NCBI RefSeq assembly: GCF_041146795.1
Contig: NC_135176.1
Location: forward strand, 20,495,286 to 20,559,285
Reading direction: 5' to 3'
Length of the DNA: 64,000 nucleotides
Origin: Maylandia zebra
Taxonomy: Eukaryota; Chordata; Actinopteri; Cichliformes; Cichlidae
A model generated the notes under the pieces. It searched no databases. It had not been told where the DNA came from and saw only the letters and a list, made by a program, of their open reading frames with translations. A program made the translations under genes and the position numbers. Below, one piece after another: positions 1-64,000 of the stretch (its first letter is position 1; every line of letters begins with the position of its first letter).

Positions 1-645
1 AATTGGACTCAGGTCTGGGCCGGCCAGTTCATAGCCTCAGTGCCTTTGTCTTGCAGGAACTGCTGACACACTCCAGCCACATGAGGTCTAGCATTGTCTT
101 GCATTAGGAGGAACCCAGGGCCAACTGCACCAGCGTATGGTCTCACAAGGGGTCTGAGGAGCTCATCTTGGTATCTGGCGAGCACATGGAGGGCTGTGTG
201 CCCCCCTCCCCAAACAAATGCCACCCCACACCCTTACTGACCCACTGCCAAACCGGTAATGCTGGAGGATGTTGCAGACAGCAAAACGTTCTCTATGGTT
301 TCTCCAGACTCTGTCACATGTGCTCAGTGTGAACCTGCTTTCATCTGTGAAGAGCACAGGGCGCCAGTGGCAAAGTTGGCAATCTTAGTGTTTTCTGGCA
401 AATGCCAAACGTCTTGCACAGTGTGGGGCTGTAAGCACAACCCCCACCTGTGGACGTCGGGCCCTTATGCCACTCTCATGGAGTCTGTTTCTGACTGTTT
501 GAGCAGAGACATGCACATTTGTGGTCTGCTGGAGGTCACTTTGCAGGGCTCTGGCAGTGATTTCACAAAAGTGTGATTGAGTTGGAGTTTCATTGTGTTG
601 TTTATCTGTTCCCTTTATTTATTTATTTATTTATTGAGCTGTGTA
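1..645 (-). mobile_element. Tc1/mariner-like transposase remnant, cut by window start
   Basis: Minus-strand translation between about 357 and 9 gives Tc1-type DDE transposase pieces. One reads LFTDESRF, the block around the second catalytic Asp. The other reads LMQDNARPHVA followed by NWPAQT, normally the block before the final acidic residue. They lie in two frames and the second frame breaks near position 25, so the copy is inactive. The low-complexity TTTATT run near 615-640 probably lies close to one terminus. The other terminus is outside the window. Tc1 identity rests on recalled family motifs; the exact subfamily is not determined. Confidence 0.8.
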
Positions 646-754
646 TATAAAAACAGCCACATGGGTCAATACATAAGTGGGGCACAGAAAGGAATAGCCA
701 GAGGAGCAAAACACCAGCTACTGGTAGACAGAGCAGTCACCTGAGACTGCAAGA

Positions 755-1990
755 CTAAGATGACCAACCTGTGCACTGCTTGGATTGACTGCAAGAAGGC
801 CTATGACTCGATGCCTCACACCTGGATCCTGCAATGCCTACAACTATACAAGATAAACAGGACCCATAAGAGAGTTTATCAGGAACTAAATGGGGATGTG
901 GCGTAGAACACTAGAGATCAAATGGTAAATGGCCTGTATTTGTATAGCGCTTTACTAGTCCCTAAGGACCCCAAAGCGCTTTACACATTCAGTCATCCAC
1001 CCATTCACACACACATTCACTCACTGGTGATGGCAAGCTACATTGTAGCCACAGCCACCCTGGGGCGCACTGACAACTACAAGCCCGTAGGCACAAGTCA
1101 CCGTCAAGTGCGGGACCTACCAAGGAGATGTGCTGTCCCCACTGCTGTTCTGCATAGTCCTGAACCCCCTCAGTGAGATCGTTGACAGACTGGCTACAGA
1201 TACCCACCAGAGAATGGAGCAATTGTCAATCACCTCCTCTACATGGATGACATCAAGCTGTATGCCAGGAGTCAACGAGACATTGATTCACTGATCCACA
1301 CCACAGAATATACAGCAACAACATTGGAATGTCATTCGGATTGGAGAAGTGTAGTCGAATGGTAACGAAGAGATGGAAGGTCATCAGAACTGAGGGGATC
1401 GAACTACCAGAAGGCAACATTGCAGACATCGAAGACAGCTACAAGTACCTGGGGATCCCACAGGCAAACGGGAATTATGAAGAGGCAGCTAGCAAAGCTG
1501 CAATCACTAAGTTCCTGCAGAGGGTCAGGCAAATCCTGAGGAGTCAGTTGAACGGTAAGAACAAGATCCGAGCTATCAACACCTGTCCATGATCAGGTAC
1601 CCTGCTGAGATAATAAGCAGGCCAAAGGAGGAGCTCGAAGCCACTGACATCAAAACCAGAAAGCTCTTTGAGGGTTTCACCCCAAGTCCAGCACCAGCAG
1701 GCTGTATGCTAAGTGGAAGGAAGGAGGGTGAGGACTGGTAAGTGTCAGCATCACAATCCAGGATGAGCCAACAAACATCCACGAATACATCAGGTGATGC
1801 AGAGCGTCAATGTAACAGTGGCCCCAGTGGTAACTGGAGTGCTAGGTGAGTGGCTCCAGCAGATCCCAGAAACAACACTGGAGATCTCTGTCCCGAAGAC
1901 CTCAGTCCTAGGAACAGCTAAGACACTGCGCAGGACCCTCAAGCTCCCAGGCATCTGAAACAGGACCTGTGCTTGAAGGATAAAGACCGC
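755..1990 (+). mobile_element. Degenerate non-LTR retrotransposon (LINE) reverse transcriptase
   Basis: Plus-strand translation shows reverse-transcriptase blocks in order: AWIDCKKAYDSMPHTW near 780-830, QGDVLSPLLF near 1125-1155, and the catalytic YMDDIKLYA near 1240-1270. A C-terminal thumb-like stretch follows (FGLEKCSRM, then YKYLGIPQANG near 1440-1470). These blocks resemble fish R2/R4/NeSL-type LINEs, a recalled resemblance. Stops and frame changes throughout show the copy is dead. It is split at about 918-1110 by an unrelated dispersed repeat. No 3' tail or target duplication was delimited. Confidence 0.75.
918..1108 (+). repeat. Dispersed fish repeat inserted in the LINE
   Basis: The segment begins with a TTTGTATAGCGCTTTAC core and carries a second CAAAGCGCTTTACA block, then CACTGGTGATGGCAAGCTAC and GCCACAGCC. 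The same ordered blocks recur at 16,660-16,970, so both belong to one dispersed SINE-like or non-autonomous family. Reverse-transcriptase homology resumes directly after it, so it inserted later than the LINE. Confidence 0.65.
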
Positions 1991-2970
1991 TGCTGGGGGC
2001 GAGAGTGGATTTTATTTTTTTTTTAGAAAATATGTCACTGTAATGTAGACCGGGGATTCCATCACCATTCCCTGTATTTTTATTAGTTTATGAGGGACTA
2101 GTATTTCAAAAGCTAGATAAAAAAGGAACACACTGATGGTTTCACGATTCGTTATTAGGTTAATGGAGTTTGACATTTGACTAGTATTTAAATGACAGTG
2201 TGTGAAAGTTGAAGAAGGGTGGGGGTGGGGGGATTAAAGTGTTTGTAAGACTCTGGAAATATGTAAATTTGTCTTCTTTGTGTTATATTTTGGTTTGGTG
2301 TTTATTTATGTGGATGTTTGTTTTTTCCATTTGTTTTGTTACCCTCACACTTGGGTTATTCCAGATGCTCGCCTGAAGCAGGTAGAGTGTAAAAGGAAGC
2401 CAGTTGCTTTTAGAGTAGTTAGTTGGTGTGTGTTAGTGTCTTGCATCTAATAATAAACTCTACCATTTGATGGATACATTTTATTCCAGCCTCATGTCAT
2501 TATTTTGAACCCATAAATGACCGGTGGCCAATGCACGCAGATTTTGGGGACATTTCTGCTCCAAATTCACCGTACAGCTGCTCACTTTTGTTTTAGCATC
2601 AAGAGTCCGCACCATCTTGGAGATGTCCGCTGATTACTCAGCATTTCTTCACACCTAGCTATTATGATCTCGTCCCATTACAGAAGGAGGCATACTGTTC
2701 CAGATCATTTTCCCATAACTGATAACTAGAAACGAATACATAGGTGTAAATAGAGCTACAGAATAAATTAACTGGTAACCCGTATAAAACATATCCTCCG
2801 CTATCTGGAAATGTGGGACTACGGAACCAGTATTAAAATTTGACATTGAAAAGTCGTCCAGAAAGACCACATTTGGACTATGTACGTCAACACTAGACAA
2901 TCAGTAGACCTTAAAAAAAAAGGACATCACCTCATGTTACATTAAAAAAAACAACACCATAATAGCTTAC

Positions 2971-3042
2971 CAGGGCTTTTTTTTTTTCAGCAAACACAGG
3001 TCCGATAAGACAGAGAAGTAGAAGCAGTCTGGCTGGCATCAT
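2971..3042 (-). pseudogene. Duplicated il2rg first coding exon (signal peptide)
   Basis: The reverse strand opens with two ATG codons and a leucine-rich signal peptide (MMPAR..., core LLLLLCLIGPVFA). It is almost the same as the first exon of the intact il2rg gene at 10,368-10,434, and similarity continues about 50-60 bp upstream. A GTAAGC donor follows. An A11 run lies inside the coding part, and the exon is 72 nt, ending in phase 0, where the functional exon is 67 nt and ends in phase 1. No convincing downstream exon was found toward lower coordinates, where LINE debris begins. Most likely a tandem partial duplication; a divergent working paralogue with exons outside the window cannot be excluded. 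Confidence 0.65.
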
Positions 3043-3459
3043 GGCGCACTAAAACAGGATTTTAACAGTAGAGGTTCAAGTTTACCTTTAACTGTTGCTG
3101 TTTGGTATGGAGGACCAGAAGAGCCACACGCATCAAAATAAAGAATTTTGTCCTTCAATAATGAATTGTGCCATAAAATATTCATTAGTAAATAAATTTT
3201 TTATTTATTTAATTGAAATATTACTAAAGTAATTTATTATTAAATAAACGAATTTAAAATAAAAAAATATTTGTAAATCACTTTTTCACAGTTAATACTT
3301 CAAATTGATTTCGCAAAAAAGAATTTAACCCTTAATAAAAATGTCATTTAAAAATCATTTTCGAATTCCAAATAAAACAATAGATTTTTAAAACCTTTTT
3401 TAAAATGCAACTTTAAAAAGAGAAATAAGTCGATGTATTCCCAAAAAGTTGATTCTCTT

Positions 3460-3790
3460 CATCTGGATGTAGCATCAGTGGGAGAAACGTTTCTTCCCTC
3501 ATCCAAGTGACTCAGCTTCACTCATCTCAGCTGATTCCCCAATCTTATAAATTGAACATTTGCACAATGACTGAAACTAGCACCACCGGGCTGTGTGTTG
3601 AGTTTCTTGACCATTCATCAACAACCACTGATCAAAGACTGTTGATCAATAGCCAGGAGTGCCATTCACAGAGAGTTGGGGAATGGCTGCAATCACAGCA
3701 TTGTAAGACGGAGAAAGATGTACCCTTAGACCCCACCCTTGATTCAGAGATGGTCTTTTCCTTTTCACATGAGCCCCAACTCCCTGTATT
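3460..3790. repeat. Probable dispersed teleost repeat
   Basis: The stretch around GAGAAACGTTTCTTCCCTCA and the following CTTATAAATTGAACATTTGC resembles a motif I recall as widely dispersed in teleost genomes. The 95-codon open frame inside it shows no recognised domain. Family assignment and boundaries are uncertain. Confidence 0.35.
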
Positions 3791-3794
3791 TTAA

Positions 3795-5741
3795 TTATTT
3801 TAACAGAAGAAAAACAAAGTAGAGAGAACGTAACATCTGTGTTAACGTTTTTAATATTTTTAAGGGTTTTTTGTAAGGGTGTCTTTTATATTACGGGTAT
3901 ATCTGTTGGATCCAAATGCAATGCTTCAAGTCAAAGACATCTGATGTTTTTTATCACAATGACACAAAGGTGAAAACAAACTCTCATTTAGCACAGGTGT
4001 GACACTAAAAGGTTGCAGTTTACTTTGATGTTACTTCTTATTCTTCTTATTAAACTTCTTCTTATTTGGACAAGTCTGTCAATTATTTATGCAAAAGAAT
4101 ATTAAAGAATCCCGACCCTTTTAACAGGTCAAATTACTACTCATCCGTAGCACGAGATGTCATAACATCTCGTGCTATAGAGTTTTGTGGGTTTCCTGTC
4201 AGAGGAAACTGCTTTCAAAAATATAGACTGAAATGATGTACACTGACATTTGAAGTTGGACTTTTAATGTCCTGTAAAATAAGCATAGTACAACACACAG
4301 ACAAGGTTTTATGCAGTCTTTATTGAATAATTCGCTGGGCACGGAGTGCGAATCCAGTTTACTCCATCTCCATCACAGACAATTAGACGTGGAAGTAGTG
4401 ATGTTTTAGTTTAGTGAAAATGTAAAAAATGGGTTCTGTTACATTACCATTCAATTTGAGGGTTACAACAGATAATATAATATATTTATTGTTCTCACGT
4501 GGTATTGGACGGGATTATTTTAACAAAGGACATTTTGCCTGATAATTATTTTTATCCTCCTGTAACTTTACTGTGTAAAGAGCGAAAACCTCCAAAGTTG
4601 CAGGAGTAGTTAGTCGCTATAAGGTTGGTTTGGAAGCATATTTGGCGATGCTTCAACCTCTGCTTTGCGTTTGTGTGGGAGCCCTTTTAAAAAACCTTTT
4701 TTTTCTAATTCATACTGCTGTCCTCCTAGGGGGCACGCCCCCCGCTTTGGGAACCACTGCTTTAAACTCACACATAGCACCTTTCACTTGGTCAGTGTCT
4801 GCGAGTTCACAAGTGGACCCACGTCAGAGGCTTTACCATCGATTTTGACATTTGTTTGTCAGCTGCAGCAGTGTGGCACTTACTGATTTCACTTTGTGAG
4901 TCTATGTTTGTGTTTCAAAATTATAATATGTGGTTCTGTTTAGACCTACTTTGACTGGAACCTAACACAAAGAGGACTTTGAAGTGCTCTGGTCTGTGTT
5001 TATATGTCTGTCTATCAAAAACAGTGACGTCACCAGCGTACTTTCAGCACGGTACAATGAGTCCACATTTCCTTATCTGACAGAAATCTATGAACTTTCT
5101 GTTATTTCTGAACTTTTGTTAAGTAAATGGCTGCCAGATAAATACAAAAATGACAAAATTAGTTTGCAAAGGGATTTTAGACACTTGTGATTCTTCTTTG
5201 GGGACAGACAAAATGTACATGTTCAAAACAGCCTCCCCTCTCTGACTTTGTCTCTAAATATTAACTCTGCAACGATCAGTAATCGCACAGTGTAAATGAC
5301 CTTTAAATTTGGTAAATATTTTTACGTTTGTTTGAAAGGCACTTCGGTTTTATTTTGAAATCCATGCTTTTATTTTGAAACAGGAAACTGGCACAAAACC
5401 GTTAAAGGGCTGTTAGTAACGTTTCTTTTAGGATATGGTAAAATAGTGTGCCTTAAAGTGAAAAATATGTACGTTTACTTTGCCAATTAGTACCTGGCTG
5501 ACAGTGGCACAAGGTTTGTTAATGTTTCCTTTAACGGAATAAGTTACATGCAATCAAAATGTCGTTTAATAGAGTTTATGTTGTTAACCTTGACCTTGAC
5601 CTTTATGTGTAGTTGTAAGTTAGTGAGGTGATATAATGAATTGAGTGATGTAAATTTGATGTATATGCTATATGTGAGCAGGAGAAATTTGTTTCCTTTG
5701 ATCTTATGGTATTAATATTGCTGGTTTTGTTTTGCTCCTAG
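3795..5741. other. Intergenic stretch without a supported gene
   Basis: AT-rich, with only short unsupported ORFs. It holds a perfect 13-bp inverted repeat at 4148-4177. A segment at about 4850-5010 is weakly similar to 15,745-15,920 in an slc9a6 intron, sharing CAGCTGCAGCAGTGTGG and a TTGTGAGT block; probably a shared old repeat. Confidence 0.5.
4148..4177. repeat. Perfect 13-bp inverted repeat, 4-nt loop
   Basis: TAGCACGAGATGT (4148-4160) is followed by a CATA spacer and its exact reverse complement ACATCTCGTGCTA (4165-4177). DNA or RNA here could form a stable hairpin. No flanking gene explains it; function unknown. Confidence 0.8.
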
Positions 5742-5902
5742 CTCTTACCGTGTCTTCACTGAATGTTTCAATAAAAACATTTCCAATAAAACCTCTGTGA
5801 AGCATCAGTATAAGAGACCATCATTCAGCCAGGGATGCTACACACAGTGTCAAAGTGTATCATGCAATGCAAGCTTCAAGTACACAGCTTCACAGAATAC
5901 AG
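5742..5902 (+). other. Orphan exon-like open segment
   Basis: An open stretch is bounded by a pyrimidine tract plus TAG acceptor and a CAG|GTAATG donor. Translation gives about 53 residues with four cysteines (GCYTQCQSVSC core) and N-glycosylation sites NIS, NKT and NAS. It enters needing one base and leaves with one extra base, the same phases as il2rg exon 3 (161 versus 167 nt), and both carry a GC...C arrangement followed by aromatic-rich sequence. It may therefore be a remnant of a divergent cytokine-receptor D1 exon, on the strand opposite to il2rg. No partner exons were found. Confidence 0.35.
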
Positions 5903-6481
5903 GTAATGCCTTATTATAAAGTGTGTGTAGACATGTGTGATGTTTTATTTAAAAAACAAAAAAACAAAAACAAAACTAGCCAAAATCATGGGATTTATTT
6001 TCCAACCTAACACATTAAAAGTCAATAAATACAATGCAATAATATACAACAACTTAAATAAGTGCTTGCGAATGAGCTAAAAGGTTTTCCAAGACCTTAT
6101 GTAAAAAAATAAAAATAATGGGAATGATTAACAGTAGAATGTGCTGCAGTTAAAATCCAGATATACACCAAACGGAAGCATTTTTCACAATTTGTGTTCT
6201 TCTGGGGGAGTAGTGCAAACATCAGTTTGATTTTTGATATGCTGAGGAAATTCAAAAACTTACATCATGGAAGCAGAGAGCTGATCGCTGCACCCTGATT
6301 AATACTCAAGAATGCATATCATCTAAAATATGTTTTCAAGAGTGTCAGCACTTTATACCACCTGTCTTAACAAAAAGGAAAAGCCTTTTATTAAGATGGA
6401 GTACTATGTATCTGTGAGGTTAAAGATTTCAAAGAGATGTTAAGGTCAAGTTTATTAAACTAAAATCTGTAGTCTGAGGTT

Positions 6482-6487
6482 TTATTT
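6482..6487 (-). terminator. Possible il2rg polyadenylation signal
   Basis: TTTATT on the plus strand reads AATAAA on the minus strand, about 180 bp past the il2rg stop codon. It is the nearest canonical hexamer seen, but others occur further on, so use is inferred from position only. Confidence 0.35.
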
Positions 6488-6663
6488 AAAAGGCTAAGCT
6501 CGGGTGTAACTGATTAAATACCTCCAGCAAATATTGGGTTTCTTCACACTGGGAATTGTTGTAAACCCTTCTAATAATCACTGTCACCAAGCAGGAGATG
6601 TATCAGTGTAACAAAGTCCCGATAGTTTGGCTCAGGCAAACCTAACCCTGGTTCACGACCTGC

Positions 6664-9600
6664 TTAGTCAGAAACCTGCAGCACCTCCTCAGATGGAACT
6701 TGGGAGCTGGAAGAAGACAAGGGGACGTACAGATCTTCTGCATCGTTCACATCGATGGACACAGAGCAGTGGGTTTGGTTGGTGCTGACAGAGGAGGTGG
6801 AGTCGTCAGAGTTCATGCTGTCAGACTGGGAGACGTAGTTGTACTCACGCACAGGGCAGACCTGCTCATTGTAGCTTGCTTTAAAATTTTCTTTCAGACC
6901 TTTGGAGAGCTGAAACCAGTCCTTAAAGAAGTGGGGAAAAAATCTTTACATTAATTTGACAAATAAATGCAACAAACTGGATTTTTGAGTTACAATTGTT
7001 TAATGGGTAACTCCTTCCCCAGAGCTCTACGCTGAAAAATCATTTGAACACAAGAGTATTTATATTTTTAGCCATTAAGTGGTGCTGTTCTCAGTCTACT
7101 GGTTCACCTCTTGATCTGGACAATTTCATGACTATTAAACTGTCTGCCAGGACTTCTACAGACATTTAAGGTTCCCAGAAGATGTGAACTAATGCTTTGG
7201 TGCTCTTTTCTACTAATACTGAATGGACTATCATGAATCGTGGCGTTATCATTAACATCAAAGCACTGTGATACCCAATACGGTCTCATACAGCCACTAA
7301 CATGCATATTTATTACTCTTCATTTTATTCTTTTAGTATCTTAATTAGTTTTCTAGCTTTAGAAATCTAGTAAGAAATCTTGTGTGACTGGGAATTGGAA
7401 GGATAAGACTGACCTCTGGATGTTACTAACCTCAATGTCATGAAGAATCGGGGATGGTTTGGGAACTGCAGGGATCAGGATGATTTTGAGCCTGTATGGG
7501 AGGTAGGGACACTGTTACTCTCGGTTTTTCATAACAAGAATATTTGCATTCACTTTGTTCACGCTAACACCTCAGCACTGTAACTGAGTGGGGCTGAGCT
7601 TTCCGGATCAGGAATCCGAATGCATGATGCAGGACATCCAGTAAAAGTCAAATTTGCATTCACAGTTCGTACATGGCTTGGTAGCACACAGAACAAAAAA
7701 CTCAGGCAAAGAGCAAAGAAAACAGATGACAAGAACTTAAAAGATCAATCAACAAAGAGCAAGCTGGGGCAAAATGCAAGAAGAGGGAAAAGAATGCATT
7801 TGGGAAAGCTCGAAACACCAGTGTTTGGAAACCCTGACTACAGTAACAACCTGGAAACAATAAGCAGACTGGATACTTTAGCTGATGTAAAACAGGAAAA
7901 AAACAGGAAGTTAAAACAACCAAGACACAAATAATAGGTGATGTCTGGGATGGATAAGGGGGAAGTGTTGCTGTGACTAAGCTTATGTCAGCCAGCATCA
8001 TCTGGGGTTTTTAAGCCTCGGGCAGAAAAGCCTGTCTGCATGTCTTACAGGTGATAAACCACATTCCTCTCTAAGACGTGTGCCAGTGGTCCAGTGGTCC
8101 ACTCACCAGAGGCCCACCAGCACTGTTTGTGTTGAACCCTTTTGGGACCTAACTGAAGGTAGAGGCTTACAAGTAGCCATGGCATGGCGACCCTAACCCT
8201 AGTTTTGGTGATTACTCAGTATCCTAAGTAAATTCCACAGAATTTGAGGATAAAAAAAATCTTGCGCAAACACTTTTTAAGGTCATGAACACAGTGGGCA
8301 TTTGGGTTGCTGTCATATGCTGGTTCCAATTCTAATCTACGATCACAAAATCGCATGGCACACCTAAACTGACTTCGTGGCACATCAGTTGGATCTGTGA
8401 TCTGATCACAGATCAATCATCTGATTTATGGAAGAACCCACCTTTCACGTTGCAGTAACATCACCACCAGCAGGATGAGGGTGATGGCACCCACCACATA
8501 GAGCAATGTCATCCACAGAGGCACTGAGTCAGAGTCTGTGAGGAAGAAAAAAGAAGAATATTATTTGTATAAATCTTTTAGCTCTAAATATTGGGGCACG
8601 CATTGTTAGGAAGCATAATTCTGAATTTTAACCAAGCATGTTGGGGTCAAACAGTAACTGAAATAAATCTAAAGTTCTATACGAACATAATTTTTTATTT
8701 CTGAAAACTACAGAAAATAAGTCAGCTATACATAAGAAAAAAACATCTGCCGTGTTTAAGCAGTCATTCAATTACATTTTTGGGGAAAAAACGACATCTT
8801 TTCTTCATAACATGTAGAATTTTTAACCTATGCTGCTGTTGGATCCCCAGAATACAGGTTCACTCCAATCACTCCAGAAGTCAGACGATCCACAGCCTTC
8901 ATCTATTCTGTTCCGCACTTGCAGCTCATATCGGGAACTTCCCGAGGGCGAGTTGATGCAGTACTTCTGTATCTCGGGGCTAACTTTAGAGGACTAGAAA
9001 ATCAGATGGATTTTAGAAAACACAAGAAGAGAGAACAAGAAGGGGCAAACAAAGCAATAAATTAAAAAGGATGAGAGAAACTCTTTTCCTACCCCCCAGT
9101 TATTGTTGTTTGTCCTGAAGCGGACCTCACTCTCCACACAATGTAGACGAGCAGGAGAAGTGTGGTTCCAGTAAAACCACAAGTTAAAGTCTGATCCATT
9201 GAGAACAGTCAGGTTGGTTGGTGGATTTAACTTGACTGAAAAGATACAGACGTGTAATAACATGAACAAACATGCCAGTATACATTATACTTTAAGGCCT
9301 CTTTCATGTCAGAATACCCACAATTTTCTTGGAAATTTTTTTTAGATTTAAGCAAAAGTGTAAATAAAAAAAATCCCAATAAGTACACTAATTTTTCCAT
9401 CATTATTTTATTTGTTATTTTAAATACAGTTATGTTCCAGGCCAGGGTAAATACATACCTCGGTTTTTAAGTCCATGTGTCTCCTTAAATCTATCCTTGC
9501 CATGTACCAGCCTGGTGTTAAAAGTCATGAATCTGTCGTGAGACTCACATGGCTGGATGCATCCAATGTTCATGTTGTTCTCTGTCAAATACTGTGGGCA

Positions 9601-10434
9601 GCTTTTTTCTTTCTTATTGAAGAAACTGTGTAGAAATAATAATAAAAAACAATCACGCAAAGTACTGAGCCATATCTACTTTAGTATTCATCATGACCAA
9701 ATATGTTCATATATGTTCATCATTTATTCAAAAATGTGTTGTTGTTGTTTTATTTGTTAGGGCCTAGCAATTAAATATGTTTAACTGTTAAGTTTATCAG
9801 AAAAATAGAAGAATTTTCATTACATCTTCCACTGAAGCACAACCAGCCTAATTCTAATCTGATGAATTCAGAAGACGTCACTGAGATGTCCCACTGCTGT
9901 TATCAGCGGTTACCCACCTACTATAGAAGGTGTAGTTGACCTTTGGTGTCCCCTTCTTATTCCAGGTACAGGAAACATTTTTCAAATTGATAATCAAGCA
10001 ATCCACATCTGTTAAAAATATGACCAATTTGAGAAAATGATTTTCAGAAACTGATAATGGTTAGACATATAAATTCTACATAACAGTAGAGTCAAACACC
10101 CATGACCTTAAACTGATTTTAATTAATTTAGATAGCAATTATTTTTATATCAAGGTACAACAACTCAGGTCCTTTCTTCATAACTGATTCGCTGTTTTAA
10201 GGAAGCTGATCAAATACATATTGAATGCTAGCCGCGCAGGAGATAATATATGTAGATCTGCCAAAAACAGACTCACTGACTATTCAGACACTTGTACTCA
10301 ACCTAAAAAAAATGTCATCAGTAGACTATAATTTGTAATAACTTCGATCTTGTGTAATTGATCTTACCAGGGGCTTCTATGGCAAACACAGGTCCGATCA
10401 GACAGAGAAGTAGATGCAGTCTCGTCGGCATCAT
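6664..10434 (-). CDS. il2rg: Common cytokine receptor gamma chain (IL-2 receptor gamma)
   Basis: Shared signalling subunit of gamma-c cytokine receptors, a type I plasma-membrane protein of lymphoid cells. Coding exons, 5' to 3' on the minus strand: 10434-10368, 10008-9918, 9625-9459, 9235-9093, 8993-8828, 8535-8442, 7491-7431, 6921-6664. All have GT-AG borders and the phases give 348 aa. Seen: signal peptide 1-18, fibronectin-like D1 with an SCTW block, D2 with WSDWS at residues 196-200, then FWGSNSS, a single TM helix at about 218-239, and a Box 1-like IPAVPKPSPI stretch at about 249-258. The tail opening WFQLSKGLKENFKASYNEQV aligns well with the mammalian gamma-chain juxtamembrane region, which decides the call over other type I receptors. 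The tail ends Ser-rich with a DLYVPL tyrosine. The first of two adjacent ATGs is taken as the start. It lies head-to-head with slc9a6. Confidence 0.92.
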
Positions 10435-11580
10435 GGCGCACTAAAACAGGATGTTAAGAGTACTTTTGCAACGTTACAACTCCGACTGTTGCTGTTTGTC
10501 TGACGTAACTGAGCCGACTTTTGCGGTGTTGTTTCTCATCAGTTCCTGTAGTTAGACCAAACACTGCGATGATTTATCACTTCCTTGTAACATAATTAAA
10601 GTTGACCTCAGACAAACAAGAACAACAATATTCAGTCAGTTAACAATATTCATAAACTAAAATATATTGTAGGCCTGTTGTATGTAACCTACACTTACAA
10701 AAAATAAATGAATAAATAAAATAGTAACCTATAATACAATAATGAAATATGAATCAAGTTTTGGCTATTGTTTGTAATAGCCATCTATTATCTATCTTAG
10801 ACTTTTAACAGAAATAAAGACCAAGTAGCGACAAGACTTGTGTCTTACAGGTGTTGTCTGAAAAATGTCCAAGCAAAGGCAAAAAAAGTTACAGAACAAA
10901 GTTATCTAGTACGTGTCTCAAACTACATGAAAAACACATTTCTGACCGACTCTGTGGTGACATGGTGAAGTGATATAAATACAGCAGGGCTATATTTACT
11001 CATATTCAGAGCGAGGGTGTCAGCATTCAATAGTAAGAGAATTAATCTGAAAACTCTGACTTGGATCTACGGGCTATTTAAGCAGTGCTAATCTGCTTTG
11101 CAGCACCTGTTAGGCTTTGCTGCTAACGTGGCGCCATGTGTGAGTGTGGAAGTGCTGTGAGAGAGAATGAGTAAGCCTTTAACTTACTTCTTTTAAATAA
11201 TTTAAATAATTTAATCATCTCAGCCTCTTGAAAAAATAGCCTTTGAAAAAAGTAATAAAAAGAGAGCAACGGTTACTTTTTTAAGTGCGGAACTTGAAAG
11301 AATTTGCTAAAATATTAACAGGCCACGCACGTTTGTGTTAATATTCACCCCTCCTCCTTTAAGTAGGTATAAATTATTGTGACTTTATACTGCTTTAATA
11401 TAAATTCACTATAATTTACAAGTTTCTTACTTTTTTAAACGACGCTATCAGTTTCCATTTTTTTCATGTCCATTTTTAGTGTATTTTATGAGTGGATTGA
11501 TTGTGCAACCTTCACGCGTTTATGTGTAACTTTGCCCTTCACACTGCTTAAGCAACGTGACGAGCTTTTATTTTGAAGAG
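10435..11580. other. il2rg-slc9a6 head-to-head intergenic region
   Basis: About 1.3 kb separates the two divergent start codons. The il2rg side carries purine-rich GGAA cores. The middle is AT-rich with no ORF or recognised repeat. Whether any element is shared by both promoters cannot be told from sequence. Confidence 0.5.
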
Positions 11581-11588
11581 CCGGAAGT
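11555..11588 (+). promoter_or_regulatory. Putative slc9a6 proximal promoter motifs (CRE-like, ETS)
   Basis: ACGTGACG at 11555-11562 resembles a CRE half-site, and CCGGAAGT at 11581-11588 is a consensus ETS/GABP site. They lie about 140-170 bp upstream of the slc9a6 start codon, with no TATA box between. That arrangement is typical of housekeeping promoters; assignment is by motif and position only. Confidence 0.45.
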
Positions 11589-11726
11589 CCCAGTGTTTTG
11601 GTAACGGCAAGGAAGGACCTGTCATTTACCCTGGTCCAGCTAATTTCTAATCTAATCAGCTGTTTCCCGGCAAAAAAAACAGCACTAATTTAACAACAAA
11701 TGTAACTGTTTGGACACAGAGACAAA

Positions 11727-22877
<11,151 letters not shown>

Positions 22878-23894
22878 GAAAGCTGCCGCTCTGAGGACAC
22901 AGTTTGTTGTTTCCAACTTAAAATAAAAAAATACACACCATACATACGACTGATCAAAATAATGACATATTTAAAAAAACAAAACAAATGAATTCTTCGG
23001 GATTTTCAATCAGAAAGCACAGATTGATTTTCTCACCACCAATCCATCTAACATGCAGTTTTAAAATAGTTTGAGCTTGATTTAAGTCGGGATAACTGTG
23101 ACACTGAATGTGACGTGAGGGACTTTTAAATCAAGAGCTTCTCGATTTTATAGGTTACATTTCACCCCGTATGAGGAGGCTTCATTTGCTCCTGTGTTTA
23201 TCCCACACTGGTGATATGGCAGCGCTCTCTATAAACCTAGCTGTATACACAGTTCACATTTTTCCAGCTCCTTTTGTGTGTTTCTACCTAAAGATAAGCA
23301 CCACGCATAACACTGAAGGGCGTTAAAGCCCATCTACACTACAGTTTGGTAACTAATCCCACTAACATATCCACAGACTGGCTCACTTTAACACTAGTTA
23401 TTGTTCCCAGAGTTCATCAGCAGTTCAAGCATGTGATTAGGAGATTATCAAAGGAGGAAGCAAACAAAGACCTGAGCAGAACAAACAGGCAGGTACTGAT
23501 TAAAGAGAACGAACTGCATCCACACCAGTGCCCAGGAGCATCTCCACCATCTTAGATTTTAGCACTGCCTCTAAATCAGTCTGTTTACGGTTTGATTTAT
23601 TTATTTAACATTGATTTCTTTAACAAAATGATTTATTTATATGCTGATTCATTTAGTTTATTTATTATCTATTTATTTGTATTTTTGTGTAAGATTTCTT
23701 TTTGGTGAAAGGCTCCTATTGCGACTTTTTTCCGAGGGGTGGAGGGCGTAATAGCGCTACAGATTTCTTCACAGGTGGAGGCGATTATTCCTTCCTGGAC
23801 TGTATGCATGTTTAAAAAAATGTCTCCTTTCTGTACTGTAGCAGAAGCTGTAACTTTATATTTGGAAACTAGAGCTTCCCTGTGTGTGTATTTT

Positions 23895-23899
<5 letters not shown>

Positions 23900-23939
<40 letters not shown>
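23900..23939 (+). repeat. (GT)n microsatellite
   Basis: About 20 uninterrupted GT units downstream of slc9a6. Confidence 0.95.
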
Positions 23940-23940
<1 letters not shown>

Positions 23941-25018
23941 CAGTCTGGCCAAGTATACTGATGTGGTTATTAGGGCTAATATTAGTTTATTTCTCGATTT
24001 TCTGCCTCCATCTGGTTGAGTTTAAAAAAACAAAACAAGCTTCTATGTGTTTGTGATGTCTCATCAAAGAAAACTGACAGCTGGCTGAACTGTTATGAAT
24101 TAAAGTGCCTATTCAGAAGCTCATTTACTTAATGTAGATTTGTACATATTTTGATTTGCTAACATGCAGTAAGGTGATTTTTTATTTTATTTTTTAATTT
24201 AATTTAATTTTTTTGTATGATGTAAAATCTTTTCGACTGATTAGGCCATTCATTGACTGCCTGTGGTGTAACTCAGTACATTCGGTCCTAAAGAGCCCAA
24301 AAGAGTGCAAATGATATAATAAATAATGTTGTGCTTGCATTAATGGATAGAAACACACATATTTTTCAAACGTAGGCATTCTGTGATCAAAGTTCCTAAG
24401 TGAAATTTATCAAAACGCTTATGTGACATGTGAAAATGAAGTAACAATGAGCGGATTCTGAATGTTGAGGGGACGTTACTCGAGCTCCCGGATGGTGTTG
24501 TTCCCTTATTTGGGAACCAGGCTCATCAAATATGTTCTGACCTCACTGGGAGATGTCTCCTCAGATAATCCACACCCTTGTTTGTGCTCACCAGGCACGT
24601 CTCACATAGCTACAACTATTTTGATGCCTAAAGAGAAAGTCGGTCAAAATTAGACCTCGTAAAAAAAATACATGGGTTTTAATTGTGCCGAGCTCCAAAT
24701 GTGTTGTCTTTTTGATCTTCGAGCAGTATTGAGGTTTGAGATTCTTACACAAATGTGGACATGCACCTCTTTGAATATTTGAAATATAAAAATTTGCTTG
24801 TGGAAACTGTGTATGTGATTGTTACACCTGCAATGGGTTGATAAGTGGATGTTTTAAAAAATGTTGGAGATTATAATTTCAGATGAAATTAATTTTTTCC
24901 CTGTTTAGTCCTAAAGTTATTAACAACAGTGTGTTTTCAGTCTGACAACTTGTGAGTTCTACTGAAATTAAATAAAAATACTTTTAGTGATATTAAATGG
25001 AATAGATTTTTCTGCTTT

Positions 25019-25046
<28 letters not shown>

Positions 25047-25054
<8 letters not shown>

Positions 25055-25620
25055 CATGTGAAAACTTTGTTTTTCACATGACTGTGTGCAGTCCTGTTAC
25101 TGAGTACTTGGAACCACCTTTAGCACCAATAATTTGAAGTAATTGTTTTCATTCTCTCACGTCACTGTGGAGGAATTCTGGCTCGCTCTTCTTTACAATG
25201 GTGCTTCAGTTCATTGGGATTTTTGGGAGCATTCATTTATGCACAGCTCTCTTTATGCACAGCATTTCAATCAGGTGGGGCTTTGACTGGGCCATTCCAG
25301 CCCTGAATCTTTTCTTTTCCAGTCATTTTGCTGTAGATTTGTTGGTGTGCTTGGATCTTTTTCTTATTGCTTGACCCAGCTTGGCCCAAGCTTTAGCGGT
25401 CAGACAGATGGCCTCTCATCTGGCATACAGAGGAGTTCATGGTTGACCTCAAGGTGCTAGAGCCTGTGGCTAAAGCAAGCACAGATTGTTACCCCTGAGC
25501 AGTGCCTGGCTGCTACTTACTTTTCAAATTTCTATGGAAGCAGGAAGGCTGTTCTTAGTTTTTCCACAGCATTTCTGTTCACATGACTGATGTACAGTAT
25601 ATATGTGCATGTAGCAAGAT
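25047..25620. mobile_element. Probable non-autonomous DNA transposon with terminal hairpin
   Basis: Starts with a perfect 18-bp inverted repeat, CACACAGTCATGTGAAAA (25047-25064) and TTTTCACATGACTGTGTG (25071-25088), around a 6-nt loop. The following text (CAATCAGGTGGGGCTTTGAC, then GCTGTAGATTTGTTGGTGTG) resembles a dispersed, coding-free teleost element I recall, but superfamily and right end are uncertain. Confidence 0.5.
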
Positions 25621-26267
25621 TTATATTCTCAGTCCTCAGCTATATGAAGAGCAGGATGGGACACCAAGTATGTTTAATATATATATATATATATTTACAA
25701 TTGCAGTAAGCATCTTCATGAGTGATTAAGTGTAGCTTGCACGAAGTCTTTAAAGGACAAATCAAAATGAGATGATTGAGAAATTGTATCTTTTTGATCT
25801 TTACAGTGTGTTTAGATTATGTTTATAGAGCTGAAACCAAGTTTTTGTGTGTGTTGCAAAATCTATGTAGCGTGGCTATGTAACTCTCACTTATCACTGT
25901 CCTTTAAAAAAAAGCATGTAATGTACTGAGTTCCTGACGAGCTCCGTGTGTCGTTCGGCTGTGGAGTATTTGAAATAAAAATCTCTACCATGCAAAGTTT
26001 TTTTGCATTATATATTATATTTATAAAATGTCGGCGCCATCATTTAACTAGGTCGTGGACTTTGAATATTAATTAGATACAAATTGCGCATAAAGGTATA
26101 ATATTTCTGAGTGAAAGCCTGCTGACTGAACTTCATATTTACTTTTATTTTGAAAACCCACTCTTCTTTTCGAGGCTTCGCGTGGGCTCTTATTGTGAAG
26201 GCTGAGCTCTGCGCCTCGGTGTGAGGTGTGGGTGTTTGGCTGGAGTTGATGCGGCCACAGGCTGCAG

Positions 26268-26282
26268 TATTTATAACACGTG
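26268..26282 (+). promoter_or_regulatory. fhl1 core promoter: TATA-like box and E-box
   Basis: TATTTATAAC at 26268-26277 overlaps a CACGTG E-box at 26277-26282. A GC-richer segment and a clean CCG|GTAAGC donor at 26358/26359 follow, as expected of a 5' non-coding exon. A TATA-plus-E-box start fits a muscle-expressed gene, but no transcript evidence is available. Confidence 0.55.
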
Positions 26283-26299
26283 AAGCCGTCGCTGAAGCG

Positions 26300-26358
26300 G
26301 AGTTCCGCTGCTTCCAGAGAGCCGCTCATCCACCGCTGCAGACCTCACTCTGATCCCG
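26300..26358 (+). other. Putative fhl1 5' non-coding exon
   Basis: Segment between the TATA-like box and a consensus GTAAGC donor, with no in-frame start. The next plausible acceptor is CTGCAG before position 38410, 19 nt upstream of the fhl1 ATG, leaving a first intron of about 12 kb. FHL1 genes are known to have long introns and several 5' exons, so other first exons may exist. Confidence 0.5.
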
Positions 26359-27232
26359 GTAAGCCGACCGATGAGCACCGCTGTTTGTTAACCCTCTGTA
26401 CCGGACTACCCCAGCCTCTTCTCATAAAAGCTGGATTTTAAACGGGACCGAGTAGCTGCTGCGGGGTTATTTTGTACTTAAGTATTCCAGTTATTAGTCT
26501 TTAATAAGTATTGCAGATTTTTAGTTACTTATTTACTTTATTTAATAATAAATAAACACGCAAACTCAGAGCAGGTTACATTTTGGTTCCTGTAGCTCTC
26601 TTCCTCTCTTACACTTGCAATGATTTCATTTACACTTAATCTGCAAAGCAGCATCTTGATATCCGGAGAGGAAACTAGGCTTAAAGTTGTCCGGGGCGTT
26701 GGCTGTCTGTGTAATATGTGTGTGTGTGTGTGTGTTAGTGTCAGTCTGAGTGCGTGTGAGCTACAGTTACATGCTGACTTGTGAAAGCCTGAGCTGCTCC
26801 TGAAATCTGTTTCCAGTTAGGAAGTCTGACTTTTTTTGTTGTTTTTTTCGTCCAATGATGGAACCTCTGAGGCCAAAAAATGCCTCTCAGAGGTCAATTA
26901 AAATTCTTGTACTGCTATTTTTCATTGTCCAACGTTTATGCGTGTGCGTGTAGCCATGTAATTGATGCATATGCTCTACCAGCTGGATTCAAGCTCCCCG
27001 GACTTTTTTCTTTGGTACTGGTGTGTTAACACATGTATCAAAAATGCCATGCAGGCTTCAGTTCTAAAAATAAAGCTGAAATACTGACACATGGTTAAAT
27101 AAACAGTCACAATGTTATGTTGGTATGGGGAAATGATGCCTTTTGTTGCTGGATGATGGAGTACAACATCACTCCCTATTGTGAGCAAACACACAGACAG
27201 TGTGTAAAACCAAATCCTACCTTCCACTGCCT

Positions 27233-27235
<3 letters not shown>

Positions 27236-27320
<85 letters not shown>
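27236..27320 (+). repeat. (CA)n microsatellite, long
   Basis: About 42 uninterrupted CA units in fhl1 intron 1. A GT run of about 34 units follows roughly 290 bp downstream. Confidence 0.96.
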
Positions 27321-27321
<1 letters not shown>

Positions 27322-27607
27322 CTGTGGGGAGTTTTCAGTTGGATTCTAAGCATGTTAAAGAAATTAGAGTGAGCTCAGTCCCATTAAAGACGTCCCAGCC
27401 CAATAAAACTTTATGCTGCTGGTCTTCCTTCACGTCATGGTAACTCCCTGTTGTGTTTTGCCTGTTGTGATTTTAATAGGATTGAATGTAAATAGGTGCA
27501 GACACTGTGGTCTTCTGTTTTTATTGATCCCCAATGGTCACGTGAACACTAGAGTTTAGTTTTTAATAGAGATTTCCAATGGATAGCATGGTAGAAACAG
27601 AAAGCTT

Positions 27608-27608
<1 letters not shown>

Positions 27609-27677
<69 letters not shown>
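27609..27677 (+). repeat. (GT)n microsatellite, long
   Basis: About 34 uninterrupted GT units, complementary in orientation to the CA run at 27,236-27,320. Confidence 0.96.
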
Positions 27678-28009
27678 GCCTTTTGTCCTGCAGCCAGTAA
27701 AACCTGTTGTGTTGTGTTTGGGTGTGCTGACATTGATCAGGGGGTGTGGAAACTTGTCTCATGCGAAAGGAAGAGGGCCACTTTATTAGTTACAAATTTC
27801 CTAAGTTTTCAATTGTAAATTGATGGTTTCTTAACAGAATTGCTTTTCCACTCCACTTGAGCACTCACCAAGTGCTTTAGACAACGTGTGTCAATCTAAC
27901 ATTCACACTCCAATGAACACATCAGGACCAGCTTGGGTTTCAGTATCAAACCACCAACTGTCTGATTATTATTTAACTTGCTCTACCTCCTGAGGCACAG
28001 CCATCCCAA

Positions 28010-28375
28010 CTGCACCTTAACACAAATATCTAATCTGCCAATCACATGGCAGCATCTTAGTGCAGTTAGGCAGGTAGCTGTGGTCCAGACAATAACTTAA
28101 ATCGCTTAGATCGCTTGTTATGCCGAAGAGCATCTCTGAATGCACAACACATAGAACCACAAAGTAGATGGGCTACAGCAGCAGAAGACAACACTTGGGT
28201 GCCACTCCTACGAACAGGAAACTGAGACTACAATTCACGCAGGCTCACCAACATTGGAGAGCCTGTCTAAGCCTGTCTTAAACTAATCTAAGGAGCTTGG
28301 AAGAAAAAGCAGTTCTGTAGGGAATATTTCCCAGCTGGTACTAGCAAGGTGTACCCAATAAAGTAAGGATATCTT
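28010..28375 (+). mobile_element. Internally deleted Tc1/mariner-like fragment
   Basis: Contains CAATCACATGGCAGCATCTT near the left end, GAGCATCTCTGAATGCACAA, GGGCTACAGCAGCAGAAGAC and CAGGAAACTGAGACTACAAT inside, and a right end TACTAGCAAGGTGTACCCAA. The same blocks occur in the longer copy at 35,450-36,190. They match a Tc1-like element common in teleosts (recalled). Most transposase sequence is missing. Confidence 0.65.
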
Positions 28376-28514
28376 AAGGAAAAGGGGAAGCAGTCTTCCC
28401 ACTTATCATTAAGTAAGAGTGACACCACTCTCATTCATACATTTTCTGTTGAATAAAAAGCTAAGAGCCAGGAGGTTTTAGCTTAGCCATAAAGACCAGA
28501 AGCAGGGAAAGGAC

Positions 28515-28590
28515 AACTTTCAGCTGCTCCCTTTAGTGCTCACCACAGTGGAGCATCTGCTTATATCTCACCCTAGTGTGGATCTGGTTT
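28515..28590 (-). mobile_element. Short LINE 3'-end fragment
   Basis: CAGCTGCTCCCTTTAGTGCT followed by CACCACAGTGGAGCATCTGC is the reverse complement of the teleost LINE terminus also seen at 19,375-19,565. Very short and diverged. Confidence 0.4.
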
Positions 28591-28979
28591 AGGGGGAAAA
28601 AAAGAAAGAAAAATCAACCATCGTCCCCTCTGATGCTCACTAATGACTGCACAGTTGTTAAAGTCAATCAACAAGCGTACAGTACAGTATTCCTAACTCC
28701 GTGCAGTCGGCATCTAACATCACATCCTATAGATAGAATTGACTTTTTTATTTAAGGATCAGTTAGATTATGCGTATAAAAATGTTTTTTTTATTTATTA
28801 TTATTTTATTTGTTGTTTATATAACAGGGGCTCCACATCCGGAGTGGATGCAGCGAAAATGTTGCCAAATCAAACATGCAGTGACCCTTTGTGAATATTG
28901 TTAAAGCATGTTGTGGGTTACTCATTTATGCTCTCCCTGACTCTGCTATGGTTGTTTTAACCTAGAGGGAAGCTACACA

Positions 28980-28993
28980 GCGCCCTCTGGTGG
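28980..28993 (-). promoter_or_regulatory. CTCF-like motif, minus strand
   Basis: GCGCCCTCTGGTGG is the reverse complement of CCACCAGAGGGCGC, the same 14-mer found on the plus strand at 20,600. The two point toward each other across the fhl1 5' exon. Confidence 0.45.
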
Positions 28994-31009
28994 ACAAAGT
29001 ATACACTGTCAACACTAATAACACATTTGAAGGGTGTTTCTTCCTTTTTTATCTTTACTTTTTAAATTGTCATTTATAAGCTATCTAAATATCAGATACC
29101 AACAATTACATAATATTGACAGATATATTGGCCATAGCAATATATCAACTGGGTTGTAACTTTGGTGAGTTCACTGTAGCTTATTTAATTTTAACGTAGT
29201 TATTTTTCATTTAGTTTTTTTAAGCAGTAGAAAGAGCCATGCTAGTTGTTTCCCCTTTCTTGTGGTCTTTATGCTAAGCTAGGCTAATGCTGGTTTCTGA
29301 CAGACAAGACACTTGAAGTATTTCAAAAAATAAATATTCAAAATATTCCTTTAGCTAATATTCTCCAGGCTAGAAAATTTAATTAAAAATAAATCTGAAT
29401 GAAGACTAGGAGAAATATAGCAAACAGCAGCTGAACTGTTGAACTTATACAGGAATTGTTTGGATGTTTAAAAATGGCTCGACTCATGTGAGGAGTGGCT
29501 GGAGTAAGAATCTGGAAAAATGGTTAGAAACGGAGATTTGCAGGGATTTTCTTGGTTGGAGATTTATGAGGGTAGACTGGAACAGTTTGGAGACAGGAGA
29601 ACCCCTGAGACTACATGAGATAATTTAAACTTTTACGAGTAACTTGGAAGTCTTCCCAGCAGGACTGCTCTGGTGCCAGAGTGGAGAGGGTCTTACTGTC
29701 ACACACACATGGAAAATGTCATGAAAACTGGTCAGACGTATTTTAGCTCCTGATTTAAAGGTCTTCTCGGTTACTGAGTGGAGAAATGAGTGCAGAAAGT
29801 GGAGTGTGTAACTCAAGACAAAGCGAGGTGGGTTAAGTGGATCTAACCAGAAGCTTCTGGTAAAGCCATCATGCCTGTCTTGTAGTAGCGGGACATGCTG
29901 TTTCTTTGACCTCACTCAGATCTGTTGTATCAGCTTTATCCCACTGTCTGGAATGCAGCTCTCAGCCGGGCCAGGTAAAACAGTCATTCAAGTTTTTCTT
30001 TGTGGCCCGCGCTAGAATACAAATGTTTAGCTGAACTTGCTGCCCAGCTTTAATCACTAATATGTTTCTTTTTCAGCCAGAATGATTGGGATCAGTGGTG
30101 GGAGCACTCTAACTGCAGTGTTGTTAGGCCACGATAAGGCTATAGTGTGATCGTTAAAGGTGCTCTAAGAAATATTTTGCTTGGTGAATATAGCAGAGGA
30201 AATGAATCCAGTGAGGTATCTGCCAAATGTGTAAACTCACTGAAAGAAAGCACTTCTTTTGCAAGAGAAACCATCTGAACAACAATATATGGTAATATGG
30301 TTTTCTCTTTGTGTCCAAGGTAGTTGTATACGTATGTAGTTTATAAAGCAAACCAGTTTGTGAACATTGCATCCTAATGAGGGCAGCTTCTGGTCACGGT
30401 GCTGCGATGCATTCTTTTTGTCTGTTGATTTTGTTGGTTTCAGACACGGACACACCTCTTTTATATGGTAATCCAAAGGACTTTAACCAAGTCTTTAGAA
30501 CAACCACCTAACTGACAAGGGCACCAATCAGCTTGTTATCTTTGTTTTCTTTAGTCAGCCAGAGACTTGTTGCCACTTAAACTTGATACAAGGTCCTTCA
30601 GATATCGCAGATGAGATTGCCAAATCCTTTTTCATCTTCTTTAAATCATTTTATTACTGTTGTAATATGTTGTAATGTGTTATTACCTGTGCAGATGGTT
30701 GCTAACGTCAACTCTCTCCATGAAAATGAAGAAACTTTAAGAAACTTTTAATAAATGACCAGTAACTTTTGAATTTCCATATTTTCACGCTACAGGTGTT
30801 AAATTCTAAGTATTACTGTTTGCTTGTTACTATTGTTGCCATTAAAATAACACAACTTCAACCAAGTAAACAGAAATGGACACTTTGTGTTTTGGAAACT
30901 TTAATTTATATAAACAAAGCTGCAGCTACTTTTTGAAAACGTGAATTCTCTTCACTTATTTTTATTAAACAACCATTCAAGGTTTTATTCATACAGGCCT
31001 AGAGACCAG

Positions 31010-31500
31010 TTGGCAACCTCCTGGCAACCACCAGTTGCTAGGGAAGAGTGTGTATTTCCCAGCCAGTTGGTGATGAGGTGCATGGTGCTGCACAGAAAAC
31101 CACCTTGCGATTGCTTTAGTCACTAACAGATTACCCAGGTTGCATGAAGTTTGTACAGAAGACTTGTCTGCAAACACCAACTGCTCCTAGTGCAGTAGTG
31201 AAAGTGTGAAAAGTGTTCTGCAATCTGTAAATGGAGACATTTTCCCTTCAAAGTAAATGTGTTGGTTGCAACAATGAGCACATTTACTTTGGTTTCTCAA
31301 AAAGAGTTTTACTATCATGCAGCTGGTAAGCATCTGCAGGTAAATTGGTGTCTTCCATGCAAACTATATGCAACCCGGACAATCTGCTCGTGACCAAAGC
31401 AATCGCACGGAAACTTTTGGTGCCGCATTCTCTTTTAGACCTACCTAGAAACATACAGCAAGCTACACCAACCTCTTGTCAACAAGTTGGGGAATGCAAA
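31010..31500. repeat. Inverted pair of a dispersed repeat
   Basis: Translation of the minus strand near 31,170-31,100 (TSCNLGNLLVTKAIAR) and of the plus strand near 31,365-31,410 (TICNPDNLLVTKAIAR) is nearly the same, so two copies face each other about 170 bp apart. A third copy lies at 17,785-17,990. The conserved frame is probably incidental; no known domain. Confidence 0.6.
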
Positions 31501-32502
31501 TTTTTCTTTAGAAAGGTAAAACTGAAAACTAACTAAGCCTATGTGACTGAGACCACAGCTAGCTAATCTGCTTTAATGCTGAGGTTTAATAGAAAAATGA
31601 ACATATTGTGAAGATAGGGGAGAAACTAGAACTCATGGAAAAAAACCCACATGGAACCACAGGGATAAATTCCACACATAAAGGTTTAAACCCAGAATCC
31701 TCTGTTCCTCATAGTTTATTCATCGTCAGGCCGTTATCACTGTTAATGTAGACGTAAGAAACAAGATTGCTTAAATGCCTTTATAGGTTAATGCTGTGGA
31801 CATTTGCAGTCTCAAAAGTTTCACTTCCTGCTTATGCAGAGGTTAAAACATATTTTTCTAAGCAAACTTGCACGATGAATTCAGACTTGAGGCCCCTGCA
31901 GGCAGTTATTTTGTGTTAACTAAAAAAGTGTCACAATGATGCGATACACATCAGTTTGCTTGTGTTTTGGGTAGATTTAACTTTGCAAAGCAAAATGTTA
32001 CCCAACTTTTTTCCCCCACGAAGTTAGTCATTAAATTGCTAAACTTTTAGACTTCCACATTTTAAAGGTCTCAAGCTTCTCAACAACTGCAACATCATTA
32101 AGTCATCATTCATGCCTCGCCTTGATGTTTAAACAATGAGTGACTCCTTATCAATACTCAGGATTTTTCCTGCTGTGCAACCAGAGGAAAGTCTCATTTC
32201 TGAATCCAAGTGTATGATAAGAATTTGTTATCTATCCCATCACTAAAATCTGCATAGCAATGCCACAATAGGAGGAAATTGGAACAACAGACATGTTAAG
32301 GTTAGCAGAGCTATCTGCAGGCTGCAGAGAAGTACTGGCTGCCGTGCTAAGTCTGTGATTTTTTAAAGAAAAGTCAGCGCTGAGGTCACACCTGCAGCAC
32401 ATACTGAGCGACGTAAGTTGAGCCAGGGTCTGTGGAATCTGCATTAATGACATATGAGTTTAACACAGTCAGTCTGTATGGACGAGCATATTAACAGTTC
32501 AC

Positions 32503-32526
32503 TCAGTGTGTGTGTGTGTGTGTGTG
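32503..32526 (+). repeat. (GT)n microsatellite, short
   Basis: About 12 GT units in fhl1 intron 1. Confidence 0.9.
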
Positions 32527-32611
32527 GCTGAACTGTGCCAGCTTCACAGTTCTGATGGAGACTTCCTGTTTCTCATTTTTCCACTACATTCTTGAGCGAT
32601 AAGCTCATGCC

Positions 32612-32612
<1 letters not shown>

Positions 32613-32698
<86 letters not shown>
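32613..32698 (+). repeat. (CA)n microsatellite, long
   Basis: About 42 uninterrupted CA units in fhl1 intron 1, roughly 90 bp after a short GT run. Confidence 0.96.
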
Positions 32699-32700
<2 letters not shown>

Positions 32701-35449
32701 CTGGTACACACTCTAAAATAATCCACACTATGTCATGTTTGCACTGGCAGATTTCTTGTCTGTCTCTGCTTCTTTATTGCGCACTCGCTGTCTCTTTCAC
32801 ATCCCCACACGTTTGCCTGATTTTCTCCTCGTCCACATGACATGATGTCACCTTTCCGCGCTTTGTGCTTACACAGTGTGGAAGGCTCGGGTTGGAGGAA
32901 GTGCTTCAACTTGTAACCGTCACACTAAGGTGGCTGAAACTTTAACCGAAAGAGGGGAAAAGATTCAGGGTGATTTAAAACTAATGCAGCCGAAATCCAC
33001 TCCCACTTCTCTTTATTCCCTGAACACTCAGTCCATGAAGGATTAAGGATGACACTCTTCTTATTGTTAACAACTGCCATAAAAAGACCAAAACCAACAA
33101 TGAACCGTTTCTACAAACATGCCTGGTTATCTTAACCCTGTCATACTTTATTTTACAGCACCAATATTTTTAGAAACTACTAAAAGTGAGACAAACCATG
33201 GGCCCTGTCGTTCCTCTGACTCAATCCCACACACACAATCCTGCATTTATCTGACTTTAAATAGTTCCCAAGAACACATAATTTACTCTGATTTATTGTC
33301 AATAAGAAAAATAAAGACTCACACAAGCCTTTACCACCAGTGCCTTATGCCAATGCCAACTAAAAGTCTTAAAAAATAAAATTTACCAAGTGTGGACAAA
33401 CTAATGTCACTCCATGGAGAGCTCCACATTCCCACAATGAGCTTTCTTTGGCTGCAGCACTGCCCTCAACTCTGCCTTTAGCCGTGACTGCGTGACACAG
33501 CCTAATTTTTCCGTGGTGATCTGACTGAGTTTCGTATTGGCCGCTTTAGCTGGAAGAAAACGATGTGTATGTGCTGCAGTGTTGTTACACAGTGCTATTT
33601 ATTGCTGGAAAACAAAGTAAAGACGTGCAGCAACAGTGTACTCGGAGCTGCCTGATGTCAGTTACACCTCATTTGTTTTAGTCCTGGCTTCCTGTCAGCC
33701 GTTGTTTAGCTCCCATCAGATAACAATTTCACGGTGCTCATAGCCAAGCATCAATACTGCCTTCTATGCGGTTACTGAGCAGAGTTCTGTGTCTTTGCAA
33801 AGTTCGACTCTGCAGGTGAAAGCAAAAATGAGAAACGGAGCAGGATTGAGAGCACTGGAAATCTTAGCTGAATCCTTATTAGTTTGGGAAGAGAAGGAAT
33901 TAAAATGTCAAGAAGCGTGGAGGGAAAACAGGAGGTAACAGGTAAATGCCAGACCTCGCCTTTATCTGACAGGACTTGCTTTCTTCCAGTGGAGACGGAT
34001 GAGTAACCTCTTCACACCCAGTCACCAAATAAACCAGACAGCTGCTGGTTGCTCCATTGAGTAATGATTGAGGCGGCCACCGAGGGGAAGATATATGTCC
34101 AGCTCCACAGTTCGGAGCTTTATTGTCTGTTAAGGAGATGAGACCACAAAGAAGTTATTTAATCAACTTTATTAACCACAGCACCTTTAACCTCTGCCTC
34201 ATACGTCTGTCAAAAAGACTGGATATTAAATTAAAATCGGGTTTCCTTCCAGACTTTATGAAAATGTTCATCTGCTTGTATTTGAGACTTTGAATTATGC
34301 CATAAAAATGTGCTTTCATGAGCATTCCCAGTCTGAGGAAAACAAAAAGACTTGTGTTGAAGTTCTAAATCACTTGCAAACAAACGAGCTGAAACACATT
34401 AAAAATCATTTTGATCAGTTTCGATTATGTCTCACTGACACTAGCAGCTCATCCAGATCCATCGCAGTTCAGCGGGTATTCTAATGTGTGAAGTTCACAA
34501 AGAAAGCGTTTAGTTTGCTTGTCATTGCTTAGATTTATTGCACAAAATAATGACTTCTTAATAGATTCTAATTTTCAAGAAGGCTCGCAAACCGTTCTAT
34601 CCACGACAAGTTCATCCAGAACACCACCCAATCAAAGTGCTCCAGCATTCACTGCGTCCATAAAAGGCATGAGCATCATCGTTTCACAGGATACACAGTG
34701 ACGACACCATATTTCAAGCTGTCGCATCGTTTTGTATCTTCTGATGTTTGATCTTCATCAGCAGTAAGAATCTGATGGGTGGTTTCAGTTCAACTTCGTT
34801 CACTACACCAGGAGCAAAATTAGGTGTAACTGAATAATTCAAAGCATGAGAGTTATGTTTTGAAATGAAAAGAGAAAAAGAAAATGACAAATGTTATCTT
34901 GAACATATTTGGGTGAAGACCCATCGTATGTGAGTTTGATTAAATTCTGGTTCTCGTCAGTTGCGGATGGACGACGGGCGCTTCACCATGGCACGAGCTG
35001 ATGAGTCTGCCAGATGAGCTAAAGAACAGATGTTTGAATGAAAAGGTCAAGTTATTCAAAAGTGGTATTTTAGCCATGATGAAAGTGTGGCCTCTGTAGA
35101 AGTGAAATGATAGTCTATACTATTTTTGCACAGACTCTCGAGGTCCTACGGGATGATCGTTTTTTATGATTTTGTATGAGATGTCTGCTGATGGCTTTGT
35201 TAACCATTCCCTTTGGCACCATCGTTGGGCAAAAACGTCACTTTTTCCTGTATAACCACTAATTTAGCTGTGTTTAGAGACATTTAGCAAAACATGTTAG
35301 TGTTATACTCGCTAAACATCAGCATGTTACCATGGTAACATTACTGTTGAGCTGAAAGCACTATTGTAATTAAGTAGAATGTTTAAAAAACTGCTCATTT
35401 TATCCCAATTTGAAATGTTTTCAAGTTGCAAACAGTTTTTCTTGTGATG

Positions 35450-36190
35450 GCCACTACACACTCAATAATGCCTATTCAGTCAATCACATGGCAGCAACTT
35501 AATGCACTTACGCATGTAGACATGGTCAAGATGACCTGGTGAAGTTCAAACCGAGCATTAGAGTGAGGAAGAAATTTATTTTGGTGACTTTGTTGTTGCT
35601 GCCTGACAGGCTTGTTTGAGTATTTCAGAAACTGCTGATCTACTAGGATTTTCCCACACAGCCATCTCTAGGGTTTACAGAGAATGATCTGAGAAACCGA
35701 AAATATTCATTGAGCAGCAGTTCTCTGGGGTAAAATGTTAATGTCAAAGGTCAGACGAGAAGGTCCAGACAGCTCCAAGCCGATAAGAAGGCAACACAAC
35801 TCGTTACAACAAAGGTATGCAGACGAGCATCTCTGAGTGCACAACACCTCAAACCTCGAAGTAGATGGAATACAGTAGCAGGTCACACAGGGTAATACTC
35901 CTGTAAGCTAAGAACAGGAAACGAAGACTATAATTTACACAGGCCTGCCAAATTTGGACAATATAAGACCAGAAAAGTGTTGTCTTGATTCCTGCTGAAC
36001 ATGCCCTACAAAGGGCAAAGATCAGCAATTGCCAGACCCAGGCCCAGCCATACACACATGTGCGCACACCACTCATTTATGGTGGTGTCAGCCCCCTGAG
36101 ATGTCAGCGAGCAGATGCCTCCCCGAACTAGTACCGAACCGAACGGGGTCCAACCTAGTACTAGCAAGAGGCACATAATAAAGTGACTAG
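35450..36190 (+). mobile_element. Tc1/mariner-like fragment, 5' part plus right tip
   Basis: Opens with CAATCACATGGCAGCAACTT and continues through AGTATTTCAGAAACTGCTGA, CACAGCCATCTCTAGGGTTT and GCATCTCTGAGTGCACAACA. It ends with the right tip GTCCAACCTAGTACTAGCAA and ATAATAAAGTGACT. This is the N-terminal transposase half of a teleost Tc1-like family joined to its extreme 3' tip. The catalytic part is deleted. Confidence 0.7.
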
Positions 36191-38428
36191 TAACTGTACA
36201 TATAACAGTTGCACAACAGTTAAATGACCTTTACATTTGATGCACTACAGAAATGGCTGGTGGACAGACTGGGAAAGGAGTTTCCTAAAATGAGAACTTC
36301 CTCGTGAATGTGTGCCGACATGTCGCTCCATACAGGAGGTGAACACTATAGTTTGTGGTTTCTAAGGGAGTGGTTCATTTAAGAAGTGGAGTGTGTGTGT
36401 GTCTGTGTGTGTTGTCATAAGGATGTCAGCGTTCCTGATCTCACCACATTAGTCATGCCAGGCATTCCTTCATGCGTTCACCACACTGTGCAGACACACA
36501 TGGACACACACACTTGTCTCACAGCAGTTTGTGAGAATTCCTCGTGGTCAGGCAGCATGAACCTGATGTGGGAAATAAGTGAGTGAACAGACTGTAGAGA
36601 TCGCTCCTCTTCCATATTTCCGTGCCTTTGTGTAGCTGTGATTTAAAAAAAATACATTTTTAACCAACATGTTGTTTATTATTTACCGTCTGAACTTCTG
36701 GCCCTGTAATCACAGCTCTGTGATCAGATTTATGTTGGTCAACGTGGTGATTTTGGTTCTATGTTTAGGGCGTTTATGTGTCCTGTATTTTAGGGAGAGT
36801 GAATTCTGGATTCTGTAGTGTGAGAAATCAAGTGTGCCAACGTTTGCGGTGCTGCTCGTCAGCATGATTAAACAAGAACTAGCAAACAGAATTTCAGAAA
36901 GCTTGGTGCAGATATGACGCACGGGCAAATGAAGAACCCATTAGGATTTGATATGGATCCAGATACGTTTCCTTGGAGACGGGGCACTGACTCATAGAGC
37001 TTCTACTCTCCTAATGACCTTCTTGGTTTCCTCATTCTCCATTAAAGTAACAAATGTTGGTCCTCAGGAAGGCTACAATTGTGAGATTCTACTAATATTA
37101 CTAACATTAATATTTGCAATTAATAATAATAGAATAATAGATAATTAGATAGGTTTCACTTGGCTGAAAGGGTTGCCAGGAGAAAGACTCTTCTCTCTAA
37201 AAAGATCATAGCAGCATAATGTAGGTTTTCAAATTTGCATCTAAATAAACCACAAAACGTCTGGAATAAGATCCTTAGGACAGACGACGACAAAGTGAAG
37301 CCATCTGGCCACAATGCACAGCACCACATCTGGAGAAAACCAAACACAAACAAACTGGGTCATGCAAGAGGACAATGATGGCTGAAAAAGAAAAGAATCG
37401 GTGTTTGGCTTTATAATGCATGGCATGGAGTGCAATACATGCATCTAAAATATTGTGGAGTACAAGAAAGTAGTATTACACAATACAAGTACCAACACAA
37501 ACTCTCACATCTGGACACGTCCCTGAAACAGGGCAGGTATACGGCCTGGGAATACAAAGATGAGGATGGATAGATTACTAGAGGAAGGAAGAGGAAGTCA
37601 AGAGCAAATAAAAGCCTAATTCATCTGCCTCCCGAATCAGCTGTAAAATTTGCTGTCAAACTTATCAGTTAGGAGCTGCTTTAACAGGAAGAGATAAGAT
37701 GCATAAATGGAGAGGAAGCGAGCGCACCGCACAACCACTGTAAACACAGGTACACAGAAACACTGACAGATACGTCATTGTGTATCCACGAAATCAGCTC
37801 GAATAACACACAGCTCACACGCAGCTGTGAGCTGACAGAATCCCAGTTCAGCCTCTGATTTCCTCTTTGATGGTGTCTTAGTTTCACCAGCTGCTCAAAC
37901 ATCCCACAGAGCTGAGCCGCGGTGAATAGTTATGGTCTATGTGCTCTGTGGAGAAATTTCAGCTCCGAGCAATCCGTGTAATCATTTTTGTCTCATCTAA
38001 CTTTTTTATGTTTTTCAAAGATTTTTGCACACAGAACATAAGAAGAAAATAACCTGATGGTTTGAAGAAGTGGTGGAAAATGGAAGTTGCTTCCAGAACT
38101 GTTAGAAAGAAATTATTTGATTAATGAAGCACATGATCAGGAGGCTCATCCATAATGAGAATAAATAATTGCAGCTGGATTGTTTAAAATGAGCTCATGC
38201 TTAAAATTTTGTGATTGGTTTTAAAGATGTGCTGTTTGGTGAGGACCAAAAGTTCTTAATTGAAACCACAAACGACTAAAATCCATTTTGACCCATGAAT
38301 CATAAAATATGAACCGTTATCTGTTGTCATAAAACAAAACAAGTGTGGTGTTTACCGCCGTTGCTGGGCAGAGCTTTTACTTCCTCCCTCCGTTCTGTTC
38401 TTGCTGCAGGTGGGACTGTATCCTGACG

Positions 38429-41167
38429 ATGGCGGACAGCTCGCAGTGTTTCTACTGCCGCGAGGACCTCGGGGGGAAGAGGTTCGTCCGTAACGAGGGG
38501 AGGCCGGTGTGCGTTCGCTGCCACACAAAGTTCTGCGCCAACTCCTGCGCCGAGTGCCACCGTCCCATCTCCGTGGAAACAAAGGTGTCTTATCGAGCTG
38601 CATTTCTCTGTGTGGACTTAGAAGTTTTGGTATTTCCTGCCACCTGCGTCCAGCTGTCATCCAAAAAAACCCTCCAAAAATTCTCTCCGTTTTCCTCCAT
38701 CAGGAGCTCAGCCACAAGGGCCGATACTGGCACGAGGAGTGTTTCCGCTGTGCAAAGTGTTACAAGCCTCTGGCTAAGGAGCCCTTCAGCACCAAGGATG
38801 ACCGCATCATGTGTGGGAAGTGCTGCTCCAGAGAGGATGCTCCACGCTGCCACGGCTGTTATAAACCCATACTGGCGGGTACGACTGATCACATTCACAC
38901 CAATGCTCTGTAGAGGGTGGCCCACTGATCTGCTTGTCTTGTGTGATTAAAAAACCAAAGAGTTAGCTGGAAAAAGTCATTTTCAAAAGAGTTTCTTCAT
39001 CAGAACATCTAAATATATACATGATTTAGGGCAGTACGGGTGTACTGACTATTATAGTGTCAAACTATTGTTAAATAAAAGGACTCATGCAGGCCTAAAA
39101 ATGTCCTCTATACTACTGTATTTATTCAGCATTAGCAGTAATAATCCTTCTCCTCTCCCCTGCAGGAACAGAGAGCGTGGAGTACAAAGGGAACTCGTGG
39201 CACGACGAGTGTTTCACCTGTTACAGCTGTAAACGACCAATAGGATCACAGAATTTTCTCTCCAAAGGAAGTGACATTTACTGCAGCCCCTGCTATGATG
39301 ACAAATTCGCTAAACACTGCGTGAGCTGCAAGAAGGTAATTTCTCTCACACAGGGAACCAGGCCACCCTCATATCACCAAGATCACTTTGAAGTCACATT
39401 TTTATAGCAATTTTAGGCACGCTGCCATTTAAATGTTTAATTGTGTTCATTGTTTTATTTTTATTTGCTTTGACATGTCAAAATTCCTTTAATAAGCAGG
39501 CTGTAATAGTGCAATAATTCATAAAATCTTAATCTTTGGATACTTAGGATAATTTTTTTTCTGTCAGGGAAATCTGCAGCCTAATTGCATTTTAGCCTTT
39601 TACCCCATTACACTAATGACTGACCAGATTATTAATAAATTATTGCTTCATTTGTACTTTTAACTCGACTATTTAATTCATACCAAACTATGCTAAATGT
39701 AACAAATGTGGAAGCCACTGTATCTCACTTGGTTGAGCAGGTGAACCATGCAGTATGTCATGGGGCTACTGCAGAGGCTGCTTACAGCAACCTGCTTGTT
39801 CTCTTAAGTTTCCTGCCTTCTCTCCACTGTCGTCTCTAAATCAAGGCTAAAATGAACCCAAGGAAAATATTTAAACAAATCTCGGATGGAGATGTTATTT
39901 TAACAGTAATTAAACTACTCAAAGATTATTTTAATTGGATGGTAAAACATCCCTTAACTTCTATCTCCAGCCTATAACCTCTGGAGGAGTGAACTACCAG
40001 GACCAGCCGTGGCACAGCCACTGTTTCGTGTGCAGCTCCTGCGCAAAGCCTCTGGCAGGGACGAGTTTCACCAACCACCAGGAGCAGGTCTTCTGTGTCG
40101 ACTGCTACAAGACCTCCGTGGCCAAGAAGTGCAGCGGCTGCCAGAACCCCATCACAGGTTAGCTTTATACCTGAATTCCTTCTAAACACCAGCGCTTTCA
40201 CAATGAGAGCATGTTCTCACTCGTTAGTCTAAGTCTTAATACAACATGGTGTTTGTTTTGTAAGTGATGGCTCTATTAGAGTCAAAAGGAGGTTAAAGCA
40301 GGTGGCACTTTACCATTCGAATGACATCTTAGCTGGTGTAGTGCGCAGTATCTGCTGTGTCCATAAAAACTCAGCTAAAGTGTTTGCAACAAATATTATT
40401 GCATCACAGTGGCTACATCCTTCTTTCATATGCAGTCTGTGATATTGCAGCATGAAAGACTGGACCGACTAACAAGTAAACACAGATCTCAGCTGAGATC
40501 TGAGTTCTTAGTTAAACTTGTGGCATTAAAATAAACACAACAGGTAAATGGAAGCTGTACCAGAACCATAACTATGACCGAGTGCACTCAGCTACCAGGT
40601 AAGTAAGAAAGAAAGGGAAGTTTGTCTTTATAGCACTTTTCCAGAGAAAGAATAGTTAAATGCACATGCCAAAAGCAACATAGGCACACAAACACTACGC
40701 AAACACCTGCATGAACAGATGAGTTTTAAGCTGCTTTTTAAAGGATGACACAGAGAGTCAAAGGTGCAAAGAGAGGTGTAGGTGGGGGGGACCTCACACC
40801 ATGATGTTAAAAAAAACCTAATAACTATTTGAAGATAAAAAATTAAATCTTTAGATGATTTTAAGGTGTTTTGTAACTTTTCATCTGACGGATCCAGATG
40901 TGCTTTAAGGCAATTCAAATACAGCTGATGTCTTTACTGATTAAGACCAGCAGGTGGCACACAAAGGTAGACCAAAGACACGGTCTAACTCCCCTCTGCT
41001 CTTCTCTCCTCTCAGGTTTTGGTAAAGGGGTGAATGTGGTGAACTATGAGGGCAGCTCCTGGCATGAATACTGCTTCAACTGTAAGAAGTGCTCCCTCAG
41101 TTTGTCCAACAAGCGTTTCGTAGCCAAGGGAAAAGACATCCTCTGCACTGACTGCGGCAACAAGTAG
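38429..41167 (+). CDS. fhl1: Four and a half LIM domains protein 1
   Basis: Muscle-enriched zinc-binding scaffold that links sarcomere, integrin and nuclear signalling through LIM-protein contacts. Coding exons: 38429-38584, 38704-38878, 39166-39335, 39971-40157, 41016-41167. All are GT-AG, phases agree, 279 aa (human main isoform 280). Seen: an N-terminal half LIM (CFYC...CVRC, residues 7-31), then four full LIM domains starting near residues 40, 101, 162 and 221, each with the CxxC...WHxxCFxCxxC zinc-ligand pattern ([51 protein letters not shown]). The GFGKG linker before the last LIM domain and the [14 protein letters not shown] block match FHL1 better than FHL2/3. The start is the first ATG, 19 nt after the acceptor. 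The 5' exon near 26.3 kb is inferred. Fish may have two fhl1 copies; which this is cannot be decided. Confidence 0.95.
40610..40800. repeat. Probable LINE-derived 3' fragment in fhl1 intron
   Basis: TTTGTCTTTATAGCACTTTT and GATGAGTTTTAAGCTGCTTT resemble blocks I recall in teleost LINE 3' regions. Boundaries and family are uncertain. Confidence 0.35.
40947..40960 (+). promoter_or_regulatory. CTCF-like motif
   Basis: CCAGCAGGTGGCAC fits the degenerate CTCF core. It lies 55 bp upstream of the last fhl1 exon. Confidence 0.35.
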
Positions 41168-42480
41168 AGACGGACGACTTTATGCCCGTTTCAAAATGAT
41201 GTAAACCTATTCCCCTGCATTCTTCTCCTTTCTTTCACCAAGCTGGCCTTCACTTCCTGTCCGCTCCGGCATTATATCCCCTCTGATAATAATGTGAATA
41301 ATGAAATAAAATAAAGTAAATAAATAAGGTGATAGAGTCTACAGTGCTCCCCTTGGTAAAGCAAATGTGTTTGGCGAAACAAAGCACTCAGACCATGACT
41401 CTGCTGGAGGACGGGTTAATAAAATAATAATAATAATTTAAAAAAAGAATAAAAGGATGTAACCTTACCTGTTTGTTTTTTGTTGTTGTTGTTTTTACAT
41501 GCCAGCAAGCATCTTATTTCAATATTCTGTTTATTATCCAGCTGAAATCTTGGAAGATTAATTGATGTGAGTACTTTAACCTGCTCTGATGTTAAGTGAC
41601 GTCTACGTCTGAAAATGAGAAACTCTGAGTCCGGCAGCGGCACGTGTCAGACTTGTATTACATTAAAATGTGTGAGCTGGTGTTTTGAACCACTAGTAAC
41701 AAGTTTTCACAGGAGGTGACAGGAGCCTTTTCTCTCTGTCCAAATGTAAGAGAACAGTATTTTTACCAACAGCTACCCGACTCTGTTGTTAGAGCTGCAT
41801 CATTCATTCTTATTCTGCTAAAGCTAACCTTCATTTACTGTGTTGTTAAAAGCTCAGAAATCAATGCGTGTCATGTTGCAGTCGGTAAATGATAAAAAAA
41901 AAAATCTAAGGTTGCTTAAATTGCAGCGTTTAATTGTTCATGTGTCCGTATTTAAGTTTTAACTGCTAATTGATATTTGCTTGTTGTATTTTTTACATAA
42001 ATAAAATTTGTAACCCTTTCACTTCTAAATAAAGATAAAATCTGAATAAATGTTGCATGTTTCTGTGAAGATCAAAGCTCAAATAAACTTTCTATAAAAC
42101 TGAGAATGACTTTTTCTCTTTTTGATTCAATTTCTCAGTTTATTTTTAATGAATTTGTTTTTTTTTGTTTTTTTAACTTCACATTTTATACGGATGGTTT
42201 TGTTGCACAGGGACAGATACCAACCTACTGAAGGCCATGCATGTAGCCTTGAAAGAGTAATTAGGTCTTCATGTTCAGGTAGTGTTGACAGAAAGCAGTG
42301 CATGTTTGTCAGAGCTAATTACCGTTTCACGTATGCTTTTGTGTGGCCGTGATTTTTTTCCTCCTACACTTTTATAGATTGACTTTTTGTCCCACCTGCA
42401 CACACATAATAGCACGAACCGACCAATCACAGCCAGACAACAGCATTACCTGCTTCACGGTCACAGACAAAGGTTTGTGA
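41168..42480. other. fhl1 3' UTR and fhl1-adgrg4 intergenic region
   Basis: No gene is supported. Several AATAAA hexamers follow the fhl1 stop: a cluster near 41,305-41,330, then 42,028-42,033 and 42,045-42,050. The 3' UTR could therefore be about 0.15 or 0.9 kb. No map7d3-like sequence was seen between the two genes. Confidence 0.5.
42028..42050 (+). terminator. Candidate fhl1 distal polyadenylation signals
   Basis: Two AATAAA hexamers, at 42028 and 42045, with a TGTT-rich stretch just beyond. This arrangement fits a cleavage site about 880 bp past the stop; earlier hexamers exist. Confidence 0.45.
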
Positions 42481-42499
42481 CTTGATTTTTATGCATCGT

Positions 42500-42619
42500 C
42501 TCAGAGCTTGTTCGAAACCAGTGAGCTGAGACTTTGCAGGATGAAGTGTAGTTGCTGAGAATCTCGACCAGGATTTACTTTCAGATTCATCTCCTGGCTT
42601 TCAGGCGATTCTGTCGAAG
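42500..42619 (+). other. Putative adgrg4 5' non-coding exon
   Basis: A GAAG|GTAAGT consensus donor at 42619/42620 precedes the acceptor TTTTCAG before 42748, eight nucleotides upstream of the start codon. The 5' limit is unknown. Confidence 0.4.
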
Positions 42620-42755
42620 GTAAGTTCTTCACTTATGCTCAAAAATTTTGATAAACTTTGATGCTTCTAATAATTCTAATAATAAAAATACTTTATTATA
42701 CAGTTAATGCACAAATAATAGTGTAATTATTTAATTTTATTTTTCAGATTTCATC

Positions 42756-45700
42756 ATGGTCATCCTTCAAAATTACCTGAATGTTTTTTTCTCTCTGTCT
42801 CTGCTGGGCAGCCCGGGTCCTGCTAAAGCAGACGGTAGGAACAACTAAAAAAATGGAAAAAATACAAAAGAGATCACAATTTATTTGATCACAAATCATG
42901 TTTGCGTATTACTTGAAGCCACGGTTCTGTGAAAAAGTCAGCTGATTGTAAAAAAAGTCAAGATTATCTAAAACAAACCTCACGTATATCATGTAGAGCC
43001 ATTAAAGACCACAAGGTGAAAGGTGGAAAAGCATGATGTAATACTGTAGACAGTTTAACTGACTCCAGATTCAGCTCCTGCTGACTAAATAAGTAAAGAA
43101 GAAAAAAATGTTCTTCACACGTTCCTTTTAAAGTGGCCGGGTCTGTAAAAGTGGCTGCAAAACACACTGATGATGATTTCTAAAGCAAAAAGATAATTAC
43201 CCATTAGGGTAATTTTTGACAATGAAAAAAAAAAGAGTTGCAATGAGACTAACAGTTAGGTTTATAAGTGTTTTTTTTCTTTCTTTTTGTGATTGAGCTT
43301 GCGTACACCATCACAGTGCGTTTCAAATCAAACAATCTATGGGTTAAATTCAATGTTAACAAAAGCATTGACTTAACTTTGAGGAATTTTTATACAGTCC
43401 CCCATTTTCAGATGTTCAAAGGTAAGTGGACTCACAGAATTTTAAGGGTTATAAAGGTTGATTTTTTTTTTAGAGCTGTGCCAGCTCTTTTAGATGTTTT
43501 CTATCTTTTGAGTCTAAAGTATGAAAAAGGGCTTCTTGAAGATGTCTCTTGGACTGGTAGATCCACCCAACCCCTCATCGAGTGTTCTTTACTTTGTTAG
43601 ATGTTTTAAGGCTGTTTTTCTTAACCATGGAAATAATTCAATTTTCGTTGCTTTTTGTGGTCTTTCTGGCTTTTTGTTGTTGGTGAGTTGGTTGGTGCAT
43701 GCAAGCTTTGTAAGAATGAGGCAGATTGCTGATTACTACTAAAGTTTTTGCTGTCTCTCTGACCGGGTTGTTTTGCCTTTTCAGCCCAATAATGGAGTTT
43801 CTGTCATGGTCCTGGGCCATGTGGGCCCAGTATTCTTAGTTTCTTGTATTTTTGTATTTCGTTCCTTATTTTAGACCATGTTTTCTGAGTTGCCCTGTTG
43901 TGTTGTTCCCTAAGTGTTTTCCCTTCATGGCTTTTACCCCCTGTGTGCCCCTCTGTGTATCTGTGAGCCCTCGTCTCTCCTTATGTTTTATTCCATGTTT
44001 CCCCAGCCCGTTATGTCTAAATTCTCCCCGTGCTCTCTCTCCCCCCTGTGTGCCCTCTATGTATTTATGAGCCCTCGTCTCCCTTTGTGGTTGTTTCATG
44101 TTTCCCCAGCCCGTTATGTCTGTGTTTTCCCCGTGCTCTCTCTCCTCCTGTCTGAACCTCTGTGCCTGTACCCGTCAGTGTTATGTCACCCCGCCCTGTC
44201 TCGTTATGGTTATCTGTGTCAGCTGTGTTCCCCGTGTGTTCCCACTTTCCTCATTAACCCTCTGTGTATTTCTGTCTGCGTCTTCCTCTGTTCGGCGTCG
44301 CGTTCTCCCTCATGCTGCGTGGATTTCCCTGTGTCTCTCTCAAAGTATTAGTTTATTGTGCCCAGTTTAAGTTTTGTATTTTCTCGTCAGCAATAAAGCT
44401 GCCTTTTGAGTTCATCCCTTGAGTCCGTGAGTTTTGCGATTGGGTCCTCATCCTGCCTGCCACACAGCCGACCATGACAGAAGAACGCGACCACGACATG
44501 GACCCAGCAACTCACAACCCCTCCGCTGAGCTCCGGGAGGATTTAATCTACACGGTGGAATATCACTGTCAGGAGTGGGAAGTGCTACCAGGAGACGAAC
44601 ACCGGGAGGTCGTAGCCGTCCGTCTACAGCGGATGGTGTCCGGACTCCCGTGGCTGTTCGGCGCGCTGCACCCCCACATCCGGGACTTCCTCGTTTCCAC
44701 CGTAGGCATCCGCCCGGAGCTGCCTCTCCAGTGTGAAGAGTCGGAGGACGTTCAGCCCGGTCCGCTGGAGGATTCGCGGTCCGGCTCGTCTCCTCCCCCT
44801 TCCCGGAGAAAACGGCGTTCACGTCGCCGGCGTTCCCGAGCAGCGGAGCAGTTTTCATCCCTGGGTGAGAGTGACTGTGCGTCACACTCTCAGCCCAAGT
44901 TTTCTGGACCCGGACTTCATGACTTTTCCACCACTGTGAGTAACTCTGTTTTGCCCGCCATTGTGTTTCCTGAATCGGATAACTCCACCACTGTGTGTTT
45001 GGACTCTGGAGACACTATACAGCGAGGCACCTCGGTGTCGGATCATTCACCAGTTGCTAGCAACCTTTGTGTTTTTGAGCCCTCTGATTTTTGTAAAGCT
45101 CGCAGTATGTCCTTTGATTTAACCGATATGAATGTGTTACATGTAGAGACAGCTGAACCTAAGACAGCTATCCTACACCAGACTCACCTACACACTGCTA
45201 CCAGCATTGCAGCCCCACAGAACTGTTTTAACCAGCCTGTACACTCTGGGGTTTTCCAGTCTGAACTCAGCCACACACCACCACCATCATCAGCCAAACC
45301 ATCTGAGACTGAGTGTTCTGTAACTGATGCTCCTTCTAGTAACTGTTTCATGTGCCAACCCGTTGTGTCTTTTGACATGTCCAGTGGTGCCCAGTCAGGT
45401 CCACAACCAGTGTTTAATCATTCAGTTTCTCGAGTGAGCGGTAACAAGATGGTCGCTTCCTTTGCTAAGCTAACTGAAAGACTAGGGTTAAGCGTTAAAG
45501 AGTTGCTTGATCAGGTCAAGTTTTGTGACCCACGGCAACGCATGCTTGATCCTGTTCGCTACTCCTCTGAACCTGTTGCTGTGAAAACTGTTGTGGGTGT
45601 TACTTCGTCCCTGGACTGTGTGGCTCCCCATCCAGTTCAATCTGAGTCAGCCTGCCGAGTTGGTTCACCTATGGACTATATGAAAATTGACTTTGTTTCT

Positions 45701-48700
45701 CAACCTGTGTTTGTCCTTCCAGCCTCGATTCTGAAAAGAACTGTCTCTGGCGTTCTTCCTTCTCTGACCTGTGTTAGACAGCACACCGTTCCTCAAGAGA
45801 CAGTTGTTGATGTTGTCTGTTTTGAAACTGCTTCGGTGACTGTCCCTGAGCTAACCTCCTCCAGGACTGCTAGCGCTAACCTGGAGAGTGTTATAGCAGT
45901 GGATTTCCTAGGACCTGCTTGCTTTAAACCTAGATCTCCTAAAACTGAGTTTGGCGTCAATAACTTGGTTTTCCCAGTGTCTGTTGCTGCTCCTGAACTC
46001 TGCTCTCAAACTCCAGTTCCTGTAACCAGGGCAGCGCAGGCCCAGCTTTCCCTTGCTCCCGTATCAGTTCCTCGGGAGAGGGTGGCTGAGGTCCAGCCGG
46101 TCCCTGCTTCTATCCCCAGCCTGGCAGAGGCTCCGTTCATCCCGGCACCCGTACCTGCTCCTCGGGTGGGGTTGATGGACACCCAGCCGTCGCCTGTGCC
46201 TGTTCCGGTTCCCCGGGTGAGGTCAGCCGTGACCCTGCCGACTCCTGCACCCGTCTCAGTTCCTCGGGTGGGAGCGACAGAGGTCCAGCTAGCTCCTACA
46301 CCTACACCGGCCCCCAGGGTTAAGGCAGCCAGAGCCCAGCTCATCCCTGCACCCGTATCTGTTCCTCGGGCGGGGATGGCTGGTGTTCGGCCAGGCCCGG
46401 CTCCCGTTCCCCGGAGGAGAACAGCCAAGAGCCAGTCACCAGCTCAGTCACCAGTTCAACTCCCTGTTGGTCCACCATCTCTGCAATCACCATTGCAACT
46501 TGCACTTCTGTCCATAACGCAGTCAGTAGCACAGTTATTAGCACAGTTTTCTGTTCTGTCACCAGCTCCGTCTCTAGCTCAGTTAGCTCAGTCACCAGCC
46601 GAGTCTATAGCTCAGCAACCCATTCAGACACTGCCAACCTCAACTGAAAGCCTTTGTGAGCTTTCTCCGCCAGCTGAGGACTGCGCGGTGCTGACAAACT
46701 TTGGACAGACTGTTTGCCCTGCACAGCCCCAGCCGTTGCATCCTAAGCCGGCTGCGTGCCCTGTGCCGCTACAGTTAGCGTCCGCTGTGCCAGAGGTCCC
46801 CGCACCTGCTGGCTCTGCATCCGTTTCCGCTGGAGGTTCAGGAGAACCTCTCCAGCACCTTGTCTCCGCTGGCGGCTCTGCTCAGCCCGGCCAGCACCTC
46901 CCTGTCTCCGCTGGAGGATCCGAGGGGCCCGTTCAGCCTCCTGTCTCCGCTGGAGGGTCCGAGGGGCCCGTTCAGCAACCTTCCTCGTCAGCTGGGGGTT
47001 CAGGAGAACCGCACCAGCCTCATGCCACGTCAGCTGGAGGATCCGAGGGGCCCGTTCAGCCTCCTGTCTCCGCTGGAGGGTCCGAGGGGCCCGTTCAGCA
47101 ACCTTCCTCGTCAGCTGGGGGTTCAGGAGAACCGCACCAGCCTCATGCCACGTCAGCTGGAGGGTCCGAGGGGCCCGTTCAGCCTCCTGTCTCCGCTGGA
47201 GGGTCTGAGGGGCCCGTTCAGCAACCTTCCTCGTCAGCTGGGGGTTCAGGAGAACCGCACCAGCCTCATGCCACGTCAGCTGGAGGGTCCGAGGGGCCCG
47301 TTCAGCCTCCTGTCTCCGCTGGAGGGTCCGAGGGGCCCATCCAGCCACCTTCAGCCTCGCCTGGTCCAGCCTCCGAGCCTTCAGCCTCGCCTGGTCCAGC
47401 CTCCGAGCCTTCAGCCTCGCCTGGTCCAGCCTCCGAGCCTTCAGCCTCGCCTGGTCCAGCCTCCGAGCCTTCAGCCTCGCCTGGTCCAGCCTCCGAGCCT
47501 TCAGCCTCGCCTGGTCCAGCCTCCGAGCCTTCGTCAGCTGCAGCAGCCTCCGAGCCTTCGTCAGCTGCAGCAGCCTCCGAGCCTTCGTCAGCTGCAGCAG
47601 CCTCCGAGCCTTCGTCAGCTGCAGCAGCCTCCGAGCCTTCGTCAGCTGCAGCAGCCTCCGAGCCTTCGTCAGCTGCAGCAGCCTCCGAGCCTTCGTCAGC
47701 TGCAGCAGCCTCCGAGCCTTCGTCAGCTGCAGCAGCCTCCGAGCCTTCGTCAGCTGCAGCAGCCTCCGAGCCTTCGTCAGCTGCAGCAGCCTCCGAGCCT
47801 TCGTCAGCTGCAGCAGCCTCCGAGCCTTCGTCAGCTGCAGCAGCCTCCGAGCCTTCGTCAGCTGCAGCAGCCTCTGAGCCTTCGTCAGCTGCAGCAGCCT
47901 CTGAGCCTTCAGCCTCGTCTGTCGCGGCTTCGGCCTGTGCTTCGTCTGGTCCTGTGCCCACCGGGCCATGGCCAGCACGCCTGACACTGGAGAGCCGCCG
48001 CTGCCTTCCGCGCGGCCGGCCCCCTGAACTGCTCCGCCGTCTCCTTCGCCGCCGCCGCTGCCTTCCGCGCGGCCGGCCCCCTGAACTGCTCCGCCGTCTC
48101 CTTCGCCGCCGCCGCTGCCTTCCGCGCGGCCGGCCTCCTGAACTGCTCCGTCTCCTTCGCCGCCGCCGCTGCCTTCCGCACGGCCGGCCTCCGGACCAGC
48201 TCTGCCACCTGTGCCACCCGCCTGGTCGGCCCCCCGACCGTGTGACCCGTGAACTCTTGTGTCTGTGGGCTCTGGGTCGGCCCCCTGAACTTTATATTGA
48301 CTACGGTCATGTGCTCCTGTGTTTTCTGTTGTTTGTTTTGTTTCCCGTTCTGGTCCCTCCGTCCTGGTCCCCCGCCTCCCGCCCTGGGTGGGTTGTTTTC
48401 TGTTTTTGTTTTTGTTTCTCGGGTTTGGGCTGTCAGGAGCCAGCCCTTTAGGGGGGGGTGATGTCATGGTCCTGGGCCATGTGGGCCATGTGGGCCCAGT
48501 ATTCTTAGTTTCTTGTATTTTTGTATTTCGTTCCTTATTTTAGACCATGTTTTCTGAGTTGCCCTGTTGTGTTGTTCCCTAAGTGTTTTCCCTTCATGGC
48601 TTTTACCCCCTGTGTGCCCCTCTGTGTATCTGTGAGCCCTCGTCTCTCCTTATGTTTTATTCCATGTTTCCCCAGCCCGTTATGTCTAAATTCTCCCCGT

Positions 48701-51700
48701 GCTCTCTCTCCCCCCTGTGTGCCCTCTATGTATTTATGAGCCCTCGTCTCCCTTTGTGGTTGTTTCATGTTTCCCCAGCCCGTTATGTCTGTGTTTTCCC
48801 CGTGCTCTCTCTCCTCCTGTCTGAACCTCTGTGCCTGTACCCGTCAGTGTTATGTCACCCCGCCCTGTCTCGTTATGGTTATCTGTGTCAGCTGTGTTCC
48901 CCGTGTGTTCCCACTTTCCTCATTAACCCTCTGTGTATTTCTGTCTGCGTCTTCCTCTGTTCGGCGTCGCGTTCTCCCTCATGCTGCGTGGATTTCCCTG
49001 TGTCTCTCTCAAAGTATTAGTTTATTGTGCCCAGTTTAAGTTTTGTATTTTCTCGTCAGCAATAAAGCTGCCTTTTGAGTTCATCCCTTGAGTCCGTGAG
49101 TTTTGCGATTGGGTCCTCATCCTGCCTGCCACACAGCCGACCATGACAGTTTCACTGAAAAGCCTGGAATAAACTCCACTCTTTTTGCTGCTTAATAACC
49201 AGAGAACAGAACCTCCCTGCCAGTCAATTGTCCAATTAATTATGAACCTCTAAAAATGGGACATTATGCATAAAACAGTTCAAACACTTCAATAATATAG
49301 TAATTATTTAATTCAGATGAAAAATTTTAAACATATTTCGTTTCAACAGACAAACAAACCAAAGAAAAAACCCAACCCTGTTTAAATATGAACATAATTG
49401 AGGTTTCCCAACACACTGCGACAACTCTCAGTTTTAACTAAAACTGAAAAAGGATCAAACTCAATGCAGAAGCTGAATTAAGTGTCTTAATTACTTGAAA
49501 ACCAGACTGTACACACTCCTTTCAGGAATGAAAAATGTTCTTTTTTCATATAATACCCAGCAAAACCAGTTAAGAAGCTCCAAAAGTGATTTGCTTCCAC
49601 AACAATGTATGGTGAAAATCTACCAGTGGATCTATCAACATCCACTGCTCATTTCCAACCAAAATACACAAAGTCTGGACATTGTCCAATGATCAGGAAA
49701 TCCATCCAGAAAGACAGTCTCAAGATCTCATAAATAAATTAGAATACATGATCAATAAACAGCATTCAGTATTGTAATAGGAAAGTTATGTAACGTCCAG
49801 AAGGTTCTGAAGGTAAAACCTTCTCCCTTTGTTCAGATTTCCTGCTGTGGAAGCACTTTTTTATAAAAACGATGTATTTTTCTCTCAGTGCCTAGGTTCA
49901 GTCTATGGGGGGAAGTGGCTAATTTCACTGCAGGATGCAGCCACTGGACACTAAAGCATCAGATCACCATCCCCCCCCTGCAAGAGCTCACAGTCTGCTT
50001 CTACCTGAATCTAGAGAAGGTACTGATGATAAATGTCCTGCAGTTATAACTGGTTTAACTGTCACAGGGATATTTTTAAAGGTGCCGAACAGTTAAAGAA
50101 ATGAAATCTCACTAACTCCAAACATGTCTAGACCATAGGTTCCTCACCGTGGACCGCCTTTATGTACCGACATCCAAAGGCACAGTATGCTGAGCTGGGG
50201 CTGGGGTTTAAGGCGGGTCATTTAGTGGTCTGGTTGTTTGGCGTGGAGTGGAGGACCCAGAAGATCGTCCTCCTTGAGTCACAGTGGTACCCACTATGCC
50301 TGACCTGGTCACATACGAAAGACAGACCTGCCCTATACCTTAAAGGGACCCTGCTGAACCTCACGGCAGGTGGGTTTCCTCTCATCGTGTGTTCTTTAAA
50401 AGCCTAATTTTATTCTGGGATTAGAAATAAAGATTGGTGAAGAAATAAAGATGTTTTTTAGAAATGGCTTTTGGGATCTAGAAGTCTGATCCTCTCAGTT
50501 TTCTCCTGTAACTGATTCTGATTTTCCGACACAGGCTGTCAGGCAATACTGAATGCAGGTGCTCCTTTTCAGTCTATTATCTAAAACTTGTCTGGCTGGA
50601 ACATCTCAATGATTTATATATTGATAACACGGTTGCATCAAGTGATAATCTGCTTACAAAGGTCACTATCAAGAGTTATAGCCATCTTGTGTTTTTGCTC
50701 ATGACGTCTTAAATGAATCTGGGCTACAGCTACATTCCCTGTTTAGAAAATGATATGGAAAACCTGCCTTGGCTGTTTCAGTGATTTTTTTAGTCTTTCC
50801 TTGACCACCTTTTGTATGCCTTCCCTCTCTCACAGTCCTCTATGGAGCTGCTTCTTCTGCCTCCTCTTCGTGCTCCACACTGGCCCCCAATGGATCGCTC
50901 ACTCTGGGATCAGGACATTTCATTGTAAACGGCAACATAAAGATCATTCCTATATCCCGTGTGTCGGGAAAACTCTCTCTGTTTCGGATGTGGGGGAGAG
51001 AACGCAGCAGCAAGGAAGTGGCATCAATGAACTGTACAGAGGGGGATGTTGTGAAGTGGGAGAGAAACAACTGGGACACTCAGATCTGTGCTCCACTACA
51101 AGATTGCAGCCTGAATTGCAGTGAGCATGCAACTTACAAACCCTGAATACTTTCACTTGAAACCTCTGCCGTTATCATCTGATTTTATTTTACTGCAGTA
51201 AATGCCACATTCATCAAGCTTTTTCCAGCCTCAGCGATAGTTTGTTGGCTGTCTGTGGTGTATCCCCTCACATTAAATACTCACCACCTGTCTATTTGGC
51301 AGTTAAGTAAATGTAAAAACAAATTCATAATCAATTAGATGAAAATTTGAAGCATTAATCAAGCAGCTTGTTTCATCTCTACAAAACTGGAACAGTCTAC
51401 AGTTTCAATAAGATGATAAATGTTGACACTTTTACTTGTTAATGATTCTAATTTCTTGGCTACTAAATGCAGGAATTTTATGAAAAAAAAACATTCCAGT
51501 TTTTCTCAGAAATATGGAAGAAGTCAGAACTCATGACCCCCAAAGATTTTTTTCTTTTACTGGCCCTAATCCTCTTTCATAGCACTATAGAGCTTAGTTT
51601 ACATAAGAAAATTCCTTTCACACAGTCTGTTCAGCCATATGAAAAACGCAGTATTAGTTCCACGTGAATCTTTCCCTCTAGCTGAAAGCGCTGCTCCAGT

Positions 51701-54700
51701 TTTAGGTCAGTGCAGATAGGAAAAAATACAGTTTGATCTTTTCTTCATATCGTAATACAAAATATATAGTTTATGACAGTGGTTCTTAACCTATGGGGCA
51801 GGTCGCAGTCGTGGGGCAGGGAGACACACCAGGTGGCTGCTGGTGAAACTAAGCTGAATAAATGTATTTTTTTAGGAAAAATAAAAATGCTGATGCTTTT
51901 ACACAGACTTTCAATTAAGTCAAGTCCGACTTGGATCCTTTTAATTGTTAATGATTGATGGAAACGGTGGGCTGTAAAGTCATTTTACTCTGCAGGCTTC
52001 TGAGGTTTGAGAGCTACTGGTTTATAATAATAAGCAGCCATTATTAAATAGAGGCAGAGTGATGTGGGGATTTTTAAGACTGATACCGATATTTAGTGAT
52101 TCAATAATCCAATATATCGACTGATACTTTTTTCTTTATTCAGACAAAAAAAACCCAGAGATTTCTCAGCATTTGTTATCTGTAGTTATTTATGAGTCCT
52201 CACTAAGATAATATGACAATTTCTCCCTTCTCTCCTTTACTTTCAAGCCCAGTGGTATATTGGTCAGGTTCAAATATTTATAAGATAAAGAAAAAAATCT
52301 GTCAAACTGTAAAAAATACATATATATATAAATATATACACACTGAAGTAGGCTTGAAAGTTATCACTCTTGTTTTTTTATGGTCTTAAATGAAATCTAC
52401 AAACATTTAATGCAGTTTTATGTTCTCTTTGGCAGCATGGTCCATTTACCAAGTGAAACTGATAATTACTATTATTCGTCAGGATGAGAACAAAACTGAG
52501 ATCTACACAGCCAGAGACATCGCACACCAATGGGTAAAACAAACAAAAACTTTAAAAAAAAGGTTTATTCATCTATTTTTAAATTCTTGAAAAACTGTTA
52601 TAAGAATAATTATTTTTATTACCTCTACCAATGAGTTCATGTCATTTATTCCATTTTTTAAAATATATATTCTGAAGAGAAATTCACAGACTCAATCCAG
52701 ATATTGTTTTGGATCCAGGAATTTTGTGCGTGCTGTGGCGGGAATTTGTGTAGGGTCAGACTTCTCGTCATTTATTTCTCTGAAAAATTCCAGACCCTGC
52801 TGCTTTGGACTTCATTATACTGTGCAGGCTTTACTTTACATTTATTCAGCAGCAGTAAATCTCAGCGGCTATAACACTGCCTTCTGCTCTTTGTTGTTCC
52901 TGCAGCTCAGACAGGAGCTGCCGAGCGACATCTATTTACACATAGTATCTGTGTTTGAACTATCCAGGTAGGAGATGATTTACATTTGCAATAAAATTCA
53001 TTTGAATCTCACTGTGTGTCACACAATTAAATCTTGTTTTATAGTACATGTCAGAGGGGAGGAACAAATGGGCCATAAGGTTACTGAGTTTCTTTGATTT
53101 TCTTATTTTCAGATCCAATACAGAAGACCTCGTAAAAACACCATATGAAGACCAGCTGGTAAGAACATCAGAGCTCAACTGATGCATCAGGTTGATGTAT
53201 GTATGAGGGGATGTTATCTTAATGCAAATATAGCTGTGTCTGTTTGGCCAGTAGGACAGTAGGAGTGTAAGACCTGGACAGCATCTTTATCAGCATCTTG
53301 TTTCATACGTATTAAATGTTCTTCTATTCTTCAGATGCGGTTCAGTCCCTCCAGTGTCAACAGGTAATATGGTAGAGAGTTACAGTTCCCAGAATATTGT
53401 GTGATTTCTATCTGACTTTTTTTTTTTTTTTAATGTACAGACATGTTTCTTTCATTTGTATATAAAACAAAACAAAAAATTTTTGTAATCTGGGAAAAAC
53501 ATTCATCTTAATAGAAAAAAACCTTGGTTGGGCTTTAACTTTGGTTAAAGAGCCCAAAATAATCGAAATACCTGAAAAGCATTGTTGTAGAAGAGAATAA
53601 GAACGTGGTATCTAAAGCATGACTTTGTGTCTTCCTTGTAGTTTTCGCTGCAACGTATATGTGAATGTCATCCCTGCTGTGGATGTGGCAGATGTGCAGT
53701 CTCTAATAGCCACGAGGCTTAAAAATCCCTACAACGACCCCAGTGGTTTGTTACAGCTGTGGGCTGATGCAGAAAACATACACACCACACCTGTCGGTAG
53801 GAAACAATTCTCAACAGAAACTGATAATAGTTAATAAAAACTAATTATAGTTCTTATTCGTACATAATAACCAAAAAACTTTATATTTTTTATAATCTCA
53901 TTTGGCTTTCATAACAGTTTCTTCCTGGTCTTGCCTTGTTTTTTTAAATTTGGTATTTTTCAAAAGTCTCTTTTGTTGCAAATAGTTTTTAATAGTTTTC
54001 TTTCCAGAAACTTGCTTTGGATGAAACGTTTGTGTGATCTTTATTTGAATCCAATAAATCCCGAGTTTTCCATTAGTTTCAGTATTTCAGATTCTGTTTT
54101 CTTGGTCGAATAATCTCTGCAAAGCTTTGCAGTAGCTTTAGGTCATTACCTTGGTATATGCACCAACAAGCAATCAGTTTAAGTTTGCAAGTTTTTAATG
54201 TTCTCCAGCTTTTCTGCAGACACAGAGGAGGAATATCAAACTGAATTCACATTTATATTCCCAAATTTTAATTGACAAACTGGACTTTCTTGAGTGCATA
54301 ACGTTCAATCACAAAAATTAATTTATCTAATTAGTAATGAAATAAATGAAATTTTAAGGGTGTTTTTATATATTTATCTATATTTTAACATGAACAAATA
54401 TCATTTTGATTGAAGCGTTTGTGCATACATTTGGACTAACCGTTACAGAAACAACATTTTTGTAATAACAAATATTGTTCATTTAAAGTAGACGTGGCAT
54501 AAACTGTTCATTGTGTGTTGGTCTAACCAATTAATAAGCACTGTACGTGTGCGGTCTTGTGAAGTATTTGCAGAAAAACTCATTGTGGGTCTCTGACATG
54601 CATCTTCCAGATGGTTTCTTAGTTGAAACCAGCAGCTCCAGTACGATGACACAGCCTTCTCCGGTGACAAATATTACCTCTACAACCACAATACCATCCT

Positions 54701-57700
54701 CCACACCCTTTTCTACCACCGAATTTAGACCCCCAACCACAAGCATCATCACAAGTACAAGTTCTACTACCGTAACCACGCCCATGACCATTGCCACAAA
54801 CCCTGAAAATGTCTCCGGTCAGTTTCACAACTGCATGTACGGTTCATCTGACATCATAAATTACTTGGTGAAAACTTTCTGATCTGTCTCAATTTCCTTT
54901 GCAGAACTGTATTTTCAGGTTAAGGTGAACGTGTCCATAACAGGCGGCTGTGACTCAGAACAGATCCTTAGGTCCTGGGTAAGTCTTACAGAACACCCAA
55001 GCTCTTATTTTAAGATACAGGAAACTATTTTTCCTTCACCTGGTTAAATATAGGGGTGTAAAATCCTGACAGCAGAAGTAATGCAGTAAAAATGAATGCT
55101 AACTTCCTCTTCACAGCTCAACAATAGCCTACCAAACAACTTGATGACAGTGCTTGAATTTCAGCTGGTCCCCAAAGCTCAAAGGTAGAGTACCACACAT
55201 CAACTCACCCAGTTCCAGAAATATGTCACATTCTGATGAACGCAAAGGTCTTTCAATTTGAACAACTTAAGTTACTGATCTCACTTCCAGAAATCATCCT
55301 AAGCTGCAGTCAGAATACCCTACCAGAGTAAGTAAGCATAAAAAATATGTCAGTGACTTCTTAAACCAAAAGGCTGTTTCTCCCCTGAAAGCTTCATCTT
55401 CATCCTTTTTACTCTTTCCCAGGTATTAGCAGACACAGTTTCAAGGTAAGCTTTGTGTGTCTCCGTACAATTTTATTTAGAACTGATTACAATAAACAAA
55501 AAATTTGAAATTCTGCCTGGAGGAGGAGGAAACTGGCTGCTACGTTGTTCATTTTTATTTGCCTTTACGCAGATAATATTAAAAAAGTATAACATCATGA
55601 TGTTATATTTGCTATGTACATGAGCGCATTGTCATTCTGCAAACCATATTTAGCTCTGTTACTTCCAGAAGAGAGAGCTGTATTTTCCAGGTCCAAGTCA
55701 TGATGCAGTCAGACATACATGAAATCGAAGAGAAGATACGAAACATACTGCTGACACCTTATAATCAGGGGTCCATCTCCATACTCACTGAGGACATAGA
55801 GATAAGCCAGATATGTGAGTTTAAAAAAAAAAAGGGGGGGGGGGACCCAGCCCTGAAAATCTTCTCATTTTGATCTCTTTCTCAAACATCTCACTGTTCC
55901 AGTGTCGTTTAAGTGCAATGCAGAAATGCGCCAAACCCTGAAAGGCCTGTTTGTGTGGCCTGAAACTTCAGGAGGAGAAACTGCCAATCAAACGTGCCCA
56001 AAGAACCCGGACCACCACGCCACTCGACACTGGTGAGAGCTCGGACTGTTAATCATTTTTCATTTGTAGTCCAAGTGAAACATCTCACAAAATATGTGAT
56101 TAAATGGCAACAGGTCAGTGACATGGTTGAGTTTAAAAGCAGCATAGTGTGAAAGACTGCTGGGCAACTCGCTGCAATGAATCTGTGGGTTTCGTCATCT
56201 ATGTAGGTGACTTTTTTAAAAGCTTAGAATTATCAGGGCTGCTGGATTTGTCTACTCAACAATATAAACCTTTACTAGTGAAAAAACATTAAAAAAATTA
56301 CTGGGCTTCATCCTCTTGATGCCCTGGATATCTGCAGCTAAAGTAATGGAAATCAATCCAGCAGTAAAGATTTATTAGACCAACACTGCTAAAGTACACA
56401 TGCTCTGACATTTGTCCTCATGTTTACAGTTGAAGTGTGCTGTGTGTTTTATGTATTTGGCTGGCTGATAAATTTAACACATGGATACGTCTGAGTATTA
56501 ATCACATCCGTTGGTATACATTTATATGGCTTTACTGCTGTTCTAAAGACTGCGTGTTGACTCAGTGTCACAACACTCAGTGATGGCTCTGCTGTAAATG
56601 CATTAATCAAGACCTCAGTGTGACTAATGAGAGGTTAAATGATCGGTAATTCTCAGAATCAAAATGGCTCACAGCTGTGTGAGGTCTCACATAATGTCAC
56701 CAATCCATCCAATTAACCTCATTTCTGTTGTTGGGTAGTTAGCCGATGCCATTTATTTTCCAGTAAGAGTGCGGCTAGCAAATGTTGATATGCAACATGC
56801 TGAGGTGGCAGTATAACCAGATGATGAAAATTTTAAAAAAAGGTTAAAGGTTTTACTCTCTGCAGATTTTTTTATGCATTCTCCCTCTGTCCACCTTCTG
56901 TTTGACAGTAAAGGCAAGCTCAATACCCATTGGATGGCTCCAGAGCTGGAAGACTGTGGTCCAGTGGTGGAGACCATCCCTGACCTGTACCATGTCAGTG
57001 TAACTGCCGGTCAGTCACAGACTTTTTTCCCAGCTCTAAAATTACCCAAACATCTGTATTTACAACATAAACCCTGTTACATATTAGACATGTGCTGTGT
57101 TACAAGTTAGAATGGGATAAAAATGCCTGTTTCACAAGTTGTGCCATTTAACTTCCAGATAGTGCTCAGGATGTGGTAGATATGATTGAAGTCTTACTGA
57201 GTAACCACTCCACACTCAACTATGACGAACTGACGATAGTCCTCAACAAGCTGCAGGACATCATTAACGTCAGTGTGGTCACACCAGAGCTGGGCCAAGC
57301 TCTTCTCAACATTATTTCAAACATACTGAAATCTGAGAGCAACCTGGTGCCTTTTACTAACAAGTAAGGAATGAATGCAGAACGAGAAATAAACTTTTCC
57401 AACAATCTGATGTGGGGACACTAAAATCTTCTGTTTTCTCTCCAGCATCCTGAATATTACAGAAGCAATGGGAGACAGGATAGTGGGTTATGAGGGTTCC
57501 TCCACCCTGGTCGCTCCAGCCATCGGCATCGCAGTGGTGGATGTAGTTCCTGGAGAGTTTAACAGTTTAATGATTGGAGTGGCGTCTGATGCTACTGGCA
57601 AAAAACCCGAGGTCGGCAAAATTTCTCTGTAAATTTTCTTCCTCATTCTGTTGCTCGCTTCGAACTTCAGCAGGTCTACTCGACTATGTCTACAAGGCTG

Positions 57701-60700
57701 CTGCCATGTGATTGGCTGATTTAATATTTTGTCATTTGCCCCATCTCTCTCCCCTCGCTCCATCTCAGCAGCTTTCTTCCTCTTCCTGAGCCTGGTTCTG
57801 CTGGAGGTCTCTTCCTGTTAAAAGGGAGTTTTTCCTTCCCAATGTTGCCAAGTGCTTGTTCATAGGGCAGTCCTGTGCTTGTTGGGGTTCCTCTCTAATA
57901 TTGTAGGGTCTTTATGTTATAATATAAAGTGCCTACAGGCCACTGTTGTTGTCAACTGGAACTATATAAATAAAACTGAATGTCTGCATTAAGAAGCAGG
58001 TGAACAGGTGTTACAAAAGGTTTCCACATGTGGAATAAAACATGCTACTTTGAACCAATAAATGTAGGCTTTTCTACAGTCATTGCTTTGAACAGTGCTG
58101 TTTGCAGCAGCTTGAAACTGACACTAAACATTGTCTTTCTTGGCGATATTTAAGCAAACATACAGATGAGTCTGTACTTACCGCATTAATGCTGCTCAAA
58201 TTGTCTGCAGTGCATCTCAGAAATCAACGGTGCTGTTAGCTGAAACATGTTGCCTGAGCTTTAAAAAGAATTAAGAAAATTTGTCTTTATAGATTTTTAT
58301 CAACAGGTATCCCCTCAACAGCACACTGGCTTTCATCTCCCTCCCATCTGCCCTGCAGCACTGCTTCCCCCAACAAGCCCCAAATCAGACCCGACCGAGA
58401 ATCCAGTTTCAGTTCTACGCCATCGCGTCGCTCTTTAAGGTGGTATTTTCTATGAAGCCACTTCTTTGTGAAGAATTGCTCCTAGATGCTTATTAGTGAA
58501 ACATGTTATTCATATGTACTGTGTTTTAACTTCAGGGGAGACAAATAGATCAGACCCTCAACACTTTTGTGGTGGCAGCCAGTGTGACCAACGCCAGCTG
58601 TCCAATCAAAGACCTGGAAGAAGATATTGAAGTCACACTCCAACATCTTATACCAAACACAGTAGGAGAGGTTGTTCTATCAATATACACTGCGTGTAAT
58701 GAAAGCACCTTTAATCAATGAATGCATTAATGTTTCTTTTGTCTCTGATTAAGCCTTACAAGCAGGTCGAGTGTGTGTACTGGAACTTCAATAAAAACAG
58801 TACGTCCTGATCTCAGTCCTATTCTTCCAAATCAAATCAACTCTGGAAGAAGCGGGCCACATTAAACATTACTCTTCTCATGCAGATGGACAAGGAGACT
58901 GGGACAATTATGGATGTCGGAAATACAACAGCAGCCCTTACTACACAACCTGCCTGTGTGATCATCTCACACACTTTGGAGTTCTTCTGGTACAAACTAC
59001 TACTTTAATATTGTTTTTCTGTTTCCTAAAAAGCACATTTTGGCAGAGCACTTTAAAGTTTTGGTAACAGCAGCAACAATACACACACTACTAATTATGT
59101 TTTTCTTTTTCTTGTATCAAACTGAATTGCAGTGGTGTCAATATGCTTTGACCAGGCTTAACCAGCAGAGGGCACTAAAGGAATAATATTTAAAAATAAA
59201 CTACTGCAAAGAAAAGTTTGAAACAGTTCATTATGTTCGAGTAACTCCCGACAACATATACTGTAATGGGATTGCTGTTTTGCAACAATTGCACCATTAT
59301 TAATAATAATAAATATGAGAAATGCCTCCTGGGCTATTCAGTACCAAGAACGCCAAAATTAAATGAATAAATTCATCATTAAATAATTAAACGTGTCTGT
59401 AATTAATTAAAAATTGAAATAAATACATAACGTATTGAATCTATAATTAATTTCTAATACATTTTATTTAAAAAGATTTACTTATTTCGCTAATTATTCC
59501 ATGGTTTCTGTGGTGCAGACCAGTGTCCCTTATTCATTACTCTGTGGCTTTCAGCCTACAGAGTAATGAATGCCTACCGAAGAGGATTTTTTTAACCACT
59601 TTAAATTATTTGATTAACAAGTTGTTTCCTTTACATAAATTAATGTCAGATTTTTTCCCCTATATAATTAAACACAATAAAAATACATAAAACCCCATTC
59701 CTATACTTTATCACTGAGCTATGATGAAACTAATTTTACTATAAGTGCTAGAGATAGTAAAAGTGTTTCAGTGTAGTAGTGGTTAGACAGATGCTGGGCT
59801 TTATGCAAGTTTACATAAAGTAAACTTGCATATGGGAACAGTTAGGAACAGGATCAGCCAAGAGCTAATAATGCACACTGGAAAATACAGCCCTGTAACC
59901 AAACGTCTCCATGTCTCCAGGATGTCGCCAGGACTCAGTTGGACCCTGCTAATGAGCAGATCCTGACCATTATCACCTATCTTGGTTGTGGAGTCTCGTC
60001 ACTCTTCTTGGGAATTACCGTTCTCACGTACACGGCTTTCGAGTAAGCGTTTTCTGCTTACATGCAGCACAGATCTGTGGGTGCTACTACAGGCCTGTCA
60101 ACACCAATTCAAATGTATGAGGAAAACTATTGTTTTAAGTGAGGCACACATTGTTTTCAGTGTTAGAAAACAGCAAAGGATATGCTGAAGTTTCACTGTC
60201 ATGGTGGTATTTTAATGCATGCATTTCTCAGGTTTGTTGAGTTTACTTCACTGCTAAAGGTTTTTCTGTACGTGTATCTACATGTAGCACAAAAGTATCA
60301 TAGTACCTAACCTCTCGACTTTCTCCACGATGTCTATATCTCTCTTAGAAAGCTTCGTAGAGACTACCCCTCTCAGATTCTCATCAACCTCTCTCTGGCC
60401 CTGCTGGGCTTGAATCTGGTGTTTCTGGTCAACTCCTGGCTGTCCTCCTGGGGTCTGTACCCTCTCTGCGTGGCTGTGGCCTCCACCCTGCACTACTTCC
60501 TGCTTGCATCATTCACCTGGATGGGATTAGAGGCCGTTAACATGTACTTTGCCCTTGTTAAAGTATTCAACGCCTACGTGCCCTCTTATATGCTCAAGTT
60601 TTGTTTTCTGGGATGGGGTGAGTCACATTTTTGCATGACTGAATTTTAGTTAATGGCAACACAGAAAACATTATTACTTATATGGTGTGATGACAGCTCA

Positions 60701-63700
60701 TAAAAATCTCTAATGGGACGCATTATGCTCATTTCCAGGTCCATCTCTAGATCGTTAGACTCTAGCAGAGATGCTCTGCATGAGTCATGGTTCCAAAATA
60801 ATCTTTATCATATACTGGGCCCCAGTGCAGAGTATTAAACCATTTTGCTCCTCTCCCTTTAGGTCACCTTCTGATTGGCTGCACCTCACAAAATCAAAAT
60901 TTAAACAGCAGATGGAGGGAACTGGGCCATATTAATGATTTCCCCTCTTTCTGAAATCATAAAGAGAATAAACTGCCTGACAAGGAGCTTTTTGAGCAGT
61001 GTGACACCTAAAGTATAGCCTCACAGCGATTACTTAAGAGTTTGGGTATTTTTAATATGATCATCAACAATTCTAAAAGTGCATTACATTAGACAGCTAT
61101 TTTTATATAACAAAAAGGGTTAATTTTAAAAGCAATTATATTTTCTGTTTGTTTTTCTGAGGGTATGACATTGTAAGTACATACTTGTATGTATTTGAAA
61201 TCTCCATCCAGGGCTTCCTCTGGTGATTTGCATCCTGGTGCTCATCGTGAACAAAGAGGCCTACGGCAGTCACATCTACACAGACACTTCTTCTTCTACC
61301 TTACAGCTGCTGGACAACTCTGATAACTTGTGAGTTTTGGATTCATCTTTTATTCATTTTTCATATCTTGATACATACTTGATGATCTGAAGAGAGTTGA
61401 AGGTTTCATTCAGCTTTCACATAGAATCTCTCTCTATATCTAAAGAATCTATATCTATCTCTTAGCTGGAAAAAAATGAATATCACAACATATTTTCTCC
61501 AATTACAAAAGCAAATCCATGATGTAAAACCACAAATCTTCAAAAATAGATAAAACCATTTCCTTCACATTTTATTTTCAGCCAGATCAAGCTGATCTGA
61601 TTTCATATTGGAAGTCATGTAACATGGTATTACACTCTCGGGCTATCCAAACACATGATTCAAGAATGATAAGTCAGTAAGATGTTTTCATTAGTTGCAG
61701 AAGGTTCAAATACGACCACACTGATCATTCATCGTGTTCACTGATCTCGTCTACTAATGCCTCGTCTGTCTTTTTCCTGTTTGTCACCCTCCCAGCTGCT
61801 GGCTCCAGGACGATGTGACATTTTATGTGTCTGTGGTTGCCTACGCTGTGTTCATCTTTCTCTTCAACACCGGGGTAAATCATTTCACATTTCATTAAAG
61901 ATTTTACTTGTCAGATTGTTATGTGTTCTCCTTATTCCTTTTAAATTCAACATTTTTCATTTGTTTCTATATCAGGATTTAACAGGCAACGTTTTTGATA
62001 ATCAGTACAGACTGGATAACTTGTCTTCAGAAACATTTTTTGTGGCACAAATTCAACAAGTTGCTGGAAAGATTCCTGAAACATTTTGGTATCCATTGAC
62101 ATGGCAGCATCACACAATTGCTGCAGATTTGTCAGCTGCGTGTCCATGATGTCAATCTTACGTTTTACCTAATCTGGTGATCACTGAGGCCTGGTGACTG
62201 TGAAGGCCATCTAAGAACCATAAATTCACTGCCATGTTTAAGGAACCAGTTTGAAATTTTCAGAAATTTTTGACATGGTGAATTATCCTGCTGCAGCAAC
62301 CATGAGAAGATGGGTACGCTGTGATCAAAGAGGAATGGAGATGGTGAGAAATAATGCTCAAGCAACTTGTGGCGTTTGAATGATGCTCAGATGGTACGAA
62401 GTGGCCCAAAGTGTGCCTAGAAAATATTCCCAACACCCTTACACCACCAGCAGCCTGAACTGTTGATATAACGCAGGATGGATCCATGCTTTAATGTTGT
62501 TTATACCAAATTATGATAATCAGAACTGATCATCAGAAATCTTCATTCTGATGCTCAGCCTGAATTTCCGCAGGTTGCCTTGACCATGTCTACATACCTA
62601 AATGCACTGAGCTGCTGCCATGTGATTGGCTGACTAGACATTTGCATTAATGAGCAGCTGAACAGTTTTATCTAACAAAGTGGCTGGTGGAGTTAGAAAA
62701 AAACCCCTTCATATTAGACACATTCTTTATTACTGTGTAAATTTGCTTTTGACCCTTTTACCATGTGCCTGTAATCCAACCACTCTGAGGCTTCTTTTCA
62801 ATCTCCTCTTAGGTTTTTGTGGTGGTTCTAATCCAGATTCGACGTATGCGAGCCAACAGCCCGGCGGGGACCAGGAGTGGAGTCATGCAGGACTTGAAAG
62901 GAGTTGCCAGTCTAACCTTGTTACTGGGGCTAACATGGACTCTTGGCTTCTTTGGCTGGGGGCCAGGCAGAATAGTTCTGCTGTATCTGTTCTCTGGACT
63001 CAACAGCCTGCAAGGTTGTCCTTTTGTACAGAGGCAGTTAATGAAAGCTCGATAACGTCCAGATAGAATTTTATTTTAAGTTTGAAAGTCATCAAGCTTA
63101 TTTTTACCATATAAGTAACTGTTTAGCCTCAATCTGTTGAGGTTTTTTTGAATACTTAACGTCTCGGTCAGCCAAGTGTGTCTTTATTAGCTGACATGAA
63201 CATCTGGCTGTGTTAGTTCTTCTTTTCAGTCAGTCAAAACAATTTTGAGAAGTAAGGATAGTGTAATATGCCAAAGATCAAACATTATAAACATGCACGG
63301 ACTTGTAAAAAGATGGTGCTTTACTTTTAAGAAGACGACCTTTTGGGTGTTGTTGTGGATTTATTTATTGTGTGAAATTTTGCTAACCACGTGTGCAGTT
63401 TTCCACAACAACCCGCTTTGCAACCGGAGTTCAAAAGAAGCTCGGATGAAGAAAAAAAAAAAAAGATGAAAAGGAAGATTTCAAACAGCCAAATGATGCA
63501 ACCATATCACAACAGCTTTCACCTCTACTGATCCCTCTTATAATACTTTCTTTTGTATGAGTGAAGCAACCACCGCTGTTTACTTCTCTATATGAAATTA
63601 TTCCAGAGAAAATTAGAAATACCTGCGCGAGGAACAAAGAGCTTCAAACCCAGATCTTATCTAATCTTGAGCTCACGACCTTTTCTTACTTTTCTATTTG

Positions 63701-63837
63701 CTGCAGGACTTTTCATATTCTTCTTCCACTGTTTAATGAAGGAGAACGTCAGGAAACAGTGGAGGATTCACCTCTGCTTTGGCCGTTTTCGACTTGAGGA
63801 GCACTCTGGTATGGGACCCACACGTAACACAGTGTGA
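42756..63837 (+). CDS. adgrg4: Adhesion G-protein-coupled receptor G4-like (GPR112-like)
   Basis: Orphan adhesion GPCR at the plasma membrane. Coding exons: 42756-42834, 49889-50019, 50132-50369, 50836-51120, 52436-52533, 52906-52967, 53113-53158, 53335-53363, 53642-53796, 54611-54817, 54905-54978, 55117-55184, 55291-55327, 55423-55445, 55669-55814, 55903-56032, 56909-57009, 57159-57363, 57446-57628, 58307-58439, 58536-58661, 58754-58799, 58886-58989, 59921-60042, 60349-60617, 61212-61329, 61796-61874, 62813-63014, 63707-63837. Phases agree; about 1,208 aa. Seen: signal peptide; pentraxin-like domain to about 244; SEA-like module 245-374; Thr-rich linker to 443; second SEA-like module to about 559; GLFVWPET hormone-receptor motif near 580; [20 protein letters not shown] with cleavage predicted at Leu895/Thr896; seven TM helices from about 915; KENVRKQWR after TM7. 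Pentraxin plus the fhl1 neighbour favour ADGRG4 over ADGRG6/G2. The last exon may instead splice at 63808. Confidence 0.85.
43797..43801 (+). repeat. Target-site duplication of LTR element (left)
   Basis: GTTTC directly precedes the left LTR and is repeated exactly after the right LTR at 49149-49153. Confidence 0.9.
43802..44479 (+). repeat. Left LTR
   Basis: 678 bp, TG...CA ends with a perfect 10-bp terminal inverted repeat. The AATAAA at 44392-44397 marks the probable polyadenylation signal. Four ORF translations inside it are identical to those of the right LTR. Confidence 0.92.
44474..48451 (+). CDS. LTR-element ORF, tandem-repeat-rich protein of unknown function
   Basis: 1,325 codons. 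The first ATG lies in the last bases of the LTR; the ATG at 44498 (residue 9, MDPATHN) is an equally good start and sits in a gag-like context. Residues about 20-95 look globular ([13 protein letters not shown], then [20 protein letters not shown]). A basic stretch [12 protein letters not shown] follows near 112-123, possibly nuclear or nucleic-acid binding. Residues 130-700 are Ser/Pro/Val-rich with [12 protein letters not shown] degenerate repeats. From about residue 810 the protein is tandem repeats: about three copies of a 41-residue unit, six of [10 protein letters not shown] and fourteen of SSAAAASEP. An Arg-rich end has three copies of [14 protein letters not shown]. The ORF stops directly before the polypurine tract. 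I recognise no capsid, zinc knuckle, protease or polymerase motif. It could be a gag-derived or captured sequence; function unknown. Confidence 0.7.
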   Translation: MTEERDHDMDPATHNPSAELREDLIYTVEYHCQEWEVLPGDEHREVVAVRLQRMVSGLPWLFGALHPHIRDFLVSTVGIRPELPLQCEESEDVQPGPLEDSRSGSSPPPSRRKRRSRRRRSRAAEQFSSLGESDCASHSQPKFSGPGLHDFSTTVSNSVLPAIVFPESDNSTTVCLDSGDTIQRGTSVSDHSPVASNLCVFEPSDFCKARSMSFDLTDMNVLHVETAEPKTAILHQTHLHTATSIAAPQNCFNQPVHSGVFQSELSHTPPPSSAKPSETECSVTDAPSSNCFMCQPVVSFDMSSGAQSGPQPVFNHSVSRVSGNKMVASFAKLTERLGLSVKELLDQVKFCDPRQRMLDPVRYSSEPVAVKTVVGVTSSLDCVAPHPVQSESACRVGSPMDYMKIDFVSQPVFVLPASILKRTVSGVLPSLTCVRQHTVPQETVVDVVCFETASVTVPELTSSRTASANLESVIAVDFLGPACFKPRSPKTEFGVNNLVFPVSVAAPELCSQTPVPVTRAAQAQLSLAPVSVPRERVAEVQPVPASIPSLAEAPFIPAPVPAPRVGLMDTQPSPVPVPVPRVRSAVTLPTPAPVSVPRVGATEVQLAPTPTPAPRVKAARAQLIPAPVSVPRAGMAGVRPGPAPVPRRRTAKSQSPAQSPVQLPVGPPSLQSPLQLALLSITQSVAQLLAQFSVLSPAPSLAQLAQSPAESIAQQPIQTLPTSTESLCELSPPAEDCAVLTNFGQTVCPAQPQPLHPKPAACPVPLQLASAVPEVPAPAGSASVSAGGSGEPLQHLVSAGGSAQPGQHLPVSAGGSEGPVQPPVSAGGSEGPVQQPSSSAGGSGEPHQPHATSAGGSEGPVQPPVSAGGSEGPVQQPSSSAGGSGEPHQPHATSAGGSEGPVQPPVSAGGSEGPVQQPSSSAGGSGEPHQPHATSAGGSEGPVQPPVSAGGSEGPIQPPSASPGPASEPSASPGPASEPSASPGPASEPSASPGPASEPSASPGPASEPSASPGPASEPSSAAAASEPSSAAAASEPSSAAAASEPSSAAAASEPSSAAAASEPSSAAAASEPSSAAAASEPSSAAAASEPSSAAAASEPSSAAAASEPSSAAAASEPSSAAAASEPSSAAAASEPSSAAAASEPSASSVAASACASSGPVPTGPWPARLTLESRRCLPRGRPPELLRRLLRRRRCLPRGRPPELLRRLLRRRRCLPRGRPPELLRLLRRRRCLPHGRPPDQLCHLCHPPGRPPDRVTRELLCLWALGRPPELYIDYGHVLLCFLLFVLFPVLVPPSWSPASRPGWVVFCFCFCFSGLGCQEPAL
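46906..47340 (+). repeat. 123-bp tandem repeat inside LTR ORF
   Basis: CTGTCTCCGCTGGAGGGTCC recurs with a 123-bp period (for example from 46941 and 47064). Each unit encodes 41 residues built from [10 protein letters not shown] modules. About three full copies. Confidence 0.88.
47351..47530 (+). repeat. 30-bp minisatellite, six copies
   Basis: Six identical 30-bp units encoding [10 protein letters not shown] (starting with TCAGCCTCGCCTGG), with no visible substitutions. Confidence 0.93.
47531..47908 (+). repeat. 27-bp minisatellite, fourteen copies
   Basis: Fourteen 27-bp units encoding SSAAAASEP (starting TCGTCAGCTGCAGCAG). The last two carry a silent CCGAG to CTGAG change. Confidence 0.92.
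48001..48200 (+). repeat. 57/54-bp tandem repeat, about 3.5 copies
   Basis: CTGCCTTCCGCGCGGCCGGC recurs at 48001, 48058 and 48115 with a 57-bp period, then 48169 after a 54-bp unit. GC-rich, encodes [18 protein letters not shown] units. Confidence 0.85.
48450..48461 (+). other. Polypurine tract of LTR element
   Basis: AGGGGGGGGTGA directly abuts the right LTR, the standard position for plus-strand priming. Confidence 0.8.
48462..49148 (+). repeat. Right LTR
   Basis: 687 bp. It matches the left LTR apart from an extra 9-bp tandem unit in GGGCCATGTGGGCCATGTGG near the 5' end. AATAAA at 49061-49066. Confidence 0.92.
52436..53796 (+). other. adgrg4 ectodomain module A (five exons, SEA-like)
   Basis: Five exons of 98, 62, 46, 29 and 155 nt. 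They open with [10 protein letters not shown] and close with [20 protein letters not shown]. Exon-end phases 0,2,0,2,1 equal those of module B at 54905-55814. The fold is proposed as SEA-like from the strand-helix pattern; not verified. Confidence 0.55.
54611..54817 (+). other. Thr/Ser-rich linker exon of adgrg4
   Basis: 69 codons, mostly Thr, Ser and Pro (for example [15 protein letters not shown]), a likely mucin-type O-glycosylated linker between the two modules. In mammalian ADGRG4 the corresponding low-complexity stretch is known to be very long. Confidence 0.65.
54905..55814 (+). other. adgrg4 ectodomain module B (five exons, SEA-like)
   Basis: Five exons of 74, 68, 37, 23 and 146 nt. 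They open with [13 protein letters not shown] and close with [20 protein letters not shown], with the same phase series as module A. Corresponding exons have related sequence and the same order. Confidence 0.55.
57655..58010. mobile_element. Nested repeats: SINE-like copy inside a Tc1-like end
   Basis: 57,655-57,740 carries GCTGCTGCCATGTGATTGGC and 57,968-58,008 carries CTGCATTAAGAAGCAGGTGA, the two parts of the same Tc1-like terminal region that is contiguous near 62,600-62,690. Between them lies a dispersed repeat containing CCTGGTTCTGCTGGAGGTCT, GTTAAAAGGGAGTTTTTCCT and a TATATAAATAAAACTGAAT tail, common in teleosts. Confidence 0.6.
59162..59175 (+). promoter_or_regulatory. CTCF-like motif
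   Basis: CCAGCAGAGGGCAC fits the CTCF core. It lies in the adgrg4 intron between the GPS and first-TM exons. Confidence 0.4.
61975..62690 (-). mobile_element. Degenerate Tc1/mariner-like fragment in adgrg4 intron
   Basis: The minus strand near 62,147-62,020 reads [20 protein letters not shown] and QQLVEFVP, the C-terminal tail of a Tc1-like transposase. AATATTCCCAACACC near 62,430 and the CATTAATGAGCAGCTGAACA end with AACAAAGTGGCTGG mark the terminal region. It resembles the family at 35,450, but with many substitutions. Confidence 0.65.
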
Positions 63838-64000
63838 CCTCATCAATTCAGTTCAGTTACTTTTATGGCAACCTTTTTGTCGAGGCTCATAAAGTAGTAC
63901 TGAAATTAGTACATGATACTGATACTATGCAAAGACTCGATCACACTCAATCTAACAAATCTGTTTGTTTTGTTTGGTGCTGTTAAAAGTTCAACTTATG

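What the first reader, a model, noticed from the sequence alone, without database searches (positions are those of the whole stretch)
43802..49148. Very young LTR retroelement with no visible pol and one giant repeat-built ORF
Direct: matching TG...CA LTRs that differ, as far as I could see, only by one 9-bp tandem unit, a perfect GTTTC target duplication, an abutting polypurine tract, and a single 1,325-codon ORF filling the interior. Established: gypsy-type elements normally encode gag-pol with RT and integrase. Inference: this is a recently mobile non-autonomous family in which coding space was replaced by, or evolved into, a low-complexity protein. An intact ORF in a parasite-dependent element suggests the protein may matter for packaging or mobilisation.
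Basis: partly seen in the sequence, partly recalled or inferred. Interest (0 to 1): 0.75.

Follow-up and report, generated by a model that had tools for sequence, protein, structure and literature searches.

The report
Self-primed hitchhiking retroelement with own protein
A very young jumping element in a cichlid fish lacks the usual genes for copying itself and appears to start copying from its own RNA, yet it belongs to a large family that keeps an uncharacterised protein of its own working.

Summary
Two LTRs (43802-44479, 48462-49148) differ by no substitution and one 9-nt unit and are flanked by GTTTC. A 1,325-codon ORF begins in the last 6 nt of the 5' LTR and ends in the polypurine tract. 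No gag, protease or RT was found. It is one copy of a large cichlid family: 87 exact LTR/PBS junctions and 552 tract matches in the genome, none for the reversed patterns.

(1) The PBS pairs with an LTR decamer (44297-44306). Copies with a different decamer have a correspondingly different PBS: three types plus one variant. This indicates Tf1/sushi-type self-priming. (2) The N-terminus is not low-complexity. It is a small predicted helical domain under purifying selection: dN/dS 0.06-0.50 between diverged type-A copies, 0.8-2.4 in control frames. It has no Pfam match and no convincing PDB match; some copies carry an unrelated domain instead.

Best reading: a trans-mobilised Tf1/sushi-type element that encodes its own selected, non-Gag accessory protein. 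Helper and protein activity remain unidentified.

The parts
43797..43801 (.). target-site duplication, left copy (GTTTC)
43802..44479 (+). 5' LTR, 678 nt, TGTCATGG...CATGACA
44297..44306 (+). decamer GTCGCGTTCT, predicted RNA 5' end that serves as self-primer
   Evidence: complementary to the PBS and changing together with it; the transcription start itself is inferred
44392..44397 (+). AATAAA polyadenylation signal in the 5' LTR
44474..48451 (+). single ORF, 1,325 codons
44482..44491 (+). primer-binding site AGAACGCGAC, complementary to 44297-44306
44498..44509 (+). ATGGACCCAGCA (MDPA), the position at which many gag ORFs of sushi elements in the same genome start (MDSA/MDPA)
44525..44716 (+). 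N-terminal domain (residues 18-81), predicted helical, under purifying selection
44804..44833 (+). basic stretch [10 protein letters not shown] (residues 111-120)
   Evidence: read; similar basic stretches in P0002-P0005 and P0012 and L098
46784..48218 (+). tandem repeat part of the ORF: 123-, 30-, 27- and 57-nt units
48450..48458 (+). polypurine tract AGGGGGGGG
   Evidence: context found 552 times in the genome with up to 2 mismatches, 0 for the reversed pattern
48462..49148 (+). 3' LTR, 687 nt
49149..49153 (.). target-site duplication, right copy (GTTTC)

Best explanation
A recently inserted copy of a non-autonomous LTR retrotransposon family of Tf1/sushi layout in cichlid fish. RNA starting near 44297 folds its own 5' end onto the PBS at 44482-44491, and reverse transcription starts from the RNA itself (inferred from pairing and co-change). 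Gag, RT and integrase must come in trans, most simply from a gag-pol sushi element of the same genome (inferred; helper not identified). The same RNA encodes one long protein: a small helical N-terminal domain, a basic stretch and a long repeat tail. The N-terminal domain has been kept by purifying selection between diverged copies (shown). A parasite's protein can be kept only if it helps mainly the RNA that encodes it (inferred). Most likely it binds that RNA and brings it into, or replaces part of, the helper's Gag particle (inferred; about 0.35 for this step alone). Whole N-terminal modules differ between copies with similar LTRs, probably through template switching between co-packaged RNAs (inferred).
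For: LTR identity, target duplication and ORF. No Pfam family in the ORF and no gag, protease or RT by tblastn in 26 family sequences, positive controls found. PBS/LTR pairing of 10 or more bases in 18 of 21 elements, with three matching decamer types plus a one-base variant; the same layout in gag-bearing sushi copies of this genome (4 of 4, 7 of 20). LTR ends fit the published sushi motif (passage). dN/dS 0.06-0.50 for type-A pairs with dS of 0.2 or more, controls 0.8-2.4; 0.20 for type C and 0.22 for type D. Two N-terminal domains without detectable relation on one leader. Family size.
Against: No helper with a shared LTR was found (20 gag loci). PBS pairing is only 9 bases in L014 and L019 and 7 in L013, and by itself a 10-base match arises in 46 of 5,000 shuffles. 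13 of 20 gag loci did not show pairing of 10 bases in my scan. Over 150 codons, and between domain types, dN/dS is higher and often not significant. Five of the eleven complete copies have an interrupted ORF. Type E copies lack the domain, and only 3 of 8 are open over 600 nt. No transcript, protein or transposition data exist here. Nothing tests RNA binding.
Confidence: 0.68

Rival explanations
1. The ORF is a highly diverged or truncated sushi Gag, so this is a TR-GAG-like element: an LTR element that keeps only Gag and moves with a helper's Pol.
For: The ORF starts where sushi gags start (MDPA/MDSA, some from an ATG at the LTR end). It is the only ORF, has basic stretches, and small helical domains are common in Gag.
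Against: No DUF4939 or other gag family in the ORF; profile comparison with 19 sushi gag N-termini gives probability 1.4 percent for the A/B/D domain and 2.3 percent for type C. No PDB fold match, but that is inconclusive.
Confidence: 0.2
2. The ORF is open only because the family is young and G+C-rich; the protein has no function now and the constraint is left over from an earlier coding life.
For: The repeat part is G+C-rich and other frames are long there too (574 codons on the - strand, 374 in another + frame). Five of eleven complete copies are interrupted. Close copies show little or no signal of constraint.
Against: In the non-repetitive 768 codons the other frames have 34 and 52 stops and the coding frame none. 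Diverged copies inside the pol-less family show dN/dS near 0.2 in types A, C and D.
Confidence: 0.12
3. The N-terminal domain is a host gene captured by the element, and its conservation reflects the host gene rather than the element.
For: Database proteins of this family are annotated as host genes (FLO11-like, proline-rich protein 36-like).
Against: All 17 proteins found in three searches carry a cichlid name in the ncbi source and look like copies of this element family; no ancestral gene outside cichlids appeared, though the searches were word-based and capped, and three of the rows also bear a ferret label in nr.
Confidence: 0.05

Closest known systems
Tf1/sushi group of Ty3/gypsy LTR retrotransposons
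   Same: LTR end motif, 5-nt target duplication, self-complementary PBS right behind the LTR, start codon right behind the PBS or at the LTR end.
   Different: Sushi elements encode gag-pol; this family has neither.
TR-GAG elements of plants (PMC8704663, passages; original description by Chaparro et al. 2015 seen only as a reference)
   Same: Non-autonomous LTR element with a single ORF, mobilised with proteins of others.
   Different: Their ORF is Gag; here the ORF has no detectable Gag domain, and N-terminal modules differ between copies.
LARD and TRIM elements (listings; LARD definition recalled)
   Same: LTRs, PBS and PPT without gag-pol.
   Different: They are described as non-coding; here an ORF is kept by selection.
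LTR retrotransposons of bdelloid rotifers with captured ORF3 (PMC5408684, passages)
   Same: Exchange of accessory ORFs between elements.
   Different: They keep gag and pol, and several of their extra ORFs resemble known enzymes or envelope proteins.
BHIKHARI and crestin of zebrafish (PMC10996621, passages)
   Same: Young fish LTR elements whose protein is annotated as a gene.
   Different: Retroviral Gag of the lokiretrovirus clade; not related by anything seen here.

Membership tests
LTR retrotransposon | two LTRs with TG...CA ends, target duplication, PBS and PPT | tested here: met
LTR retrotransposon | gag-pol coding capacity (autonomous element) | tested here: not met
   none found in the window copy or in 25 other family sequences
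Tf1/sushi group | PBS complementary to the RNA 5' end instead of to a tRNA | tested here: met
   pairing and co-change; the RNA 5' end itself was not measured
Tf1/sushi group | LTR end motif TGTYANR...CNTNACA (PMC3601003 Table 3, passage) | tested here: met
   TGTCATG...CATGACA; a short motif
Tf1/sushi group | RT and integrase that group with the sushi clade | tested here: not met
   no RT found; phylogenetic membership therefore cannot be assigned, only the layout
TR-GAG | single ORF with a Gag domain | tested here: not met
   no gag family in Pfam, profile comparison 1.4 percent; a very diverged Gag is not excluded
LARD / TRIM | interior without a maintained coding gene | tested here: not met
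   purifying selection
any fold in the PDB | structural match of the N-terminal domain | tested here: inconclusive
described repeat family | entry in Repbase or Dfam | not testable with these tools
   neither library is held

The most novel reading that the evidence does not exclude
A class of non-autonomous retroelement that is a protein-coding parasite of other retroelements: it has discarded every canonical gene and lives by a dedicated, exchangeable, non-Gag protein that makes foreign particles carry its own RNA, with a self-primer whose sequence can be replaced as a whole because the PBS is copied from it in each round.
Probability: 0.35. Interest if true: 0.82.

Novelty: new variant of a known kind. 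Interest (0 to 1): 0.62.

Why it matters
Non-autonomous LTR elements are usually seen as cis-signals without genes, or as Gag-only elements. Here selection has kept a non-Gag protein in elements without gag-pol, which implies that the protein helps the very RNA that encodes it. Young, diverse copies and primer/PBS pairs that change together make both self-priming in vertebrates and the rules of parasitism between retroelements testable. The proteins are also deposited as fish genes under misleading names, so the family affects gene annotation.

Tried and rejected
L022 (its LTR is 98.5% like ours over 338 nt, with PNMA-type gag and RT behind it) looked like the autonomous partner. It is another LTR element inserted into an LTR of our family: the rest of our LTR reappears behind it in L097. 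The 9.7-kb LTR pair on C1 (L017, L018) is long because an element with 987-nt LTRs sits inside it. L026 has an RT piece about 3.4 kb from its LTR, but the LTR has neither PBS nor PPT beside it and no perfect target duplication; I read the RT as a neighbour, without proof.

Weak Pfam hits (FXR_C1, TetR_C_6) were below their cut-offs and dropped. Codon-position counts over 600-nt alignments were mostly inconclusive because the copies are mosaics. NG86 over the first 150 codons gave ratios of 0.31-0.85 for diverged pairs and 1.84 for one close pair, with alignments that cross unrelated modules; I then used the domain only. In one search three of ten copies fell out and the rows of WIN and L068 were cut to 36 codons by my own pattern; redid type A with ten copies. 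Gap lengths between interiors were multiples of three in 6 of 7 to 6 of 14 cases per pair, but the repeat units are themselves multiples of three, so I do not use this as evidence. A fold relative was not found.

The helper search covered 20 of 150 scored gag places, about 900 nt upstream of each, plus L039-L042. Ten paper searches (one search had no result) listed no paper that I recognised as describing this family. I saw titles and abstract starts only, apart from passages of PMC4600332, PMC3601003 (and its section on sushi), PMC11753138, PMC10996621, PMC5408684 and PMC8704663. This does not show that the family is undescribed.
Full report
WHAT IS THERE. The element runs from 43802 to 49148. 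Its LTRs (678 and 687 nt) align with no mismatch and one 9-nt gap and are flanked by GTTTC. With a germline rate of about 3.5e-9 per site and generation (recalled), zero changes in 678 aligned sites bound the age at roughly 0.6 million generations, an order-of-magnitude statement. The single ORF spans 44474-48451. It is far longer than in shuffles (1,325 codons against a maximum of 436 in 500), and its non-repetitive 768 codons have no stop in frame 0 but 34 and 52 in the other two frames. Repeat units in the ORF are 123, 30, 27 and 57 nt.

HOST AND FAMILY. The window lies in a 962-Mb genome. All 17 proteins found in three searches carry a cichlid name in the ncbi source: Astatotilapia, Maylandia, Haplochromis, Simochromis, Oreochromis, Sarotherodon. 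Three of them (P0007-P0009) also bear a ferret label in nr. The searches share exact words and two of the three were capped at about 8,000 candidates, so relatives elsewhere are not excluded. I take the host to be a cichlid, probably near Astatotilapia (P0001 is 100% identical over 42% of the query). The LTR search had 1,254 first-look candidates, of which 40 were scored. The exact LTR/PBS junction occurs 87 times, 0 for the reversed pattern. I read 67 of these 87 places: 54 as 600-nt stretches and 13 within other loci; the other 20 are places that matched the 5' part of the ORF. The tract context occurs 552 times with up to 2 mismatches, 0 reversed (only the first 100 places were listed). Eleven complete LTR pairs, the window's included, have 0-2 mismatches between their LTRs and interiors of 2.1-4.0 kb. 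In six of the eleven a long frame runs on to the tract (WIN, L009, L015, L020, L021, and L012 from a displaced start); in the other five it is interrupted. Single LTRs with target duplications also occur (L023, L025, L027).

NO CANONICAL GENES. Pfam finds no family in the ORF. Tblastn with a sushi gag, a sushi protease region and an RT finds nothing at E 0.001 in 26 family sequences (24 copies), while the control loci are found. The 68 five-prime ends that I classified by their translation all fall into the types below, none of them a gag.

SELF-PRIMING. The ten bases 44297-44306 are complementary to 44482-44491, which begin at the third base of the interior. Of 21 distinct elements with the PBS next to the LTR, 18 pair over at least 10 bases, 2 over 9 (L014, L019) and 1 over 7 (L013); L012 is excluded because extra DNA separates LTR and PBS. 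In shuffled LTRs 46 of 5,000 reach 10 bases, so a single copy proves little. The strong evidence is co-change. Five copies (L031, L032, L036, L037, L038) carry a different PBS and exactly the matching LTR decamer. L033 has one further base changed on each side, matching. L030 has the first decamer and the first PBS on an LTR that otherwise resembles the second type. L098, a diverged subfamily with identical 578-nt LTRs and target duplication GTTTT, has a third decamer and a third PBS, while the LTR on both sides of the decamer is nearly that of the window. Gag-bearing sushi copies of this genome show the same arrangement with 11 bases (4 of 4), and 7 of 20 further gag loci pair over 10-11 bases; the other 13 did not reach 10 in this simple scan. 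Tf1-type priming copies the primer back into the PBS in each round (recalled), which would produce such co-change. Self-priming was shown for Tf1 and has been implicated in vertebrates (PMC4600332, passages). The LTR ends fit the sushi motif of PMC3601003 (passage).

THE PROTEIN. It begins MTEERD..MDPA, at the place where many sushi gags of this genome begin MDSA/MDPA; four of the 20 gag loci begin MTER..DSAD from an ATG at the LTR end, as here (L109, L111, L115, L119). Of 68 copies 18 are type A (as in the window), 14 A', 17 B, 4 D, 7 C and 8 E; 51 of 68 are open over the first 600 nt: A 11 of 18, A' 12 of 14, B 16 of 17, C 5 of 7, D 4 of 4, E 3 of 8. A, A', B and D are versions of one domain; T27, V28, C32, W35, E45, V55, P59, W60, L61, L65, P67, D71, L73 and P81 are invariant in the nine sequences. 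L098 carries a further version. Type C carries a domain without detectable relation: profile comparison aligns only the shared leader. Type E starts at MDPA in another frame and lacks the domain. In types B and C the leader is followed by a second start-like M(S/P)D.A, as if a module with its own start had been joined in frame behind it (inference).

SELECTION. Over 73 codons of type A/A', WIN-L009 has 18.0 synonymous changes per 55 sites and 12.0 non-synonymous per 164 (ratio 0.18, p 1.2e-5); WIN-L057 gives 0.17, L009-L012 0.19, WIN-L068 0.06. WIN-L015 is weaker (0.50, p 0.058). Three pairs read in the two shifted frames give 0.81-2.35, none significant. Type C L016-L050 gives 0.20 (p 2e-8), type D L020-L085 0.22 (p 1e-5), type B L011-L044 0.15 (p 0.007). 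Comparisons of A with B or D, partly over only 36 codons, give 0.29-1.07, several not significant. Over the first 150 codons the ratios are higher, 0.31-0.85 for diverged pairs. Pairs share ancestry, so the tests are not independent. Very close pairs show few changes and no clear signal.

HOW IT MOST LIKELY WORKS. Shown: anatomy, youth, no canonical genes found, pairing and co-change of primer and PBS, purifying selection on the N-terminal domain, different modules on one leader. Inferred: transcription start near 44297, mobilisation by a sushi-type helper, cis action of the protein, and delivery of its RNA to foreign Gag. The helper was not found: none of 20 gag loci showed LTR similarity at E 0.001, out of 150 scored gag places, and the LTR search scored only 40 candidates.

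NOVELTY. The parts are known kinds: LTR element, Tf1/sushi-type priming, trans-mobilisation, accessory ORFs. The combination, vertebrate elements without gag-pol that keep and diversify their own non-Gag protein, matched no paper that I recognised in ten searches (listed in Tried and rejected). Repbase and Dfam could not be consulted, so prior cataloguing is quite possible.

Noticed in passing
L022:5338-10000 and L097:1-2876: A different LTR element with a PNMA-type gag (Pfam E 6e-23) and RT (E 6e-41) inserted into an LTR of this family.
   Followed up: partly
L017:3150-5001 and L018:1-4625: An element with 987-nt LTRs (99.4% identical) inserted into the C1 copy of this family; neither gag, protease nor RT was found in it by the queries used.
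   Followed up: partly
L012:890-1180: About 280 nt of sequence that also follows the 3' LTR lies between the first LTR and the interior, perhaps from recombination between LTRs or copies.
   Followed up: no
P0014 (Haplochromis burtoni): A gene model that joins the type C-like N-terminus of this family to GTPase domains (PF04548, PF01926, PF00350); element insertion next to a host gene or an annotation fusion.
   Followed up: no
P0007, P0008, P0009: Oreochromis proteins of this family that also carry a ferret (Mustela putorius) label in nr, which looks like mislabelled or contaminating records.
   Followed up: no
window:43988-44045 and 44091-44148: A 58-nt stretch of the LTR occurs twice, 103 nt apart, 88% alike, in both LTRs.
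   Followed up: no
window:48000-48300: The C-terminal part repeats GRPPE/GRPPD, also in P0002-P0004, P0012 and L098; it recalls an AT-hook core (recalled, not tested).
   Followed up: no
L026:8657-9313: A piece of RT on the strand of a nearby LTR of this family, about 3.4 kb from it; read as an unrelated neighbour.
   Followed up: partly
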